A stretch of DNA of 64,000 nt, taken from NCBI RefSeq assembly GCF_014644295.1, contig NZ_BMKK01000001.1, positions 682,001 to 746,000 of the forward strand. The letters run 5' to 3'. The position numbers and the translations under genes are program-made. A model generated the notes under the pieces. It was not told the DNA's origin. It ran no database searches and worked only from the letters and a program-made list of their open reading frames with translations. Below are positions 1 to 64,000 of the stretch, piece by piece; positions within the stretch are counted from its first letter, which is position 1, and the number at the start of each line of letters is the position of its first letter. Source of the stretch: Emticicia aquatilis. GTDB lineage: Bacteria; Bacteroidota; Bacteroidia; Cytophagales; Spirosomataceae.

Positions 1-1179
1 ATACTCTTTTTTAGTCTTTTAGTTGCTATCATTCCGCATACTGGTTTTTGGTTCGACCTCAACAACGACTGGCCACGTTGGTCGGCTTATGCCTTAGAGC
101 ATGGTTTAAGCCAAATCTATAATTCTGATACCAATTATATGCCTATCTATTTGCACGGCCTATACTGGTTTGGCAAACTTCACGGCACAAAAGAACTCAT
201 TTACGCCAATAGCTATCAACTCAAATATTTCTTTTTATTGTTCGATTTTGCTGGAGCAATCGCCATTGCTTATGCTCTCCGCAAATACTATACTCGCCAA
301 TTTGCCGAATACATGTTGCTCTTCAACATGGGATACTTGTACTGCACCACTATTTGGGGACAACTCGACAGTGTACCGACTACCATCGTAATCTTAGCCA
401 TCATCTGTCTTTTCGAGCGAAAACTCCTCTGGGCATCGCTTTTCTGTACACTATCAATCTACGCCAAGCTGCAAGCCATCGTTTTCTTGCCATTTTTTGC
501 AATATTACTCGTTTATCAGTTGAGTGTAAAGTTTGATAAAATACTGATTCTGAAAATATTAGCAGTTTCTATCATTGCTCAACTCATTTTGCTCAGTCCA
601 TTTATTTTGGGTGGAACTTTCAGCAATTTCTTGAAAGTTGTGCGAGAATCCGTCGGTTTCTTTCCTCGTGTTTCGGTTAATGCCTTTAATATTTGGTATT
701 TATTGCTCAAACAAGACCCCACAAGCATCAACGATACCCTGACTTTTGCAGGCCTTACTTACAAAAAATGGGGTTTCCTCATGTTTTTTGCACTATCAGC
801 CATTACTTTTCTGCCGCTGATAATCAATACATTAAACACAATTCTTTCTAAAAAATCTTTAGACCAAGACTACTACGCACTACTTTGGTTAACCGCCGCC
901 ACTACCGCCATAGTTTTCTTTTTTGTGAACACTCAAATGCACGAACGCTACTCGTTTCCTGCTATACCGATGTATTTTGCGTATTCGTTGCTCACTAACC
1001 GTTATTCCATTTTTGCTTTAACTTCGGTTGCTCATCTGATGAATGTTGATGGTACTAATAAGTATTTGGGGCTAAATCCTTACAAACCAGAGTTTACTGC
1101 AATAATTTTCGGTATAATTTTGTTTTTATCATTAGTAAGGCTTTACAAAGGATTTAAGTTTAAATTAATTTTATCATAA
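1..1179 (+). CDS. Integral membrane protein, GT-C glycosyltransferase-like (5' truncated)
   Basis: The reading frame is open from base 1, so the start lies outside the window and the first internal ATG (139) is not the true start. The visible part is a polytopic membrane protein with about eight hydrophobic segments. Early residues read FDLNNDWPRW followed by a small loop, which resembles the first periplasmic loop of GT-C fold mannosyl/glycosyltransferases (DUF2029/PMT-like). The family transfers sugar from a lipid-linked donor at the outer face of the membrane. The Asp-containing loop is seen; the transferase role is inferred from fold resemblance only. The gene ends in an AT-rich stretch and the next gene is about 100 bases downstream. 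Confidence 0.55.
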   Translation: MLFFSLLVAIIPHTGFWFDLNNDWPRWSAYALEHGLSQIYNSDTNYMPIYLHGLYWFGKLHGTKELIYANSYQLKYFFLLFDFAGAIAIAYALRKYYTRQFAEYMLLFNMGYLYCTTIWGQLDSVPTTIVILAIICLFERKLLWASLFCTLSIYAKLQAIVFLPFFAILLVYQLSVKFDKILILKILAVSIIAQLILLSPFILGGTFSNFLKVVRESVGFFPRVSVNAFNIWYLLLKQDPTSINDTLTFAGLTYKKWGFLMFFALSAITFLPLIINTLNTILSKKSLDQDYYALLWLTAATTAIVFFFVNTQMHERYSFPAIPMYFAYSLLTNRYSIFALTSVAHLMNVDGTNKYLGLNPYKPEFTAIIFGIILFLSLVRLYKGFKFKLILS

Positions 1180-1281
1180 ATTCTATTAAAATAAAATTCA
1201 TGATATTTCCAATAAATACAATTTAAATTATCCATATCAAATATTTCATAATTTTCATTTTTACAATAATTTCAAAATAAA

Positions 1282-1704
1282 TTGAAAATAATAATTTTAA
1301 CTTTTGCTTTTATCTTTTCACTACTTTCTTGCTCTCATAAAATGAACCCCGATAAGTATAAAAAAAGTCAGATAATTTTTGGGAGTGGTGGTGGATTTAC
1401 GAACTTAGTAAACGAATACCATCTGCTCGAAAATGGCAGGCTTTACCACAAAAAAAGTACCGATACAGTTTTTACAGAACTTGGTAAACAAAATAGCGAT
1501 TCAGTAAAGATATTTTTCGACAAAACCAAAGTCTTATTTGATGAAACAAAGGGTTTCCGTGAGCCTGGGAATATGTATTATTTCATAAAATTTAAACACG
1601 ATTCAACCACCAACGAAATTGTTTGGGGAGCTTCCAAAGAAACTTCGCCAGCAAAAGCAAAAGATTTGTACAAGGAATTGATGAATTTAGTAAATTTGAA
1701 ATAA
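1282..1704 (+). CDS. Small putative lipoprotein
   Basis: A 140-residue protein with a TTG start; no upstream in-frame ATG is available and the TTG gives a good export signal. Residues 1-17 form a hydrophobic signal ending in the lipobox LLSC, so Cys17 is probably lipidated and the protein membrane-anchored. The mature part is charged, with a Gly-rich GSGGGF stretch and the segment VNEYHLLENGRLY. I do not recognise a catalytic motif. Small lipoproteins of this kind are common in Bacteroidota. The next gene starts about 80 bases later, so co-transcription with the peptidase is possible. Confidence 0.6.
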   Translation: MKIIILTFAFIFSLLSCSHKMNPDKYKKSQIIFGSGGGFTNLVNEYHLLENGRLYHKKSTDTVFTELGKQNSDSVKIFFDKTKVLFDETKGFREPGNMYYFIKFKHDSTTNEIVWGASKETSPAKAKDLYKELMNLVNLK

Positions 1705-1786
1705 CTTGGTATTCCTCAGCAACTACGGAGACAATTTACCTCTTTGGCATAATATATACCTCATTAAACAAAGCTTCCAAATAATT

Positions 1787-4700
1787 ATGAGACTGACTTT
1801 TATCTTCCTTTTTTTTGCCGCAACAAGCACTTTCGCTCAGAAAGGTTTCGACAAAAAACATAAACCAGCGGCAGGAAAAAATGACTTGCCAACAGGGCAA
1901 TTTATTGAAGTTGATGGGCAAAAAAATGACAGAAATGCTCGCCAATCAAGCCTACCCGCTATATCAACAAAGTTTGTGAGTAAACTAAAAGTAACCCACG
2001 ATAGCGAAACTGGGGGTGTGCTAATGATTGAAAATCTGTCGAAATCGCCCGCACCCAATGCCCGTAAAGGCTTACAGGTCATGGCCTTGGATTTTTTGGG
2101 TGATGTAAAAACAACTCTCAAAATCGAAGACCCGAATCAGGAACTTGAAATGGTGAATATGGAGTCCGACGAAATCGGTATGACGCATATTCAGCTTCAA
2201 CAAAAATACAAAAATATACCCGTTTACGGCGGCGAAATATGGCTACATACGAAAGGCGAAAAAATTGATGTATTGAACGGCCGAAATTTCCCAACCCCAA
2301 ATTTGCCTTCCATCACTCCTACCCTATCAGAAGATAAAGCAATCGCATTTGCAATGACCGATGTAGCAAAAAAATCAATCGTGCAAAAAGCAGGCGTAAC
2401 TGGCCAATTATTAGGTAAAATGCAAAATACTGCCGAGCTAATTATCTATCATAAAGATGGAAATTTTGTCGATGAGCGTTTGGCTTATAATCTTACGGTT
2501 CGCCCAAATATGCTTGAACGTTGGACATATTTTGTAGATGCCAACACAGGCGAGGTCTTAAAGAAATTCAACAATACTTGCTCGCTCGATGGGCCTTTTA
2601 CGGCAACCGCTCGTGACCTTGCGGGTATTTCACGCACATTTAGCGTACAGCAGTCGGGCAGTACATATTACATGCTTGATACTCAACGCCCAATGTATAA
2701 TAAAACAACTTCAAAACTACCCGATGACCCAGTTGGAGGTATTTGGACGATTGATGCTCAAAATTCAACTTCGGATAATATGAAGTATAGCCAAGTAACC
2801 ACTAATAGTTTAAATAACTGGAATGCAACGGCGGTTTCGGCTCACTATAATGCAGGTATTTGCTATGACTATTATCGCACAAAATTCGGTAGAAACTCTC
2901 TTGATGGGAAAGGAAGCACGATTATCTCTGTAATCAATATTGCGGATGATGATGGTAAAGGAATGGATAATGCATACTGGAATGGCGAATTTATGGGCTA
3001 CGGGAATGGTCGTGATGCTTTCAAGCCATTGGCAGGTGCTTTAGATGTTGGTGGCCATGAAATGACACACGGTGTAGTTGAGGCAACGGCTCGTCTGGAA
3101 TACCAAAATCAGTCAGGGGCATTGAACGAATCGTTTGCTGATATTTTTGGAGCAATGATTGACCGTGACGACTGGACTTTGGGTGAAGATGTAATCAAAG
3201 CAGGTTCGTTTCCATCGGGTGCATTGCGTAGTCTTTCAAATCCAAATCAGGGTGGTAAAAACGACCCAGGCTATCAACCAAAAACGATGTCGCAGTATGC
3301 AAATCTACCAAATACTGACGATGGTGATAATGGTGGCGTACACGTAAATAGTGGCATTCCGAATTATGCCTTTTATTTATTTGCATCAAATACAAGCGTA
3401 GGCAAAGACAAAGCCGAGCAGGTATATTACCGAGCTTTAACCAAATATCTGACTCGTACATCAAAATTTGTTGATGCACGTTTGGCAGTTGTTAGGTCAG
3501 CAGCCGACTTATATCCTTCTGACGTAAGCATCCAAAATGCAGCAAAAGCGGCCTTTGATGCAGTAGGTATCGCCGACCCTAATGGGACTTCGGGTGGAAC
3601 AAATACCACACCTCCTGCTCCAACTCAAACCCAACAAAATATTCCTGTCAATAATGGTGGTGATTTTATCTTAGTTTTTGAGCCGTCTTCGGGTAAACTT
3701 TACACGGCAAAAGCCAATGCCGCTGTAAGCGAATACCGAGCGATTTCGTCGAGCGGCTGTTTAGCAAAGCCAAGTGTTACAGATGATGGTTTGTTTGCTT
3801 ATTTTGTCGGAAAAGATAAAAATATCCGTCGAATCAGCTTAACTGGCAACTACACAGAAACCAAAATTTCGTCGGATGGAGTTTGGGGTAATGTGGCAGT
3901 ATCGAAAGATGGAAAACGATTGGCGGCTCTGACTGATGCTGGCGACAAATACATGTACATCTACAACATCGAAAATAACTATACAAGATATAGATTACAA
4001 CTTTATAACCCTACGTATTCTACTGGTGTAAATACGGGTGAAGTGCAATATGCCGACTCATTTGAGTGGGATTATTCGGGCGAAACTATTATCTATGATG
4101 CCTTCAATAGTGTAAAAAGCCTTTCAGGAACAATCGAATTCTGGGATGTGGGCTTCATTAAAGCTTGGGACATAACTAAAAATGCTATCGGAAGCGGAAA
4201 AATCGAGAAACTATTTACTGACCTCGAAGCAGGCGAAAGTATCGGTAATCCATCTTATTCTAAAAACTCTCAAGATGTAATTGCCTTTGACTACTTCACC
4301 GAAGATGAGCCAGATACCTACTATCAGATTGCCATTGATTTAAGCAAAACAGGCGATGATGCCCTTGATGGTATCAATAAAAACAACGATGTGGGCTATC
4401 CGGGCTATTCTCGTCTGGATGACAAAATGCTGTTCAATACCTTAAATGGAAAACAACAAGATGTAAATATTATTGGTATTGATAAAAACAAAATTTCACC
4501 AACAGGAACAGCCAAGCAATTCTTGCCTGATGCCTCTTGGGCAGTTTGGTACGCTCAAGGAACACGAAGCACCACAACTACAAAAACTGACCAAACGATT
4601 AATTTTGGTTCGATTGCCGACAAAAACATCGGTGAAAGTTTCACGGTTTCGGCTTCTTCGAGTTCAAACTTAGCGGTTACGTTTTCGGTGGGTTCTGGCG

Positions 4701-5296
4701 ATATTTCAATCAGTGGAAATACAGTGAAAGTGGGAACAAACGCAGGCAAAGCAAGTATCAAGGCAACTCAAACAGGAAATACTCAATATAATGCTGCCAC
4801 TACCACTCAAACCTTCTGTATCATTCCTGCTGCTCCGAGAATCACTTTGAGTGGTGGCGTTTATGTAATTACTGGCGGTAAAAACTTCCAATGGTATGTA
4901 GCTGGAAATCCAGTTGGTGGCCAAACAACTGCCACAACTCTAAAACCAGACCTAAACGGAGTTTATACCGTAAAAGCCATCACAGATGACGGTTGTTTCA
5001 GTGCGGCATCAAATAGCATCGAAAATAAGATTGCGGTTTTGGCCAATGAACCAAACGAAAGCATAAAAGTGGTGATTTATCCAAATCCTACGGCTGACGA
5101 ACTCCGTATCGAATTGCCAATGGGTGTAATTTTTAAAGAAGCAAACTTCTATTCAACAACTGGTAAAAACACCATGAGCTTTGATAAGCTTTCAAGCGGT
5201 AATTCTGTTAATATCAGAGAATTACCTAAAGGCTTATACACTGTAAAAATTGAAACCTCGCAAGGAAGTGTAGTACGAAAAGTGATAAGAGAGTAA
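1787..5296 (+). CDS. Secreted M4 (thermolysin-like) metallopeptidase with T9SS sorting domain
   Basis: The frame is open from 1706, but the ATG at 1787 gives a classic signal peptide (MRLTFIFLFFAATSTFAQ), so 1169 residues is preferred. Order of domains: signal peptide; FTP/PepSY propeptide (about 60-270); M4 catalytic domain with zinc motif HEMTH at 424-428, the third zinc ligand Glu448 in NESFAD, and the catalytic His519 in GGVHVNSG; a beta-propeller-like region with TolB/WD-type blades (about 620-920); an Ig-like domain; and a C-terminal type A T9SS sorting domain containing VVIYPNPT and ending KGLYTVKI...VRKVIRE. All thermolysin active-site residues are present. It should be exported by Sec, moved by T9SS to the surface and cut to maturity. 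The propeller between protease and tail is an unusual addition for the family and may bind a substrate. Confidence 0.93.
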   Translation: MRLTFIFLFFAATSTFAQKGFDKKHKPAAGKNDLPTGQFIEVDGQKNDRNARQSSLPAISTKFVSKLKVTHDSETGGVLMIENLSKSPAPNARKGLQVMALDFLGDVKTTLKIEDPNQELEMVNMESDEIGMTHIQLQQKYKNIPVYGGEIWLHTKGEKIDVLNGRNFPTPNLPSITPTLSEDKAIAFAMTDVAKKSIVQKAGVTGQLLGKMQNTAELIIYHKDGNFVDERLAYNLTVRPNMLERWTYFVDANTGEVLKKFNNTCSLDGPFTATARDLAGISRTFSVQQSGSTYYMLDTQRPMYNKTTSKLPDDPVGGIWTIDAQNSTSDNMKYSQVTTNSLNNWNATAVSAHYNAGICYDYYRTKFGRNSLDGKGSTIISVINIADDDGKGMDNAYWNGEFMGYGNGRDAFKPLAGALDVGGHEMTHGVVEATARLEYQNQSGALNESFADIFGAMIDRDDWTLGEDVIKAGSFPSGALRSLSNPNQGGKNDPGYQPKTMSQYANLPNTDDGDNGGVHVNSGIPNYAFYLFASNTSVGKDKAEQVYYRALTKYLTRTSKFVDARLAVVRSAADLYPSDVSIQNAAKAAFDAVGIADPNGTSGGTNTTPPAPTQTQQNIPVNNGGDFILVFEPSSGKLYTAKANAAVSEYRAISSSGCLAKPSVTDDGLFAYFVGKDKNIRRISLTGNYTETKISSDGVWGNVAVSKDGKRLAALTDAGDKYMYIYNIENNYTRYRLQLYNPTYSTGVNTGEVQYADSFEWDYSGETIIYDAFNSVKSLSGTIEFWDVGFIKAWDITKNAIGSGKIEKLFTDLEAGESIGNPSYSKNSQDVIAFDYFTEDEPDTYYQIAIDLSKTGDDALDGINKNNDVGYPGYSRLDDKMLFNTLNGKQQDVNIIGIDKNKISPTGTAKQFLPDASWAVWYAQGTRSTTTTKTDQTINFGSIADKNIGESFTVSASSSSNLAVTFSVGSGDISISGNTVKVGTNAGKASIKATQTGNTQYNAATTTQTFCIIPAAPRITLSGGVYVITGGKNFQWYVAGNPVGGQTTATTLKPDLNGVYTVKAITDDGCFSAASNSIENKIAVLANEPNESIKVVIYPNPTADELRIELPMGVIFKEANFYSTTGKNTMSFDKLSSGNSVNIRELPKGLYTVKIETSQGSVVRKVIRE

Positions 5297-5317
5297 AATA
5301 TTTTTAGTAAATCTGAT

Positions 5318-5350
5318 AAAAACCCTGCCAATAATTTGGTGGGGTTTCTT
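5318..5350 (+). terminator. Terminator after the M4 peptidase
   Basis: Imperfect hairpin: AAACCC and CCA arms pair with TGG and GGGTTT around an AT loop, with a short T run. It lies 20 bases after the peptidase stop. Confidence 0.6.
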
Positions 5351-5370
5351 CATCATAAACCATTATAGCG

Positions 5371-5928
5371 ATGAATGTGAAAGAAATTGACAAACTTTTT
5401 ATTAACGAAAAAGAACACCTCGAAAAACTACATCAAATTGTAGAGCAGACTATCAAAGAAGAGCAACTGATAGTCAATAACCTACTGAATCCTCCGAAAG
5501 AAGTATTATCTCGTGGACAGGAAATTTCGGATAAAGTGGCCAGATTTGGGGGAAGTTGGAAGTTTATCATCATATTTGCTATCATTCTTACAGTTTGGAT
5601 AGTTGTTAATGCTACGCTTCCCGAAAAAGACCGATTTGACCCTTACCCATTTATTCTGATGAATTTGGTTTTATCAACCATTGCTGCCCTTCAAGCTCCG
5701 ATAATCATGATGAGTCAAAATCGTCAGGAAGAAAAAGATAGAATGAGAAGCGAAAACGATTATTTGGTAAATCTGAAAGCTGAAATGGAAATTAGAAGTT
5801 TACATCAAAAAATTGACTTACTTTTGGAAGAGCAAATCAAAACTTTGTTCGATACCCAAGCAAAGCAGTTTGCATTACTCGAAGAAATCAACACAAGATT
5901 AGAAAATCATTTAAAGAATAAATCATAA
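5371..5928 (+). CDS. DUF1003 family membrane protein
   Basis: A 185-residue protein with an N-terminal helical stretch, two transmembrane helices (about 68-88 and 97-118) separated by a short loop with DRFDPYPF, then a long charged helix likely to form a coiled coil. The block DPYPFILMNLVLSTIAALQAPIIM is the family's signature region (DUF1003). The cytoplasmic coiled coil suggests oligomerisation. Function is unknown in the family; it is often found alone, as here. The start ATG is the only plausible one. Confidence 0.85.
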   Translation: MNVKEIDKLFINEKEHLEKLHQIVEQTIKEEQLIVNNLLNPPKEVLSRGQEISDKVARFGGSWKFIIIFAIILTVWIVVNATLPEKDRFDPYPFILMNLVLSTIAALQAPIIMMSQNRQEEKDRMRSENDYLVNLKAEMEIRSLHQKIDLLLEEQIKTLFDTQAKQFALLEEINTRLENHLKNKS

Positions 5929-5957
5929 AACCTTATTACACAATTTATTAACACATC

Positions 5958-7037
5958 ATGTCAACCTTATCACCTATAAGAGTACTCGTTGTTGGCTGCG
6001 GAAACATGGGAGCTTCTCATGCAAAAGCTTATCAATTAATCGACGGTTTTGAAATCTGCGGTATCGTATCGACAGGAAAAAGCAAAGAAGTGCTCAACGA
6101 AAAATTGGGTGGCGGCTATGCCTTGTATTCTGACTACGCAACTGCCCTTGCCGAAACCAAACCCGATGCCGTTTGTATTTCGACTTACCCCGATACCCAC
6201 GAAGCATTTGCAATTATGGCTCTCGAAAGTGGCTGCCATGTTTTCATAGAAAAACCATTGGCCGATACCGTTGAAGGCTCAGAAAGAGTAGCTGCTGCTG
6301 CAAAAAAGGCTGGCAAAAAACTGGTTGTGGGTTATATTTTGCGTCATCATCCATCGTGGGAGAAATTCGTGGAGCTATCGCACGAATTGGGTAAACCATT
6401 GGTGATGCGTATGAACCTTAATCAGCAAAGCCACGGTATAATGTGGGATGTACATCGTAATCTGATGAAAAGCCTCAGCCCGATTGTTGATTGTGGCGTT
6501 CACTACATTGATGTAATGTGCCAAATGACTCGCTCGAAGCCACTACAAGTAACAGCCATCGGAGCAAGATTGACCAACGATATTGCAGAAAACAACTATA
6601 ACTACGGACAATTACAAATACGTTTTGAAGATGGTTCGGTGGGTTGGTACGAAGCAGGCTGGGGACCAATGATGAGCGAGACAGCATTCTTCATCAAAGA
6701 CGTAATCGGGCCAAAAGGTTGTGTATCAATCGTAGCAAAAGAAGCTGGTGGTGCGGGTAAATCAGATAATGTTGATGCCCATACAAAAACTGAGTCGTTG
6801 CGTTTTCATCATGCCGATATTGATGCCAATAATCAATTTATCAAACAAGATACTTGGTTTAATTTGAGCGATGAGCCAGACCATCAAGAACTTTGTAATC
6901 GTGAACAACGCTATTTCTTGAAAGCAATCCAAGAAGATATCGACCTCACCGACCACGTACAAGATGCAGTAAATAGTTTAAAAATTGCCTTTGCTTGCGA
7001 CGAATCGGTTCGTACAGGACAAGTGGTTCATCTATAA
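5958..7037 (+). CDS. Gfo/Idh/MocA family oxidoreductase
   Basis: A 359-residue NAD(P)-dependent dehydrogenase. The N-terminal Rossmann fold opens with VLVVGCGNMGASHAKAY (GxGxxG type), followed by the family motif FIEKPLA (EKP) near residue 97, where Lys is the expected catalytic residue. The C-terminal half is the alpha/beta substrate-binding domain; WDVHRNLMKSLSPIVDCGVHYID carries the DxGxHxxD pattern of the active site. The substrate is probably a sugar or inositol, but the sequence does not fix which. A strong terminator follows 16 bases after the stop, so it is the last gene of its transcript. Confidence 0.9.
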   Translation: MSTLSPIRVLVVGCGNMGASHAKAYQLIDGFEICGIVSTGKSKEVLNEKLGGGYALYSDYATALAETKPDAVCISTYPDTHEAFAIMALESGCHVFIEKPLADTVEGSERVAAAAKKAGKKLVVGYILRHHPSWEKFVELSHELGKPLVMRMNLNQQSHGIMWDVHRNLMKSLSPIVDCGVHYIDVMCQMTRSKPLQVTAIGARLTNDIAENNYNYGQLQIRFEDGSVGWYEAGWGPMMSETAFFIKDVIGPKGCVSIVAKEAGGAGKSDNVDAHTKTESLRFHHADIDANNQFIKQDTWFNLSDEPDHQELCNREQRYFLKAIQEDIDLTDHVQDAVNSLKIAFACDESVRTGQVVHL

Positions 7038-7052
7038 AAGACCTATAAAATG

Positions 7053-7085
7053 AAAATAGTCTCGAAGTACATTCGAGACTATTTT
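7053..7085 (+). terminator. Terminator after Gfo/Idh/MocA gene
   Basis: Perfect 14-bp inverted repeat, AAAATAGTCTCGAA paired across a 5-base loop with TTCGAGACTATTTT, ending in T residues. Confidence 0.85.
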
Positions 7086-7172
7086 CGATATGAGTAGTAT
7101 ATCTGCCTGTTCCGTAAAATTGGTTCAACTAAGAATAGAGATACTTCCTCATCTACAATTCATTTGGCATCA

Positions 7173-7355
7173 TCAAGCCTTCCCCGCATTTTTCTTAGCT
7201 TGAACTTCTGCTCTTGTATCTTTAGCCCATTTAGCCAAAGTAGCCATTCCTGCTCTTACACGAGTACCAGCAGCGTTGTTTCCTTTGTCATAAAATTTTT
7301 CAAAATCTCCTGCCAAAGAGGCAACAAGGTCAGTTAATTCTTTGTACTTCTCCAT
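7173..7355 (-). CDS. Histone H1-like DNA-binding protein Hc1
   Basis: A 60-residue basic protein of the bacterial histone H1/Hc1 family typical of Bacteroidota. The core reads GNNAAGTRVRAGMATLAKW followed by a Lys/Arg-rich helix and a Lys-rich C-terminus (KKNAGKA). Such proteins bind DNA nonspecifically and act in nucleoid structure. It stands alone between two terminators, consistent with independent strong expression. A diverged relative is encoded by the prophage at 37389-37604. Confidence 0.88.
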   Translation of the reverse strand: MEKYKELTDLVASLAGDFEKFYDKGNNAAGTRVRAGMATLAKWAKDTRAEVQAKKNAGKA

Positions 7356-7499
7356 AATAGAAATAAAGGTTTTTGGGTGAATATTGAAATATTTGTTTAT
7401 TAATGAATAGAATGTACTTGCAAGTTAGATATATTATAAAAAATTACAAATTTTTCACCTAAAAATACCATCAAAAACAACCTTTTTTTGCCTAAAACT

Positions 7500-7528
7500 A
7501 AAAAAGTCTGGCCAAAACCAGACTTTTC
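7500..7528 (-). terminator. Bidirectional hairpin terminator
   Basis: AAAAAGTCTGG pairs with CCAGACTTTT across CCAAAA. On the minus strand it ends in a T run 31 bases after the serine palmitoyltransferase stop, so it mainly ends that transcript. Confidence 0.85.
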
Positions 7529-7558
7529 GTATATAATATTTCAATTTTGGGCAATTTC

Positions 7559-8821
7559 TTACGCTACTGCCAACGGAGCATACTCGCCTGCTTGAAGTTT
7601 AGCTTGTACTTTCTCGAAGCAATCCATTGTATATTCAACGTCTTCGAGTGTATGCGAAGCAGTAGGAATGATACGAAGCATGATAACCCCTTTAGGAACG
7701 ACTGGATAAATGATTACTGAACAGAAGATACCCATGTTCTCACGCATATCACGAATCAAATTCGTAACAGTTGGTAAATCATAGCTTCCGTGTAAGAATA
7801 CTGGCGTTACTGGCGAAGTAGTATCACCAATATCAAATCCACGCTTACGGAAACCATCTTGAAGAGCCTTCACGATAGTCCAAAGATTTTCTCTGAACTC
7901 TGGGTGGTTTTTCATTAATTCCAAACGCTTCATTCCTCCCAATACAAAAGGCATCGGTAATGCTTTTGCATAAGTTTGTGAACGCATATTGTATTTCAAG
8001 AACATCACAATCTCAGGGTCGGCGGCAATAAATGCACCAATAGCAGCCATTGATTTAGCAAACGTACAGAAGTGTAAATCAACTTGGTCTTGCACACCAA
8101 AATACTCCGGCACACCAGCACCCGTTGCACCCATCGTACCGAATCCGTGAGCATCATCAACCAATAAACGGAAGTTATATTTTTGTTTGAGTTCAACGAT
8201 TTTATCCAAGCTTCCAACCTTACCCGACATACCAAACACACCTTCAGTAATCACCAAGATTCCACCGCCTTGCTCTTCGGCCAATTTGGTTGCTCTTATA
8301 AGGTTTTTCTCTAAACTCTCCATATCGTTGTGAGCAAATTGGTAGTAAGTACCACCCTTTGCTTTGTGCAAACGAATACCATCAATCAAACAAGCGTGAC
8401 TTTCGGCATCGAAAACGATAACGTCTTTTCTATCAACAATACATTCGATTACCGACATAACGCCTTGATAACCATAGTTGAGCAAAAACGAATCTTTTTT
8501 ACCAACATACTCGGCCAATTGTTTTTCAAATTGCTCGTGCAATTCGGTGTTACCAGTCATCATTCTGGCACCCATTGGGTATGCTAAACCGTATTCAGCA
8601 GCAGCGTCGGCATCTGCCTTGCGAACTTCTGGGTGATTGGCTAACCCTAAATAGTTATTCAATGACCAGTTGAGCATTTTCTTGCCCATAAACTCCATGT
8701 GCGGACCAAGTTCGCCCGAAAGTTTTGGAAAAGAATAATAATGATGCGAATTGAGCAATTTCGCCTGCGACCCGATGGGTCCTAAGTTGCTGAGAGCTTT
8801 ATCGAAAATATCTTGTGCCAT
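7559..8821 (-). CDS. spt: Serine palmitoyltransferase / alpha-oxoamine synthase
   Basis: A 420-residue PLP-dependent enzyme of the alpha-oxoamine synthase family (relatives: KBL, AONS). Serine palmitoyltransferase condenses serine with a fatty acyl-CoA to give 3-ketosphinganine, the first step of sphingolipid synthesis, a trait of many Bacteroidota. Seen: NYLGLANHPEV near the N-terminus, the DDAHGFGTMG cofactor-binding motif (about 225-235), and CTFAKSMAAIGAF where the Lys should form the PLP aldimine. The N-terminal MAQDIFDKALSNLGPIGSQAK and lack of the KBL-specific neighbour Tdh favour SPT over 2-amino-3-ketobutyrate ligase, but the distinction is inferred. A consensus promoter lies upstream. 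Confidence 0.85.
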   Translation of the reverse strand: MAQDIFDKALSNLGPIGSQAKLLNSHHYYSFPKLSGELGPHMEFMGKKMLNWSLNNYLGLANHPEVRKADADAAAEYGLAYPMGARMMTGNTELHEQFEKQLAEYVGKKDSFLLNYGYQGVMSVIECIVDRKDVIVFDAESHACLIDGIRLHKAKGGTYYQFAHNDMESLEKNLIRATKLAEEQGGGILVITEGVFGMSGKVGSLDKIVELKQKYNFRLLVDDAHGFGTMGATGAGVPEYFGVQDQVDLHFCTFAKSMAAIGAFIAADPEIVMFLKYNMRSQTYAKALPMPFVLGGMKRLELMKNHPEFRENLWTIVKALQDGFRKRGFDIGDTTSPVTPVFLHGSYDLPTVTNLIRDMRENMGIFCSVIIYPVVPKGVIMLRIIPTASHTLEDVEYTMDCFEKVQAKLQAGEYAPLAVA

Positions 8822-8885
8822 TTGCTATCAAAAAATAGGTAATGAAAAATGTTTTAAATAGAAACACCTTCTAATAAATTTTACG

Positions 8886-8917
8886 CAAAAATAACGCTTT
8901 TTTAGTAGGAAACCAAA
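8886..8917 (-). promoter_or_regulatory. Bacteroidota-type promoter for spt
   Basis: Read on the minus strand: TTTG, 20 bases, then TATTTTTG, matching the Bacteroidota -33/-7 consensus. It is about 65 bases upstream of the spt start. Confidence 0.6.
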
Positions 8918-9187
8918 CTACGATTTCTTAGTAAAATCCTATCTATACAAAATGTGCAATATTTTTACGGCATATTTAAAAAATCCAATTTGATTTTAGT
9001 GTTAATTAGTGTTAAAATAGTCGATGGTCGATAGACAATAGACGACAGTTTTTCAAAAATATCATGCCCGTGTCATTATAAAAAACAACGCATTTTACAT
9101 TTAGTTAGAAAAACTATCAAAAATAAAAAAACTATTAACCACCGACTATAAACTTTGGAGTACAAAAACTAAACTAATTAGAAGCAC
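8918..9187. other. Intergenic region between divergent spt and accC
   Basis: About 370 bases separate the two divergent genes. Besides the spt promoter I see only AT-rich sequence with a short GTCGATGGTCGATAG simple repeat near 9020. No clear promoter for accC was found; a near match (TAAACTTTG, one base too long in the middle) lies about 35 bases upstream of its start. Confidence 0.4.
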
Positions 9188-10699
9188 GTGATAAAGTCGA
9201 TTCGTAAAATATTAATTGCCAATAGAGGTGAAATTGCGGTTCGTGTGATGCGAACTGCTCGTGAAATGGGCATCAAAACAGTAGCGGTTTTCTCAGAAGC
9301 CGACCGAAATTTCCCGCATGTAAAATATGCTGATGAAGCTGTGTGTATTGGCCCAGCCGCCTCGAAGGAGTCTTATTTACGAGGTGATAAAATCATTGAA
9401 GTAGCCAAAAGTTTAGGCGTTGATGCCATTCATCCCGGATACGGATTTTTATCAGAAAATGCCGATTTTTCGAGAAAAGTACAAGAAGCGGGCTTGATTT
9501 TCATCGGGCCATCGCCCGAGTCGATTGAGGTAATGGGCGATAAATTATCATCGAAACATACGGTTGCAAAATATAACATTCCGATGGTTCCTGGTACGCC
9601 CGATGCCATCACCGACCGTGCTGCAGCCAAAGCAAAATCGGCCGAAATTGGGTATCCAGTTTTGATTAAGGCCAGTGCTGGTGGTGGCGGAAAAGGAATG
9701 AGGGTTGTAGAAAACGAAGCCGAATTTGACGAACAAATGGATAGAGCCGTTGGCGAAGCAATTTCTTCGTTTGGGAATGGGGCCTGTTTCATTGAAAAGT
9801 ACATTACTAAACCCAAGCACATTGAGATTCAGGTGATGGGCGATAAACACGGAAATGTAGTACATCTTTTTGAGCGTGAATGTTCGATTCAGCGACGACA
9901 CCAGAAGGTAGTTGAGGAAGCTCCGTCGGCCGTACTCACGCCCGAAATCAGAGAAGCAATGGGCAAATGTGCCGTTGATGTGGCCAAAGCTTGTAATTAT
10001 TATGGTGCAGGAACGGTGGAGTTTATCGTGGATGAAGATTTGAATTTTTATTTCTTAGAAATGAATACCCGCTTGCAGGTTGAGCACCCAGTTACCGAAA
10101 TGATTACGGGAATTGACTTGGTGAAAGAAATGATATACGTAGCCGAAGGACGTGAGTTAAGTTTCAAGCAAGAAGATTTAAAGATAAACGGACACGCAAT
10201 CGAAGTGAGGGTATGTGCCGAAGACCCAGCCAATAATTTCTTGCCTGACGTAGGATTATTGCAGACGTACGTACGTCCACAAGGCAATGGCGTGCGGGTA
10301 GATGATGGTATTGAAGAAGGCATGGAGATTCCGATTCACTACGACCCCATGATTGCCAAATTGATTGCCTATGGAAAAGACCGCACCGAAGCCATCGAAA
10401 AAATGCTCCGAGCCATCGACGAATTTAAGATTACGGGAGTAGCCACTACTCTCCCATTCTGTACGTTTGCTCTACAACACGAAGCATTTGTCAGCGGGAA
10501 ATTTGATACTCGTTTTGTGGGTTTATACTTTACGCCAGAAGTACTTCAAAAGCAAGTTTCGACAGCAGAACTCGAAATTGCAGCGGTTTTAGCGTCCGAA
10601 ATCTTAAAACGTAAGCAAAATAATAGTTCGGCACAAAGCATGCCAGCTACAACCCAAACCAGCCAATGGCGTAGAAATAGAGTAACTTTGAGAAGTTAA
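9188..10699 (+). CDS. accC: Acetyl/acyl-CoA carboxylase biotin carboxylase subunit
   Basis: A 503-residue ATP-grasp enzyme that carboxylates biotin on the carrier protein, the first half-reaction of acyl-CoA carboxylase (fatty-acid synthesis). The GTG start is favoured because the protein then begins MIKSIRKILIANRGEIAVRV, the usual N-terminus. Seen: the Gly-rich ATP loop SAGGGGKGMR, EKYITKPKHIEIQVMGD, the catalytic FLEMNTRLQVEHPVTE block and the biotin-binding C-terminal region. A 50-residue Gln/Ser-rich tail ending in basic residues goes beyond the 450-residue E. coli protein and is common in Bacteroidota. No biotin carrier gene (accB) is adjacent, so it may belong to a propionyl/acyl-CoA carboxylase rather than the housekeeping enzyme. 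Confidence 0.92.
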   Translation: MIKSIRKILIANRGEIAVRVMRTAREMGIKTVAVFSEADRNFPHVKYADEAVCIGPAASKESYLRGDKIIEVAKSLGVDAIHPGYGFLSENADFSRKVQEAGLIFIGPSPESIEVMGDKLSSKHTVAKYNIPMVPGTPDAITDRAAAKAKSAEIGYPVLIKASAGGGGKGMRVVENEAEFDEQMDRAVGEAISSFGNGACFIEKYITKPKHIEIQVMGDKHGNVVHLFERECSIQRRHQKVVEEAPSAVLTPEIREAMGKCAVDVAKACNYYGAGTVEFIVDEDLNFYFLEMNTRLQVEHPVTEMITGIDLVKEMIYVAEGRELSFKQEDLKINGHAIEVRVCAEDPANNFLPDVGLLQTYVRPQGNGVRVDDGIEEGMEIPIHYDPMIAKLIAYGKDRTEAIEKMLRAIDEFKITGVATTLPFCTFALQHEAFVSGKFDTRFVGLYFTPEVLQKQVSTAELEIAAVLASEILKRKQNNSSAQSMPATTQTSQWRRNRVTLRS

Positions 10700-10705
10700 G
10701 GTAAG

Positions 10706-10999
10706 TTATTTTGTGAGATAATCTCTCAAAAACCAAAGACCAATCAGAAGAACAAAAATCAAAGGCACTAAGCTAACTTTAAATGCAAAATCATAATGGC
10801 CATTTGAGTAGGCTACCCAGGAAATAATTTGCGTAACAAGAATTGAGGCAGGTATTGAGTTGAATAGCGTAAACATCAGCCATCGACCAGTGCCGTCAGT
10901 CCCGTTATCAAATACAAAGAGCGAAACGTATATTAGAACTAAAGATGGGATAAAAGCAATATCGAAAATGATATTGGTAATCAGAGCAGTTGTTTGCAT
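10706..10999 (-). CDS. Small three-helix membrane protein
   Basis: A 97-residue protein with three predicted transmembrane helices (about 8-30, 42-63, 73-92) and a short charged C-terminus RDYLTK. No recognised family motif. Its stop lies six bases from the accC stop in convergent orientation, with no clear terminator between. A hypothetical inner-membrane protein. Confidence 0.6.
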   Translation of the reverse strand: MQTTALITNIIFDIAFIPSLVLIYVSLFVFDNGTDGTGRWLMFTLFNSIPASILVTQIISWVAYSNGHYDFAFKVSLVPLIFVLLIGLWFLRDYLTK

Positions 11000-11048
11000 A
11001 GTTTTGATGGCTTTTCATCAAATTTAGAGGAAATTCTTAAAACCACAA

Positions 11049-11081
11049 TAAACCTCCACTATTTTTTAGTTAGTGGAGGTT
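11049..11081. terminator. Orphan hairpin between divergent genes
   Basis: Perfect 12-bp inverted repeat, AAACCTCCACTA with TAGTGGAGGTTT, loop TTTTTTAGT, followed on the plus strand by TTGTGTTTTT. Both flanking genes point away from it, so it ends neither of them. Confidence 0.6.
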
Positions 11082-11161
11082 TTGTGTTTTTATGAGTTAA
11101 TTGCAGCCCCCGAATTCAGTTTTGTGCATTTCAAAATCTATCACCGAATTAAGAAAATCAC

Positions 11162-11169
11162 TATATTTG
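11162..11169 (+). promoter_or_regulatory. -7 promoter element of the Uma2 gene
   Basis: TATATTTG matches the TAnnTTTG element, 20 bases upstream of the start codon. No good -33 element is visible at the usual spacing. Confidence 0.4.
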
Positions 11170-11188
11170 TACAAAACAAATAGTAGTT

Positions 11189-11773
11189 ATGGGAGAATCA
11201 GCCGAAAAAAAGCGTTACACCGTCGAAGAATATTTTGCTCTGGAAGAAACAAGCGATATTCGCCATGAATATTTTGATGGTGAAATTTTTGCAATGGCTG
11301 GCACAACGCTGAATCATAATAGAATAGCACAAAATGTTGGCTTTTCTTTGAGGAAATCAAAGAAAAGTCATTGTGATATTTTTATAGAAAATGTAAAACT
11401 GGAAGCTATCAAAGATTTCTATTATCCATACCCCGATGTAATGCTGACTTGTAATCCATTCGATTTAAGACAGAAAAACAAAATCGCACATCCGAGTTTG
11501 ATTGTTGAGGTTTTATCAACCTCGACCGAAAAATATGACAAAACAGTCAAACTAAAAAAATACAAAGCTATAGCCTCGGTGCAGTATTATATGCTGGTTT
11601 CACAGTACGAAATGAGCGTTGAATTATACAGTAGAGTAAATAATGCCCTTTGGAATTATGAAGAATTTACTGAGCCAAACGCAATGATTAGTCTTGATAA
11701 ATTAGAAATAAATCTTTCATTATCAGACATTTACGAGAATATTGTTTTTGAGAAAGAGGAGGAAGAAGCGTGA
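11189..11773 (+). CDS. Uma2 family endonuclease-like protein (DUF820)
   Basis: A 194-residue protein of the Uma2/DUF820 family, a PD-(D/E)xK restriction-endonuclease-like fold. Visible family features: YTVEEYFALEETSDIRHEYFDGEIFAMAG near the N-terminus, YYPYPDVMLTCN with the acidic residue of the active site (about 90), and LIVEVLSTSTEKYDKTVK, which supplies the E-x-[L] part of the nuclease core. The family is abundant in Cyanobacteria and Bacteroidota; its biological target is unknown. It overlaps no gene and its stop lies next to the convergent TlpA-like gene. Confidence 0.85.
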   Translation: MGESAEKKRYTVEEYFALEETSDIRHEYFDGEIFAMAGTTLNHNRIAQNVGFSLRKSKKSHCDIFIENVKLEAIKDFYYPYPDVMLTCNPFDLRQKNKIAHPSLIVEVLSTSTEKYDKTVKLKKYKAIASVQYYMLVSQYEMSVELYSRVNNALWNYEEFTEPNAMISLDKLEINLSLSDIYENIVFEKEEEEA

Positions 11774-11779
11774 GTTTAG

Positions 11780-12883
11780 CTAAGATTTTTTAGCAAAAAT
11801 CTTAGCTAAAAAAACATCAATATCTACTAAAGTATCGCTAATCATCAGTACTTTACCACTTTCATCTATTACTATTGTTTGGGGTATTCCTGATACACCA
11901 TAATTATTAGATGTACTTATCCCCTTATTATCCTCCTCATCTAAAAGTTGAAGCCACAAAAGTTTATCTTTCTTGACAGCTTCTTTCCAATTCTTACTAT
12001 TTTCATCTTTTGAGATACTGATAAACACCACACCTTTTGATTGATACTTCTCCGAAAGTCGAATCAAATCTGGGTGTTCTTTTCTGCAAGGGCCACACCA
12101 ACTTGCCCAAAAATTTATCAAAACTTTTTTTCCTCTAAAACTCGACAATGAAAATACTTTCCCATTAATATCTTTCAGAGAAAAATTTGGAGCGGAATCG
12201 TTTACTTTTAGGCTTGCTATTTTTCTGATGACCGCAAGTAATCGCTGAGCAGTTGGTGTATTTCTAAGTTCATCATTCATCGACTCTATAAATGCTATTG
12301 ACTTACTCAACCCAAAGGCATTATAGTGGCTTGATAGAAAATTCAAACTAAGAAAACTATCCTTATTTTTTATTATGAAATCAGTCATTTGTGAATTTGA
12401 TACCACCTGTAATGAGTCCAATTCACGATTTATAGCTTTTAACTGAGTCGAATCTCTTGGTAAAACAACTTGGGCACTCTTTCTATTATTCTCTACATAC
12501 TGAAGTACGATGGGCAAATGTACGTTTTCTTCAAATTCATAAAATAATTTATTCAATGGCGAGCCAGTTAGCTTAATTTTCCAAAGAGAATCTTGATAAG
12601 TAATGAAGCTAAAATTCTTATTTTCAACCCAAAACGAAGCAAAACTCTTATCGCCTTGCACTTTCATTTGAATGAGCTTAGGTTCATCAATATTCCCTTT
12701 AAACACAACCTGATTATTCGTACATTTTACTGAATCTAATACTGCATTTCTGTTACCACTATCAATCAGAAACACCCATTTATTATCACAGCCATTGATT
12801 TTACCATTGATTTGATAGCCTTGTGAGAATACATCGCTTAGTAGTAGAACAAGCGGAATTAAAAGATATGTAGATTTTTTCAT
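11780..12883 (-). CDS. TlpA-like thiol:disulfide protein with DUF4369 domain
   Basis: A 367-residue exported protein: N-terminal signal peptide (about 1-20), a DUF4369 beta domain (about 22-115), a helical linker, and a C-terminal thioredoxin domain (about 230-367). The thioredoxin active site is WCGPC within NFWASWCGPCRKEHP, followed by the cis-Pro segment GVSGIPQTIVID. It probably acts in the periplasm on disulfides. This domain pairing is widespread in Bacteroidota. The stop lies seven bases from the Uma2 stop in convergent orientation. Confidence 0.88.
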   Translation of the reverse strand: MKKSTYLLIPLVLLLSDVFSQGYQINGKINGCDNKWVFLIDSGNRNAVLDSVKCTNNQVVFKGNIDEPKLIQMKVQGDKSFASFWVENKNFSFITYQDSLWKIKLTGSPLNKLFYEFEENVHLPIVLQYVENNRKSAQVVLPRDSTQLKAINRELDSLQVVSNSQMTDFIIKNKDSFLSLNFLSSHYNAFGLSKSIAFIESMNDELRNTPTAQRLLAVIRKIASLKVNDSAPNFSLKDINGKVFSLSSFRGKKVLINFWASWCGPCRKEHPDLIRLSEKYQSKGVVFISISKDENSKNWKEAVKKDKLLWLQLLDEEDNKGISTSNNYGVSGIPQTIVIDESGKVLMISDTLVDIDVFLAKIFAKKS

Positions 12884-13122
12884 GTGTGAGTTATTTATGA
12901 AATAAAATTAATCATGAAAACTAAGAAAATAAAACAAAAAAGGATTTTCTTTATTCCATTCATTTACACAAAACTCCAACCAAACAACCTAACTTCCACT
13001 AATCAGAATACGATTGACAAATTCAGTTTTCTTGCCGAAATTTGTACCATTAGTCAGCTCTCACACCCTGCTTGGGCCTCGTGCGTAGAACTGGATGTTT
13101 TACATTCAAATTCTGTACAACA

Positions 13123-13596
13123 ATGAAAACTCACAACAACACACTCGTCTTTTTTGCAATTCTGATTGCCATTATCAATTTAGTTTATGCTTCTTATTCG
13201 TTTTCTAATCTGCCTGCGACAATTCCGATTCACTTTGGCATTGATGGAAAACCTAACGGTTGGGGCGAAAAATATACGATTTTCTTTATTCCGCTCATTA
13301 ATTTAGCTTTGGTTGGTTTTATGGCAAGCGTTCGTAAAAACCCATTTAGCTACCTCAATTTGCCAATAACAAAAAGTAATAATAATCTCGAAGAAAGAGT
13401 GAAACTCGGCAGACAATTATTAGATTTAATTATTGTTTCGATTAGTGCTTTATTCTTTTTCATTGAACTGCATATCGTAAAATCGAGCCATAGCCCGATT
13501 TCAAGTAATGGCATTTTTGTTATTATTGTTACCATTGTGGTGGCGATTCTTGGTTTATCAGCTTATTATACTAATAAAATTAATAAACTTGCCTAA
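13123..13596 (+). CDS. DUF1648 domain membrane protein
   Basis: The frame opens at 13072, but the ATG at 13123 starts a proper hydrophobic N-terminus (MKTHNNTLVFFAILIAIIN), giving 157 residues. The segment LPATIPIHFGIDGKPNGWGEK is the hallmark of DUF1648 (the N-terminal domain of SdpI-like immunity proteins). Four hydrophobic helices are visible. A role in immunity or stress is known for some relatives; here it is not shown. A very strong terminator follows eight bases after the stop. Confidence 0.82.
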   Translation: MKTHNNTLVFFAILIAIINLVYASYSFSNLPATIPIHFGIDGKPNGWGEKYTIFFIPLINLALVGFMASVRKNPFSYLNLPITKSNNNLEERVKLGRQLLDLIIVSISALFFFIELHIVKSSHSPISSNGIFVIIVTIVVAILGLSAYYTNKINKLA

Positions 13597-13604
13597 GAAA
13601 AATT

Positions 13605-13651
13605 AAGCGAAGCGTGGTGAAAGACAATCTTTCACCACGCTTCGCTTTTTC
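13605..13651 (+). terminator. Long perfect terminator hairpin
   Basis: A 19-bp perfect inverted repeat with a 5-base loop and a T run. The left arm begins AAGCGAAGCGTGGTG and the right arm ends CACCACGCTTCGCTT. Confidence 0.92.
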
Positions 13652-13716
13652 TAACTCTTTAAATTACGTACCTTAACCATATCTTTTATTGGTTTTGTAT
13701 TCATTCTGTCGCATCT

Positions 13717-14547
13717 ATGAAAAAAATCCTTTACTTAATATCCTTTTTCGTAATTTCTCAAACGCTCAAAGCTCAAGAAACTGACTTAGAACGTACTCAA
13801 TATTTCCCTAAAGTCATCGAAAAAGTTACTAACATTCCTTCAAAAAATAAAGTTTGGGTTTTCATAATGGCGGGACAGTCTAATATGGCGGGCAGAGGTC
13901 AAGTAGTACCTTCTGATACGATTCCTAACAAACGAATTTTAAGTCTGAACAAACAAGGTGAATTGATTTACGCCAAAGAACCTCTGCATTTCTATGAACC
14001 CACCCGCACTGGCCTCGACTGCGGCGTTTCGTTTGCCAATCGATTATTGAAACAAATCCCTGATGATGTTTCTATCCTACTCATTCCTACGGCCGTAGGT
14101 GGTAGTGCTATTTCGCAATGGCTCGGAGACTCTACTTATCGAGATGTGAAGTTGCTTTCCAATTTCAAAGAAAAGGTGGCTATCGGACAAAAATATGGAG
14201 TAGTCAAAGGTATTTTGTGGCATCAAGGAGAGAGTGACGCTTCCGAAAAACGTATTCCTTTTCATACCCAAAATTTGAGTAAACTTTTTGGAACCTTCAG
14301 AAACTTCATTGGTATAAAAAACTTACCCATTATTTTAGGAGAATTGGGCTCTTATTCTAAAACCAACGATAATTGGCAGAAAATCAATCAAGAACTAAGA
14401 GTATATGTGAGTAAAGACCGATATTCTACCATCGTGCAAACACAAGATTTCAAGCACAAAGGCGATAACGTACATTTCGATTCTGCTGGCCAACGTGCAT
14501 TGGGCGAGCGTTTTGCTTTAGCTTATTTACTGAAGTTTTACAAATAA
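13717..14547 (+). CDS. Sialate O-acetylesterase family protein (SASA, CE6-like)
   Basis: A 276-residue SGNH-type esterase with signal peptide (1-19, ending LKAQ). The nucleophile lies in MAGQSNMAGRG (GQSN, block I). TAVGGSAISQWLGD and LWHQGESDA are the expected blocks II/III, and DNVHFDSAGQRALGERFA holds the Asp-x-x-His pair of the catalytic triad near the C-terminus. The family removes acetyl groups from sialic acid or xylan; the substrate here is unknown. It stands alone, so it gives no polysaccharide-utilisation context. Confidence 0.88.
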   Translation: MKKILYLISFFVISQTLKAQETDLERTQYFPKVIEKVTNIPSKNKVWVFIMAGQSNMAGRGQVVPSDTIPNKRILSLNKQGELIYAKEPLHFYEPTRTGLDCGVSFANRLLKQIPDDVSILLIPTAVGGSAISQWLGDSTYRDVKLLSNFKEKVAIGQKYGVVKGILWHQGESDASEKRIPFHTQNLSKLFGTFRNFIGIKNLPIILGELGSYSKTNDNWQKINQELRVYVSKDRYSTIVQTQDFKHKGDNVHFDSAGQRALGERFALAYLLKFYK

Positions 14548-14549
14548 AA

Positions 14550-14573
14550 AGCCGCTACCAATAGGCAGCGGCT
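14550..14573 (-). terminator. Bidirectional terminator
   Basis: AGCCGCT pairs with AGCGGCT across ten bases. The minus strand runs into T5, ending the gene at 14595-16076; the plus strand has a weaker T tract. Confidence 0.7.
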
Positions 14574-14594
14574 CAAAGTATTTTTCGGGAAATA

Positions 14595-16076
14595 TTATTT
14601 TCCAGCGTTCTCAGTCATTTTTTGCATTTGTTGACGTTCGTAGAAATTAATAAAGTCTTCTAACTTGTCAACTGGTATTCGTCGAGCGATGATTTTCTTA
14701 TCTTTATCCAAAATATAGTTGGTTGGTGTTGAGTACACATCAAAACTCTTTCTGAAATAATACCTACCCTTGGAATCCCAAAGATTTAATAATGGTTGGG
14801 TTTTATAGGCATGAACAAAGTTACTCATCTTTTTGGTATCATACGCAATACTCACATTGTAGATGGTTGCTTTATCCTTATTTTTGTTATAAAACTCCAT
14901 TAATTTTGGAGCAGATTCTTTACAGTGGCCACAATCTGGGTCGTAGAAATGTACAATCGTATATTTAGTTTTGCTCTGCATTGGATTATACTCCTTGCCC
15001 AAAGAATCAGCCACAATCAAAGTAGGAAATACTAAACCTGTCTGCAAAGGCTTCAAAATATCAACTCTTTCCTTGAATTTCGCACGTTGAGTAGAATCTA
15101 ACCAATCGGCATCTTTCAAATAATAATTTTCGGCTAAGTGAATGAATACCCCATCAAGACCAACAATTTCGTTGTTTTCGTATTTATTTGTCACCCACCA
15201 CAACGCAAAACGATATACCTCTTGGTTTTTCTTGGCAAGCTTCAAGACCTTATCTGCATCACGATTGACCGAATCGGTTGTTTGATAAACCAAATCTTTG
15301 AAATAACGCTCCATGCGGCTATGTAGAAAAGGCGAACGAAGCAAACGGTCATCAGCAAAATCAAGGTTATCGAAGAAGTGACCTTTATAATAATTAAATA
15401 GATAGGTAGAATCTGGACGGCCATTGGCTTTTTTAGGCAAAACCGTTGGTAATTCAGGGTCTAAATTTGCCTTTATTACTTTGGCTGCAAAAGTCCCTTC
15501 ATTTTCTTTCACCGTATTCTTCATGTAGGTATCCACCTCTTTCTGAATCAGTTCAATTTTCTTGCGGTTCATTTCTTGCGAAGCTGGGTCATTTTTCAAT
15601 TTACCCATGGTACTGATGGCTTCGGCTTCTTTGCTTTTATCTTGCAAGAATTTACGATATCCGAATAAAATTTCGTTTTCTTTCGAGCCTTTAAACTTCA
15701 CCGAACCTACAAAATCAGTAGTATCACCTTCGATTTCCATGAATTGCTCTTTACCATTAATAGCAAAATCATAGTATTTCGATGGCGAAAGGACAATCAG
15801 ATAAATTCCACCTTTGAGTGGGTCTTTTCCTCTAAAAGTCAACTCTCCATTTTCGACCTTGGCTGAATCGACTTTTATGTATTGGTTATAACCAAAAAAA
15901 TGAGCCAGATGGGCTGTTTTACCTTCAGTAACGCCCTTCATTTTTACCTTAATCGAATGCCCAAATTCTTGAGCAAAACTATCGGCCGAAAAAATGAGTG
16001 CGGTAATCAATAATAGGCTTTTGAAGTAGCGGAACGCCGCTCGGCTAATTCTCATATTAGTACAGGTTTTATTCAT
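14595..16076 (-). CDS. Thioredoxin-fold periplasmic protein (DUF4369/DUF5106-like)
   Basis: A 493-residue exported protein. Two starts are possible, Met1 or Met8 (MRISRAAFRYF); both precede the same signal peptide ending DSFAQ. An N-terminal beta domain (about 40-135) is followed by a helical middle region and a thioredoxin-like domain (about 345-480) with active site CGHC in FYDPDCGHCKES and a cis-Pro segment STPTNYILD. It may reduce or isomerise disulfides in the periplasm. A -7 promoter element (TATCTTTG on the minus strand, 16091-16098) lies just upstream. It is not an operon partner of the other thioredoxin-fold gene at 11780. Confidence 0.82.
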   Translation of the reverse strand: MNKTCTNMRISRAAFRYFKSLLLITALIFSADSFAQEFGHSIKVKMKGVTEGKTAHLAHFFGYNQYIKVDSAKVENGELTFRGKDPLKGGIYLIVLSPSKYYDFAINGKEQFMEIEGDTTDFVGSVKFKGSKENEILFGYRKFLQDKSKEAEAISTMGKLKNDPASQEMNRKKIELIQKEVDTYMKNTVKENEGTFAAKVIKANLDPELPTVLPKKANGRPDSTYLFNYYKGHFFDNLDFADDRLLRSPFLHSRMERYFKDLVYQTTDSVNRDADKVLKLAKKNQEVYRFALWWVTNKYENNEIVGLDGVFIHLAENYYLKDADWLDSTQRAKFKERVDILKPLQTGLVFPTLIVADSLGKEYNPMQSKTKYTIVHFYDPDCGHCKESAPKLMEFYNKNKDKATIYNVSIAYDTKKMSNFVHAYKTQPLLNLWDSKGRYYFRKSFDVYSTPTNYILDKDKKIIARRIPVDKLEDFINFYERQQMQKMTENAGK

Positions 16077-16200
16077 TTAATATTATTTCACAAAGATAAA
16101 TACTTAATTGTGTGTTTTTTGTTAAACGCTTGTTAATTTAGTTGCTGGTAATTTACCCCAAAAGACAGTTTTGGGATTATCTCCCATTAAACGAAATCTA

Positions 16201-16971
16201 ATGTTTTATATTGCGTCTAAGTTTCTCTCATTCTTTGTTATGCCTATGGGCATCTTGTGCTTATTGTTAATCTATGCTATCTCTACAAAAAATCGTACCA
16301 AATCTAAAAAGGCAGTGATTTTGGCATTTATTTTTCTTTACATAATTGGCAATTCTTTTTTAAGCAATGAGCTTTTCTTATGGTGGGAAGTTCCGCCTAC
16401 TTCTATTAATAAGGTAAAGCAACATGACATAGGTATCGTATTAACAGGCGGTACTATCAATGAAGATAAACTCCCTATCGAAAATATTTTTTTAGGTGGC
16501 TCAGCTGACCGTATGGGGCAAGCCATTGAACTTTATAAGAAAGGCAAAATTAAAAAAATTCTGATAAGTGGCGGAGGAATTGAAGTTTTGGGTCAAACAC
16601 AAAAATTAGAAATTGATGAGATGGCCAAATATATGATTATTAGTGGAGTTGCTAAAGAAGATATTTTTCTTGAAAAAAATGCTCAAAATACCAGACAAAA
16701 TGCCCTTAATTGTTCTAAAATATTAAATAAACACTTTGCTAATCAAACTTATTTACTCATCAGTTCAGGGTTTCATTTACGTCGAGCACGTGGGTGTTTT
16801 GCAAAAGTGGGCTTAAAAGTAGATTGTTTTGGAGCAGACTATATCTCGCACGAACGTAATTTTTATTGGTATAATCTGGTTCTGCCAAGAGAAGGAAACT
16901 TAGGCTTGGTGCAATTACTCTTCAGAGAAGTAATAGGTTACAGTACCTATAAAATAATGGGATGGATTTGA
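16201..16971 (+). CDS. ElyC/SanA/YdcF family protein (DUF218)
   Basis: The frame can start at a TTG (16171), but ATG at 16201 gives the standard N-terminus of two membrane helices (MFYIASKFLSFFVMPMGILC), 256 residues. The DUF218 domain follows: IGIVLTGGTI, the SADRMGQAIELYKKGKIKKILISGG core, and an arginine-rich HLRRARGCF motif. Relatives include ElyC, needed for envelope integrity in E. coli, and vancomycin-resistance SanA. A role in cell-envelope precursor metabolism is inferred from these relatives. Confidence 0.85.
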   Translation: MFYIASKFLSFFVMPMGILCLLLIYAISTKNRTKSKKAVILAFIFLYIIGNSFLSNELFLWWEVPPTSINKVKQHDIGIVLTGGTINEDKLPIENIFLGGSADRMGQAIELYKKGKIKKILISGGGIEVLGQTQKLEIDEMAKYMIISGVAKEDIFLEKNAQNTRQNALNCSKILNKHFANQTYLLISSGFHLRRARGCFAKVGLKVDCFGADYISHERNFYWYNLVLPREGNLGLVQLLFREVIGYSTYKIMGWI

Positions 16972-16996
16972 TTATTAATGGATAATTGAGAATGAA

Positions 16997-17047
16997 TAAT
17001 GGAGAATTAGTTTGCATTATCAATTCTCCATTATCAATTCTCCATTA
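16997..17047. repeat. Inverted and tandem short repeat between convergent genes
   Basis: TAATGGAGAATT (16997-17008) faces two copies of AATTCTCCATTA (17022-17033 and 17036-17047). The copies could form alternative hairpins. The element sits between convergent genes and probably serves as a terminator; the last copy reaches the pfkA stop codon. Confidence 0.6.
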
Positions 17048-17048
17048 C

Positions 17049-18023
17049 TTACATACTCAATATATGCACCATTCTCAACAAATCGTCGTGAATTGGTTTT
17101 GGTTTCTTGATAGTATCAATAAATGGTGTGTAAACCATTTCGTTGTTTACAACTCCTGCCATTACGTTTTTGTAGCCTTTAATTAAGCCTTCTACCGCTC
17201 CGAGACCTAAACGGCTCGCCAAAATACGGTCGTAAGCAGTTGGTGTACCTCCACGTTGGATGTGTCCGAGTGTGGTTACACGAATATCCAATTTATCAGC
17301 TACTTGATTTTTGATTTTTTCGGCAATATCAACTGCGTGTCCTTCTTCGTCACCTTCTGCAACCACTACAATTGATGAAGATTTCGAGCGTGACCAGCCA
17401 TCTTTCAATGTACTCACTACTTTTTTGAGTGGAGTGTGAGTTTCGGGGACCATTACGATTTCAGCACCACCACCAATACCTGATTGGATAGCGATATAGC
17501 CTGAGTCACGACCCATTACTTCGATAAAAAACACACGGTCGTGTGAGTCGGCAGTATCTCTGATTTTGTCAATGGCTTCGAGTGAAGTATTTACGGCAGT
17601 ATCAAAACCAATAGTATAGTCTGTGCCATAAAGGTCATTATCAATAGTACCTGGACAACCAACTGTTGGAATTTCGTATTCGTTATAAAAAACCTCAGCC
17701 CCAGTAAATGTTCCGTTTCCTCCGATGGCAACCAAACCTTCGATACCAGCATTCATTAGGTTTTCGTAAGCTTTTTTACGGCCTTCAGGAGTCATAAATT
17801 CTTTACTTCTCGCTGACTTTAGCATCGTACCACCACGCTGAACTATATTACTTACTGATTGCGAGTTCATCGGAAAAATATCACCCGTAATCATTCCATT
17901 ATATCCTCTTCTTATACCATACACTTCTAATCCATGATAAATCGCTCCTCTAACTGCGGCTCTGATGCAAGCATTCATACCAGGTGCATCACCTCCAGAA
18001 GTAAAAACTGCTATTCGTTTCAT
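17049..18023 (-). CDS. pfkA: ATP-dependent 6-phosphofructokinase
   Basis: A 324-residue phosphofructokinase, the usual length, phosphorylating fructose-6-phosphate in glycolysis. Seen: GGDAPGMNA at the N-terminus (ATP site), GIRRGYNGMI, the catalytic PGTIDNDLYGTD segment with Asp127/Asp129 equivalents, the substrate residues in MGRDSGYIA, and RVTTLGHIQRGG near the C-terminus. One oddity is GGNGTFTGA where most bacterial enzymes have GGDGS; the Asp that coordinates Mg-ATP is Asn (codon AAC, confirmed in the DNA). The following Gly, which distinguishes ATP from PPi enzymes, is kept, so ATP remains the likely donor. A consensus promoter lies upstream. Confidence 0.93.
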   Translation of the reverse strand: MKRIAVFTSGGDAPGMNACIRAAVRGAIYHGLEVYGIRRGYNGMITGDIFPMNSQSVSNIVQRGGTMLKSARSKEFMTPEGRKKAYENLMNAGIEGLVAIGGNGTFTGAEVFYNEYEIPTVGCPGTIDNDLYGTDYTIGFDTAVNTSLEAIDKIRDTADSHDRVFFIEVMGRDSGYIAIQSGIGGGAEIVMVPETHTPLKKVVSTLKDGWSRSKSSSIVVVAEGDEEGHAVDIAEKIKNQVADKLDIRVTTLGHIQRGGTPTAYDRILASRLGLGAVEGLIKGYKNVMAGVVNNEMVYTPFIDTIKKPKPIHDDLLRMVHILSM

Positions 18024-18096
18024 CTTAATATTTTCTTAATTTTGCTTAGTATTTCGCCTATTACCTTTCTCAACTTAGCTACTACTACATTAGGCA

Positions 18097-18129
18097 CAAA
18101 AGTAATTAGTTTTCTTTACTTCTCCCAAA
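18097..18129 (-). promoter_or_regulatory. Promoter of pfkA
   Basis: On the minus strand: TTTG, 21 bases, TACTTTTG. This matches the Bacteroidota consensus and lies 74 bases upstream of pfkA. Confidence 0.6.
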
Positions 18130-18662
18130 CTTTCATTATTATTCATTAATAATATTGTTCTGCGAAAAGGGGTTTTACCGAAATTAAATTCTTTTCTATG
18201 ATTATTTATAGAAATTATTGTATATTATTATTTTTATTCAAATAAAATTCGCTTAAAACGTCTTTCCTGTACTTACACGACCACAAACATAGCTATATCT
18301 TCAAAAGATAAAAAAGTAAAGTCTCAATTTCATCAAAATATGGCTTTTGATAGCGTAAATTTTTGGTGCTTATTAAGCAATTTTTAAAGTCTTCGGCTGA
18401 GAGATTCCAATCTTAACCTCTAAAGCTAATTTCTACTCCTAAAGTTAGTCAAACTATCTCAGCTTTCAACCTTACATTGCTTTTTTTATAAGTTGAGTCT
18501 GCATAAAAGCACTCAAACTATTGACTATCAGTGCATTATATAATACTTTCTAGTTTGTTTTTTTTTGGCATACTATTTGAGCCTAAGTAAGGCAATACGG
18601 TGGCCATTTTGTCACTTAACCCAAAGAGTAAGCTCGCTACTTACGATTAATTTTTACAAGAA
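18130..18662. other. Non-coding region upstream of the repeat protein, with a sigma-54-like site
   Basis: AT-rich with no supportable ORF. At 18566-18580, after a T11 run, TGGCATACTATTTGA has the TGGCA half and the spacing of a sigma-54 -24/-12 promoter, but GA rather than GC in the -12 half. It is the only promoter candidate I see for the gene at 18663. Confidence 0.35.
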
Positions 18663-21596
18663 ATGTCAGGAATAACTTTACCTTTCAAGAAACTCCGTCT
18701 TAGAGTCGGAGCGTTCATGTTGCTGCTTTTGAGTGCCTTAAACTCAATGGCTCAAAACGAAAATGTTGGAATCGGAACCACAAAACCCGATAATTCAGCA
18801 TTATTGGACCTCACTTCCACATCAAAAGGATTGCTGATTCCTCGTATGACCTTAGCTCAAAGAGCAGGTATTAAGAGTCCAGCAACGGGTTTGATGGTGT
18901 ATCAGATTGATTTCTTTACAGGTTTCTATTTCTTTGATGGTGCCGTTTGGAAAGGCCTTTATGCCCGTAATGCCGATGGAGCAGCACTTACGTCCGAACC
19001 CGTCCCTGCGTCGGCCACAACAGGAAGTGGCTGGAGTATTGGAGGGAATTCAGGTTTAAATTCTGACCTAAATTTTCTTGGCACATTAGATACTACATCT
19101 TTAGTGTTTAAAGTAAACAATTATCGTTCTGGATTGATTGATTATCGTTTTGGTAATACTTATTTCGGTTATCGAGCTGGGTATCGTAGTCATGGTTTCA
19201 ATTCGATTGCAATTGGAGCTTACGCTTTACACGATGCTAATTTAGGTTTAAATAACATCGCAATTGGTTATCAATCTTTGCTGAATAGTCAAACAGGTAG
19301 TGACAACGTAGCAGTTGGAGCAAACTCTTTATATAGTAATTTAACAGGCTCACAGAACGTAAGTATTGGTACACAAGCAGGCCAACGTTCGGTAGGTGAT
19401 GGAAATATCTTTATCGGTTATAAAGCAGGGGTCAATGAGGTTGGTGATAATAAATTGTATATCGACAATAATTTTCAAAACGTAGCACTCATTTATGGTG
19501 ATTTTGAAAAGTCTCGTGTGGGTATCAATACTCAAACTCCCGAAAGTGCTTTATCAATTGATAGTAAAGTAGCCAATATTAGTGGTTTGGAATTTAAGAA
19601 TTTGAATAGCAACTCGCCAGCTGGAAAATCAAACCAAAAGGTTTTATCGGTTGATAGTAAAGGTCGTGTAATCTTGGTTCAAGACTCAGTAGGAACAGGC
19701 TCTGGAATTTCAGCACCAAATCTAAGCTATTGGGCAGCAAAAGGAAGTTCAATAGAAAATAGTAATACTGGTGATGTAATCGTAAGCAATTTACGTTTCA
19801 AAAGCCTAAGGACAATCTCACCTGCGGTCAAATCAAATGGAAAAGTATTAACAGTTGATGATAATGGCTTACTCGTATTGGCCCGTGATTCGGTTGGAAC
19901 AACAACTCCTTCTTATTGGGGACTTAACGGAAACAATTTATCCAATACCAATGCAGGAAAATTGATTTTAAATGGTTCAATTCAATTAAACAATATCAAA
20001 GCATCAAATACCGCATTCCGCTCGTATGGGAAAGTGTTGACAGTTGATGATAATGGTAATCTAATTTTAGTAAGAGACTCAGTGGCTACTGGTAGTACAA
20101 TTCCGGTTGGTCCTTCACTTTGGAATAGCAGTGGTAATAATATCGCAAATAGTAATAGCGGAGCAGTTTATATCAATAATAATTTGATTTTATCGAAACT
20201 AAGCATTGATAATACCGTAACAACATCTGCTCAAAAATTCCTTACTGTTGATAATGCAGGTAATGTAATTTTAGCCAATATACCAGCCGGAACAGGCACG
20301 ACAGCAGTAGCTTCTCCTTGGACTGCTTCTGGCAACGCTATCGTCAATAGTAATACTGGTAGAGTATTAATCAATAATGGTCTTACATTACCAATCACAA
20401 GCGAAACAGCTACGACACTTTCAACACAAAAATTCTTGACTGTTGATAATGCAGGTAATGTGATTTTAGGAAACGTAACAAATAGTACACCTTCACCGTG
20501 GACAGTTAGTGGAAACGACATCGTTAACTCAAACCTCGGTAAAGCGTATATCAATAATGGTCTTTCAGTAAAAAGTGGCATCAATATTGAATCAGGTAAT
20601 TTAGTAACCAATGGTTCAGTAACTAACCGTAGCGGTTTGGTTTTGAATCAATTAAAACTTTCGTTTCCTGCTTCAAAACCATCAGGTAAAGTGCTATCTG
20701 TTGATGATAACGGTAATGTAATTTTAGTGAGAGACTCGGTGGGTATTGCGGGAACGGTAGTAAATGCTCCATCGCCGTGGACAGTAACGGGCGATAACAT
20801 CAGCAATTCAAATGCTGGTACTGTTTCAATAAATGCTCTTACTTTACCAAAATTAAGCAGCAATACCACACCTACGGTTACAACACAGAAAGTACTTTCG
20901 GTTGATGCTAATGGTAACGTAATTTTAGTAAATACTCCAACAAATACTACAACTACTCCAACACCAGAACTTTGGAAAGCAAATAATACCGGAGGAATCT
21001 ATAATAATAGCCCATTAGGTATATCTGTAATTGGTGGTGAAGAAGGAAAAAGTGGTTTACAATTAGTAAAACTCAAATCATCTTCAAATGCCGTTAATGG
21101 AAATGGAAAGGTATTATCAGTTGACGAAAATGGTAATATTATCTTAGTAAATGATGGAATCGGAAATACAAGCTCAACTAACAGTGGTTGGACACTTACT
21201 GATGGACGCCTACACAATTCAAATAACGGAAAAGTGGTAATCGGAACTGGTATTAACTCATATCCTGGAGACTTTGGCTTATACGTAAAAGGTGGAATTC
21301 TGACCGAGAGAGTAAGGGTAGCAGTAGCTAATTCTGACCGTTGGGCTGACTACGTTTTCGAGACTGGCTATAAGTTAATGTCACTCAGAGATGTTGAAAA
21401 ACATATCAACTATTACCATCACTTACCAAATGTTCCTTCGGCTGAAGAAATGACAAAAAGCGGCATGGATGTAATGGAAACAAGTGCCAAACTATTAGAA
21501 AAAATAGAAGAACTTACTCTCTATATGATTAAGGCTAATAAGCAAATTGAAGCTCTCGAAGCCAAAGTAAGCAATCTTGAAAAAATACAAAAATAA
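18663..21596 (+). CDS. Large repeat-rich surface protein with tail-fibre-like C-terminus
   Basis: A 977-residue exported protein (signal peptide ends about residue 30, SMAQ). The N-terminus has the ENVGIGTTKPDNSALLDLTS motif common to Bacteroidota tail-fibre/adhesin-like proteins. Residues about 160-280 hold trimeric-autotransporter-like SIAIG/NVAVG/NVSIG beta turns. Eight degenerate repeats of roughly 55-90 residues follow, each opening KVLTVDDNGNVILVRDS and continuing W..SGN.I.NSN.G...INN. The C-terminus has LMSLRDVEKHINYYHHLPNVPS then a coiled coil (about 940-977), as in peptidase S74-type fibres but without the chaperone peptidase itself. A trimeric surface fibre is the likely form. Function (adhesion or gliding) is inference. 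Confidence 0.75.
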   Translation: MSGITLPFKKLRLRVGAFMLLLLSALNSMAQNENVGIGTTKPDNSALLDLTSTSKGLLIPRMTLAQRAGIKSPATGLMVYQIDFFTGFYFFDGAVWKGLYARNADGAALTSEPVPASATTGSGWSIGGNSGLNSDLNFLGTLDTTSLVFKVNNYRSGLIDYRFGNTYFGYRAGYRSHGFNSIAIGAYALHDANLGLNNIAIGYQSLLNSQTGSDNVAVGANSLYSNLTGSQNVSIGTQAGQRSVGDGNIFIGYKAGVNEVGDNKLYIDNNFQNVALIYGDFEKSRVGINTQTPESALSIDSKVANISGLEFKNLNSNSPAGKSNQKVLSVDSKGRVILVQDSVGTGSGISAPNLSYWAAKGSSIENSNTGDVIVSNLRFKSLRTISPAVKSNGKVLTVDDNGLLVLARDSVGTTTPSYWGLNGNNLSNTNAGKLILNGSIQLNNIKASNTAFRSYGKVLTVDDNGNLILVRDSVATGSTIPVGPSLWNSSGNNIANSNSGAVYINNNLILSKLSIDNTVTTSAQKFLTVDNAGNVILANIPAGTGTTAVASPWTASGNAIVNSNTGRVLINNGLTLPITSETATTLSTQKFLTVDNAGNVILGNVTNSTPSPWTVSGNDIVNSNLGKAYINNGLSVKSGINIESGNLVTNGSVTNRSGLVLNQLKLSFPASKPSGKVLSVDDNGNVILVRDSVGIAGTVVNAPSPWTVTGDNISNSNAGTVSINALTLPKLSSNTTPTVTTQKVLSVDANGNVILVNTPTNTTTTPTPELWKANNTGGIYNNSPLGISVIGGEEGKSGLQLVKLKSSSNAVNGNGKVLSVDENGNIILVNDGIGNTSSTNSGWTLTDGRLHNSNNGKVVIGTGINSYPGDFGLYVKGGILTERVRVAVANSDRWADYVFETGYKLMSLRDVEKHINYYHHLPNVPSAEEMTKSGMDVMETSAKLLEKIEELTLYMIKANKQIEALEAKVSNLEKIQK
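19627..21155 (+). repeat. Eight in-frame degenerate repeats
   Basis: Each unit begins with codons for K-V/F-L-S/T-V-D-x-x-G-N/R-V-I-L followed by variable Ser/Thr/Asn-rich sequence. DNA identity is highest around GTTGATGATAATGGTAAT, suggesting past duplication and later drift. Confidence 0.75.
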
Positions 21597-21880
21597 CACC
21601 TTTACTATTTGGTAATTAGAAAACGTTTCGACAACAAAATGTTTAATAATATTTTACTAAAAACTACATTTTTGGCACGAAATTGTCTTATAATTAATAG
21701 TAAACTGTCATTTCTGTAAATATTTGGGTATTAATTCTTAGGCAAGAAAATGTATCCGCTTAAAAGTTTTTATTTTAGAAAACGATTTATGGCATAAAGA
21801 TTGCAAATTAAATATTAAAATAATACAAATACAAAGTAAGAGTAATATAACATTGATTTTTATGGGTTAGGGTTTATTTT
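21597..21880. other. Non-coding region after the repeat protein
   Basis: No ORF. It contains TGGCACGAAATTGTC at 21673 (sigma-54-like but one base short between halves) and the better site at 21790-21805, and ends in the terminator at 21881. No promoter of the standard TTTG/TAnnTTTG type was seen here. Confidence 0.4.
21790..21805 (+). promoter_or_regulatory. Sigma-54-type promoter candidate
   Basis: TGGCATAAAGATTGCA fits the -24/-12 consensus TGGCAC-N5-TTGCA with exact spacing and one change. Transcription from it would meet the terminator at 21881-21916 after about 100 bases, with no ORF between. Confidence 0.4.
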
Positions 21881-21916
21881 AAACGCCACGGCACAAGATT
21901 GCGGTGGCGTTTTTGT
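21881..21916 (+). terminator. Terminator upstream of thioesterase gene
   Basis: AAACGCCAC pairs with GTGGCGTTT across 14 bases, followed by TTTTTG. Confidence 0.82.
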
Positions 21917-21971
21917 TTTATTTTAAAACTCCCCTATCTTTACCGTTCGTTCTACAACATTTCATAAGTCA

Positions 21972-22517
21972 ATGCAAAAATCTAAACCTATCTCTTATTC
22001 ACGCACTACAATTACCGAACTCATGATTCCATCTTATGCAAATTTTGGTGGAAAAATTCACGGAGGTATCTTACTTTCACTCATGGACAAAGTGGCATAC
22101 GCTTGTGCCTCAAAACACGCAGGAGCTTATGTCGTAACCGTTTCGGTTGATGGTGTAAATTTCTTACAACCAATTGAGGTTGGCGAGCTTCTTTCGCTTC
22201 ACGCATCGGTCAATTATGTAGGTCGTAGTTCAATGGTTATCGGAATAAGGGTGGTATCTGAAAATGTAAAAACTGGCGAACAAAAACACACCAACACTTC
22301 GTATTTTACAATGGTAGCGAAAGATGATAGCGGAAAACCTACCGAAGTGCCGATGCTCGAACTCGAAGACCAAGCAGACGTAAGACGCTGCCTCGAAGCC
22401 ATCAAACGAAAACAATTAAAAGAAGCATATAAAGATGATTTTGACAACGAAAAATCAAGTATGCACCTCGAAGACAATCTACATTTGCTTACAAATGAGC
22501 GAGTTATCATCAAATAA
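21972..22517 (+). CDS. Acyl-CoA thioesterase (hotdog fold)
   Basis: A 181-residue hotdog-fold thioesterase of the YciA/BACH type, hydrolysing acyl-CoA to free fatty acid and CoA. The core begins MIPSYANFGGKIHGGILLSLMDKVAYACASKH, with the Asn/Asp positions (N25 in PSYANFGG, D40 in LMDKVAY) expected near the active site, then VSVDGVNFLQPIEVGELL. A charged C-terminal tail of about 45 residues goes beyond the minimal fold and is usual for Bacteroidota members. Confidence 0.88.
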   Translation: MQKSKPISYSRTTITELMIPSYANFGGKIHGGILLSLMDKVAYACASKHAGAYVVTVSVDGVNFLQPIEVGELLSLHASVNYVGRSSMVIGIRVVSENVKTGEQKHTNTSYFTMVAKDDSGKPTEVPMLELEDQADVRRCLEAIKRKQLKEAYKDDFDNEKSSMHLEDNLHLLTNERVIIK

Positions 22518-22651
22518 TTTAACTATTGGGCGAACATCCTGTTCTCCCAAAAAGTGGGTAAAAACAAATTAAATTATAAACAATAAGTACGGATTTCTGA
22601 CCGCTTTCAGTATTAAACAACAAGTTTGAAACTTGTTCTACCCCCAAAATT

Positions 22652-23242
22652 ATGACAAAAGTAACTACTATTTTCGTTACACTTTTTCTTTTAAATTTCA
22701 GCCTTTTTGCCCAAAACCTTGACATTGATATTCTCAAAAAAATCAATCAAGACCGCAACCAAAATCTCGATAAGCCATTCAATAATATCAGTAAATCGGT
22801 TTACCCTTTAAGTGTTGCCTTGCCAATCAGTTTGCTTGGTACAGGGCTTATTACCAAAGATAAAAATCTTCAACATCAGGGTATCACATCGTTGGCTTCG
22901 CTGGCAATTTCTATGGGAACAACTTATTCTCTCAAGAAAATCATTAACCGTGACCGACCCTATATTACTTATCCAAACCTACAACCTTATTACATCGAAA
23001 ACGACCCAGCTTTTCCTTCTGGACATACAACTGCGGCATTCACTACGGCTACATCGTTGAGCCTGACATTCAGAAAATGGTATGTAATTGTGCCAGCCTA
23101 TACATGGGCAGGAACAGTGGCCTACTCACGCTTGCATTTGGGTGTACATTACCCGAGCGATGTCTTAGCAGGTGCGGTCATTGGAGCGGGTTCGGCTTGG
23201 CTATGCTACAAAGCCAATCATTGGCTACAAAGAAAAAAATAA
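22652..23242 (+). CDS. PAP2 superfamily phosphatase
   Basis: A 196-residue membrane or exported phosphatase with signal peptide (1-21). The three phosphatase motifs are complete: KKIINRDRPY (KxxxxxxRP), PSGHTTAAF (PSGH) and SRLHLGVHYPSDVLAG (SRxxxxxHxxxD). Phosphatidic acid or undecaprenyl-pyrophosphate phosphatases share them; which substrate applies is not visible. Confidence 0.9.
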   Translation: MTKVTTIFVTLFLLNFSLFAQNLDIDILKKINQDRNQNLDKPFNNISKSVYPLSVALPISLLGTGLITKDKNLQHQGITSLASLAISMGTTYSLKKIINRDRPYITYPNLQPYYIENDPAFPSGHTTAAFTTATSLSLTFRKWYVIVPAYTWAGTVAYSRLHLGVHYPSDVLAGAVIGAGSAWLCYKANHWLQRKK

Positions 23243-23350
23243 ACCTTTCAGAAGATTGCTGGTTAAATAAGAAAGTCCACGGTCGGCAATAACACAAAAC
23301 ACCGTCTATCCGCCAACCGTAAAATCTTTGACCAATAATCTTCTTTAACA

Positions 23351-24310
23351 TTGAAAAATTCTTGTATTATCATCGGAGCGGGTCTATCAGGCCTTACTGC
23401 TGCTCATGAACTATTGAAAAACAATTGGGAAGTAACGATTCTCGACAAAGGCCGAGGTGTAGGGGGGCGAATGGCTACACGCCGTGCAGGAGAAGCTCGT
23501 TTCGACCACGGAGCTCAATATTTCTCAACAAAAACACCTGATTTCAAGGCATTTACACAAAATTTTCTACAAGCGAGTATTGCCAAAGAGTGGCATCTTG
23601 AAGAGGGCGATAAATCGTTTTCTCATCCGAGAGTCATAGGTATTAATGGAATGAGTAGTATTCCGAAGTTCTTGGCAGAAGGGCTGAACATCAGAACTAA
23701 CGAAAAAGCAATAGGCATTTCGGAAACTGAAAACGGCTGTAAAGTCATCACAGAAACAGGTAATTCATACGAAGCCAATGCTATCATTTGTACAGTACCT
23801 GCTCCACAAGCCATTGAGTTATTGCAAAAAAGTGAAATCTCGCTTGCCGAAATCTCTATTTTAGAAAATATTCAATATCAACCTTGTATAGCCGTCATGG
23901 CAAGTTTGAATGCTCCAACTAATATTCCAAGCCCTGGGGGAATCTCGCTCGAAAATAGTAATATTTCGTGGATTGCCGATAATTTTCAAAAAGGTATTTC
24001 GCCCGTTTTTTCGGTTACGATTCATGCTAATCCAGCATTTAGTTTGGCTCACTTTGATGATGATTTGAACGAGGTTGGAAAGCAACTATTATCAGAGGTA
24101 AGCTATCTGATTTCAGCCGAATCAGTAGAAAGTTTGCAAGTGCATCGTTGGCGATATAGCTTAGCTTCCGAACGCCACACTGACAATTTTTTAGTGTCTG
24201 CTTCCACCAAGTTTCCGTTAATTTTTGCGGGTGATGGCTTTGGTATAGGTAGTATAGAAGGTGCTTTTATTTCGGGAAAAAGTGCGGCACAGAACCTTTT
24301 AAAAATCTAA
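23351..24310 (+). CDS. FAD-dependent amine oxidase/renalase-like oxidoreductase
   Basis: A 319-residue flavoprotein with a TTG start, chosen because the FAD dinucleotide motif IIGAGLSGLTAAHELL follows immediately (residues 7-22). DKGRGVGGRMATRR is the second FAD motif typical of renalase-like proteins, and FDHGAQYFS a third. The C-terminal IFAGDGFGIGSIEGAFISG closes the FAD-binding site. The family oxidises NAD(P)H-like isomers or amines; the substrate is unknown here. Confidence 0.88.
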   Translation: MKNSCIIIGAGLSGLTAAHELLKNNWEVTILDKGRGVGGRMATRRAGEARFDHGAQYFSTKTPDFKAFTQNFLQASIAKEWHLEEGDKSFSHPRVIGINGMSSIPKFLAEGLNIRTNEKAIGISETENGCKVITETGNSYEANAIICTVPAPQAIELLQKSEISLAEISILENIQYQPCIAVMASLNAPTNIPSPGGISLENSNISWIADNFQKGISPVFSVTIHANPAFSLAHFDDDLNEVGKQLLSEVSYLISAESVESLQVHRWRYSLASERHTDNFLVSASTKFPLIFAGDGFGIGSIEGAFISGKSAAQNLLKI

Positions 24311-24329
24311 GTATATCATAACCTTGTTC

Positions 24330-24366
24330 AGCCTCCCAAAAACCTTCAATTTTTGGGAGGCTTTAT
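24330..24366 (+). terminator. Terminator after the FAD oxidoreductase
   Basis: AGCCTCCCAAAAA pairs with TTTTTGGGAGGCT across a 7-base loop; a T-rich tail follows. Confidence 0.9.
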
Positions 24367-24481
24367 TTCATCAATACCTCTGCATAACTTTCTGATTATC
24401 AGCAAATATTTTTCCTTTCAAGTAGCATTTTATTAGAATTCTTTTCTCTATATTTGATTAAATTCTTTAAACGCTTGAGCC

Positions 24482-25744
24482 ATGCCTAATAGATTTCTCC
24501 CTCTGTTATTGCTCTTGTTTGCTGGGCAATGCTTCGCTAACGCTATCTTAATTCCGATGGATGACAGCCAAAGCAATCATCTGAAAGCCTATGGTATTGC
24601 CTACATGACCCTAAAAAACAACACCGAAATCGACTGGCTTCTTAATTATCGGGGAGGAAGTTTTCTGATAAATTATTCATCAAATACTCAAAAAGAATGC
24701 TTGATTCGTGGAGTTTCGTTTGAGATAATTTCGGATGCTGATGTACAAACGCTCAAACAACAAATCTCAAATCCTGATGTAAACATGGAAGTTATGCGGC
24801 TGCACAAAGCAGCACGTATTGCGGTTTATTCTCCTTCCAAAATAAGCACATCATCGTTTGAAGATACCGATGCCGTTTTGTTGGTTTTGAAATATGCCGA
24901 GATTCCTTTTGAAGTAGTATATGATGAAGAAATTTTACGAGGCGACCTTAATAAATACGATTGGCTTCACCTCCATCACGAAGATTTTACGGGTCAATTT
25001 GGTCGAAATATGCGTCGAATGAGCTACAAAGACATGAAAGCTCAAGAAGAAATTGCTCAACGCTTCAAGTACAATAAGATTTCGGCCCTCAAACTCGATG
25101 TTGCCAAAACCATCAAGACCTATTGCATGGGTGGTGGATTTTTGTTTGCGATGTGTTCGGGGGCTGAAACACTCGACATAGCTCTTTCGGCCGAAGGCGT
25201 AGATATTGTAAGTAGTCGTTTCGATGGCGATAATGTTGACAATAACGCCCAAGAAAAACTCGATTTTAATAAAACTTTTGCCTTTGAAGATTTTACGCTT
25301 TACCTCAACGACGGCGATGGATACGGCTATAATTCGATGTCTTTTTCTGATATAAACGCTTCATCTGGTAGATTCGACGAAGAAATTAATAGCTATTTCA
25401 ATCTCTTCGATTTTTCAGCCAAATGGGATTTTATTCCCGCTATGTTGGTGCAGAATCACGAGCATTTGATTCGTGAGTTTATGGGACAAACGACTGCTTT
25501 CAACAAAAAAACGGTCAAATCAAGTGTTTTGGTGATGGGGGAAAGTAAGGAATCGGACAGATATATGTACGGTGAGCTTGGGCTTGGTCAGTGGGTTTTC
25601 TACGGTGGACACGACCCCGAAGGCCGCAGAGGTTTTCACCGAACACCCACTGATTTGAATCTTTTTCCGCATTCGCCTGGCTATCGCCTTATCTTAAATA
25701 ACGTGCTTTTTCCTTCGGCAAAAAAGAAGAAAAGAAAGACTTGA
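24482..25744 (+). CDS. Conserved exported protein, GATase1-like fold
   Basis: A 420-residue protein with a signal peptide (1-19, CFANA). Relatives in Bacteroidota are often labelled asparagine synthetase B, but the glutaminase Cys2 and the synthetase domain of AsnB are absent and the protein is exported. The middle region (IAVYSPSK..., WLHLHHEDF, GGGFLFAMCSGAETLD) resembles class I glutamine-amidotransferase-like folds, with Cys in FAMCSGAE at the nucleophile-elbow position and a possible His in GGHDPEGRR. Function is unknown. A lysine-rich tail (KKKKRK) ends the protein. Confidence 0.65.
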   Translation: MPNRFLPLLLLLFAGQCFANAILIPMDDSQSNHLKAYGIAYMTLKNNTEIDWLLNYRGGSFLINYSSNTQKECLIRGVSFEIISDADVQTLKQQISNPDVNMEVMRLHKAARIAVYSPSKISTSSFEDTDAVLLVLKYAEIPFEVVYDEEILRGDLNKYDWLHLHHEDFTGQFGRNMRRMSYKDMKAQEEIAQRFKYNKISALKLDVAKTIKTYCMGGGFLFAMCSGAETLDIALSAEGVDIVSSRFDGDNVDNNAQEKLDFNKTFAFEDFTLYLNDGDGYGYNSMSFSDINASSGRFDEEINSYFNLFDFSAKWDFIPAMLVQNHEHLIREFMGQTTAFNKKTVKSSVLVMGESKESDRYMYGELGLGQWVFYGGHDPEGRRGFHRTPTDLNLFPHSPGYRLILNNVLFPSAKKKKRKT

Positions 25745-25751
25745 CTTTAAC

Positions 25752-26771
25752 TTACAACGACAAAATTTCCTCCCAAACATTTTTTAAGACTGGGATTCCG
25801 TTGGCAGTATTTTTTTCTCTCGTATTCAATACACGCTCGCCCGGAAAAGTTATCTTTTTACCCTCCGAAATCGAATTTGACTGATGATAATCTTCAATGA
25901 TTTGCCCTACGGCAGCCGAAATAGCCGAATGATTACCTAATTTCTTAATATCAATAGCAATATAAACTTGCGAAAGTCGATATTCGATTTCTTCTTTGCT
26001 AATCTCGTGCGTTGAAAGTCCACCAGAAAGTACAGCCGATAGAATATCTAACAAAAGCGAAAGCCCCGCACCTTTCCAATATCCAACTGGCATCGAACGC
26101 CAAGATTTCAGAATCGCACCAGGGTCGTCGGTCAGATTTCCTTCGGTATCAAAACCTCCAATTACAGAAAGCTTTTCGCCTTTCATCGCTGCCAATTCCA
26201 TTGCCCCAAACGAATACTGCGACATAGCCATATCTAACACAATCGCTTCGTTTTCGTACGGCAAGGCCATTACTAAGGGGTTGTTCCCGAGTTTTGCATC
26301 GGTTGCTCCCCAAGCTGGCATATTGGCGATGGTGTTTGTCCAACCAATAAACACAAACCCAGCCTTAGCAGCTTGCCAACCGTAAGTTCCGCCCCGCATC
26401 CAGTGATTTGTATTAGCCAAACCTACACAGCCAATACCATTTTCGGTCGCTAAACTCATGGCTCTTTCGGTTGCATGAATGGCATTCAGTGGGCCTGGGC
26501 CAAGGTTTCCGTCCCATTGCTCAATTCCGCCAAATTTTGAAACCAAACTTGGTTCGGCATCGGGTTTTACAAAGCCACCTTTCAGATATTTTATAAATCT
26601 TGGAAAACGATTTACCCCATGAGTGTAGATTCCATCAAGGCTATTGACGGTAAAGATTTCAGCACAAACTTTTGCTTTGCTTGCACTAAATCCGTTGTTC
26701 AACAATATACCCTCGAAGGTAGATTGCATGGTATCTTTTGAAATCGTAAGTGTATTGCTTTCGGCTGTCAT
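25752..26771 (-). CDS. Ldh family oxidoreductase, probable 3-dehydro-L-gulonate 2-dehydrogenase
   Basis: A 339-residue NAD(P)H-dependent dehydrogenase of the malate/L-lactate/YiaK family (not Rossmann). Seen: the catalytic-His region DGIYTHGVNRFPRFI near residue 50, NTNHWMRGGTYGWQAA, and NNPLVMALP with the family's substrate-binding residues. YiaK reduces 2,3-diketo-L-gulonate. The close fit of the GTYGW and WGATDAKLGNNPL segments suggests that subgroup, but the exact substrate is inferred. The start is set by MTAESNTLTISKD. Confidence 0.85.
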   Translation of the reverse strand: MTAESNTLTISKDTMQSTFEGILLNNGFSASKAKVCAEIFTVNSLDGIYTHGVNRFPRFIKYLKGGFVKPDAEPSLVSKFGGIEQWDGNLGPGPLNAIHATERAMSLATENGIGCVGLANTNHWMRGGTYGWQAAKAGFVFIGWTNTIANMPAWGATDAKLGNNPLVMALPYENEAIVLDMAMSQYSFGAMELAAMKGEKLSVIGGFDTEGNLTDDPGAILKSWRSMPVGYWKGAGLSLLLDILSAVLSGGLSTHEISKEEIEYRLSQVYIAIDIKKLGNHSAISAAVGQIIEDYHQSNSISEGKKITFPGERVLNTREKNTANGIPVLKNVWEEILSL

Positions 26772-27134
26772 GGTTCGTTTCTTTCAAGATTTGGTTAAAA
26801 AAAATGGCTTCGCAAGGTAAGCAAAATTTAAATATTTACTTCGCCTAAAAAACAGATTCCTAAGTGACTGAAATATAAGCCCAAATTATATTTGTTTAAT
26901 TTCAAAACAAATAAATTAAACAAACTCTTATAATAGGGTAGGTTGACAAACAAGCGTTTTGGGTGCAGCTTACAAACAACCGATTTAACATACTGATAAT
27001 AAGCAGTTTATAAAATATTTTAAAATTTTTAAATCCAGCTCGTAATTTATTCCGTTAGTTAAGTCAACAAATAACAAATGTAAAACTTAAACAATTAACA
27101 TTCAAACGGTGCGGCGTTCCGCAACAAAAATCCA
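26772..27134. other. Intergenic region with inverted repeat
   Basis: Between divergent genes. TTTGTTTAATTT (26891-26902) and AAATTAAACAAA (26913-26924) form a 12-bp inverted repeat that overlaps a TATATTTG -7-like element (26887-26894). No -33 element was seen. The rest is plain AT-rich leader of the fasciclin gene. Confidence 0.45.
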
Positions 27135-27683
27135 ATGAAAAAATTAGCATTAGTATTCGTTTCAGCACTTATCTCATTAAGTACATTCGCACAAAAAGAA
27201 AAAACTGTGATGGTAGGCGGAGCAGCAATGTATCCATCAAAAAACATTGTTGAAAATGCAGTAAATTCAAAAGACCATACAACACTTGTGGCAGCTGTAA
27301 AAGCAGCGGGTTTAGTAGAAACGCTTCAAAGTGCAGGACCATTTACAGTATTTGCTCCAACTAATGCTGCTTTCGGTAAGTTGCCAGCAGGAACAGTTGA
27401 GACTTTGGTAAAACCAGAAAATAAAGCAACTTTGACAGCAATCTTGACTTACCACGTAGTAGCAGGAAAATTGAGTGCTGCTGATATCGTAGCAAAAATC
27501 AAAGCTGGTAACGGAACTGCAAGTTTGACAACCGTACAGGGTGGAACATTGAAAGCTTCTTTGAAAGGAAAAAGCGTAGTTTTGACTGACGAAAAAGGTG
27601 GAATGTCAACTGTAACAATCGCTGACGTAAATCAAAGCAATGGTGTGATTCACGTAATTGACACAGTTGTTTTACCAAAATAA
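27135..27683 (+). CDS. Exported fasciclin (FAS1) domain protein
   Basis: A 182-residue protein: signal peptide 1-19 (ending TFAQ) and one FAS1 domain. H1 motif: AGPFTVFAPTNAAFGKLPAG; H2 region: VIHVIDTVVLPK at the C-terminus; YHVVAGKLSAADIV between. FAS1 domains mediate cell-surface adhesion. A strong terminator follows. Confidence 0.93.
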   Translation: MKKLALVFVSALISLSTFAQKEKTVMVGGAAMYPSKNIVENAVNSKDHTTLVAAVKAAGLVETLQSAGPFTVFAPTNAAFGKLPAGTVETLVKPENKATLTAILTYHVVAGKLSAADIVAKIKAGNGTASLTTVQGGTLKASLKGKSVVLTDEKGGMSTVTIADVNQSNGVIHVIDTVVLPK

Positions 27684-27703
27684 TTTGGCTATGAGTCGTT
27701 AAT

Positions 27704-27743
27704 AAAAAAGCCAATCGTGCGAAACCGCATGATTGGCTTTTTT
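27704..27743. terminator. Bidirectional terminator between fasciclin and patatin genes
   Basis: AAAAAAGCCAATC with GATTGGCTTTTTT, extended by TGCG/CGCA across AAAC. T runs on both strands fit the convergent genes. Confidence 0.92.
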
Positions 27744-27749
27744 GATTTC

Positions 27750-29534
27750 TCAAGCTTGATAAAGATAATACGGATTATCTTTAAATGCTTCCCAGTCGGT
27801 CAGAATTTGTTTTTTTAGCTGCTGTAATTCATCTTTCTCTGTCAATTCTTTATATTTGGTTTCTTTTTCTAATTCCTTAAAGTAAGAAATTAAAGCATTA
27901 CAAAGCGTAAACTGAGCAGTAGCTATAATATCTTTCATTCTGTTTTCTCGAATATCTTTTTCCGAAAACCACAACGTTGTGCCAGTAGTGCGAGCATTTT
28001 CGGCCACATCCATCATTTGTTGGCTTGGTGAAAGTAACTTTACATCATCCATCGCCTTGCTTTCTTCTTCTTTTTCGACCGAACCTTGATAACCTTTACT
28101 TAAAGTATAAATCAGATTCGAGACTCTACGAAAGTCATAATCTTTACATTCATAGAATTTTTCAAAAATAGCACGTCTGATTTTTTTCAGAAAGACTTCG
28201 CTCGCCATTGTAGCCGTTGACGACACTCGGCTATACAAGAGTTTTGAAAGAACCGATATTTTAATAGTTGTGAGGAAGCGTCCATATTTCGATAAAATAT
28301 CCCAATTGAGGTGTTGCGTTTCGCTGGTTTCTACCTTAATCTTTGCAATCAATTCGGTTATTTTTCTTTTATAGTACCTCCCTCCTATTATCAAGGCTAT
28401 GGCTGGTAGGAATGTCAGATAGCCAAAAGCTTTTGTAATACCAACCCACGTTTCGTTCGGAATATCAATAATATAGGAACTACAATAAGAAATTAACGAA
28501 AGAACCAATAAGCCAACGCCAATGGGCAGCAATCGCTTTCCTTTTTTATGATAATCATTGATACTCATTTCAGAATCTATCTTGGATACCTTTGTGCTGT
28601 ACGGAGCAATAATTCTGTTCGATACATCGGCAACAATCATTAGGTCGAAAGGCTTTAATCCTTTCTTTTTAACCCTTTCATTGTTTCTTCTATCATAAGC
28701 CAGCATCATACTTTCAATGCCTTGATTATCGGTTATACCTCCATCCATCAAACCAAAGGCCGTTCCAGCTACATTACTGCCATTGGCGGTCTTGAAAATA
28801 ATACTTTCAGTCAGTTTTTTCTTATTTTCTTCATTCAACGCAAAATCATCAGGAAAAACCATTGGCTCAAATCCAATCGGAAAGCAAGACGAAGCAGCCA
28901 GTAAATCGCCAACTCTTAATTGCCGAATTTCATCGGTATTGGCAATATTTACATATTTATTGCCAATGATATTTTTGGTATTTTTCTCGGCAGTTTGGAA
29001 TCGAAAACTATGGCCACTCTGGAAGTCAGTAGTATTGATACATACTTCTTTGATATGCGTATTTTTCGATAAATCCCAAACATTTTCCCACTTCAATTGA
29101 AGTAGTTTTTCGTCATAAACCTTTGCAAAAGCATTGATGAAATTCTGTTCTTTTGTGCCTTGCTGCCATTTTTTATCATCAGACAAAATTTTCACGGCAT
29201 CGCCCAGCAGTTTTTCGCCATCCATAAACGCCAAAAGGTTCTTCCGAAACTGCTCAAAATCTTCTTTTCGATGTAGGGAAAGTAAATACATCGCTACGGC
29301 AATCGTACCACCCGAAGCCGAAGCCATGAATTTTGTACGTTGAAGCAGCGACTTTCCTTTAAATTCTAAATGATTGAGATACATCATTGTACCCAGTGCA
29401 AAAGCAGCAGCTCTGAAACCTCCACCAGAAAAAGCTAAAGCAATTTCGTCGAAGGGAGTTTGGGGGTAAGATTGGAGATTTTTGTCAGGTTTTAATGGCA
29501 TAAAAAGTGGAATTATGTATTCCAAATATAGCAA
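27750..29534 (-). CDS. Patatin-like phospholipase with membrane segment
   Basis: A 594-residue protein; Met12 (MPLKPDKN) is an alternative start. The N-terminal patatin domain has the oxyanion-hole motif FSGGGFRAAAFALG and the nucleophile serine in ASASGGT (the first Gly of GxSxG is Ala). DGGITDNQG provides the catalytic Asp (DGG). Two hydrophobic helices (about 335-355 and 365-385) split the protein, and a long helical C-terminal part follows. It probably hydrolyses membrane lipids; large patatins with an inserted membrane hairpin are less common. Confidence 0.82.
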   Translation of the reverse strand: MLYLEYIIPLFMPLKPDKNLQSYPQTPFDEIALAFSGGGFRAAAFALGTMMYLNHLEFKGKSLLQRTKFMASASGGTIAVAMYLLSLHRKEDFEQFRKNLLAFMDGEKLLGDAVKILSDDKKWQQGTKEQNFINAFAKVYDEKLLQLKWENVWDLSKNTHIKEVCINTTDFQSGHSFRFQTAEKNTKNIIGNKYVNIANTDEIRQLRVGDLLAASSCFPIGFEPMVFPDDFALNEENKKKLTESIIFKTANGSNVAGTAFGLMDGGITDNQGIESMMLAYDRRNNERVKKKGLKPFDLMIVADVSNRIIAPYSTKVSKIDSEMSINDYHKKGKRLLPIGVGLLVLSLISYCSSYIIDIPNETWVGITKAFGYLTFLPAIALIIGGRYYKRKITELIAKIKVETSETQHLNWDILSKYGRFLTTIKISVLSKLLYSRVSSTATMASEVFLKKIRRAIFEKFYECKDYDFRRVSNLIYTLSKGYQGSVEKEEESKAMDDVKLLSPSQQMMDVAENARTTGTTLWFSEKDIRENRMKDIIATAQFTLCNALISYFKELEKETKYKELTEKDELQQLKKQILTDWEAFKDNPYYLYQA

Positions 29535-29586
29535 AAAAAACAGAAAAAACCGAGAGAAAAATACACTTAATTATAACTTGTAAAAC

Positions 29587-29628
29587 AAAAAAGCACTACG
29601 AAACTGATAGCTTCGCAGTGCTTTTTTT
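29587..29628 (-). terminator. Terminator of the SbtA-like gene
   Basis: AAAAAAGCACT and CGAA arms pair with TTCG and AGTGCTTTTTT, one A/C mismatch, loop ACTGATAGC. It lies next to the stop at 29631. Confidence 0.82.
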
Positions 29629-29630
29629 GT

Positions 29631-30596
29631 TTAAAACCAGTTTACAATCAAAAAATAGAGAGGCAAACCAACTGTAATATTCATTGGAAATGTAACTGCC
29701 AATGCCATTGGTAAATACAAACCTGGATTAGCCTTAGGCACCGTTATTTTCATTGCGGCCGGCACTGCTATATACGAAGCACTGGCCGCCAATACAGCGA
29801 AAATAAATCTATTTGTCACATCGGACGTAACCGCAGAGCTTAAGATTGCAAAAACACAACCATTTATCAACGGAATAAACAATGCAAAGGCAAACGGAAA
29901 CATCCCAAAAGAGAAAAATGATTTCAGTTTTCTGCCACTTATAATACCCATATCTAAAAGAAAAATAGCTAAAAAACCTTTAAATAAATCATTAGTGAAT
30001 GGCTTAATACCATCGGCTTGCTTTGCATTCGCCAAAAAACCAATTACCAAACTTCCCAATATCAATAATACACTTCCGTTTGTGAGTGAGTGTTTGAGTA
30101 CATCAGATATTTTTATACTTTTTACCATACTTTCTCCATCAAACAGCGAGATTAACACTAAGCCAATAATGATAGCTGGAGACTCCATCAAAGCCATAAT
30201 AGCCACCATATAACCATGTATATTCAATTGCTGAGATTCAAGATACGAAGAAGCAGTTACGAATGTAACGGCACTAACTGAGCCAAATGCCGCTGCAATT
30301 GCACCTGAATCATAAATATTTAGCTTACGTTTTAGAATAAAAAAAGTGTACAAGGGAATCAGCAACGAAATACCTATACCAAGAAGCATCGACCAAACAA
30401 TTTCATTCGTAAATGCTTCATGAGAGAGTTCTTGTCCACCCTTGAAGCCTATAGAAAATAATAAATAGAGTGAAATAAATTTTGAAGAATTGGGTGGTAT
30501 TTCTAAATCGCTTTTCAGATAAACGGCTAAAATGCCTAAAACAAAAAATAAGAGAGCAGGATTACTTAGGTTTTCAATGAGTAAATTAAAATTCAT
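29631..30596 (-). CDS. SbtA-like sodium-dependent bicarbonate transporter
   Basis: The frame extends to 30635 but Met14 gives the family N-terminus MNFNLLIENLSNPALLFF, so 321 residues. About ten membrane helices. The segments SIGFKGGQEL and GAIAAAFGSVSAVTFVTA are the duplicated pore motifs of the SbtA family (DUF897), which takes up bicarbonate with sodium in cyanobacteria. The usual PII-like partner SbtB is not adjacent. Substrate assignment rests on family resemblance. Confidence 0.85.
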   Translation of the reverse strand: MNFNLLIENLSNPALLFFVLGILAVYLKSDLEIPPNSSKFISLYLLFSIGFKGGQELSHEAFTNEIVWSMLLGIGISLLIPLYTFFILKRKLNIYDSGAIAAAFGSVSAVTFVTASSYLESQQLNIHGYMVAIMALMESPAIIIGLVLISLFDGESMVKSIKISDVLKHSLTNGSVLLILGSLVIGFLANAKQADGIKPFTNDLFKGFLAIFLLDMGIISGRKLKSFFSFGMFPFAFALFIPLINGCVFAILSSAVTSDVTNRFIFAVLAASASYIAVPAAMKITVPKANPGLYLPMALAVTFPMNITVGLPLYFLIVNWF

Positions 30597-30747
30597 AATC
30601 TTCGATTTAAAATAAGGATTTTTATTGTAGGTCAAAAATCAATCATCCAAGTATCTTTACTTGCTTATTGATTTCGGGACACAAAATTCGGGAATCTTTT
30701 TTATAAGTAATTATTTATATTTTCAATGAAAATCATAAATATTATTT

Positions 30748-30855
30748 ATGCAAAATCCTTTACAATCACTTATTCAATTGATTATTAAATATTTAACCCA
30801 CCTTATGGCACAAAAGAATCAAAATGAGGATGTATATGATGAGGGCACCGAATAG
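30748..30855 (+). CDS. Possible small protein
   Basis: A 35-residue ORF starting MQNPLQSLIQLIIKYL and ending in acidic residues (EDVYDEGTE). It has an amphipathic N-terminal helix and lies in an otherwise empty 280-base gap near the prophage boundary. No promoter is evident; it may be chance. Confidence 0.2.
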   Translation: MQNPLQSLIQLIIKYLTHLMAQKNQNEDVYDEGTE

Positions 30856-30916
30856 GACACACATAAATATGAAGTAATATGATTGAAAGCATGAGAATAG
30901 GAAGTTAAATAAACAA

Positions 30917-30950
30917 AAAAGCCTTAAAATCGCTTGATTTTAAGGCTTTT
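30917..30950 (-). terminator. Terminator of the interrupted host tRNA gene
   Basis: Perfect 15-bp hairpin AAAAGCCTTAAAATC / GATTTTAAGGCTTTT with loop GCTT and T runs on both strands, ten bases from the tRNA remnant on its 3-prime side. Confidence 0.85.
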
Positions 30951-30960
30951 CTATTTACTG

Positions 30961-30983
30961 TGTCGGGGTGGCCAGATTCGAAC
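30961..30983 (-). other. Prophage attachment site: 3' end of a tRNA gene
   Basis: Read on the minus strand it is the T-loop TTCGAAT, T-stem half CTGGC, acceptor half CACCCCG and discriminator A, the 3-prime end of a tRNA with acceptor CGGGGTG (tRNA-Pro type). Upstream of the T-loop the tRNA sequence stops abruptly, as expected for the att side that keeps only the core. Confidence 0.72.
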
Positions 30984-31059
30984 TATCTTTTATATGTAAT
31001 TTTTTCATTAAATATGTCGTTTTTAAGCCTATTTTTAACTTTTAGATGGTATCAGCAAT

Positions 31060-31100
31060 TGCCATTTTGCATTTTGTTGCTGCCATTTTACTGCCATTTA
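31060..31100. repeat. Short direct repeats near the att site
   Basis: TGCCATTTT at 31060-31068 and 31081-31089 and TGCCATTTA at 31092-31100. They lie about 80-140 bases inside the prophage end and could be integrase arm-binding sites (inference). Confidence 0.35.
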
Positions 31101-31105
31101 TTACA

Positions 31106-31870
31106 TTATACTCTGTCAATTCTGATTTCAATCTGAACTTTAAAAAATGATGTTTTTGTATCATCATAATCATTTATAGAAGCGGAAACCGTTAAACCTG
31201 AATCAATCGCTTCAGATACAACTTTTGAATATTCACTTGGCACAAAGCCTAACCAGTAGCTTTCCCAATAAATTCTTGTTGCTGTTTTAGAATGTGTATT
31301 CTCAAAATCTCGTTTTAACTCTAAAGGTTCTCCAATTGGAATATCATTAAGCATATCTTTTACAGCTTTCTTATTTGCATCATGATATTGAAGTCCTGCT
31401 ATTGATGTTTCAATAATTAACGGCCTTACTATTTTTACTTCGAGATTGGGGAAGTTTTCATCAATGAATGGTCTTAAATTATTTTCTTCATATTGAGTTA
31501 AAGATATTGGCTTATTAGCTTCAATTATCGGTTTCAATCGCTCAAACTGTCTCCTACGTATATCTGCAAACACTTTTTCTCTTTGTATTTGAGCCTCCGT
31601 GTTCTGATTCGCTTGTGGTTCTTCTTTAATCTCTCCATTCTTCTTTCCCCATTTTCGAGCTAAAATAAAGAAGATGATAACCCAAAATAGAATCACAAAT
31701 AGACCATAGAATTTACCATTGAACATCTGTATAAATCCATTTATTACTCCAATAATTGAAAGAAACACCAGTGCCGTTTGCCACCATTTTAGTTGGTTTT
31801 GTGTTTTAGGTGTTCTCTTATTTGTATTTTTCTTTACAAATCTTCCCTTATAATCTCTTCTTTGAGCCAT
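31106..31870 (-). CDS. Hypothetical phage membrane protein
   Basis: A 254-residue protein. The basic N-terminus (MAQRRDYKGRFVKKN) is followed by two transmembrane helices (about 31-50 and 52-70), then a soluble domain of about 180 residues rich in Glu/Lys. No recognised motif. It is transcribed leftward with the repressor, so it is probably expressed in the lysogen, possibly a lysogenic conversion or superinfection function. An inverted repeat (GCGTAAAA 31889-31896, TTTTACGC 31919-31926) and repeated CTACGTA words lie upstream and may be regulatory. Confidence 0.5.
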   Translation of the reverse strand: MAQRRDYKGRFVKKNTNKRTPKTQNQLKWWQTALVFLSIIGVINGFIQMFNGKFYGLFVILFWVIIFFILARKWGKKNGEIKEEPQANQNTEAQIQREKVFADIRRRQFERLKPIIEANKPISLTQYEENNLRPFIDENFPNLEVKIVRPLIIETSIAGLQYHDANKKAVKDMLNDIPIGEPLELKRDFENTHSKTATRIYWESYWLGFVPSEYSKVVSEAIDSGLTVSASINDYDDTKTSFFKVQIEIRIDRV

Positions 31871-31989
31871 GTTTTTTTTAAATTATATGCGTAAAAATAC
31901 GTTGAGTTGACTACGTAGTTTTACGCTAAACGGGCTACGTATTTGTCCGTAATTTTGCACTTGCAAACTTAATTGACTATTCTCCCTAA

Positions 31990-32328
31990 TTATGCCTTGT
32001 TAAGAACAACTTCAATATTTTTAGCTTCTTTCAGTTCTTTTTCGGCTTTTTCAGCCCTTCTATAAGCTTCTAAGGCTTCTCTCATTAAATCATTTTCTCG
32101 TTTGAGTGTTTCAATTTCACTTTCTTGCTCCCCTCCTAAAAGTAGATGATTTGGTGTCGTACTAAGAATTTCTGAAAGTTTTACTAAAAGGTCTGCATTT
32201 GGCTTTGCTCTGTCATTTATCCAAGCTGATATAGTTGATTTTCCAGCAACATTTAATAGTTCAGCTAATTTTTCTTGGCTAATTTTTTTGCTTTTTAATA
32301 GCGTTTGTAATCTGTTACCGAAGCTCAT
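31990..32328 (-). CDS. XRE-type HTH repressor with coiled-coil tail
   Basis: A 112-residue DNA-binding protein. The HTH_3 domain spans about 5-62: ISQEKLAELLNVAGKSTISAWINDRAKPN, with the recognition helix in STISAWIN. A coiled coil (about 68-108, EIETLKRENDLMREALEAYRR) replaces the peptidase or dimerisation domain of CI-type repressors and should mediate dimerisation. Position next to the early promoter and leftward orientation mark it as the likely lysogeny repressor. It lacks an S24 domain, so induction would not be by RecA-stimulated self-cleavage. Confidence 0.85.
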   Translation of the reverse strand: MSFGNRLQTLLKSKKISQEKLAELLNVAGKSTISAWINDRAKPNADLLVKLSEILSTTPNHLLLGGEQESEIETLKRENDLMREALEAYRRAEKAEKELKEAKNIEVVLNKA

Positions 32329-32348
32329 ATCAATTAATTATTAAAATA

Positions 32349-32369
32349 AAGTACAAATTATTTGTACTT
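32349..32369. promoter_or_regulatory. Operator palindrome of the immunity switch
   Basis: AAGTACAAA and TTTGTACTT around TTA, a perfect 9-bp inverted repeat, 20 bases from the repressor start. The right half contains the -33 TTTG of the rightward early promoter. Confidence 0.7.
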
Positions 32370-32391
32370 TTCTATTTTATTTATACCTTTG
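32361..32391 (+). promoter_or_regulatory. Rightward early phage promoter
   Basis: TTTG (32361-32364), 19 bases, TACCTTTG (32384-32391): an exact match to the Bacteroidota promoter consensus. The operator covers the -33 element, so repressor binding should block it. Confidence 0.75.
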
Positions 32392-32392
32392 T

Positions 32393-32430
32393 GCGTTGCT
32401 ATTTTGCAACGCAAAAGTGCAACGCAAAAG
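32393..32430 (+). repeat. Inverted and direct GCAACGC repeats in the early leader
   Basis: GCGTTGC (32393-32399) faces GCAACGC (32406-32412), which recurs at 32419-32425 within the direct repeat GCAACGCAAAAG. It may be a second regulator site or an mRNA leader hairpin. Confidence 0.5.
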
Positions 32431-32458
32431 CGAATAAAACAAGCGTAAAAATACTGAC

Positions 32459-32764
32459 ATGGAACACGTAAAAACCCCTATTGATGTAAAAGAGGAAATG
32501 CTATCAGTACACTACTGGCGAGATGAATTTGAACGCCTTTATGCTTTAGCTCCTGATTTTCAAAGGACTGATTTGATTCAATACGATGATTATTTTTTAA
32601 TGGCAAAAGCAAAAGATGATGTTAGCCATGTAAAAAAGGGAGAATCGGGGCTCGAAAAAACACGGCGAGTTGTCATTGCATTACAAAAGCTGGTGGATTC
32701 CAGAGAAAGAAGTGCAAAGAGTTTAGCGAATTTCCGTAGTCGACAAAAATTAGTCAAAGCATGA
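32459..32764 (+). CDS. Hypothetical early phage protein
   Basis: First gene of the rightward early operon; 101 residues, acidic N-terminal half and basic C-terminus (RSAKSLANFRSRQKLVKA). Mostly helical, with no recognised motif. In this position many phages carry an antirepressor or Cro-like protein, but no HTH is visible. It overlaps the next ORF by four bases (ATGA). Confidence 0.6.
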   Translation: MEHVKTPIDVKEEMLSVHYWRDEFERLYALAPDFQRTDLIQYDDYFLMAKAKDDVSHVKKGESGLEKTRRVVIALQKLVDSRERSAKSLANFRSRQKLVKA

Positions 32765-32877
32765 TTAAGCCTCTCTTAATACTTGGCTTGGTTACAATGT
32801 CTTCATATCTACTGATGACAGTAACCAATTTTAGAAAAAAACGAGATAAAGACCCTTTAAACAAATTCAGAAAATGA
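32761..32877 (+). CDS. Small single-helix membrane protein
   Basis: A 38-residue ORF with ATGA overlaps on both sides. One transmembrane helix (LLILGLVTMSSYLLMTVT) then a basic tail (RKKRDKD). The coupled overlaps support translation; function unknown. Confidence 0.55.
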   Translation: MIKPLLILGLVTMSSYLLMTVTNFRKKRDKDPLNKFRK

Positions 32878-33068
32878 TACCAGGAATGAGCATTACACAG
32901 GAAGGTTCAAAGAAAATCTTGACCGTTTGTGTTCCTGAAAACGAAAAACACGGCAGGATTGATTTGAAATTTGAGTTTCGACCAAAAGAAGACGACCGTC
33001 TTCAAGCTATTCAAGAGTGTTTATTTGAAAATTTCATCGGTTTTGATGAGCAAACACAAACAAAATGA
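32874..33068 (+). CDS. Hypothetical early phage protein
   Basis: 64 residues, beta-rich start (MIPGMSITQEGSKKILTVCV) and a helical acidic end. It overlaps the previous and next ORFs by four bases each, so the four genes are translationally coupled. No recognised motif. Confidence 0.55.
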   Translation: MIPGMSITQEGSKKILTVCVPENEKHGRIDLKFEFRPKEDDRLQAIQECLFENFIGFDEQTQTK

Positions 33069-33241
33069 GTAAAAAATTTGAAGTTCTGGAGCTTGCTGAT
33101 AATCCAAAACAGCACTCCGAAATTGCCGTTGGAGGCATTTACTGGGGAGAACTTGACGAGCAAGAAAAACGCATATTCTACACGGATTGTGTAGGTACTG
33201 ATTGGGTATTCTATATAAATGACACCTGCAAACTTGTATAA
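33065..33241 (+). CDS. Hypothetical early phage protein
   Basis: 58 residues with an ATGA overlap to the preceding gene. It contains GGIYWGELDEQEKRIFYT and ends YINDTCKLV. Probably a small soluble protein; no family recognised. Confidence 0.5.
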   Translation: MSKKFEVLELADNPKQHSEIAVGGIYWGELDEQEKRIFYTDCVGTDWVFYINDTCKLV

Positions 33242-33243
33242 CA

Positions 33244-33618
33244 ATGAAAAGAATTATAGCCGCTATTCAGATTTGGATAGATAAGAATATACCAAGTGAA
33301 GTGATTTTGAAGGAATGCCATGTTAGGCGTTTACATGCTCTATTCACAAACTTCTATAAGGAGATTCCTGCTACTCAAGTTGCAGAGACAGCACGAGCCA
33401 TTGACCGGCTAACTGCTCAGTTGCCTTTACAGTCAGAATGTAGCTGTAAACCATGTGCATTTTTGATTTATGAAGCTGACAAAAAAGCCTTAAAACAACT
33501 CTGCAATAGCTATTGCCTATGGATAGCCGAAAATTATGAAGCTATGCCTTGGTTTCCCCGATTAATCGCCTCTGTTAACTATGAAGATTTTACCAATATA
33601 ATGACATCCATCAAATGA
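33244..33618 (+). CDS. Hypothetical early phage protein
   Basis: 124 residues, starting two bases after the previous stop. Helical, with several cysteines (SECSCKPCAF, LCNSYCLW) that might bind a metal, although the spacing matches no standard zinc finger. It overlaps the next gene by four bases. Confidence 0.55.
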   Translation: MKRIIAAIQIWIDKNIPSEVILKECHVRRLHALFTNFYKEIPATQVAETARAIDRLTAQLPLQSECSCKPCAFLIYEADKKALKQLCNSYCLWIAENYEAMPWFPRLIASVNYEDFTNIMTSIK

Positions 33619-33812
33619 ATTTTGACGAAGTAATCCTTGCTATCCAAAAATCTACAATTACTCTTGAGCAAATTCCTGAAGCTAAAAACATGCTTGAAAA
33701 TGCTATTGAAGAGTGTGCCGACATTGTAAAAGACCCCGAAACCGAACTATATAGTCGCCGTGAGTTCCAAGAAAAATTAACCCTTTACAGAAAACTCCTT
33801 AACCGTTTATAA
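33615..33812 (+). CDS. Hypothetical early phage protein
   Basis: 65 residues, acidic and helical (MNFDEVILAIQKSTITLEQ). The last base of its stop is the first base of the primase start, so the pair is tightly coupled. It may be a small accessory of the primase; this is guesswork from position. Confidence 0.5.
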   Translation: MNFDEVILAIQKSTITLEQIPEAKNMLENAIEECADIVKDPETELYSRREFQEKLTLYRKLLNRL

Positions 33813-36800
33813 TGGAATACGAAATAACGCTGGATGACATCCTAAAACAAGATGGTGGACAGCAATACTTAGAATCAGTTTACCCCGACATTTACAAATG
33901 TTTTCAGAATCCAAATCACAAAATTTCTATTCGTGATGATGATTCGACGGCTTCGGCTGGAGTATTCAAGCATAAAGAAAAAGGTTGGTGGATGCTAAAA
34001 GACTTTGGCGGTGGTGGCGATAACAAGGCAAAAACAGCTCTACAAGTTTGTATGGATGTAAATGGCTTGAGTTATGGAGCTGCTTTTAAGGTCCTTGCTG
34101 AGTTTTATGGTATTTCCATCAAATACACTCAGGCATCGGCCACTTATAACCATCGTCCAGCTCGCTCTGACGAACAACCGAAACAGGTTACAATTACCAA
34201 GTATAAAGAATTTACCAAAGCGGAGATTCTTACTATACTTTCTCCGAAAGCATGGGAAGGTATTGAATTTGGTGGAATGAATAACAAAGACGATGATAAG
34301 ATTCGTTTTGACCTTGCCATGCAACTGTTCAAATATTACCATATAAAGTCGGTAGAAACCTATGAGCAAGTGAGCGAAGACGGAAAAAAGGTAAATATCT
34401 TTTCATCAAATCCCGAATTTCCAATTTTTGCTTTTGACGAAGGAGATTTCCAAAAAATCTATAAACCGAAGGATGAAAAGCAGTATCGCTTCTTATATGC
34501 AGGTAAAAAGCCCGAAAATTTCATTCATGGTCTTGCTCAACACAAGCAGTTTATATCGGGTAATGTCAAGCAGAATGAAGAAGCTTATAATGCTGCTGTC
34601 GAAAGTGGGCAAAAGGTTGTAAAAGATAAACTTGAAGAAAAATTCAGAGAAATTATCTTATGCTCAGGAGGCTCCGACGCCCTTAATGTTGCGGCTCTTG
34701 GCTACAAAGTCATTTGGCTTAACTCCGAAACAGCTAAAATTGATAAAGAGCAATTCAAATCTATCAATAGTATTTGTACGAATTTCTATAATTTACCTGA
34801 TATCGATATGACAGGTAAAGAGTCGGCAAAAAGCCTGGCATTTTGCTACTTAGATATTCGCACTATTTGGCTCCCTGCAACCCTCGCACAACAAACAGAT
34901 ATAAGAGGAAATGCCTGTAAAGATGTCAGAGATTTCCTTAAAAATAATGATAAAAAAGCCTTCAAAAAATTAGTTGAAACGGCCCTACCTTTTAAATTTT
35001 GGGACGAACAACCAGCCTACGATAAAGAAGGAAACCGAAAAATAAAGTTCGGTCGCCCACAGATGACATACGAGCTAAATCACGTCTGTACCTACAACTT
35101 TTTGCAGATGAATGGCTTTTATCGCTATCCTACCGACAAAACAAAAGAAGGCTATGTATTCATTAAAATCGACGGTAATAAGGTTACGAAAGTAGATTCA
35201 AACATCATCAAAAATTTTATACACAACTTCTTAAAAGAAAGGCAACTGCCAGAAGATTTAAGAAATATGATGTATCGAAGCCCGCAATTATCCGAAACTT
35301 CACTTTCAAACTTAGAAGATTTTGAGCCGAATTTTAAGCACTTCGGCCGTGATTTTCAGTATATATTTTTCGATAATAAAATTTGGAAAGTTACAGGCGA
35401 CGCCATCGAGGTAGTAAAGACTCCAGATGTTTACGTTTGGGATTTCAAAATTATCAAAATCGAAACGACTGATAAAAATAATCGCTTAGTGGTGCATAAG
35501 CCTAAGATTCTTGAAGATATGTTCAAAATATCGGGCAATATGAAAGAAGGTTGGGATATTGAAATGCAAGAGACGAATAGCGATTTTGTCAAGTTTCTTA
35601 CAAATACCTGTCGAATACATTGGAGAACGGAACTGGAGGAACGCATGAACTTTTGGCAGCTCACCGAAAAGCAACGTAACGAATACAAAGTTACACATGA
35701 CCTTTCGGAAGAGCAGGTAAAGAAATTAATGAGCTTCCAGAGTAAAGAAAAACAAGACAAGTATAACGAACAATACCAATTTCGATTAGATGGCTCACTT
35801 CTTACAGCCGAAGAAATCAAAGAACAAAAACTTGCTTTCATCAATCGAATTTTTTCAATAGGCTATATGCTGCATCGATATAAGGACTTAGCAAAACCTT
35901 GGGCTTTGTTCCTGATGGATTATCGAATTTCGGAGGAAGGAGCATCGAATGGTCGTGCAGGTAAAGGTATTTTAGCAAAAGCTTTTTACAAGATGCTATG
36001 GCACACCTGGAAAGATGGTCGAAAACAAGATATGTTTGACTACGAACATATTTGGGAGCCGATAGAAAAATGGGTAACAGACCTTATTCATATCGAAGAT
36101 TGGGGCGAGTTTCAGCCATTCCCACGCCTTTACGGTCCTTTAACGTCTTCGTTGATTGCTAACCCCAAAGGCAAAACAATGATAACCTACAAGTATGAAG
36201 AATATGGCAAATTTTTGATTGATACGAACTTCTCGGACCGATATATGGACGGTAGCTCTAAGGGTAGAAAGTTGCATGGCGTATTCTCAGATTATTACCA
36301 TGAAGACCTTGAGTATTATGGCGAAGTGAGAACACCACTAACCGAACTCAAGAGAAGAATCTTTGATGATTGGGACGGTGAGCAATGGAACCTATTCTAC
36401 AACTTCATGGCCCAGTGCCTAAAATTTTATTTGAGTGTTGCCCAGAGCGACGTGAAGATAGACCCTCCTTTCTCAAACATTCAGAAACGTAATAGCTTGG
36501 CTCTGATGGGCGAAAACTTTAGGCAATGGGCTGATAACTACTTTGCAGGAAAACTTAACGATTTAGTAGGAAGAACCGATGCTTATGAAGATTGTAGAAA
36601 TGCCATAAATGCCAAACAGTTTACACCACAAGGGTTTTGGAAAAAGATTCAAGCCTGGGCAGAGTTCAACGAGTACAAATTTAACCCTGAGCATGTAAGT
36701 GGATGGAAGAAAGAGTCGGAGCATGCCAAGTATGGAACCATCAAAAAAATGATTCCTAACCCGAATCAGGAAGGGAAATATACTCAGAAAGAATTTATAT

Positions 36801-36844
36801 GGATTGAAGGAAAAGAAATTGATGAATCAGATATACCAGTTTAA
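33812..36844 (+). CDS. Large phage primase/helicase-like replication protein
   Basis: A 1010-residue protein and the only large early gene. The N-terminus (about 15-105) resembles the CHC2/primase N-terminal region without zinc cysteines: DDDSTASAGVFKHKEKGWW, KDFGGGG. A TOPRIM-like segment follows (about 279-400), with EIILCSGGSDALNVAALG resembling the TOPRIM Glu motif. The C-terminal half holds a P-loop-like GRAGKG at 714-719 followed by IEDWGEFQ (possible Walker B), as in SF3/D5-type helicases. It probably primes and unwinds phage DNA. The helicase half is diverged and the P-loop ends GKG rather than GKS/T, so ATPase activity is less certain. Confidence 0.7.
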   Translation: MEYEITLDDILKQDGGQQYLESVYPDIYKCFQNPNHKISIRDDDSTASAGVFKHKEKGWWMLKDFGGGGDNKAKTALQVCMDVNGLSYGAAFKVLAEFYGISIKYTQASATYNHRPARSDEQPKQVTITKYKEFTKAEILTILSPKAWEGIEFGGMNNKDDDKIRFDLAMQLFKYYHIKSVETYEQVSEDGKKVNIFSSNPEFPIFAFDEGDFQKIYKPKDEKQYRFLYAGKKPENFIHGLAQHKQFISGNVKQNEEAYNAAVESGQKVVKDKLEEKFREIILCSGGSDALNVAALGYKVIWLNSETAKIDKEQFKSINSICTNFYNLPDIDMTGKESAKSLAFCYLDIRTIWLPATLAQQTDIRGNACKDVRDFLKNNDKKAFKKLVETALPFKFWDEQPAYDKEGNRKIKFGRPQMTYELNHVCTYNFLQMNGFYRYPTDKTKEGYVFIKIDGNKVTKVDSNIIKNFIHNFLKERQLPEDLRNMMYRSPQLSETSLSNLEDFEPNFKHFGRDFQYIFFDNKIWKVTGDAIEVVKTPDVYVWDFKIIKIETTDKNNRLVVHKPKILEDMFKISGNMKEGWDIEMQETNSDFVKFLTNTCRIHWRTELEERMNFWQLTEKQRNEYKVTHDLSEEQVKKLMSFQSKEKQDKYNEQYQFRLDGSLLTAEEIKEQKLAFINRIFSIGYMLHRYKDLAKPWALFLMDYRISEEGASNGRAGKGILAKAFYKMLWHTWKDGRKQDMFDYEHIWEPIEKWVTDLIHIEDWGEFQPFPRLYGPLTSSLIANPKGKTMITYKYEEYGKFLIDTNFSDRYMDGSSKGRKLHGVFSDYYHEDLEYYGEVRTPLTELKRRIFDDWDGEQWNLFYNFMAQCLKFYLSVAQSDVKIDPPFSNIQKRNSLALMGENFRQWADNYFAGKLNDLVGRTDAYEDCRNAINAKQFTPQGFWKKIQAWAEFNEYKFNPEHVSGWKKESEHAKYGTIKKMIPNPNQEGKYTQKEFIWIEGKEIDESDIPV

Positions 36845-36855
36845 AATGACTCATT

Positions 36856-37143
36856 ATGAAACCACCTGTAAGACCTACATTCCCGATGTTTTTTCAAAGC
36901 CCAAATGGGTATGATTTCTGGAAGATAGAAAGCCCAGAGTTCGGGCATTTTATCAGGAATCTAAAGCGTGTAAACAACGGATATTGCTTTCAATCGAGCG
37001 ATGTACGTGAAGGCGAAATCTCACTCATTTTAAAAGACGAAAAAATGATTGTGATAACTGAAACTCAATACCTTGAAGCTGTCAAAGAGCAAACAAGGAG
37101 AAATAGCGTAATACTTCTAAAAATTAGCGAAAAACTTGTATAA
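36856..37143 (+). CDS. Hypothetical phage protein
   Basis: 95 residues starting MKPPVRPTFPMFFQS, 12 bases after the primase. It has a mixed alpha/beta pattern with a basic centre (RNLKRVNNGYCF). No motif recognised; part of the early operon. Confidence 0.5.
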   Translation: MKPPVRPTFPMFFQSPNGYDFWKIESPEFGHFIRNLKRVNNGYCFQSSDVREGEISLILKDEKMIVITETQYLEAVKEQTRRNSVILLKISEKLV

Positions 37144-37145
37144 AG

Positions 37146-37343
37146 ATGAAAAAGAACCCAAACCACAGTACCTACCTATTTGAATACACTTGGGGCGACC
37201 GAAGTGGTAAAAGAAAAGCAACTGCTTTTAATGGTCCTAAAGCCCAACAAATGATTGAGAATGTCTTAGTCAATAAGTACGGCGATGTAGCAATAGCTTC
37301 ATTCAAGCTAATTCGTAAGATAGAACCCTTAGTTCGAGAGTAA
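37146..37343 (+). CDS. Hypothetical phage protein
   Basis: 65 residues, strongly basic (KKNPNHSTYLFEYTWGDRSGKRKA), starting two bases after the previous stop. Possibly nucleic-acid-binding; no family recognised. Confidence 0.5.
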   Translation: MKKNPNHSTYLFEYTWGDRSGKRKATAFNGPKAQQMIENVLVNKYGDVAIASFKLIRKIEPLVRE

Positions 37344-37388
37344 ATATTTTTTAACATAAACAAACGTGGCGACGTAACGCATAAGCAA

Positions 37389-37604
37389 ATGTTACAGACA
37401 ACATTATCCCCTACTATTGTCCGTCAGATTTCTGATATAGTAAATAGCCCTGAGTTTGGCAAAGACCAAATGGAGGCATACGGTGGCAACAAAGCAGCCA
37501 TTCGCCGAACACGTGTGCAGCTCTCTAAGATTGCAAAGCTCTGTAAGGAAGGCAGAGAAGAATTAACAACAGTCAAGAAGAATTTAGATGTTACTAAGGA
37601 GTGA
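37389..37604 (+). CDS. Histone H1-like (Hc1-type) phage protein
   Basis: 71 residues. The core GGNKAAIRRTRVQLSKIAKL and the following KEGREELTTVKKN parallel the host Hc1 at 7173-7355 (GNNAAGTRVRAGMATLAKW, RAEVQAKKN). It has a longer N-terminus and lacks the Lys-rich tail. It probably binds DNA; it could mimic or compete with the host protein, or compact phage DNA. It closes the early operon. Confidence 0.68.
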   Translation: MLQTTLSPTIVRQISDIVNSPEFGKDQMEAYGGNKAAIRRTRVQLSKIAKLCKEGREELTTVKKNLDVTKE

Positions 37605-37684
37605 CTCGAAGCGTCGAACCGTTGTGGCATGGAGGAGCATTTCATTATTATGACTTGCTTCAACATCGATTGTAGATGTAAAAA

Positions 37685-37709
37685 AGAGCAGGGATTACGG
37701 CCCTGCTCT
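37685..37709. terminator. Hairpin AGAGCAGGG/CCCTGCTCT
   Basis: A 9-bp perfect stem with a 7-base loop. Only the minus strand has a T run after it, so it looks like a terminator for leftward transcription although no leftward gene lies to its right; on the plus strand it could still act as an mRNA end or processing structure. Confidence 0.55.
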
Positions 37710-37752
37710 AAAACCTAAAAATAGATTTTTAACTTAAAACGATACAAATGTA

Positions 37753-37989
37753 ATGGAAAATGAGCGAAATTTAATTACTCCACGCCAGGCGTTGAAAAAT
37801 GAGTGCGATAAATTATTAGCTTCAATAGATAAGTTTATGACTAAAGCTCAGGCAATGGGATACAGGGTTGATATTGATGCAAGATTATACCTTGACCATA
37901 AGTCAATTAGAGCAGAATTATATAAGCCATTGGTTGAAATTGAAGGAATTAAATGGTTTGATAAAAAGGAGGTGAGCGATGGCGAATAG
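37753..37989 (+). CDS. Hypothetical phage protein, first of the SD-coupled cluster
   Basis: 78 residues, helical (LITPRQALKNECDKLLASIDKFMTKAQ fragment pattern). Its 3-prime end encodes the Shine-Dalgarno site of the next gene, giving the C-terminal residues KKEVSDGE. No motif recognised. It has no Shine-Dalgarno of its own. Confidence 0.6.
   Translation: MENERNLITPRQALKNECDKLLASIDKFMTKAQAMGYRVDIDARLYLDHKSIRAELYKPLVEIEGIKWFDKKEVSDGE
37966..37974 (+). promoter_or_regulatory. Perfect Shine-Dalgarno site
   Basis: AAGGAGGTG; AGGAGG ends six bases before ATG 37979. Nine-base complement to the 16S rRNA 3-prime end. Confidence 0.85.
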
Positions 37990-38293
37990 ATATTTTTTTA
38001 AAATCACGAACGAGAACAAAACGAATAATAAGCTTGAAGAAGCCGTTTTGGAGTTTATTAAAGAAAATGATAGGCAGATTGTTCACCAAACTTGGGTTGA
38101 TAAGTTCAAAGATGCTCTTGATGAAGTTATAGACCTCATTTCTTCAAAATACCCAAGATGCAAACCTTCTTGTGTTGACTTTAAATGGTCATCGTCGATA
38201 AAAGATGATGAATTGCTTTACATCGGCGATTTTCTAACTGTTAGGTTCTATTTAATTGCGGGGTCAAGAAAGGAGGTGGGTGATGAAGAGTAG
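37979..38293 (+). CDS. Hypothetical phage protein
   Basis: 104 residues; mixed charged, with YPRCKPSCVDFKW in the middle and a hydrophobic strand near the end (LTVRFYLIAG). It overlaps the gene before it by 11 bases and the ASCH gene after it by 11 bases. The C-terminus GSRKEVGDEE is coded by the next Shine-Dalgarno site. No family recognised. Confidence 0.6.
   Translation: MANRYFFKITNENKTNNKLEEAVLEFIKENDRQIVHQTWVDKFKDALDEVIDLISSKYPRCKPSCVDFKWSSSIKDDELLYIGDFLTVRFYLIAGSRKEVGDEE
38270..38278 (+). promoter_or_regulatory. Perfect Shine-Dalgarno site, fixes the ASCH start
   Basis: AAGGAGGTG; AGGAGG ends six bases before ATG 38283, which decides that start over the earlier in-frame ATG at 38256. 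Confidence 0.85.
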
Positions 38294-38972
38294 CCCTATT
38301 TTATTTAAGACCGAAATGGTTAAAGCCATTTTAGGGGGTACGAAGACAATGACGAGACGAGTTGTAAAATTACCTTCATGGAGTACAATGGATTTTAATG
38401 ATTTGAACATTTCAGAAGAATACATTGCTGTAATTGCTCATGAAACAGGTTGTGAAGTAGAATTAGAAAGTCCTTATGGTAAAGTTGGTGATGAGCTGTG
38501 GGTTAGAGAAACCTTTTTCAAAAACGGAAATGAATATATCTTTCTTGCCGATGGAACTTGTTGCGAGCAATTTGAGCAATGTGAGTGTAGTGAAGTTGGT
38601 AAACCAAAATGGAAACCATCAATTTTTATGCCTCGTGAAGCTTCACGAATAACGCTTGAGATAACTAATATTAAAGTTGAGAAACTGCAAGATATTTCTG
38701 AACAAGATGCGAAAAATGAAGGTATTGAAACTAAGACTTATGGAGACCATCCACATTTTTGTACTATTGATTATTTAGGTGCTCAAATTTACAGCAAATC
38801 TAAGCATAAGCATATCAGAGGCTTTAAGCCCGGATTTTGTGCTGATACTGGAAGACAATTCAGAGATTCTTTCAGAACGCTATGGAGTTCAATAAATGGC
38901 ACTTCCTCTTGGGATAACAACCCCTATGTTTGGGTCGTCGAGTTCAAGAAAAAGGAGGTGTCCAGTGAGTAA
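38283..38972 (+). CDS. ASCH-related phage protein
   Basis: 229 residues. The N-terminus SSPILFKTEMVKAILGGTKTMTRRVVK (read as ILFKTEMVKAIL then TRRVV) and the later GDELWVRETF, PSIFMPREASRITLEI and VEKLQDISEQDAKNEGI segments are the recognisable pattern of ASCH-superfamily phage proteins. The ASCH fold is related to PUA and binds RNA or modified nucleotides. The role in phage is unknown. Start chosen by the Shine-Dalgarno site; the C-terminus ends KKKEVSSE. Confidence 0.72.
   Translation: MKSSPILFKTEMVKAILGGTKTMTRRVVKLPSWSTMDFNDLNISEEYIAVIAHETGCEVELESPYGKVGDELWVRETFFKNGNEYIFLADGTCCEQFEQCECSEVGKPKWKPSIFMPREASRITLEITNIKVEKLQDISEQDAKNEGIETKTYGDHPHFCTIDYLGAQIYSKSKHKHIRGFKPGFCADTGRQFRDSFRTLWSSINGTSSWDNNPYVWVVEFKKKEVSSE
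38952..38960 (+). promoter_or_regulatory. Perfect Shine-Dalgarno site, fixes a GTG start
   Basis: AAGGAGGTG; AGGAGG ends six bases before GTG 38965. Confidence 0.82.
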
Positions 38973-39153
38973 ATTTGATGATTTTATGGCCATCTACCAA
39001 GACATTGATTTGATAGATATCCAAAGCTCTATTTTTGAGGTATTGAGCGAAATGGGAATCCCTGCTGATAGCGATGATACTGATGGCATCGTAACTGGTT
39101 TGTTTGCTCGTGGTTATGTAGTGGTGCCAGTAAAGGAGGTGCGTAATGGCTGA
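38965..39153 (+). CDS. Small acidic phage protein
   Basis: 62 residues from a GTG start (MSKFDDFMAIYQDIDLID), overlapping the ASCH gene by eight bases. Acidic (SDDTDG), helical, ends PVKEVRNG where the next Shine-Dalgarno is encoded. No motif recognised; an acidic small protein could be a DNA mimic, but nothing further supports that. Confidence 0.58.
   Translation: MSKFDDFMAIYQDIDLIDIQSSIFEVLSEMGIPADSDDTDGIVTGLFARGYVVVPVKEVRNG
39133..39141 (+). promoter_or_regulatory. Perfect Shine-Dalgarno site
   Basis: AAGGAGGTG; AGGAGG ends six bases before ATG 39146. Confidence 0.85.
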
Positions 39154-39478
39154 AATGACAATTTACACACGTACTACTTTAATTGAGGCCATCGAGGCAG
39201 CTCTCAAAAGTAGAAAGCCCGAAGATATTTATGCGATACAACATTCACTTAAAATCAAGTGCAATCAGCACCAAATGTCTTGGCTCACCTTTTTAGTTGA
39301 TGAAGCTCTGCCAGCCATCAACATGAATGCAAAACAACCGCTTACTTTTTTCGTAGAATCAGCATCACTTTCTTGTCCTTATTGTGATGGTCGAGAATTT
39401 AAAAATATAATGGGCTTGAAAGCTCACCTTGGGAAGAAGCACCGTGACAAGAAAGCGAGCTGGAGGATAAAGACATAA
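39146..39478 (+). CDS. Phage protein with C2H2-type zinc finger
   Basis: 110 residues. Helical N-terminal two-thirds; the C-terminus has CPYCDGREFKNIMGLKAHLG then KKH, a C-x2-C-x12-H-x4-H zinc finger (about 77-100). It probably binds DNA or RNA and is a candidate regulator of the late genes because it is the last gene before the late region. It overlaps the preceding gene by eight bases and is followed by a terminator. Confidence 0.65.
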   Translation: MAEMTIYTRTTLIEAIEAALKSRKPEDIYAIQHSLKIKCNQHQMSWLTFLVDEALPAINMNAKQPLTFFVESASLSCPYCDGREFKNIMGLKAHLGKKHRDKKASWRIKT

Positions 39479-39520
39479 CAGCCACCGCTGTATTTGTTGT
39501 TTAGGGTTAGTGAATATCAG

Positions 39521-39552
39521 AAACACCGTTAGCATTGCTGGCGGTGTTTTTA
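39521..39552 (+). terminator. Terminator after the SD-coupled cluster
   Basis: AAACACCG pairs with CGGTGTTT, loop TTAGCATTGCTGG, then TTTA. Confidence 0.75.
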
Positions 39553-40146
39553 TGTATATATATAATACAAAAATAGTTGTCAAACTAATATTTGCGAATA
39601 TTTAACTTTTTTACGGTTTGCCACTTCCCTTTTACCCAACAACAACAAACAAGCGAATTTTTATATTATTCATATTAGTATTTAATTGTAGGTTATAATA
39701 GTCTGAAATTCAACGAGTTAGATTTTAATATAAACCTATATAGTTTTGTATTTTTTAATATTAATAATATAAAAGTTTAATATTAGATAATTCACTAAGT
39801 ATGGCCTAAAATACTCCTAATATAAAAAAATCGGCTGTTTTGCCGATTCTAATATAAACTCATTTGAAAGTACCTGATTTATAAGCATCTAATTATCAGT
39901 TAGTTATATTCTAAAATATCAATAATATTAAAAATATAAAAATATAGTAAAAACAGAACTCAGACCGTTGAAAGAAAAACCGTGTGATTGGTCGAATCGA
40001 AGCAAAGTAATGTAGATGATTGTTGGAAAAGTGCAAAAAACAGGCTATTTTTATAAAAATTAACCACCGCTGGTAACGGTGGTCAATTGGTTGGCATCAG
40101 GAGCGGTATGTTTTGGAACTGTAAATATACTAAATCTTGCTCTGCA
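39553..40146. other. AT-rich non-coding tract between early and late regions
   Basis: About 590 bases with no credible ORF and many TAATAT words. It contains a hairpin AATCGGC/GCCGATT (39829-39848) flanked exactly by direct repeats CTAATATAAA (39817-39826 and 39849-39858), and the hairpin ACCACCG/CGGTGGT (40063-40083). It is a candidate replication origin or control region; no iterons matching the primase gene were found. Confidence 0.45.
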
Positions 40147-40662
40147 ATGAAAAATAGAACATTAGAAATCCCTGTTCCTCCTGTTGTCAAGGCTTATTTT
40201 TCTCATAAATCTAATCTTGGCACCGATGCCGTGATTGAAAAACGCCACTGGCTCGGTCGCCACATTTGTTCAGTTGTAAGCTATCATCCGTTAGACAAAG
40301 CAGATTTACCAGTCGAGTACACCGAGAAAGGTTTAGAAAAACTAACAATGCTTAGTGTGTCTGTTTCATTCCCTCTAAAAATCAATCAACTTACTATGCA
40401 CCATTATTGCCAATTAGGCTACGTATTGGAGTCGGTTTTTGAGTTGGCAGTAATCAATTATTGTAAAGGTCGATTTGCTTTCAGCCTTAATTATACTGCT
40501 GCCATTGATGACTTTTTTCGCAGGTATGAATTAGATAAGGTTGATTATGACAAAGACAATTATCGTCGCTTTGTCAATAAGAAATACGGACCAATTATTG
40601 AACAAGAATATAAAGAAGCATTGAAAAACCGTGATAGTTTGCTTGAGAAAGTAAAAAAATAA
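40147..40662 (+). CDS. Hypothetical phage protein, possible late regulator
   Basis: The frame opens at a TTG (40087) but ATG 40147 (MKNRTLEIPVPPVVKAYF) is preferred, 171 residues. Contains HWLGRHICSVVSYHP, an alternating beta region, and a helical basic C-terminus (YRRFVNKKYG, EALKNRDSLLEKVKK). No HTH recognised. It is transcribed just upstream of the iteron cluster and first late promoter, where phages often place the late activator, so this role is proposed from position alone. Confidence 0.5.
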   Translation: MKNRTLEIPVPPVVKAYFSHKSNLGTDAVIEKRHWLGRHICSVVSYHPLDKADLPVEYTEKGLEKLTMLSVSVSFPLKINQLTMHHYCQLGYVLESVFELAVINYCKGRFAFSLNYTAAIDDFFRRYELDKVDYDKDNYRRFVNKKYGPIIEQEYKEALKNRDSLLEKVKK

Positions 40663-40671
40663 GCCAAAAAC

Positions 40672-40751
40672 TTTGTTCCGATTTCTACAAATTTTGTTCC
40701 TAAATCGGGGAATTTTGTTCCTCTGTTTTTGACACCTCCCATCTTCGTTCC
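40672..40751. repeat. Iteron-like TTTGTTCC repeats
   Basis: TTTGTTCC at 40672-40679, 40693-40700 and 40714-40721, exactly 21 bases apart, plus the variant TTCGTTCC at 40744-40751, which overlaps the first late promoter. On the other strand the unit reads GGAACAAAATTT. Two-helical-turn spacing suggests binding of a multimeric protein on one DNA face. Confidence 0.65.
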
Positions 40752-40782
40752 TGTTATCTGAGAAGCCCATATTTTATTTTTG
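40750..40782 (+). promoter_or_regulatory. Phage late promoter E
   Basis: CCTGT (40750), 20 bases, TATTTTTG (40775-40782), ATG at 40786. Same layout as sites at 43546, 49607, 54725 and 57062. Confidence 0.6.
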
Positions 40783-40785
40783 GGC

Positions 40786-41607
40786 ATGCTTGATGACCTA
40801 TTCAATTCTGGTGGAATCTATCGGCTTGTAGTTGTTTCTGATGATGGCTTTGAAACAGAGCCATTTTTAGGCGTTTGGGCAGATGCAAGTATTAAGGATG
40901 GAGCTGTCATGTGCGAATTTTTATTTGCACACGGCACTTGCTCGCTTTCCATCAAAGACCGACTCAATGAAAATGGCATTTTATGCGTAAGCCAAATCAT
41001 ACTTGACTTAGCTAAAATTACCGTAGAGCTTCAAAGATGGCTCTATCTTCATGCTGAACGCCGTTGGGTTTGTTTTGCCGAAGACTTCAACGGCTACACT
41101 CATATTATTGGCGAGCCACATACAGGCTGTCGATTATCTACCAATCAAGTTACTGGAGAAAGAAGCTCCAGTAAAAACCTTACGACAATAACCTTAGAAG
41201 TAAGTTCGATTTACCGCCCAATAATTACGACCATGAATTTTGTTGATTTGACTTCAAACCGATTAAAAATAGACCTTCGACGCTATGCAGAAAGAGATTT
41301 CTATGCTTATGAAGGTGATACCATTAATGAGGTTTTGACCTTCCGTGATGCAAACAGCAACATTGAAAACCTGACAGGTAATAGTTTCAAAATGCAAGTT
41401 CGTGATTTCACAGGTGCTGTAATTACGAGCTTCGTGATGGGTAATGGTTTTGTTTTACAGAACAACAATACAGAACTATTGATGTTCAAGTCTGACATAA
41501 TTGCATCAGGCGAATATGACTATGATTTACAACGAACCTACCCTGATGGCACTATCGAAACACAACTAAAAGGCAGATTTATTATCGAAAAGCAAATAAC
41601 GATATGA
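40786..41607 (+). CDS. Phage baseplate/tail-like protein
   Basis: 273 residues from ATG 40786; an in-frame TTG six bases earlier is less likely. The C-terminal third (YEGDTINEVLTFRDANSN, GNSFKMQVRDFTG, SGEYDYDLQRTYPDG) matches the pattern of BppU-type baseplate N-terminal domains, a beta sandwich that attaches fibres. The N-terminal 150 residues contain beta-rich sequence typical of tail proteins. First gene of the late region; it overlaps the next gene by four bases. Confidence 0.55.
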   Translation: MLDDLFNSGGIYRLVVVSDDGFETEPFLGVWADASIKDGAVMCEFLFAHGTCSLSIKDRLNENGILCVSQIILDLAKITVELQRWLYLHAERRWVCFAEDFNGYTHIIGEPHTGCRLSTNQVTGERSSSKNLTTITLEVSSIYRPIITTMNFVDLTSNRLKIDLRRYAERDFYAYEGDTINEVLTFRDANSNIENLTGNSFKMQVRDFTGAVITSFVMGNGFVLQNNNTELLMFKSDIIASGEYDYDLQRTYPDGTIETQLKGRFIIEKQITI

Positions 41608-42173
41608 GTACAAGTAAAATAGAAATTGGCACTGGTAGAAATGCTGGAGCTCAGGGCTTTCAAGGCTGGTCGCCTGTGCTATCAACGGTTGCATACCTTA
41701 ATTCAATAGTATTAAAGGTAACCGACTGGATTGGTGGCTTTGGTGTTAAGCCTGATATTAATGTATATCTAACAAATGGCGGATATACTACTAATATTGC
41801 ACTTGCTACTAATGTTCGTGGCTCAGGAGCTGTCGAGCCTGGCGATAATGTATATGTTACTGGAAACTTTACGGTAAAAAACCATAGCTGCTATTTAGCC
41901 ACTGCGGGTTCTTATCAAATGCTTCTTCCTGCTATTACTCAAGTTTCAGGGCTTGATTTTAAACTTATTACTCAAGGTGCAAACCTTGTAACGCTTTACT
42001 TATCATCGGACCAAACAGTTTACAAACCATCTTCGAGAAGTATAGGAACCACATTTGAAGATATGAACTTCGTGGTAGGTGCTGCACCTGGCACCTCGTT
42101 CACATTTCCCAAAGGTTTCTTTGAGGTAAGATGCTTTTTCAATGGCACTTCTGTCGCAATTTATATTTTCTAA
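41604..42173 (+). CDS. Phage tail fibre/receptor-binding-like protein
   Basis: 189 residues. GAQGFQGWSPVLSTV followed by VTDWIGGFGVKPDINVYL matches a motif repeatedly found just after the collagen-like part of phage tail and baseplate fibres (WSPVL...DWxGGxGxKP). The remainder is beta-rich with a hydrophobic C-terminus (VRCFFNGTSVAIYIF). It probably forms the receptor-binding tip with the preceding protein. Confidence 0.58.
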   Translation: MSTSKIEIGTGRNAGAQGFQGWSPVLSTVAYLNSIVLKVTDWIGGFGVKPDINVYLTNGGYTTNIALATNVRGSGAVEPGDNVYVTGNFTVKNHSCYLATAGSYQMLLPAITQVSGLDFKLITQGANLVTLYLSSDQTVYKPSSRSIGTTFEDMNFVVGAAPGTSFTFPKGFFEVRCFFNGTSVAIYIF

Positions 42174-42192
42174 TCAACAAAATTCAAAACCA

Positions 42193-42798
42193 ATGAAACA
42201 ATTACGTTTAGGCTTTTTGCTCTTGTTTTGCTCTTGCACGCTCCATGCTCAGTCTGTTAGCATAGCAGCTACCGAAGGCGGTTCGGTAACATTTACGCCA
42301 TCTGGAGTTATCCGAACAGCTCCCAAAGTTGCACTAAAAGGTATTCAAGCAGTAGCTCCGAAACCCAAAGCAGTGGTGCAATATAATGATACGCTCAAGT
42401 TAAGCACCTATCCAGTGAATGATTTAGGGCTTGAAGAAGCAAGAATGGTAAGAAACTGTTTGGCTTCGGTTGTTTATGACGAAAACCCCAATTTAACCGA
42501 CTGGAAGGCGTTCAATGATACCAGAACTTTTATTTTAGCAAACAAAGACTTTAAAAGTTCTACTAAAAAGCTAAGTATTACTGTCAGCTCTGATAAACTT
42601 GATTGTATTCTATCATCAGCAGGCGGCGGCTATTGGATGGGTAGAAACGAAAAACAGATTCAGGAAGAATATGACCGAAGCATGAGAAGCATTAATATGC
42701 GAAAGAAAATCATTTCTCAAGCTGAAGATGTTGAATCAAAAAAGCGTGTATCGCCTGATAATTCGGTGGTACGTCGCTACAAAAATGATAACGACTAA
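42193..42798 (+). CDS. Secreted phage protein
   Basis: The ATG at 42193 starts a signal peptide (MKQLRLGFLLLFCSCTLHAQ) and is preferred over the earlier in-frame ATG; 201 residues. The mature part has a beta-rich start (VSIAATEGGSVTFTPSG) and a charged helical end. Not recognised. Export by a phage protein encoded among tail genes suggests modification of the host surface or lysogenic conversion. Confidence 0.55.
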   Translation: MKQLRLGFLLLFCSCTLHAQSVSIAATEGGSVTFTPSGVIRTAPKVALKGIQAVAPKPKAVVQYNDTLKLSTYPVNDLGLEEARMVRNCLASVVYDENPNLTDWKAFNDTRTFILANKDFKSSTKKLSITVSSDKLDCILSSAGGGYWMGRNEKQIQEEYDRSMRSINMRKKIISQAEDVESKKRVSPDNSVVRRYKNDND

Positions 42799-43307
42799 TG
42801 AGAAAGTTATTATTTTTCTTATGCTTTGTGCAACTGAGCTTTGCACAAAGCATTGAGTATCAGACGGAGATACTGACTCGACCAACCGCCGAACCCTGTA
42901 TGATTGTAAATGATGTCAGAGCGGCACAAAATATCATTGCCAATAACCGTTTAGATTATTTGATAATAGATAATCATGGCGATGTTAATGCCTTTTACTA
43001 TGCAAATGGCGAACTGAATGTATTACGGCCACATACTTCAGATGTTTTCCTTTCGGTTCGAGACGATTGGGGCAGAGTTATATCATACCCAAGTTTATTT
43101 TTCGATAAAGCCTCTTATGATAAGCCAATTACCTTTCGGATTGGCATTTGTAGCAATTGCCGAAATTCTACTATTGGGGTTCAATATGGTTTACTGAAAT
43201 GGAAGAAAAATGAAGCGGATAATACGAAAGCTCTCATCGCTGGACGATATATGGGTATTGCAAGGTTGCCAAACGGGGGGCTATTGTCAGATTATACTCG
43301 AAGGTAA
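42798..43307 (+). CDS. Secreted phage protein
   Basis: 169 residues with signal peptide (1-16, LSFAQ), sharing its first base with the previous stop. It contains HTSDVFLSVRDDWGRVISYPS and a CSNC pair. Its 3-prime end overlaps the LytTR gene by 98 bases in another frame. Function unknown. Confidence 0.5.
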   Translation: MRKLLFFLCFVQLSFAQSIEYQTEILTRPTAEPCMIVNDVRAAQNIIANNRLDYLIIDNHGDVNAFYYANGELNVLRPHTSDVFLSVRDDWGRVISYPSLFFDKASYDKPITFRIGICSNCRNSTIGVQYGLLKWKKNEADNTKALIAGRYMGIARLPNGGLLSDYTRR

Positions 43308-43500
43308 AAAAATTATTGTTGGCGGTTCAATCGCTGGCTTGAGTGAACATTTAGACGATAGGTTTCTTCGCATTAGTCGGACTGTTGCCGTAAATAAAAA
43401 TCATGTTGTGAGCTTTAGCGATAATTCTGTAACGCTAAAAAACGGCTCAGAATACACGATTTCACGGCGAAAACGAATTTTAGTGCATTGTAGCCTATAA
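43210..43500 (+). CDS. LytTR-type DNA-binding protein
   Basis: 96 residues, essentially one LytTR domain: DIWVLQGCQTGGYCQIILEG, a middle FLRISRTVAVNKNHVVSF and C-terminal VTLKNGSEYTISRRKR, matching the strand pattern and basic end of the family. LytTR proteins bind tandem promoter repeats. It lacks a receiver domain, so it probably acts as a constitutive or ligand-free regulator. It starts 98 bases before the end of the previous gene, an unusually long overlap, and is followed by a terminator and a late promoter. Confidence 0.75.
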   Translation: MKRIIRKLSSLDDIWVLQGCQTGGYCQIILEGKKIIVGGSIAGLSEHLDDRFLRISRTVAVNKNHVVSFSDNSVTLKNGSEYTISRRKRILVHCSL

Positions 43501-43502
43501 TT

Positions 43503-43531
43503 AAAGCCTCATAGCTCTGCTATGGGGCTTT
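43503..43531 (+). terminator. Terminator after the LytTR gene
   Basis: AAAGCCTCATAG pairs with CTATGGGGCTTT (two G-T pairs), loop CTCTG, then TTATG. Confidence 0.75.
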
Positions 43532-43545
43532 TATGTTTCTAAAAG

Positions 43546-43584
43546 TTTTGTCCTGTGAAAGCCCACCACGAGCCGATAAGTTCG
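43546..43584 (+). promoter_or_regulatory. Phage late promoter A (head genes)
   Basis: TTTTG (43546-43550), TCCTGTGAAA, then TAAGTTCG (43577-43584) 26 bases after TTTTG, and ATG 43589. Identical spacing to site D at 57062. Confidence 0.7.
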
Positions 43585-43588
43585 TAGC

Positions 43589-44440
43589 ATGAATTTTACT
43601 GCCGAACTTATCACCCGTACATGGGCATTAGAACCCCAATTTCACAACCGTATTGCTATGGTTGTGTTAGCTGGTCGCTTAGACCATGCTCTGAGTGTTA
43701 AAGCAAGAAAAGAGCCATACTTCGCTCGAATTTCAGCAGGCAGTTATTACTACGAAAACCGAATCACCAAAGTACCTACAAAAAGTGGTTTGGTTGCAAT
43801 TATCCCAATCATTGGTGTAATGAGCCGTTATGGCGACTTATGTAGTTGGGGTACAGAAGACATTGGCTCTTGGATTTTAGAGGCAAACGCCGATGACAAT
43901 GTATCGGCAATTGTTCTCGAAATCAATTCACCTGGGGGCAGTGTAGATGGTACTGAATTACTTGCAGCCATTGTTCGACAGTCTCAAAAACCTGTTGTTG
44001 CCTATATTACTGGGATGGCTGCCAGTGCTGCTTATTGGATTGCAAGCCAATGTAAAGAAATTGTCATGGAAGCTGCCATCAGTAGCGAAGTTGGCAGTAT
44101 TGGCGTGCTTGCTACACACATTGATGCCTCTCAATTCTACGAAAAAGAGGGTTACAAAATCACCATCATACGTTCGGAAGGCTCAGAAGACAAAAGCCTT
44201 TTTAACTCAGTCGAGCCTTTGACTGATGAGCTTTTAGTATCTGTAAGAGAAGAACTGAAACCCATTCGTAGCCAATTTATCAAGTCTGTTTCCGATGGTA
44301 GAAATATCCCTGAATCTGACAACAGCATCTTCACAGGCAAAATGTTCAATGGCAAAATTGCGACCACAAATGGAATGGCTGACCGCATTGGCTTCCTTGG
44401 CGATGCCGTGCGAAGAGCTGATTTATTAGCCCGTAAATAA
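43589..44440 (+). CDS. S49-type prohead protease
   Basis: 283 residues, SppA/S49 family, acting as the head maturation protease of many tailed phages. Seen: LEINSPGGSVDG (114-117 SPGG, oxyanion region), the nucleophile Ser146 in ITGMAASAAYW, and SSEVGSIGVLATHIDAS, where the family places the general-base Lys a few residues upstream (Lys156 in SQCKEIV is a candidate). It lies directly before the scaffold and capsid genes and should cleave them. The start codon lies five bases after the late promoter -7 element. Confidence 0.88.
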   Translation: MNFTAELITRTWALEPQFHNRIAMVVLAGRLDHALSVKARKEPYFARISAGSYYYENRITKVPTKSGLVAIIPIIGVMSRYGDLCSWGTEDIGSWILEANADDNVSAIVLEINSPGGSVDGTELLAAIVRQSQKPVVAYITGMAASAAYWIASQCKEIVMEAAISSEVGSIGVLATHIDASQFYEKEGYKITIIRSEGSEDKSLFNSVEPLTDELLVSVREELKPIRSQFIKSVSDGRNIPESDNSIFTGKMFNGKIATTNGMADRIGFLGDAVRRADLLARK

Positions 44441-44449
44441 ACTTTTTAT

Positions 44450-44872
44450 ATGAATAACAAACGCAAAACCCTTGCTGATTTGCAAGCAGAGCAGGGACAA
44501 ACCCCTGAGCCAGCAGAAGACGGAGCCACTTCTACTGAAGACAACCCAACGCCTGAAACTCCTACACCTGCCGAGACGGAAGAAACATCGACCGAAACAG
44601 CAACAGAGCAAGGAGCAACGAACCAATCGCAAGCAAATGCTTCAAGCTCTCAGATGGTGAGTATTTCGGCTACTGAATTAGCTGCTTTAAGAGCTGATGC
44701 CACTGAATGGAATCAGAAAAAAGGCAGATATGAAGTGCTAAATACTTGGTATGACAACATGAAAGCGGCTGGAGTTACACACGATGGCGATGCGGCTGAT
44801 AATAAGCCAAGTGTTAAACGCCAATCGAAAGGGAATGCGAGAGCAATCGCCATTGCCGAAAAACTGGCTTAA
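44450..44872 (+). CDS. Probable head scaffold protein
   Basis: 140 residues, very rich in Glu/Thr/Pro/Gln in the first 65 residues (TPEPAEDGATSTEDNPTPET) with a basic helical C-terminus (VKRQSKGNARAIAIAEKLA). The composition, size and place between protease and capsid fit a scaffold that is degraded during maturation. No sequence family is recognised. Confidence 0.6.
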   Translation: MNNKRKTLADLQAEQGQTPEPAEDGATSTEDNPTPETPTPAETEETSTETATEQGATNQSQANASSSQMVSISATELAALRADATEWNQKKGRYEVLNTWYDNMKAAGVTHDGDAADNKPSVKRQSKGNARAIAIAEKLA

Positions 44873-44918
44873 AACTCACTCAAATTACATTTCATCAACA
44901 ATTTAAAACCAAACCAAA

Positions 44919-45914
44919 ATGCCAGTACCTGCAACAGATTCTATCTCGGTGGCAGACATTTCGACCGACTTGCAGAACTATGCCTTGGATAACCAAGAGC
45001 ATTTGATTCAGCAAGTTACATCTGTTGGTTTCGATGGGATTCCCGGAAGCCCACTCGTTCCATTAGATGACTACGTAATGTTTTTGCCAACTACCGGTGA
45101 AGTCGTATTGACCGACTTAATCGTAGATGACCCACTCCAGCCCGGGGGAACAGACACATTCGACCCTAAAAATGAGGTAGTAAAGTATAAGACACGTAAA
45201 GCGTCTGTAAAACCTGCCAAAGTCGATTTGAAGTTCAAGCACACGAAAATTATGGCCATGTATAACACTTACATTGGCCGTGTAAAAAGCAAGAAAATCG
45301 ACCCTAAAACATATCCTTACGAGGAAGATGTGATTAAGAAGATTTTGAAGGCAGTGAAAAAATATTTGCGTTTGGCGATGTGGCAGGCGGAACACAATGA
45401 AGCTGACAAATCGTTTATGGGTCTTTTCGACGGCTGGATAAAGCAAATTTTAGATGCAATTGCGTTGAATGATGGCTCTATCAATATAGTTGATATTGAT
45501 GCTATTAATGGCACGAATGCAGTTGCTCAGTTGACTAAGATGAAAAAAGCATTGCCTGCGGGTGTACGCTATGGCAACAATGCTGTTTTGATTCTCAATG
45601 AAGAAACGAAGGATTTCTATGAGGAAAACTACCAAGCTCTACATGGTACGCTTCCATACAATACAGGGTTCACCAAAAAGTATTTGGATGGCTCTAACAT
45701 AGAAATTATCGTCGAAGAAGGTTTGGCAGGTTTTGACCGTCCAATCATTACGACAAGAGAGAACCTTGTATTCTTGTATGACGATGAAAACAAGCAAAAC
45801 AACGTCGATTTTGACTACCAAAAAAGAGACCGTTCACTTGCTTATATCATGGACTTCTTCACAGGTGTAGGTATTTGTGCAACGGAGCTTATTTGGGTCG
45901 GAGATTCAAACTAA
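44919..45914 (+). CDS. Major capsid protein (HK97-like)
   Basis: 331 residues. Position after protease and scaffold, length, and the pattern of a helical N-arm (VADISTDLQNYALDNQE), a long spine helix (EEDVIKKILKAVKKYLRLAMWQ) and an A-domain-like beta end (NIEIIVEEGLAGFDRPIITTRENLVFLYDD) fit an HK97-fold capsid. The fold is inferred. It forms the icosahedral shell. A clear terminator follows. Confidence 0.72.
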   Translation: MPVPATDSISVADISTDLQNYALDNQEHLIQQVTSVGFDGIPGSPLVPLDDYVMFLPTTGEVVLTDLIVDDPLQPGGTDTFDPKNEVVKYKTRKASVKPAKVDLKFKHTKIMAMYNTYIGRVKSKKIDPKTYPYEEDVIKKILKAVKKYLRLAMWQAEHNEADKSFMGLFDGWIKQILDAIALNDGSINIVDIDAINGTNAVAQLTKMKKALPAGVRYGNNAVLILNEETKDFYEENYQALHGTLPYNTGFTKKYLDGSNIEIIVEEGLAGFDRPIITTRENLVFLYDDENKQNNVDFDYQKRDRSLAYIMDFFTGVGICATELIWVGDSN

Positions 45915-45928
45915 TAAGCCATTGAAAG

Positions 45929-45964
45929 CCTATCTATCATTTATTTGATAGATAGGTGTTTTTT
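45929..45964 (+). terminator. Terminator after the capsid gene
   Basis: CCTATCTATCA pairs with TGATAGATAGG across six bases, followed by TGTTTTTTC. Confidence 0.85.
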
Positions 45965-45988
45965 CACTTCTCAAACAAATTTTCAAAC

Positions 45989-46537
45989 ATGTCAAATGTA
46001 AATTTTGCAAGTTTAGTAGTTGATTCACACCAAGAGGGAAACCCAGGTGGTGTATATACTCTTGGAGTAGTTTTAGCAAAATCCTTTACGGCACCGTGGC
46101 CCGTGAAAGGAGATATTACGGCTGGTGAAATTACGGTGGCTCCCCGAATACCAGTAGCTACTAAAATTGCCGTTTATGATTTTCCAGATGGTAAAGTTGA
46201 AGCATCTTCGGAAAAACAAGGAGAACCAGGCTTTCAGAGTTTTAAACATAATATCGAATTTATGTTTGCATCATTCAGTAAAGGACACCAAGCAGAATTA
46301 AGTAAATTTTTGAATGCTGGTGGTGTATTCTTTGTTGAAATGGGCGATGGCTTATTTGGGGTTGTAGGTTCTTCAAAAACTCCAGTATATGCCAAACAGT
46401 CTTTCAAAACAGGCAAGAAAGGTGGCGACCCTCGTGGCTTTACTATGAAAGGTGATGCCGATGGTATTATGTGGGATATTTTACCTTTAAGCCCAACAGT
46501 AGCAGCGGCTTTAAATTTTGAAGCTTTACCAGCTTAA
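45989..46537 (+). CDS. Phage structural protein, possible tail tube or head decoration
   Basis: 182 residues from ATG 45989 (MSNVNFASL). Beta-rich, with many Gly/Val stretches (GVYTLGVVLAKSF, GGVFFVEMGDGLFGVVG) and few cysteines. Its place behind the capsid suggests a highly expressed structural protein. No family is recognised. Confidence 0.5.
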   Translation: MSNVNFASLVVDSHQEGNPGGVYTLGVVLAKSFTAPWPVKGDITAGEITVAPRIPVATKIAVYDFPDGKVEASSEKQGEPGFQSFKHNIEFMFASFSKGHQAELSKFLNAGGVFFVEMGDGLFGVVGSSKTPVYAKQSFKTGKKGGDPRGFTMKGDADGIMWDILPLSPTVAAALNFEALPA

Positions 46538-46592
46538 TTATGATTTTTTAAAAGGCATTGCCTTTTTGCTCATTTCAAAACAATTTACCGTA

Positions 46593-46865
46593 ATGAAAAA
46601 CTACAAATTTAAACAAGGTTTTAAGCCCGGTTCGATTAGTAAGGTCGTGCCAGGTGTGGGTTTAATGCGGATTGATGAAAATATTAGTGACGCCGATGCA
46701 AAGAAATTGATTGATGCTGGTGTAACTAATATTTTCGAGTCTGTCAGAACTCCTGCTGTAAAGGCTTCAACCTCTAAACCAACTCCAACAGATGGCAAAG
46801 AACAAAAACGAACAGCTACCAAGCCAAAATCAGGTAGCAAAGTTGCAGACGCCACAACCGCCTGA
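46593..46865 (+). CDS. Small phage protein with Lys/Thr-rich tail
   Basis: 90 residues from ATG 46593. The first 55 residues (KFKQGFKPGSISKVVPGVGLM, SDADAKKLIDAGVTNIFE) resemble the short head-tail-joining domains found after capsid genes; the tail is Lys/Thr/Pro-rich (STSKPTPTDGKEQKRT). Its end overlaps the repeat protein by 74 bases. Confidence 0.5.
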   Translation: MKNYKFKQGFKPGSISKVVPGVGLMRIDENISDADAKKLIDAGVTNIFESVRTPAVKASTSKPTPTDGKEQKRTATKPKSGSKVADATTA

Positions 46866-47331
46866 GCAACCAAAAGCTCCTGAACCTGAGCAACCGAAAG
46901 CTCCTGAGCCTGAGCAACCGAAAGTTCCTGAACCCGAGCAACTGAAAGCTCCTGAGCCTGAGCAACCGAAAGCTCCTGAGCCTGAGCAACCGAAAGTTCC
47001 TGAACCCGAGCAACTGAAAGCTCCTGAGCCTGAGCAACCGAAAGTTCCTGAACCCGAGCAACTGAAAGCTCCTGAGCCTGAGCAACCGAAAGCTCCTGAA
47101 CCTGATGAAACTATTGGTAAAGAGAAAGCCAAAGAGATATTGAAGAATGTCTTAAAGAACATCAAGGAATCTATTTTTAATGGTGAAGGTGAAACGGATG
47201 TACAAGTCTCGAATTCTGCGGCAAAAGCAAAAGCAGAACTTGATAGAAGGAAAGCCGAAAGTCAAGAGAGAGCGGGCAAAAAAGATGTGATTAATACTGA
47301 GCCTATTTATAGAAGCCGTACAGAAAAATAA
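46792..47331 (+). CDS. Proline-rich repeat protein
   Basis: 179 residues. Residues 25-104 are ten copies of an 8-residue unit EQPKAPEP with P/L and A/V variants, forming an extended PxxP rod. A short charged helix (KEKAKEILKNVLKNIKESIF) and a basic C-terminus follow. Comparable periodic proline rods act as spacers in TonB and phage tail proteins. The gene starts 74 bases inside the previous one and is followed by a terminator. Confidence 0.6.
   Translation: MAKNKNEQLPSQNQVAKLQTPQPPEQPKAPEPEQPKAPEPEQPKVPEPEQLKAPEPEQPKAPEPEQPKVPEPEQLKAPEPEQPKVPEPEQLKAPEPEQPKAPEPDETIGKEKAKEILKNVLKNIKESIFNGEGETDVQVSNSAAKAKAELDRRKAESQERAGKKDVINTEPIYRSRTEK
46864..47103 (+). repeat. Ten 24-bp tandem repeats
   Basis: Unit GAGCAACCGAAAGCTCCTGA plus four bases, ten in-frame copies, with variants CTG for CCG and GTT for GCT arranged in a 48-bp higher-order pattern. 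This length suits slippage and length polymorphism. Confidence 0.85.
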
Positions 47332-47338
47332 TGCCCTC

Positions 47339-47370
47339 AAAAATACCTGTTTGCAAAAGCAGGTATTTTT
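47339..47370 (+). terminator. Terminator after the repeat protein
   Basis: AAAAATACCTG pairs with CAGGTATTTTT across TTTGCAAAAG, followed by TTG. Confidence 0.85.
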
Positions 47371-47380
47371 TGTATGTTTG
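47350..47380 (+). promoter_or_regulatory. Consensus promoter inside/after the terminator
   Basis: TTTG (47350-47353, in the terminator loop), 19 bases, TATGTTTG (47373-47380): exact consensus. The predicted start is near 47385, the first paired base of the structured RNA. Confidence 0.68.
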
Positions 47381-47383
47381 TAA

Positions 47384-47514
47384 TGCAAACTTAAATACCA
47401 TTTATAGGCATACCACGTGTTGGCAAGAGATTGCCGACAGGCAGGGGTTGAAAGAACCCTACGTGGTTGCCTTTATGGTTAATTAAGTTTGCAGGACCTG
47501 TCGGCTCTTTTTTT
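47384..47514 (+). ncRNA. Candidate structured RNA with pseudoknot
   Basis: A long closing stem: TGCAAACTTAA (47384-47394) pairs with TTAAGTTTGCA (47483-47493), continuing through an imperfect ACCAT...GGCA / TGCC...ATGGT part to ACCACGT (47412-47418) / ACGTGGT (47461-47467). Inside are two hairpins: GGCAA-GAGA-TTGCC (47422-47435, GNRA loop) and GGGTT-GAAAG-AACCC (47445-47459). The joining GACAGG (47436-47441) can pair with CCTGTC (47497-47502) just outside, a pseudoknot; extended to GCCGACAGG/CCTGTCGGC with a T7 run it is also a terminator. ORFs on either strand through it look accidental. It may be a riboswitch-like leader of the next gene or a free sRNA. Confidence 0.6.
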
Positions 47515-47757
47515 ATGTATGCCAAACCTGACTCAATCCCATCTGCTACGGAATTTTTAAAGTCCGAGGACATCGAAACTGATGTTTTAGAATCTGCTTT
47601 GCTCAATTTCCTTTTTTACTGCCCTATTCCCGACCACTTCGAAGACCCTTACGATTATATCTTAGCAATGAGTTATTACGAAGTAATTAGCTCGTTTTTA
47701 GAAATCTTGCAAAATGAACGAAAGAAAAGCCCTAAAAGCACGTTTAGAACTGCTTGA
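47515..47757 (+). CDS. Hypothetical phage protein downstream of the structured RNA
   Basis: ATG 47515 follows the T7 run directly, giving 80 residues (MYAKPDSIPSATEFLKSEDI). Helical, acidic, no motif recognised. It overlaps the next gene by 44 bases. If the upstream RNA is a leader, this gene and the ones after it would be under its control. Confidence 0.5.
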   Translation: MYAKPDSIPSATEFLKSEDIETDVLESALLNFLFYCPIPDHFEDPYDYILAMSYYEVISSFLEILQNERKKSPKSTFRTA

Positions 47758-48355
47758 ATCAGGTTTGAGAACAAAAAAATACACTCAAGCAGAAGTTGAT
47801 TTATGCAAAGAAGCATATCAAAAACTATGCAATGAGGGCGTTAAACCTGATATAAAGCAGGTTGTACCTGTTCCGACCAGTAGCGTACCTACCAAGACTT
47901 ATGGTCAAAACGATGTACTGCAATTAGATGAAAATGCAAAACAGGTTATTAACCAGCTACGAACACAACAGCAACAGTTTGATGCCCAAAAGAGTGAATT
48001 ATCTAATAGCTTGAGAAACTACCCTACTCATGTAAACTGTAAACCTGTTGTTGAGCAGATTTTAGCTCTTCGTGAGCAATGGAAGAATGTTGGCGATAAG
48101 ATTAGGTATGTTATCGAGCATGGTAAATTACCTGAAGAAAAAATTGCCGATTTGCCTGATGGTTGGGCAGATAAATTGCCCAAAAGCAAATACGAACTCG
48201 ATAGAGCAATTGGTAATTTGAAAATCAATCTTAAAAAGTGGTCTGATAAACTGAAGGCGAATAAAACGCTTGTCAAACAACAGGAATATGCTGTTAAAAT
48301 TCGTGAAGGTGAAATGAAATTAGAAATCATGCTTAAACTATTCAAATCATTATGA
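47714..48355 (+). CDS. Coiled-coil phage protein
   Basis: 213 residues, mostly helical with two coiled-coil regions (about 1-40 and 85-125, and again 155-213) separated by a Pro/Val-rich linker (VVPVPTSSVP). Overlaps neighbours on both sides (44 and 4 bases). Possibly a structural or assembly protein; no family recognised. Confidence 0.5.
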   Translation: MNERKALKARLELLESGLRTKKYTQAEVDLCKEAYQKLCNEGVKPDIKQVVPVPTSSVPTKTYGQNDVLQLDENAKQVINQLRTQQQQFDAQKSELSNSLRNYPTHVNCKPVVEQILALREQWKNVGDKIRYVIEHGKLPEEKIADLPDGWADKLPKSKYELDRAIGNLKINLKKWSDKLKANKTLVKQQEYAVKIREGEMKLEIMLKLFKSL

Positions 48356-48735
48356 AACTTGGAGACAAAGTTTACAAAGGTATTGATGCCGTCGTTACGA
48401 GAGTAATAGATGGCGATACGATTGAGGTAACAGTTGATTGCCTATTTGACATTGCTCAGAAAAATTTGCAAATTCGGCTTTATGGAATTGACACACCAGA
48501 GCTGAGTAGTACAAAAGTTGAAATTCGCACGGCCGCAAAAGCTGCCAAAGTAAGATTGACCGATTTACTTCAGGGGAAATCAGTAAAATTGACTTCATAT
48601 AAAGTTATCGACGATGATTTAGATACTGATAAATATGGACGATATTTGGCAGATGTTTACTTAGACGATAAAAATATTAATCAATTAATGATTCAAGAAG
48701 GCTATGCAAAAGAGTATTTTGGAGGAAAAAAATGA
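48352..48735 (+). CDS. Thermonuclease family protein (SNase-like)
   Basis: 127 residues. The staphylococcal nuclease core is complete: VTRVIDGDTIEVTV with the calcium/catalytic Asp, LQIRLYGIDTPEL with catalytic Arg and Asp, and DKYGRYLADVYL with the second Arg. It should cut DNA or RNA. There is no signal peptide, so it acts in the cytoplasm unless released at lysis. Its 31-base overlap with the next gene is unusual in length but the frame is clear. Confidence 0.88.
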   Translation: MKLGDKVYKGIDAVVTRVIDGDTIEVTVDCLFDIAQKNLQIRLYGIDTPELSSTKVEIRTAAKAAKVRLTDLLQGKSVKLTSYKVIDDDLDTDKYGRYLADVYLDDKNINQLMIQEGYAKEYFGGKK

Positions 48736-49114
48736 GTTGCCTGATGGCGTTTATTTATCACACTTAGTAACTAAAAAGGTCGAAACAAAGCATAGACGCT
48801 TGTTTTTTGAATTATTCAACAATACTGAGTTTCGTACACCCGAAGGTGTTCTTTATCTTGATTTAAGAACTATTTTGGGGGTAAAAGTGAAGCTGTTAAG
48901 TGTTGAGACAAATACCATTAAACCACGTGAAAGATGTGTTTTTTACATTGATGTAGAACAGTATGTTGCAAGGTTTAAAAAGATTGGATGGTTTTTATAT
49001 CCTCTATATGCCGAAGTACAGACAACAGATATACACGGCGAATGTAAGAACTCAGGTAAAGAAGAAGATTTGGTTGCTTATGGCAAGAAGATTGATAATT
49101 TGAAGAAGAAATGA
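48704..49114 (+). CDS. Hypothetical phage protein
   Basis: 136 residues (MQKSILEEKNELPDGVYL), alpha/beta, with a basic centre (KKVETKHRRLFFELF). It overlaps the nuclease gene by 31 bases and the kinase gene by four bases, so it is co-translated with both. No family recognised. Confidence 0.5.
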   Translation: MQKSILEEKNELPDGVYLSHLVTKKVETKHRRLFFELFNNTEFRTPEGVLYLDLRTILGVKVKLLSVETNTIKPRERCVFYIDVEQYVARFKKIGWFLYPLYAEVQTTDIHGECKNSGKEEDLVAYGKKIDNLKKK

Positions 49115-49605
49115 AAAAGACTTTAATTCATGTGATTGGTAATATTGCTGCTGGAAAAAGCTCGTTGATTGAAACGATAAAACCACAATTTCAAGATGCT
49201 CAGTTTTTCTCCATTGATGAGTATAGAAAAGTATATGGCAGTTGGGTCGAAGACTATGAGGGATATTCTTGGAGGAAACTTGTTGAAGATTTAATAAAAA
49301 GTCCATTTGCTATTTTAGAAACCTCTGGCACTTCAAGGTATGTTCCACTATTGGAAAAAGAATTTGATGGTAGAGTTATTCGTATTATAGTGAAAACACC
49401 TATTGATTTATGCTTAAAGAGATTTATTGACAGAAGAGATAATGGTTATGAATTAGCACCTATCCCTTGGCGAAAACCTGTTGAATTAGCTATGTTTGAT
49501 ATTAATGATATCCTTTACAGTAAAAAGTATGATGCTGAAATTGATGGCAAAAAAACTATTGAATCAATGTCTTTAGATTTTTTAAAAATATTTAAAAGAG
49601 CATAA
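49111..49605 (+). CDS. P-loop kinase (polynucleotide/nucleotide kinase-like)
   Basis: 164 residues with a Walker A HVIGNIAAGKSSLIE (residues 7-21) directly at the N-terminus and an Asp-containing second motif FFSIDEYRK (about 32-40) as in phage polynucleotide kinases and zeta-toxin-like kinases. ETSGTSRYVPLL and KTPIDLCLKRFIDRRD are the expected lid region. Substrate is unknown. Its place before ParB-like and glycosyltransferase genes recalls phage base-modification kinases, but a general nucleotide kinase is equally possible. A terminator follows. Confidence 0.72.
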   Translation: MKKTLIHVIGNIAAGKSSLIETIKPQFQDAQFFSIDEYRKVYGSWVEDYEGYSWRKLVEDLIKSPFAILETSGTSRYVPLLEKEFDGRVIRIIVKTPIDLCLKRFIDRRDNGYELAPIPWRKPVELAMFDINDILYSKKYDAEIDGKKTIESMSLDFLKIFKRA

Positions 49606-49606
49606 G

Positions 49607-49645
49607 TTTTGCCCTACTCATATAGAATACCACATTGCAGCTTTG
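49607..49645 (+). promoter_or_regulatory. Phage late promoter B
   Basis: AAGTTTTG with TTTTG at 49607-49611, CCTAC at the CCTGT position (49613), and CAGCTTTG (49638-49645) 26 bases after TTTTG. The most divergent of the five sites. The -7 element lies across the loop of the terminator at 49626. Confidence 0.5.
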
Positions 49646-49662
49646 CAATGTGGTATTTTTTT
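49626..49662 (+). terminator. Terminator after the kinase gene
   Basis: Perfect 14-bp hairpin AATACCACATTGCA / TGCAATGTGGTATT, loop GCTT, then T5. Confidence 0.92.
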
Positions 49663-49681
49663 AAATTTAAGTTTGCAAAAC

Positions 49682-50299
49682 ATGATTAATGAACTCTTCA
49701 TTACCGAAAAGGTAAAGGTTAGTGAGCTTGTCCCCAGCTCCAAAAATCCCCGAAAAATTAAGCAAGAAGAACGAAAGAAACTTTGGGAGCGTATTCAGAA
49801 ATATGGTATGATTTCTATACCTATTCGTGATGCCGATGGTACGCTATTAGGCGGAAAACAACGTTGTGAGTTGCTTGTGCAATATGGCCTTGGCGATTCT
49901 ATGATTGATGTCCGTACAGCTACTCGAAAGCTGACTGATGAAGAATTACGAGAAGTAATGGTTATCGAAAATACCCATGCTGGAGAGTGGGATTTGGAGA
50001 TACTAAAAAAAGAGTTTGATGATTTTTTAGACCTGTCAGATTATGGTTTCAATCTTGATGCCATCGACCAAGTGGCTAATGAAATTGCCGAAGCCCAAGA
50101 ACCTGAATACCCAATTGTTCCAAAGTTTTCGGAGAAATATAGTGCTGTTATCATCGTCATCGAAAATTCTATTGATGAAAATTTTGTTCGGTCTGTTTTA
50201 GGCTTAGAGGTAATGAAAGATTATAAAACCTCGAATGTTGGTGAAAGTTATGTTCTGAATGCAAAACAATTTACTGAAAGATGGAACAAACGCCTATAA
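49682..50299 (+). CDS. ParB/sulfiredoxin-fold phage protein
   Basis: ATG 49682 (MINELFITEKVKVSEL) is preferred over a TTG at 49643; 205 residues. The ParB N-terminal domain runs about 9-110: VSELVPSSKNPRKIKQEE, and GGKQRCELLVQYGL at the box II position, followed by NTHAGEWDLEIL. There is no HTH, so it is not a partition ParB. Phage relatives are nucleases or act in modified-base metabolism. It overlaps the glycosyltransferase gene by 19 bases. Confidence 0.8.
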   Translation: MINELFITEKVKVSELVPSSKNPRKIKQEERKKLWERIQKYGMISIPIRDADGTLLGGKQRCELLVQYGLGDSMIDVRTATRKLTDEELREVMVIENTHAGEWDLEILKKEFDDFLDLSDYGFNLDAIDQVANEIAEAQEPEYPIVPKFSEKYSAVIIVIENSIDENFVRSVLGLEVMKDYKTSNVGESYVLNAKQFTERWNKRL

Positions 50300-51024
50300 A
50301 AGTCTTGATAGCAAGCCATAAACGAGCCGCTAAAATCACTACTCATAAGAAAGTATCGAATAGTATCATTTGTATTCCAGAGAGCCAATTAGGTGAATAC
50401 CGTGAGCATTGTGGCCATAACTACGAAATTGTTACGCATCCTGATTCTGTTGTGGGTCTTAGTTGGAAACGCCAGTGGATGATGGAATATTTCGGCGATG
50501 CTTTTCACTTGGACGATGATTTGATGTTTATGAAGCGTATTTATACTGAGCCTAACGAACCTGATAAATTGGCACCCGATGAAATATTTGAGGTCATTCA
50601 ATCCACAGCACGTGCTGCTCGTCAAAGTGGGGCCTATATTTTCGGGTTCAATACAAGCGGAAAACCATTTACATACAGCTCGCTCGCTCCCGTCCAAATA
50701 TCAGGGTACATAAACACTTGTGCTTTTGGGCTATTTGTTGGCTCAAAACTTTTCTTTCGTCCTGAACAGCGATACCAAGAAGACTATTGGCTTTCGGGCT
50801 TAAATGCTTATCATAACCGAAAAATTTGGAGGGACAATCGTTTTTATTTTCACTTTGGCGAGACCTGGACCGGAGCTGGTGGACTGGCAGAATTTAGAAA
50901 TTTGGAAACACTCGAAAAAACTTTGAAGGAATTACAGAAATTCTTCGGAGAAGATGTAATTTGCGTCAGAAAGATGGGAACAAAAAACCACCCGTATCAA
51001 ATGAACTTCAAAGTACCATTCTGA
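50281..51024 (+). CDS. Phage GT-A glycosyltransferase (GREB1/TAGT-like)
   Basis: 247 residues. IKVLIASHKRA opens the nucleotide-sugar fold, SWKRQWMMEYFGDAFHLDDDLMFM carries a DDD metal motif (about 78-80), and RPEQRYQEDYWLSGLNAYHN gives the later acidic motif, as in the TET/JBP-associated glycosyltransferases that Iyer and colleagues described as modifying DNA bases. It probably transfers a sugar, perhaps to phage DNA, with the ParB-like and kinase genes upstream. No TET/JBP hydroxylase is in the window, so the acceptor is unknown. Confidence 0.68.
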   Translation: MEQTPIKVLIASHKRAAKITTHKKVSNSIICIPESQLGEYREHCGHNYEIVTHPDSVVGLSWKRQWMMEYFGDAFHLDDDLMFMKRIYTEPNEPDKLAPDEIFEVIQSTARAARQSGAYIFGFNTSGKPFTYSSLAPVQISGYINTCAFGLFVGSKLFFRPEQRYQEDYWLSGLNAYHNRKIWRDNRFYFHFGETWTGAGGLAEFRNLETLEKTLKELQKFFGEDVICVRKMGTKNHPYQMNFKVPF

Positions 51025-51143
51025 TGAAAAAGAGCAAAACGAGAGTAATTATCAGGTTATATTTTCGGTACGTCATGCAAATACTGTTTCCAAGACCCGA
51101 AACGTTCATTCGTAAAGAATGGATTGAAAAATCGAAAGAATAA
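51024..51143 (+). CDS. Small basic phage protein
   Basis: 39 residues from ATG 51024, which shares its A with the glycosyltransferase TGA. Very basic (KKSKTRVIIRLYFRYVMQ). A longer frame opens at 50961 but would overlap the glycosyltransferase by 60 bases. Function unknown. Confidence 0.45.
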   Translation: MKKSKTRVIIRLYFRYVMQILFPRPETFIRKEWIEKSKE

Positions 51144-51158
51144 GTTCTTGTAGTCTGC

Positions 51159-51190
51159 AAAAAATCCTGTCAACATTGGCAGGATTTTTT
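51159..51190 (+). terminator. Terminator after the glycosyltransferase unit
   Basis: AAAAAATCCTG pairs with CAGGATTTTTT across ten bases. Confidence 0.88.
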
Positions 51191-51235
51191 GTTTTATAGC
51201 CTGCCAAAAAAGCAGATAAAATATATGTTTTACTG

Positions 51236-51267
51236 TTTTTTCTCCTTGTAAACTCCTCGTACGTTCG
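51236..51267 (+). promoter_or_regulatory. Accessory promoter 1
   Basis: TTTTT (51236-51240), 19 bases containing CTTGTAAACT (51245-51254), TACGTTCG (51260-51267). Shares the spacer element with 51539 and 53408. Confidence 0.62.
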
Positions 51268-51293
51268 CAGTGTAATCAATAAACAAATACACT

Positions 51294-51479
51294 ATGCAGT
51301 ACGTCAAATTAACATTTTATAAAGCAAGTCTGGGCAAAGGTCCAAAGGGTTTTGGTAACTGGTTTTTCAAGATTGGAAACGAACTTATATCAATACCAGG
51401 AATGTACTCCGAATCAAAGAAAACTGCTTTGAAAATCGCCAAAGAAAAGAGAACCTACCAAGTCTTTTTAATGCCATAG
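51294..51479 (+). CDS. Hypothetical accessory phage protein
   Basis: 61 residues, basic (KASLGKGPKGFGNWFFKIGNE), forming a complete promoter-ORF-terminator unit. Beta-rich small protein of unknown function; such units often carry anti-defence or inhibitor proteins, which is inference from position. Confidence 0.5.
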   Translation: MQYVKLTFYKASLGKGPKGFGNWFFKIGNELISIPGMYSESKKTALKIAKEKRTYQVFLMP

Positions 51480-51486
51480 TTTCTCG

Positions 51487-51515
51487 AAAAGCCCTCAGTT
51501 TAAGGGCTTTTTTTT
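51487..51515 (+). terminator. Terminator of the first accessory unit
   Basis: AAAAGCCCT pairs with AGGGCTTTT across CAGTTTA, followed by T4. Confidence 0.9.
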
Positions 51516-51538
51516 ATTAAAAAATATAAGAAAAACAG

Positions 51539-51570
51539 TTTTGGCTACTTGTAAACTCATCGTACGTTCG
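51539..51570 (+). promoter_or_regulatory. Accessory promoter 2
   Basis: TTTTG (51539-51543), 19 bases containing CTTGTAAACT (51548-51557), TACGTTCG (51563-51570). Its core is nearly identical to accessory promoter 1. Confidence 0.65.
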
Positions 51571-51601
51571 CATATCAATTCAACATCAAAAACACAAAAT
51601 C

Positions 51602-51817
51602 ATGCTATATTTTTTGCAAATAATAGAGTTAAAAAATAAAGAAGGAAGATTCACTTTTCTACGTGAAAATGCTGAAAATATAACTTTTCGTCAAGCTGAC
51701 AACATTTTACATATTCCAAAATCAGACTTCAAAAAAGAAGATATAATCGAAATTTATGAGTCAGTTAAGCTATTTGGAAAAGTGCCAATAAAAAGGGTTT
51801 TGCGAGCAATTAATTAA
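51602..51817 (+). CDS. Hypothetical accessory phage protein
   Basis: 71 residues, mixed alpha/beta (MLYFLQIIELKNKEGRF, ITFRQADNILHIPKSDF). No motif recognised. Second accessory unit; the next gene follows after 31 bases without a terminator, so they are probably co-transcribed. Confidence 0.48.
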   Translation: MLYFLQIIELKNKEGRFTFLRENAENITFRQADNILHIPKSDFKKEDIIEIYESVKLFGKVPIKRVLRAIN

Positions 51818-51833
51818 TTTTTTCATATCAAGT

Positions 51834-51844
51834 AAATCAATCAC
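51834..51844 (+). repeat. Repeated leader word AAATCAATCAC
   Basis: Identical 11-base word in the leaders of three accessory genes: 51834-51844, 53447-53457 and 53940-53950, in each case 5-26 bases before the start codon. Either shared ancestry of the units or a translation signal. Confidence 0.5.
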
Positions 51845-51848
51845 AATC

Positions 51849-52529
51849 ATGTCAAACAGAACAATTAAAATCGGGCCTAATTGCCAACGCCACATCGGAA
51901 AATATGAAGGAGCAACAGAAGCTAATTATATAGCTTTTTCAAAACTTACAGCTCAAAAAGTAGCTATCAGCAGAATGGATAGTGAGCTTACAGAACGATT
52001 AAACATCTATACTGTTGCTCACCTTTGGAATTTAAAAACAGAAGCTCCAGAGCAATTTATGGACGAAAATGAGTACCATACTTATTTAGTAGAAAACAGT
52101 AAAAATCCTTATGAATTAGCTAAGTTTTGGAAGCAAGCAAAAACAGATGCAGAAAGTTGGATTTGTAAAGAATCTATCATTGATGAGTGTTTGCCTCCAT
52201 TTCCCAAAACCGATTTCGAGCGATGGGGAGATAAGAACTGGTTGAAAGATGTAAGTAAGGCTTGGTTTAATGATAAGACAACTAATTTAGATGTAAAAGT
52301 CGAAGAAATCAACGCAAGCAGCTCTATTCAAATTACAATAGATGATTGTATCGAATTTGTCAAAAAGTACAAGCCAAATGCTTACAAGAACCCAAAAGTA
52401 ATTGAGAGAGAGACCATCGAAAAGCGATTCAAAGAAGTAGCAGGGTTCAATATTAAGGACTACTACGCAGAGCATCTAATTAGAAGCAATGAATTTATGA
52501 GCTTAAACCTTGAGACAGCACCATTTTAA
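51849..52529 (+). CDS. Hypothetical accessory phage protein
   Basis: 226 residues beginning MSNRTIKIGPNCQRHIGKYEG. Helical, Trp/Lys/Glu-rich middle (ESWICKESIIDECLPPFPK). No recognised motif. A GC-rich terminator follows directly, ending the unit before the methylase. Confidence 0.5.
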   Translation: MSNRTIKIGPNCQRHIGKYEGATEANYIAFSKLTAQKVAISRMDSELTERLNIYTVAHLWNLKTEAPEQFMDENEYHTYLVENSKNPYELAKFWKQAKTDAESWICKESIIDECLPPFPKTDFERWGDKNWLKDVSKAWFNDKTTNLDVKVEEINASSSIQITIDDCIEFVKKYKPNAYKNPKVIERETIEKRFKEVAGFNIKDYYAEHLIRSNEFMSLNLETAPF

Positions 52530-52535
52530 ACCCAA

Positions 52536-52566
52536 CGCCCCGTTTTCAGCGGGGCGATTTTATTTT
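52536..52566 (+). terminator. GC-rich terminator before the methylase
   Basis: CGCCCCG pairs with CGGGGCG across TTTTCAG, then ATTTTATTTT. It ends one base before the methylase start, so the methylase needs readthrough or a promoter not visible here. Confidence 0.7.
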
Positions 52567-53349
52567 ATGGCAAAGACAGTAGATGTACCAAAGCCTTTAC
52601 GGGCCTTCAATACCGAATTCAATAAGCTATCATATAAATATGATACTGCTGATGTTTTTTCAGATTTAATTGACCTAATGGTTACTTTCTTTAAGTATGA
52701 AGGTGATAAAGAATTAGGTGATAAATTAAAAAAGCAGTACAAGAATGATTACGAACAGCTTTGTATTTGTGTTCGTGAAATGTTTGTAGCCTACCGAAAT
52801 GGCATCGGTGAAGGCGATGATAATGAATATAACTGGTATGATGGCATCGGTGAGTTTTATGAAGTTATTACTTCTTCTTATAAATCAAGTCGTTTAGGTC
52901 AGTTCTTCACTCCAGCACCAATTTGTGAAATGATGGCGGCAATAATTGTTTCAAATTGCCAAAATGTAAAAATAAATGACCCGTGTTGTGGGTCAGGAAG
53001 AATGCTTTTGGCTTCAGGAAGATTCGCTCGTAATAGCCATTTTTTTGCAACTGACATTGACCAAATCTGTACAAAAATGACAGCTATCAATATGTGCATA
53101 CACGGATTGGTTGGGCAGGTGGTTTGTGCTGATGCACTTTGGTACGGCGACACTTGGCGTTTTGGCTATCAAATCAATGACACCTTAAAATATGGATTGC
53201 CAAGCATTAGAAGCATTACTCAAGAGGAATGTTTTCAAAGTAAAATCATTCAGAAGGAAGCAAAAATTACTGAGGTTGTCCCACCCGAATTTGAAGTAAA
53301 AATGCCAGGAATAAAAAAGCCTGGTATTACTCAATTGACACTTTTTTAA
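52567..53349 (+). CDS. Truncated N6-adenine DNA methylase-like protein
   Basis: 260 residues from ATG 52567 (MAKTVDVPKP). The SAM-binding part is clear: GQFFTPAPICEMMA (111-124) and motif I NDPCCGSGRMLLA (137-149). The catalytic motif IV NPPY/F, expected after ATDIDQICTKMTAINMCIHG, is absent: that position reads VCADALWYGDTWRFGYQIND. Such shortened HsdM/YeeA-like proteins are known in Bacteroidota mobile elements. It is probably not a methylase, or needs a partner. The C-terminal residues are TQLTLF, a sliding-clamp-binding consensus. Confidence 0.72.
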   Translation: MAKTVDVPKPLRAFNTEFNKLSYKYDTADVFSDLIDLMVTFFKYEGDKELGDKLKKQYKNDYEQLCICVREMFVAYRNGIGEGDDNEYNWYDGIGEFYEVITSSYKSSRLGQFFTPAPICEMMAAIIVSNCQNVKINDPCCGSGRMLLASGRFARNSHFFATDIDQICTKMTAINMCIHGLVGQVVCADALWYGDTWRFGYQINDTLKYGLPSIRSITQEECFQSKIIQKEAKITEVVPPEFEVKMPGIKKPGITQLTLF

Positions 53350-53407
53350 AGCCCTAATTATCAGTTATTTATGTGGAAAACTATTTGCAAAAATAAAAGA
53401 TTCACTG

Positions 53408-53439
53408 TTTTTACCCCTTGTTAACCTTGCCTAAATTCG
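53408..53439 (+). promoter_or_regulatory. Accessory promoter 3
   Basis: TTTTT (53408-53412), 19 bases containing CTTGTTAACC (53417-53426), TAAATTCG (53432-53439). Same layout as the other two accessory promoters. Confidence 0.6.
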
Positions 53440-53469
53440 TACTATCAAATCAATCACAAAACAAACAAA

Positions 53470-53895
53470 ATGAAAGAATTCACTAAAGAAAACTTGCCAA
53501 AGAGAGAAAAAAGTATCAAGCGATTAGCACCAGGTACTTTTGTAATGAAAGTAAGTACAGAAGAATACTATGCTTGCAAAAAAGCCCAGAATGGAGGTGT
53601 TTTTGTTGATGCCTGTAAGAACATCAATAAATATAATAAAGGGCGTGAAGACGCTGAAAAAGTCGTAAAATTTGAAAATGAAGATGCTACCTTAAACTAT
53701 TTAAACAACGTGAAAGCTAAGGATTTTAAGAAGAAATTAGAACAGCTCCCAGCAGAGCAACAAAAAGAAATCATCGAGCAAATAAAAGAAAGACCAGATA
53801 TGGTTCTCGGAGTTCAGAAGTCTTTGCTCAAGGGATTTTCAGACTTGCCATTATTTAAAAGTGCATCGGATGCACAGCAAACAAATTTATTCTAA
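53470..53895 (+). CDS. Hypothetical accessory phage protein with clamp-binding tail
   Basis: 141 residues. N-terminal basic helix (MKEFTKENLPKREKSIKRL), acidic helical middle and C-terminus AQQTNLF, which fits the QxxLF sliding-clamp-binding pattern and ends the protein. The preceding methylase-like protein ends in a similar motif. No family recognised. Confidence 0.52.
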   Translation: MKEFTKENLPKREKSIKRLAPGTFVMKVSTEEYYACKKAQNGGVFVDACKNINKYNKGREDAEKVVKFENEDATLNYLNNVKAKDFKKKLEQLPAEQQKEIIEQIKERPDMVLGVQKSLLKGFSDLPLFKSASDAQQTNLF

Positions 53896-53901
53896 AATGC
53901 A

Positions 53902-53930
53902 GAAAGCCCTGTTGTCGCAGGGCTTTCATA
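53902..53930 (+). terminator. Hairpin after the accessory gene
   Basis: GAAAGCCCTG pairs with CAGGGCTTTC, loop TTGTCG; the T tract after it is weak (TTTCATA), so termination may be partial. Confidence 0.6.
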
Positions 53931-53975
53931 TTCTCAAGTAAATCAATCACGAAAAACAAAAGAACAATCAAAAGT

Positions 53976-54152
53976 ATGGAAATTTTCAGAAAAACAAAAA
54001 TCTCAAAACGCTACGTCAGAACCACATGGAATGCTAAAAATGTACCATTGATTAAAATGCAAGGTGAATATTTGCGGGATGCTGGCTTTAAAATCGGCAC
54101 AGAATGTAGTGTAAAAATTGAACAAGGACGTATAATTATAATAGCATTATGA
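53976..54152 (+). CDS. SymE-like protein
   Basis: 58 residues. The core RTTWNAKNVPLIKMQGEYLRD (read as VPLIKMQGEYL then DAGFKIGTECSVKIEQGRIII) matches the SymE toxin pattern, an AbrB-like fold that in E. coli is a type I toxin regulated by antisense SymR. The match is strong for such a short protein. Whether it is a toxin here is unknown; no antisense promoter was identified. It overlaps the next gene by four bases. Confidence 0.72.
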   Translation: MEIFRKTKISKRYVRTTWNAKNVPLIKMQGEYLRDAGFKIGTECSVKIEQGRIIIIAL

Positions 54153-54721
54153 TACCACAAGAGCTTAAAACAGTAAATGGCTACGATTTTTATGAATGTA
54201 GCTCTGCCCTTCAAAAATGTATTCGAAGGGGGATGGAAGACGACGCACTATTTTGGATGGCAGAACTTTGTTTGAGTAACTATCAAGAATACGTTTGGAA
54301 AAGGTTAAGAATTATTAGTTCGGAAGACGTTGGTTTGGCAGAGCCTCACATCTCAAGCGAAATTATGGCACTATATGACCTACATCGAGAACAGGCCAAA
54401 AAGAAAGATGATAAGCATTTTCCAGAACGTTTGTTCATTGTTCATGCTGTCATTATGCTTTGTCGAGCAAAGAAAAGCCGACATATTGACTGGCAAACCT
54501 GTTATGTTTTTGGTTGCCACTCAAGCAGATTCCGTTCCATTCCCGACTTCGCTTACGATAAACATACCCGAAAGGGGAAAAAGTTGGGGCGTGGGTTCGC
54601 CCACTTTTTTGAAGAAGGGTGCAAACTTGAACCGCACGTGCCAGTTGATGGAGAAATAGAATCAATGGAAAATGCTAAAAATGCTTTAGGAGACAACTGT
54701 ATGGGCTTGTTTTCAGCCTAA
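54149..54721 (+). CDS. Stand-alone RarA/MgsA C-terminal domain protein
   Basis: 190 residues. GYDFYECSSALQKCIRRGMEDDALFWMAELC and YVWKRLRIISSEDVGLAEP are the MgsA_C helical region of the replication-associated protein RarA, here without the AAA+ domain; later residues carry basic HTRKGKKLGRG. In RarA this part forms the tetramer and contacts SSB. A free copy in a phage could bind host RarA or other replication proteins. A late promoter and terminator follow. Confidence 0.72.
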   Translation: MIPQELKTVNGYDFYECSSALQKCIRRGMEDDALFWMAELCLSNYQEYVWKRLRIISSEDVGLAEPHISSEIMALYDLHREQAKKKDDKHFPERLFIVHAVIMLCRAKKSRHIDWQTCYVFGCHSSRFRSIPDFAYDKHTRKGKKLGRGFAHFFEEGCKLEPHVPVDGEIESMENAKNALGDNCMGLFSA

Positions 54722-54724
54722 AAC

Positions 54725-54763
54725 TTCTATCCTGTGAAACCGAAAGTCCGTGCTACAAATTCG
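54725..54763 (+). promoter_or_regulatory. Phage late promoter C (packaging genes)
   Basis: TTCTA (54725-54729) in place of TTTTG, TCCTGTGAAA, CAAATTCG (54756-54763) 26 bases on. The -7 element is the loop of the terminator at 54743. Confidence 0.58.
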
Positions 54764-54779
54764 TAGCATGGACTTTTTT
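54743..54779 (+). terminator. Terminator overlapping late promoter C
   Basis: AAAGTCCGTGCTAC pairs with GTAGCATGGACTTT (one G-T), loop AAATTC, then TTT. Confidence 0.85.
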
Positions 54780-54789
54780 ATTTGATAGA

Positions 54790-55329
54790 ATGAGAATCAC
54801 AAAGCATAAGTCAGGTGTAATCAAACGGCTCCTAAAGATAGAAGAATCAGAGCTTGAACCTTACTTCAAATATTATCTTGGGGAAGTTGAATTTGAGGCC
54901 CTTCCAGAAGAACAACAAATCAAACTTGAGCGATTCAAAAAAGCATGGTCTTGGTACGTCATGGGGCGAACTAAGCAGATGATTATTGACGCACTCAAAA
55001 AAGACTACAATATCAAAGACCGTCAGGCAGAATATGACTTGGCAGCCTCTATTTTCCTACACGGTCGCAAAGAACCAGTCGACAAAGATGGTCGCCGAGT
55101 AGCATCGGCTGAATACTTCGACCTTTTATCTCAACTATCTACAAAAGAGAAGAAATACGATTGGGCCATTGCTGCTCGAAAAGAAGCCGATGACTGTTTA
55201 GGTATCCATGAAAAAGAAATGGATGGTTTGAACCCAGAAGATTTCTTGAAACCTACCAAAATCATTTTCAACACAAAAGTTGACATCCACAACTACGAAA
55301 AAGAAAAAACGATTGATTTAGATGAATGA
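54790..55329 (+). CDS. Terminase small subunit
   Basis: 179 residues just before and overlapping the large terminase by eight bases. A helical DNA-binding-like N-terminus, the segment GRTKQMIIDALKKDYNIKDRQAEYDL of an HTH-like unit (about 60-85), and a C-terminal PEDFLKPTKIIFNTKVDIHN, a typical oligomerisation/large-subunit contact region. It selects phage DNA for packaging. Called mainly by context. Confidence 0.72.
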   Translation: MRITKHKSGVIKRLLKIEESELEPYFKYYLGEVEFEALPEEQQIKLERFKKAWSWYVMGRTKQMIIDALKKDYNIKDRQAEYDLAASIFLHGRKEPVDKDGRRVASAEYFDLLSQLSTKEKKYDWAIAARKEADDCLGIHEKEMDGLNPEDFLKPTKIIFNTKVDIHNYEKEKTIDLDE

Positions 55330-56902
55330 GGCTCAAAAAATAATTTCTGTATCGCCCAATATCAAGCAATGGAAGTTTTTACGGTCTCGTGCAAAACGAA
55401 AGTCGTTTATTGGCGGTCGTGGCTCTGGAAAGTCAATCGCAATGGGATTTCAAGTAGGAATTTTATTTAATGATTTCCCAAGGGCAACTTGGGTGGTCGC
55501 TGGACTCACCTATGTACAACTTGACTCCGTTGTTATTCCTTCTATCCGTGATTCTCTCGAAATGATGGGCTATCATGAATATGACGCAAAAAATTGTCCA
55601 TATGGAGTTTACACACTTGGAACGCAACCCCCTAAAAACTGGATTCGACCTTACAAGGTCCCAGGAAAGAAGGCATACCAATATTGTATGACCTTCATTA
55701 ATGGTTTTACAATTCGTTTCGTTTCCCAAGACACTCAAAAATACCATCGTGGACTTTCAATTGATGGACTTTTAGTCGATGAATCGGCCACTATGTCTTT
55801 TGAATTTATTCAAACGGTTTTATTACCTGCATTTCGTGGCAATGAAAACAAGTTAGTGCCTTACAAAGACCATCCGCTCAGGTATGGATTTTTTGACTTT
55901 TCGTCAGCCTCTTGGACTCCAGAAGGGAACTGGATTTACGACACGGAAGAAAAATGGAAAGCGATGATTGATGAAAGGTTAAAAATGACACCTTCACAAT
56001 TAAAGGCAAATCCACCCAAATACCTATTTCTTGAATCGACATATCACGATAATCAAGAACATCTACCACATGACTATGGTGAGCGATTACAAGATTTACT
56101 GGACCCATGGAAGTTTGAAGTCGAAGTGTTAAACCACAGGGTACTGAAAATACCTAACGCCTATTATCATGCTTTTACCAGCTCTAAACACGGGTATAAG
56201 GATAGCTATGATTATAAAAGAGATGATAAGCAGAACCTTATTTGGACTTCAAATGACTACCATATAGACCGACCATTAGAAGTGTCTTTTGATTTTAACA
56301 GTGATATATGTTGGTTATTGGTGTGCCAAGAAACATCAAATGAGTTAAGGGTAATCAATAGTGAATTTGCCAAACCAGCCGTCAAAGATAACAGGGAAAA
56401 GAAACTATACATACAGCTCGCTGAAAAGGTCTGCGAGAAGTATGCTACACATACCAAAAAGGATATTTTCATTTATGGCGACCCTAATGGAAATAGCACT
56501 AATGCAGGTACTTCTAATAATAATAAGCCTTTTTTTGATGAAGTCAGCGAGGTATTTAGAAACGCTGGTTGGAAGGTATTTAGACGAGAGCTGTCGTCCT
56601 ACCCTGGTTTCAAAGATAAATATGTATTAGTCAATCTACTGTTTGAAGAGCGGTCAGAACGCACGCCTAAGATACGCATCAACGTCAACACTAATAAAGC
56701 TCTAATCATAGCCCTGCAAAACACTATGGTTAAGACTGATAAAAGCTTTAAGAAAGATAAGAGTAGCGAAGACAAAGCAAGGCTGAGAGAGTACGCCACT
56801 GATGGCACCGATGCTCTTGATTATATTCTTTATGCAAAATATAAAAATGTAATGCCGTCCACGGGTTGGTCAAGTACTGGAATCATCACTTTATCACGCT
56901 AA
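55322..56902 (+). CDS. Terminase large subunit
   Basis: 526 residues, the packaging motor. Walker A FIGGRGSGKSIA (residues 30-39) and Walker B GLLVDESA (149-156, Asp153-Glu154) form the ATPase. The C-terminal nuclease half has acidic positions in VSFDFNSD (about 323-330), IYGDPNG and ATDGTDALDYILYA. Length and order match HK97/T4-type large terminases. Confidence 0.92.
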   Translation: MNEAQKIISVSPNIKQWKFLRSRAKRKSFIGGRGSGKSIAMGFQVGILFNDFPRATWVVAGLTYVQLDSVVIPSIRDSLEMMGYHEYDAKNCPYGVYTLGTQPPKNWIRPYKVPGKKAYQYCMTFINGFTIRFVSQDTQKYHRGLSIDGLLVDESATMSFEFIQTVLLPAFRGNENKLVPYKDHPLRYGFFDFSSASWTPEGNWIYDTEEKWKAMIDERLKMTPSQLKANPPKYLFLESTYHDNQEHLPHDYGERLQDLLDPWKFEVEVLNHRVLKIPNAYYHAFTSSKHGYKDSYDYKRDDKQNLIWTSNDYHIDRPLEVSFDFNSDICWLLVCQETSNELRVINSEFAKPAVKDNREKKLYIQLAEKVCEKYATHTKKDIFIYGDPNGNSTNAGTSNNNKPFFDEVSEVFRNAGWKVFRRELSSYPGFKDKYVLVNLLFEERSERTPKIRINVNTNKALIIALQNTMVKTDKSFKKDKSSEDKARLREYATDGTDALDYILYAKYKNVMPSTGWSSTGIITLSR

Positions 56903-57061
56903 TACCTTTATATTCTATTTTTTCTCTATGGCAACTGCCGATTCCGTTATAGTGGCGGGCAGGGAGAAAAGACAGAAAGTTGAAAAAAAAACGGTTTTGC
57001 ACCGTAAAAGCCTAATTATTAAATGCTTACATTTTTTTTGATTGCAAAACATATAAAAAAG
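56903..57061. other. Intergenic region between terminase and portal units
   Basis: No gene. A weak inverted repeat (TTTTCTC and CTGCC facing GGCAG and GGAGAAAA, about 56926-56972) may end terminase transcription, and a short ACGG/CCGT hairpin follows near 56992. Confidence 0.35.
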
Positions 57062-57100
57062 TTTTGTCCTGTGATGAAAAAAACAGTGGAATTAACCTTG
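57062..57100 (+). promoter_or_regulatory. Phage late promoter D (portal genes)
   Basis: TTTTG (57062-57066), TCCTGTGATG, TAACCTTG (57093-57100) 26 bases on, ATG 57105 at the same 43-base distance from TTTTG as site A. Confidence 0.7.
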
Positions 57101-57104
57101 TAAC

Positions 57105-57377
57105 ATGATACAGACGATTGGAATAGGTGAAGTTTTATCCGAAATGTGCCAGCCTTCTAATGTTTTTACTATCGAATACAGAAAGGTGGACGGCAACTAT
57201 GGAAAAAAGGAACGATGCGTTTTGGTGCGTGGCTCAAACAACGATTTGAGTGAACGCAAAAAGATGAATCGCAATGGTTTGCTTCTGCTCCGTGAAGTTG
57301 GCGGGAAACATGATTTTAGTGTGTATATAGATTTGCTTGTAAGTTTTAACGGTACAGAAATAGATTTTCATAAATGA
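57105..57377 (+). CDS. Small phage protein preceding the portal
   Basis: 90 residues (MIQTIGIGEVLSEMCQ), beta-rich with Lys/Arg clusters (SERKKMNRNG). The start lies five bases after the promoter -7 element, so the message may be leaderless. It overlaps the portal gene by four bases. No family recognised. Confidence 0.55.
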   Translation: MIQTIGIGEVLSEMCQPSNVFTIEYRKVDGNYGKKERCVLVRGSNNDLSERKKMNRNGLLLLREVGGKHDFSVYIDLLVSFNGTEIDFHK

Positions 57378-58669
57378 AACAAATTGGTCATAATGTATTT
57401 GTGCATCAGTATTCACCTACCGCTGGTGTAGTTGTGAGTTTTGGTAAAGATGGCAGTGAAGCCATTGATGGAGCTGTATATTCCGAAAGCGGTGGAAACC
57501 CGAAGGTAAGTAGCAGTGAGTATATCAAGCGTGGTGAGAATGATGCCAAACTTTTAGAGATGCACCGATTAGCAACCGAAAGCCCCAATAAATGGGCTTT
57601 GCTCTCTACAAAAGCAAGTTTTATCGGTGGTTGGGGTTTTCGACTGTTCGACCGACAAATACATAATATGAAGGAACAGCTCATTCCTTTCTATTCTACA
57701 AACTTCGACGAGTTTCACGACCGATTAGACTTAGACGATTTTCACCAAGCGGCATCTTACCAACTTGCTTTTGGGAATGAATTGAATGTCAAGATGACGC
57801 TTGATAGTACAAACAAAGTTGCATCGCTTGAAGTGGTTGATAATAATGACATTCGTTCTGAAAAACCATTGAAAGGCAAAACTAAGACTGAGCGTTTTTG
57901 GCTCAGTAATAAATTTGGCTTTCAGAAAACCGTAAAGAAAGAAGATTGTCTGATTCTCCCAGCTTATGACGCTTCTGACCCAACAAAGTACCCTGTTTGT
58001 ATTATTCACCAAATCAAACGCATTCCGATGCAACGCTTCAACGGAATGGCTGAATGGTGGGGTAGTAAAGAATGGGGAGAAGTTACGAATGATGTGCCTA
58101 AATACTACAAGGCTGCTTTTCGTAATGGTTTCTTCGTTACGCATCATATTTCAATACCTGATGATTACTTCGATAAAGAGGGCTTAGATGATGTAGCCAA
58201 AGAAAAATTGAAGATAGATACGCTTAATGAAATAGCGGATGTACTCTCAGGTATCGACGATGCTAATAAAATTTTGGTTACGTTCTCAAAATATTCCGCT
58301 GATGGAAAAGGTATCCTGAAAGAAATTAAGGTTACTCCAATCACAAACCCAATAAAGGACGAAGCCTTTATACGAATGTTTGAAGCGGCCAACTTGGTTC
58401 AGGCAAGTTCGCACGCAATGCCCGGTAAGTTAGCGGGGGTGCAGCTCGGTAGTCAGATGGGCAGTTCGGGCAAAGAAATTGTTGCCGAAGCTGACTATTT
58501 ACAAGACTACCTAACTTATTTCGACCGTACAATGATTTGCAAGCCTGTGCAAATTGCCAAACGAATCGAAGGGCTTGAGCCACTTAAAGTTTTAGGAATT
58601 AAGCGTATGGAAAGCTACACTCCAGATGTTACGCCAAAGGATAATACTTCTAACCCTAATCCTAAATAA
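57374..58669 (+). CDS. Portal protein
   Basis: 431 residues. SPNKWALLSTKASFIGGWGFRL and ASYQLAFGNELNVKMTLD near the N-terminus and the long helical C-terminal end, LVQASSHAMPGKLAGVQLG...EADYLQDYL, follow the clip-wing-stem pattern of SPP1/HK97-like portals. Position after terminase supports this. It forms the DNA entry ring at one capsid vertex. A few Pro/Asn residues end it. Confidence 0.75.
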   Translation: MKQIGHNVFVHQYSPTAGVVVSFGKDGSEAIDGAVYSESGGNPKVSSSEYIKRGENDAKLLEMHRLATESPNKWALLSTKASFIGGWGFRLFDRQIHNMKEQLIPFYSTNFDEFHDRLDLDDFHQAASYQLAFGNELNVKMTLDSTNKVASLEVVDNNDIRSEKPLKGKTKTERFWLSNKFGFQKTVKKEDCLILPAYDASDPTKYPVCIIHQIKRIPMQRFNGMAEWWGSKEWGEVTNDVPKYYKAAFRNGFFVTHHISIPDDYFDKEGLDDVAKEKLKIDTLNEIADVLSGIDDANKILVTFSKYSADGKGILKEIKVTPITNPIKDEAFIRMFEAANLVQASSHAMPGKLAGVQLGSQMGSSGKEIVAEADYLQDYLTYFDRTMICKPVQIAKRIEGLEPLKVLGIKRMESYTPDVTPKDNTSNPNPK

Positions 58670-58672
58670 GTC

Positions 58673-59671
58673 ATGTTCATTAAAGACATAAAAGATTTTA
58701 AATCTGTGTTTGGTGGTGTTCAACGAAACATGGAGTGGGATACTTGGAAACCGTTCATCAATGAAGCTGAACAGTTTTATATTATCCCTGCTATTGGTGA
58801 TGAGCTATACACAGAGCTTGACGGATTGGTAAATGCGGCAACACCTAACCTAAATACTAAACAGGCCCGTTTGGTTAGCTATCTCAAAATTTCGATTGCG
58901 GCCTATGCTGATTATTGTGGTTGGTTCAGAATCCTTTTAGGCACTGGCGATGGCGGTAAAACTATCATCGCTCCAAAGGATATGCAAGCACCTGGCAAGT
59001 GGACAACAGTTGGCGGGCGTAAGGATGCTTTCAATCGAGGCGATAAATCTTTGGAAATGGCATTGGCATTTTTAGAAAAGAATGCAGACGACTTTTCAAC
59101 GTGGAAAGATTCACCGTTTTATACCATCATTCAAAAGCAATTCATTGCATCGGCCACAGAACTTACCGAGTTCTTCCCACATGCTGCACATAGCAGACGA
59201 ATGTTTCTTCAGCTAAAAGACTATCTAAAAAAAGCTCAAGAGAAGCATTTGAAAACTGTGATTGGCAGTGAGCAGCTCACGGCTTGGATTGCTAAAATCA
59301 GTAACGCCAACAGTAGTTTTAGTCCTGAAGAAGATGAAGCCTTTGAAATGGTAAGAAGTTATGTTACGAGAAAGGCTGTTTCGGATGCAATTCCATACTT
59401 GAATATTTCGGAAGACTGGCGTTTGATAGCTGAGTTTGATGGTATGCAAAGTGAGAACGTTTTACCCAAAGAACGCCGTGAAGAACTTGCTTTGAAGGAA
59501 AGTGAGTTGGCAGAAGGCTTTCGCAATGAATTGATTCGGCATCTGCAAACCTATGCTTCTGCTACGGTTTTTCCTGAATATTTTTCTTCAACGCTTTACA
59601 GCTCTCGTTTGGAGCGTAAAGCATCATCTAAGTTACCAAATTCTAAAGAAAACAAATATTTTGTATTATGA
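58673..59671 (+). CDS. Probable head-tail connector protein
   Basis: 332 residues starting three bases after the portal stop. MEWDTWKPFINEAEQFYIIPAIGDELYTEL and ARLVSYLKISIAAYADYCGW recall the DUF6712-type neck proteins of Bacteroidota phages; the rest is helical. It probably joins portal and tail. It overlaps the next gene by four bases. Confidence 0.6.
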   Translation: MFIKDIKDFKSVFGGVQRNMEWDTWKPFINEAEQFYIIPAIGDELYTELDGLVNAATPNLNTKQARLVSYLKISIAAYADYCGWFRILLGTGDGGKTIIAPKDMQAPGKWTTVGGRKDAFNRGDKSLEMALAFLEKNADDFSTWKDSPFYTIIQKQFIASATELTEFFPHAAHSRRMFLQLKDYLKKAQEKHLKTVIGSEQLTAWIAKISNANSSFSPEEDEAFEMVRSYVTRKAVSDAIPYLNISEDWRLIAEFDGMQSENVLPKERREELALKESELAEGFRNELIRHLQTYASATVFPEYFSSTLYSSRLERKASSKLPNSKENKYFVL

Positions 59672-60411
59672 AACCTACTGTCAGTACCACTGCCCCACCA
59701 CCTCCAATGAGAGTTGTAAAAACAATCAATGATGATTTTGCGAAAAAAGAACAGCAGTTGAAAGAACAGCTCGCTTCTTTAGACCAACAGAGAAAGCAAC
59801 AGGAAAACGCTTTAAAACAACAGGAAGCTGCTCGTATAATTCAACTTAGAGAAAATAGAGAAGCATTGTTGGAAGATGCACGCCAATTTGAAGAACTCTC
59901 ATTAAGAGCTGTTACAACCGAAGATAAAATCTTTTATGTTCAGGAAGCTCGTAATGCTCGAAAATCGGCAGCAGAAATCATATTGCCAGAAGATGCTACC
60001 ACTCAGACAAAAACATCGGTAGAGCAACCCGTTGCATTAGGTGTTTCTACTACTCAAGGAATTTGGGGTTTAATAATCCTTGCTTTAGCTACTGGACTTT
60101 TGTTTTGGGCTTATGGTATGTCTGATAATGAGAATGATTCTGCTGCTCGCATGATTAACAGTGGTGGAATGCGTTTTCTGTCAAACGTTTGGATGTCTCT
60201 TGGCTCATTAATATTTGGCTTTGCTATTCAATGGGCTTTATTCCCACAACAGTTTTTTTATTATCACTCAAAATTTAATACAGAAAGATGCTTACGAGAA
60301 GATTTTGTCAATCCAAGCAAAGAAGGTTTCTATCGTATTGCTTGTTGGTTTTTTACATTGGCATTGCCAATATGGGTGTTTGTCAGCATATTCCAAGTAA
60401 TACTGGCATAG
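59668..60411 (+). CDS. Coiled-coil membrane protein
   Basis: 247 residues: a Pro-rich start, a long charged coiled coil (about 20-85, Gln/Glu-rich) and three hydrophobic helices (about 131-150, 170-190, 221-243). It precedes the lysis enzyme and may be a holin or a membrane partner of lysis proteins. Its last 124 bases are shared with the endolysin gene in another frame. Confidence 0.5.
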   Translation: MKPTVSTTAPPPPMRVVKTINDDFAKKEQQLKEQLASLDQQRKQQENALKQQEAARIIQLRENREALLEDARQFEELSLRAVTTEDKIFYVQEARNARKSAAEIILPEDATTQTKTSVEQPVALGVSTTQGIWGLIILALATGLLFWAYGMSDNENDSAARMINSGGMRFLSNVWMSLGSLIFGFAIQWALFPQQFFYYHSKFNTERCLREDFVNPSKEGFYRIACWFFTLALPIWVFVSIFQVILA

Positions 60412-60884
60412 ATTCAAGAAAATGCGTTGTCGATTGGTGGGAAAGTCAATTGTATGTTAAAGAAAAAACAAACAGAAATGACAATCCCCAAATTGATGTG
60501 TACTTTAAAAATTTGGGGTTCAATACAACCAAATATTATTGGACACATAAAATGTGGTGTGCTGCCTTTGTTTCAAATGGTTATTTAGCTTGTGGCATAA
60601 AACTTCCTTTTAAGAATAGTCTCGCTCCTGCTGTTTTTAACTGGAATAATGCGAAAGCCTTTCATATTTCCAAGTTAGATGCAAAGCCCGGCGACGTAGT
60701 TACTTATACATGGGGAAGTCATATTGAAGGCATTAAAGAATGGATACCAAATCCAAAGTATCCATTCTTTACTCCAATTGGAGGTAATACAAAACCTCCA
60801 AAAGGAGTAGAAGGCACACAAGGTGTGTGGCAGAAGAATAGGTTAAAAGTTGAAGTCAGAAATGTAATCTCTTTAATTAAATGA
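60288..60884 (+). CDS. CHAP/NlpC-like endolysin with overlapping signal peptide
   Basis: 198 residues from ATG 60288. A basic stretch then a hydrophobic segment (LSYCLLVFYIGIANMGVCQ) forms a signal or signal-arrest sequence. The enzyme part has WCAAFVSNGYLACG (Cys nucleophile) and later KPGDVVTYTWGSHIEG with the His partner, the pattern of CHAP/NlpC-type amidases and endopeptidases that cut peptidoglycan. The signal is coded inside the preceding gene. A start at Met29 would lose the signal. Confidence 0.7.
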   Translation: MLTRRFCQSKQRRFLSYCLLVFYIGIANMGVCQHIPSNTGIDSRKCVVDWWESQLYVKEKTNRNDNPQIDVYFKNLGFNTTKYYWTHKMWCAAFVSNGYLACGIKLPFKNSLAPAVFNWNNAKAFHISKLDAKPGDVVTYTWGSHIEGIKEWIPNPKYPFFTPIGGNTKPPKGVEGTQGVWQKNRLKVEVRNVISLIK

Positions 60885-61150
60885 ATATTCAAAACAAACT
60901 TACATTGTGGCAACGCCTGACAGCTCCGTCGCCCAAGTTATTCGCCTTTATTTCAAAGCTGGCATTGTTAGCTGGAGCTGTTGCATTTTCGGTTGCAAAT
61001 TTCAATACGCAACTAAACTCGTTGGGTATTGATGTGCCTGTTATCTTGGTAAAGGTCGCCACCATTGCTCAGTGGGTTTCGGCTGGAGCTTTAGCCATTA
61101 GCAATTTGACAGTGGACTTCGACAAATACAAAAAGGATAACGCTCTTTAA
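60881..61150 (+). CDS. Putative holin
   Basis: 89 residues with two transmembrane helices (about 19-39 and 53-73) and a charged C-terminus. Its size and place after the endolysin fit a class II-type holin. The overlap with the endolysin is four bases. Holin families are too diverse for a firm call by motif. Confidence 0.58.
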   Translation: MNIQNKLTLWQRLTAPSPKLFAFISKLALLAGAVAFSVANFNTQLNSLGIDVPVILVKVATIAQWVSAGALAISNLTVDFDKYKKDNAL

Positions 61151-61162
61151 AACTCGGTCGCC

Positions 61163-61615
61163 ATGAATGTTTTACGCCTTTTTTTTGAAAAATGGAAACA
61201 TAGAATTATCCTGATAGGTGTTGCTATTCTATGTTTATTGCCCTCTTGGTTTTTATTTAATAAAAATCAAAAGTTAGACTCCAGTAATGAAAGTTTACAA
61301 GATTCGCTTGTTAACCATCAAATAAGTAGTCGAATAATGAAAACTCGATTGGACACCTTGACGGCCAACAATGTTAAACTTCGCTTAGAACTCATTCTCA
61401 ACGATTGCAATTCTTACAAAATACATGAAAAGATTCATTCTATTCCTGATGATAGCTTGCTTGTCTATGCCGATAGCATTTTGTCAAAACCAATCCCCCG
61501 AGCTGTTGGAAAGAAAAAAAGTAGAGATTTCGGAGCTACAATTAAGAAACTGCTTAGAATACCGAGAGCTTTACTTAGACCTAAAAGTGAAGGTTGTAGC
61601 GGCGAATGTGGGTAG
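61163..61615 (+). CDS. Rz-like inner-membrane spanin
   Basis: 150 residues. One N-terminal transmembrane helix (HRIILIGVAILCLLPSWFLF) is followed by a charged coiled-coil region (SNESLQDSLVNHQ) and a basic C-terminus (KKLLRIPRALLR). This layout is that of the Rz inner-membrane subunit. The second gene of the pair begins inside it in the +1 frame. Confidence 0.58.
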   Translation: MNVLRLFFEKWKHRIILIGVAILCLLPSWFLFNKNQKLDSSNESLQDSLVNHQISSRIMKTRLDTLTANNVKLRLELILNDCNSYKIHEKIHSIPDDSLLVYADSILSKPIPRAVGKKKSRDFGATIKKLLRIPRALLRPKSEGCSGECG

Positions 61616-61754
61616 AATGAATAGTGATAGTCTTTTGACAGTCAGTAATAAAAAGTACAACGATATTGTACCAAAATTAAAACAGTCAAAGGCTATCAAC
61701 TGGATTTTAGGCGGTGTTTCTGCTATTCTGACAACTATTATATTACTCAAGTAA
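61425..61754 (+). CDS. Rz1-like overlapping lysis protein
   Basis: 109 residues with its first 191 bases inside the Rz-like gene in the +1 frame. Signal peptide (MKRFILFLMIACLSMPIAFC) with Cys20 in a non-canonical lipobox (IAFC), a helical middle and a C-terminal membrane helix (INWILGGVSAILTTIILLK). The C-terminal helix is unlike lambda Rz1 and suggests a unimolecular spanin or other membrane anchoring. Confidence 0.52.
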   Translation: MKRFILFLMIACLSMPIAFCQNQSPELLERKKVEISELQLRNCLEYRELYLDLKVKVVAANVGRMNSDSLLTVSNKKYNDIVPKLKQSKAINWILGGVSAILTTIILLK

Positions 61755-62512
61755 TGGTCGCTACTTCGTATAAAGATTTGACTTCAAAGCAAATAAAAGA
61801 TGTTTTGCCTTTGGTTTTACAACTCAGAGGGCTTGGCAACAATGCTGATTTTGCTCTAATCTGCTTAGAAAAGATTTGTCAGTTATTTGGAATTACTATT
61901 GCTCAAGCTGAAAGTTTATCTTGGCTCTGGAAAACAAAGATTCAGCACCAACCATTTCGATTTGTACGTGTAGGTTGGCGTTTCTATTTTCTGCCCAAGG
62001 AAAACTACGTTGATACTTCGGGTATTGAAGTAGCAATGGCAAATATCTACTACCTTAGATTTTCCAAAAAAGGCAGCACTAATTTCGATGCTCTATCAGA
62101 TTTGTTAGCTGTTATCTGTCGGCCACTTCGTTGGGACTTTCTGTTTCGGAAGTTGCGAGCCGACTACGATGGCAATGACCGTGTACCTTATAATAGCATC
62201 CGAAGCGAACTTTCGGCCAAACATCTAAAAGCCTTACCAATAGGTGAGGCTTTTGCAATTCTACAATATTGGGAGAGCATGAATGAACAGTTTCTGAAAA
62301 GTTATTCAGAAGTATTTGATGCTGACGAAGGCACAAAACAACTGTTTGCCAACGGCGAAGGCTGGATAGCAACGCTTGAAGACGTCGCAAAGGATGGCGT
62401 ACATGGAAGTTTTGATGCAGTCTGTAACCTAAATATTCATACCACATTCATGTATTTGAAACATCGAAAGATTCAGTTCTTAGAACAGGTTCGACAATCA
62501 GAGAAAGATTAA
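61754..62512 (+). CDS. Hypothetical phage tail-region protein
   Basis: 252 residues starting on the last base of the previous stop. Helical, with WLWKTKIQHQPFRFVRVGWRF and RPLRWDFLFRKLRADYDG. Possibly a tail assembly or chaperone protein by position; no family recognised. Confidence 0.5.
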   Translation: MVATSYKDLTSKQIKDVLPLVLQLRGLGNNADFALICLEKICQLFGITIAQAESLSWLWKTKIQHQPFRFVRVGWRFYFLPKENYVDTSGIEVAMANIYYLRFSKKGSTNFDALSDLLAVICRPLRWDFLFRKLRADYDGNDRVPYNSIRSELSAKHLKALPIGEAFAILQYWESMNEQFLKSYSEVFDADEGTKQLFANGEGWIATLEDVAKDGVHGSFDAVCNLNIHTTFMYLKHRKIQFLEQVRQSEKD

Positions 62513-62524
62513 CCCTCACTAATT

Positions 62525-63010
62525 ATGTTGTTATCAGCAGATTTTGAAAGTTTTATTGACTACTTCAAGGAGTGGGCAGAAAATGACCCCGACATAAAGT
62601 TTTTCTTGTATGGGGGTGTTGAACTCGGCATCGATTACGCAACTGGCAATTCAAATTTTGAATATCCGTTTGCTTGGCTCGAACAGCCAGAGATTGAAAC
62701 CGAAGACAATGGAGCTGGTCAGCTCATGGAAAAATACGTATTTGGTGTTTCGGTTATTACTAAGGCAGACATGAGCGACCTCGAAGCTCAGAACCAAGGG
62801 AGCATCGAAACGATACGAATTCTTTATCGTTTGCAAAGAAAACTTCTTGCCGATAATAAAAAGAAAAACCGACGACCGACGGATATTGGTTTTGTTGAGC
62901 TTGATACCAACATGAGAAAAACCGAAGTCGATAGAGGTTGGGCAGGCAACCATCGAGGCTGGCGACTTGAAATCATTTTAAAATTAAACGCTAATACTAT
63001 ACTGTTATGA
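62525..63010 (+). CDS. Hypothetical phage tail-region protein
   Basis: 161 residues (MLLSADFESFIDYFKEWAEN). Mixed alpha/beta with VFGVSVITKADMSDLEAQ and GNHRGWRLEIILKLN near the end. Size and pattern resemble tail-completion/terminator proteins, a weak inference. It overlaps the next gene by four bases. Confidence 0.5.
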   Translation: MLLSADFESFIDYFKEWAENDPDIKFFLYGGVELGIDYATGNSNFEYPFAWLEQPEIETEDNGAGQLMEKYVFGVSVITKADMSDLEAQNQGSIETIRILYRLQRKLLADNKKKNRRPTDIGFVELDTNMRKTEVDRGWAGNHRGWRLEIILKLNANTILL

Positions 63011-64000
63011 TAATAGAAAGTTTAGTTGATTGCAATGCTATTGCTCTTGACATGACACGCAATAAGATTGTAGTCAATGTCTTGGCTTACGACCCTGTTG
63101 GCGTAATTAATAGAACAGGTTTGGAGTATTTTTTAGAAGTTTGGGTACCAAAAAGTTACAACTCAGGTACGTACAAACTTCTTGGCACACTCGAAGCCAG
63201 AGAAGAACCTAAGCAGATAAACGGCACGGTCGAATCATATGCAGGGGCTTTCTTTGAGATTAGTAACCTGCTCGATGGAATGCTCGAAACTACAAAGCCA
63301 TTATATGCTCAGGACCGTATAAGCGTTTGCCCATGTATGGTAACGCCCTACTACTGCATTGGTAAGGTTAAAAATAATGGTGTTGAAGTATATGCCAAAA
63401 CTTTTACAAGTAGATACGCCATTAAATCAGGAATTGCAGAGCGAGATTATGAACTATATAAGGATATTTTCTTTACTCAGTATATAGGTGGCAGCCGTAG
63501 ATTCTTGACCTATAAACCAATTACCTCAGTTATACAGGCAGGGCAAACAGAGTTTCTATCTTTTCTCACAAACTATGATGCCAATATCACAACTATAAAG
63601 CTCAAGATGGTTGCAAAAATGCTTGATGGTAGTGAAGTAATAACAACACCACAAGTATTGACAGGCATTTTACCAATGAATGTTTATACCATTCCGATTC
63701 AAACTGAAGATGAAAATTTAGCTTCGTGTTCAGTTTGGCTCTTGAACCAAAACAATGAGCGTATATCTGAAGTAAGAAATTATATTGTTGAGCAAAGGTA
63801 TAGAAGATTCAGCCGAAAAATTCTATTTGAAAACAGTTTGGGTGTTTTTGATACGTTTACTTTTTTTGGTGAAAGTGCAGAGAACCTTACTTTTAACCGT
63901 CAAATTGGTGAACAGTTTATTGGTTATGATTATTTAGCCGAAGCCTCCGAGTCCGTTGTTCGAGACGTCAGAGCGAGGCGAAAACTAAGTATTGCTATTG
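63007..64000 (+). CDS. Phage tail/baseplate-type structural protein (3' truncated)
   Basis: Open from ATG 63007 to the window end with no stop, so it is partial (331 visible codons). It begins MIIESLVDCNAIALDMTRN and is beta-rich. VWVPKSYNSGTYK, LPMNVYTIPIQTEDE and ENSLGVFDTFTFFGES are the notable stretches; the last pattern is common in Bacteroidota phage tail proteins that bind the host surface. It is coupled by ATGA to the preceding gene. Confidence 0.6.
   Translation, partial: MIIESLVDCNAIALDMTRNKIVVNVLAYDPVGVINRTGLEYFLEVWVPKSYNSGTYKLLGTLEAREEPKQINGTVESYAGAFFEISNLLDGMLETTKPLYAQDRISVCPCMVTPYYCIGKVKNNGVEVYAKTFTSRYAIKSGIAERDYELYKDIFFTQYIGGSRRFLTYKPITSVIQAGQTEFLSFLTNYDANITTIKLKMVAKMLDGSEVITTPQVLTGILPMNVYTIPIQTEDENLASCSVWLLNQNNERISEVRNYIVEQRYRRFSRKILFENSLGVFDTFTFFGESAENLTFNRQIGEQFIGYDYLAEASESVVRDVRARRKLSIAI

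Follow-up and report, generated by a model that had tools for sequence, protein, structure and literature searches.

Four consecutive small genes of a prophage or prophage-like element in Emticicia aquatilis start behind perfect, extended Shine-Dalgarno (SD) sites placed in short overlaps with the preceding gene, that is, a signal and a coupling geometry that are both known, met in a host group and a gene class from which they were thought to be absent. An earlier note, made from the letters of the window (the whole stretch of 64,000 nucleotides analysed here), had singled out these sites as unusual against a Bacteroidota background, and this judgement has been sustained: the host anti-SD is intact, the motif is rare in the genome, the predicted strength resembles that of rpsU, and the arrangement recurs in other phages. 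That the four sites act as translation-start signals is well supported by sequence. Moreover, they are rather probably working extended SDs of a phage accessory cassette, which would hold terminating ribosomes at the overlapping junctions for re-initiation, the coupling and the part played by the ribosomal protein bS21 being steps that we infer.

The prophage and its small-gene cassette

The source genome comprises 6.75 Mb in 36 contigs, and the element occupies about the second half of the window (Table 1). Its primase-like protein was used as the query for finding related phages. Gene 3 encodes the sole cassette protein from a widespread family, with homologs (<60% identity) in 153 phage records; the family spans phages of Pseudomonas, Vibrio and Escherichia, and the best matches are from a Klebsiella phage (37.6%) and a Flavobacterium phage (37.5%). 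In single-protein scans of viral contigs, gene 3 led to two loci and genes 2 and 5 to none. Just 5' of the cassette, at 37389-37604, lies the gene of a 71-aa protein resembling histone H1-like Hc1 (PF07432, E 5.8e-6, above the Pfam cut-off). At 49643-51024, a ParB-like/methyltransferase-like gene is followed by a match to phage glucosyl-HMC glucosyltransferase (phrog_842, E 1e-19), a gene pair from which hypermodification of the prophage DNA appears possible.

Table 1. Features of the prophage and of its small-gene cassette (window positions; pairing energies are predictions)
Feature	Position	Strand	Description	Start signal and overlap
Primase-like protein	33812..36844	+	1010 aa; name taken from its annotated Leef_1 phage homolog; without a Pfam match	SD absent
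Small-gene cassette	37753-39478	+	five genes	
Cassette gene 1	37753..37989	+	78 aa, no family	own SD absent (-0.5 kcal/mol); SD 1 within its 3' end
SD 1	37966..37974	+	AAGGAGGTG	AGGAGG + 6 nt + ATG 37979; -17.8 kcal/mol
Cassette gene 2	37979..38293	+	104 aa, no family	11-bp overlap with gene 1
SD 2	38270..38278	+	AAGGAGGTG	AGGAGG + 6 nt + ATG 38283; -18.5 kcal/mol
Cassette gene 3	38283..38972	+	229 aa, PHROG 874 (family of unknown function)	11-bp overlap with gene 2
SD 3	38952..38960	+	AAGGAGGTG	AGGAGG + 6 nt + GTG 38965; -18.7 kcal/mol
Cassette gene 4	38965..39153	+	62 aa, no family	GTG start; 8-bp overlap with gene 3
SD 4	39133..39141	+	AAGGAGGTG	AGGAGG + 6 nt + ATG 39146; -16.3 kcal/mol
Cassette gene 5	39146..39478	+	110 aa; C2H2/C2HE zinc-finger match, weak and short of the Pfam cut-offs	8-bp overlap with gene 4
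S49-type head maturation protease	43589-44440		same prophage	
Terminase (weak match)	55322-56902		same prophage	

Geometry and predicted strength of the four sites

The positions originally read from the sequence proved exact, as did the distance of six bases between the end of AGGAGG and the codons ATG, ATG, GTG and ATG. These four copies of AAGGAGGTG are all that the window holds on both strands, they share one strand and they occur only at starts; dinucleotide shuffles of the window contained 0.32 copies on average, and none of 100 reached four. Nothing as strong is found elsewhere in the window, as had been claimed, since the 41 other scored prophage genes are predicted to pair at -7.0 kcal/mol or weaker, against -16.3 to -18.7 kcal/mol for the four sites. 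The proposed check of the 16S anti-SD revealed an intact host tail, CACCTCCTT, fully complementary to the sites. Their predicted pairing with this tail is like that of rpsU (-18.6 kcal/mol) and passes the published threshold for exceptionally strong SDs (below -13 kcal/mol; PMC9976891), the strongest value among 135 sampled host genes being -11.5 kcal/mol.

Among the 16 overlapping junctions of the prophage, an SD is present at these four only, the other 12 being at -2.6 kcal/mol or weaker. The four SD starts have G, G, C and G at -3 and T at -6, while among the 34 SD-less prophage starts 56% have A at -3 and 47% have it at -6. Spacers and first codons differ among all four sites, and folding of the mRNA gave no structure common to them, with mean unpaired probabilities of the SD of 0.66, 0.30, 0.23 and 0.34.

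The earlier note had further stated that each site lies in the 3' end of the preceding gene and in its frame, so that the upstream proteins end in KEV plus 4-5 residues. The placement and the in-frame reading of AAG GAG GTG as KEV stand, and the length of the tail has to be corrected to 3-4 residues: the ends are KEV followed by SDGE, GDEE, SSE and RNG (4, 4, 3 and 3 residues), at overlaps of 11, 11, 8 and 8 bp. This tail is not an independent feature, because it results from a spacing of 6 combined with the 8- or 11-bp overlap class. A conserved C-terminal KEV peptide was also considered and was rejected, since the site is read in a different frame in runs whose genes overlap by 4 bp.

Rarity of the signal in the host and its relatives

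The suspicion that AAGGAGGTG might be frequent before host starts, making the cluster ordinary, was not borne out: 27 copies occur genome-wide, an under-representation with respect to the reversed control (73), and three of them are start-linked in the host. In all, seven of the 27 lie 5-9 nt 5' of a plausible start, namely the four described here and those of rpsU, a 69-aa ORF and an RNA-repair kinase gene; two others, with a start 12 nt away (L018) or an in-frame internal ATG 7 nt away (L013), were left out of this count. Another of the 27 is the 16S 3' end itself, seen in complement.

The RNA-repair pair (contig C22, L069:1717-3553, + strand) consists of an RNA ligase gene (PF09414) overlapped by an AAA_33/HD kinase-like gene, whose perfect SD (predicted -18.0 kcal/mol) lies within the end of the ligase gene, and it carries a start signal otherwise absent from host genes. 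The 69-aa ORF (contig C1, L068:1392-2007, - strand), without a family match, has a perfect SD (predicted -18.3 kcal/mol) and stands directly 5' of a PIN-domain gene in a toxin-antitoxin-like layout.

In the host family, 134 of 222 genomes contain at least one single site, and control motifs look similar, so that by eye single sites are not above background. In the Bacteroidales, the order of the host of locus L187 (see below), at least one RAAGGAGGTGNNNNATGA is found in 114 of 393 genomes, and SDs before rpsR and other ribosomal genes have been reported for this order (PMC9976891). Since single perfect sites are not rare there, rarity is clearest in the window's genome, and it is the run of sites that is the unusual thing.

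Recurrence of the arrangement in Bacteroidota phages

A first scan of 58 relatives for AAGGAGGTGNNNNRTG gave nine same-strand pairs at most 1.5 kb apart (six in the window's own genome, chosen for its pairs, two in G025 and one in G038), where the expectation, computed from manually entered counts for the 13 genomes that had two or more matches on a strand, was about 0.03. The cluster regions hold homologs of the prophage genes, the primase in G025 and the S49 protease in G038, and the region around two isolated sites in G021 is homologous to the prophage structural genes. The primase is present in 27 of 222 genomes of the host family, and a search of 15 genomes gave tight clusters in G187, G198 and G239, all start-linked.

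A profile of 16 primases led to 46 loci in bacterial genomes and to 125 relatives in viral contigs, 80 of which were retained, giving a set of 126 loci and 2.18 Mb in which some prophages are present in both collections; the duplicates L196 and L197 were dropped from spacing and junction counts and the others were kept. In these surveys, ORFs are simple longest-ORF calls, and pairing in relatives was computed with a Flavobacterium johnsoniae-like 16S tail; a 16S match was returned for 3 of 16 run-host genomes. Of the start-linked AAGGAGG copies, 93 lie on the primase strand and 5 on the opposite one. Five control motifs of the same composition gave 4, 12, 12, 28 and 29 start-linked copies on the primase strand, the top two sharing SD-like substrings, and counts of up to 29 count against the explanation that we favour.

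Six further sources not from the primase scans (the window, L063, L066, L102, L131 and L132), most of them taken for having sites, brought the total to 130. In these, 57 of 103 sites have a spacing of 6, and 38 of the 43 perfect sites at this spacing overlap the upstream gene by 4, 8 or 11 bp. Runs, i.e. at least two sites within 1.5 kb, some of them including weaker matches than AAGGAGGTG, are found in 19 of the 130 sources and in 15 of 124 primase-found loci; most of the 126 primase loci are without a run. Runs are seen in Cytophagales, in a Bacteroidia metagenome-assembled genome (MAG) and in a Bacteroides phage. The largest counts are 11 sites in L187, from the Bacteroidia MAG, and 9 in L159 (Telluribacter humicola). 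In BT-TP2, the Bacteroides phage, which has been cultured and infects Bacteroides thetaiotaomicron, the run covers gp20-gp22; its sites are an AAAGGAG, a AAAGGAGGTA and a AAAGGAGGTG, all three at overlaps of 4 bp. On the L187 contig (G247:C4, 62.7 kb), the 17.9 kb analysed contain the 11 start-linked SDs, and the contig carries the primase homolog; its genome has 15 copies of RAAGGAGGTGNNNNATGA, all forward, and the ten places among the matches listed are all on this contig.

At overlapping junctions, strong SDs (-14 kcal/mol or below) are present in 40 of 92 cases in 12 run loci, a rate biased by the choice of these loci for their SDs, and in 18 of 443 cases in the other 112 loci, where 49 more lie at -8 to -14. 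None of the 114 junctions on opposite strands is strong, although 6 of them reach -8 to -14, and none of the 12 in 160 kb of host DNA is. A chance origin of the runs is rejected by the shuffles, the AAGGAGGTGNNNNRTG pairs, the primase-strand bias and this comparison of strands. Overlap by itself does not require an SD; in fact, 12 of the 16 prophage overlaps are without an SD and 425 of 443 elsewhere without a strong one, so host coupling can do without it.

In the Flavobacteriales, RAATGAGATGNNNNATG, the complement of an altered anti-SD whose core is given in PMC9976891, occurs in 56 of 395 genomes, unsorted by anti-SD type, and in none of them in a run. The normal pattern occurs in 49 of the 395 with no verified run, the sole apparent cluster (G569) being without a start-linked ORF.

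A shared signal before unrelated genes

The 54 cassette proteins compared, the SD-less gene 1 included, contain one clear homologous pair and one 36-residue match. The pair comes from two elements of one genome, with 68% protein identity; the SD is retained, the spacer has diverged and the upstream genes align poorly. When 57 proteins of the run loci were searched against PHROGs and Pfam, matches to 28 families of the former and 6 of the latter came up, each with one member among the matches listed, and no common function emerged.

The host bS21 and its anti-SD pocket

In Bacteroidota ribosomes the anti-SD is hidden in a pocket formed by bS21, bS18 and bS6 (McNutt et al. 2023, PMC9976891). According to the same work, mRNA binding is the step that slows wild-type F. 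johnsoniae ribosomes on rpsU mRNA, and binding the mRNA beforehand makes them about 100-fold faster; truncation of bS21 speeds up initiation on this mRNA about 10-fold, and ribosomes lacking bS21 read its extended SD better; and in bS21 mutants the output of strong-SD reporters, but not that of SD-less ones, goes up about 2-4-fold (PMC9976891). Its discussion also speculates on phages and bS21 (PMC9976891).

The bS21 of our host has the anti-SD-binding Tyr54, as have all 15 sequences from 14 relatives. An extended SD precedes rpsU in 8 of these 14 relatives (9 of 15 with the window's genome; L276-L290), and the six without it, Telluribacter humicola and Runella defluvii among them, keep Tyr54 as well. 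Maribacter flavus (G253, L290) has a second, divergent and SD-less bS21 gene beside a first one with an SD. A phage bS21 was absent, the sole bS21 match in the genome being the host rpsU, and the L187 MAG genome gave no bS21 match. Among the ten run-carrying genomes with a bS21 match, rpsU is without an SD in five, which argues against a strict tie of the runs to rpsU autoregulation.

Discussion

The re-initiation proposed above can be laid out in steps. When a ribosome terminates on gene n, its P site would lie 2 or 5 nt beyond the first base of the start codon of gene n+1, and the SD would therefore be at or near its 16S tail. Pairing with the SD may pull this tail out of the bS21/bS18/bS6 pocket, and the paired SD would anchor the 30S subunit for re-initiation on gene n+1. 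As the mRNA is already threaded at the junction, its loading, the slow step for Bacteroidota ribosomes on SD mRNAs, would be bypassed. Output should rise further on ribosomes without bS21, where the anti-SD is exposed, and the remaining phage genes would use the SD-less mode of the host. Such a scheme explains both the way in which the genes overlap and the absence of an SD from the first of them. That terminating ribosomes are normally replete in bS21, with the anti-SD hidden, would speak against it, and the small number of SD-bearing gene 3 homologs (pairing below -10 kcal/mol in 2 of 16) and the run-less majority of related phages count against it.

The main rival to re-initiation is a regulon of bS21-deficient ribosomes, in which the SDs would recruit de novo a small pool of ribosomes lacking bS21, coupling would be incidental, and the cassette would be switched on by a shortage of bS21, e.g. 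in stress, induction or phage takeover. Both predict more output when bS21 is scarce. The predicted strength equals that of the rpsU signal, which bS21-lacking ribosomes read better, and the rise of strong-SD but not SD-less reporters in bS21 mutants (PMC9976891), together with the conservation of Tyr54 in the host and in its 14 relatives, also agrees with recruitment of this kind. Nevertheless, we judge it unlikely, as it leaves the 38 of 43 perfect sites in overlapping junctions unexplained, half of the run-carrying genomes with a bS21 match have an SD-less rpsU, and the phage encodes no bS21.

Strong SDs are the norm in many other phyla, and the cassettes might have been imported from phages of SD-using hosts, the SDs being idle leftovers. 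This would fit the patchy run genes, mostly without homologs in related Bacteroidota phages, the spread and best matches of the gene 3 family, and the AAGGAGG found before genes near two gene 3 relatives without an assigned host (L030 and L031). Import appears distinctly improbable to us, however, since the cassette has the GC content of the host part of the window (37.4% and 37.6%), the adjoining phage genes are SD-less with A-rich starts, one spacing is common to the runs of Cytophagales, of the Bacteroidia MAG and of the Bacteroides phage, and both members of some homologous pairs of about 40% protein identity have strong SDs (L235/L264 and L166/L102). It is very improbable indeed that the SD-start segment is mainly a short homology where phages swap or add small genes, in spite of the unrelated gene content of different loci and of the overlap class often being uniform within one. 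In 41 sites of 11 loci, likeness is higher within than between loci for the 4-nt spacer (0.50 against 0.35) and for codons 2-3 (0.46 against 0.33), values reached by none of 1000 label permutations, so that in some phages junctions have probably also been copied locally. The 5' flank has no clear within-locus likeness (reached by 108 and 110 of 1000 permutations), however, the four spacers and first codons of the window are all different, and recombination alone does not require that start spacing and the exact 16S complement be kept.

With regard to known systems, the cassette resembles the extended SD of Bacteroidota rpsU (PMC9976891) in predicted strength, full match to the 16S tail, intact anti-SD and a Tyr54 bS21. 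It differs in that its SDs serve a row of four phage genes, where rpsU is a single ribosomal gene, in that they lie at overlapping junctions inside the cassette and not in a leader of their own, and in a spacing of 6 instead of 9; moreover, it has no feedback loop, because no bS21 is encoded in it. With SD-assisted termination-reinitiation pairs (Huber et al. 2019, PMC6728339) it shares an SD placed within the end of the preceding gene and a start within a short overlap. In that survey, Bacteroidetes have no apparent SD use for reinitiation at overlapping pairs (about 10% or below; PMC6728339), whereas here full-strength SDs stand in runs, confined to one phage module. SD control in Flavobacteriales has been suggested to be limited to rpsU (McNutt et al., PMC9976891). 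Phage-encoded bS21 has been described in Bacteroidetes phages (PMC9723584). The primase-like protein is shared with Polaribacter phage Leef_1, in which the 30.5-kb stretch examined shows no more than a weak AGGAG, ahead of a single early gene, and with BT-TP2, which has an SD run as well. Flavobacterium phage laban6-1 shares gene 3 and the S49 protease, and its 13.3-kb stretch examined has no start-linked AAGGAGG. A search of the open-access literature by title and opening of the abstract, with subscription papers and preprints outside its scope, found no report of SD runs in Bacteroidota phages, and the available sections of PMC10783764, PMC6847099 and PMC12548453 do not mention them.

In this context, the phage runs are a visible exception to the published view that Bacteroidota hardly use SDs, and they offer ready test cases, a cultured Bacteroides phage among them, for the retention of the anti-SD and for the exploitation of ribosome heterogeneity by phages. 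They also provide a start-codon signal for annotating small phage genes without known families. Somewhat more speculatively than the re-initiation itself, and with real doubt, it may be proposed that Bacteroidota phages keep a separate translation channel, in which most of the reading of accessory operons falls to ribosomes whose anti-SD is exposed, either because they are deficient in bS21 or because they have just terminated; such reading would make the phage accessory regulon depend on ribosome composition and not on transcription alone. If this is true, the conserved yet hidden anti-SD of Bacteroidota would gain a use beyond ribosomal-protein genes.
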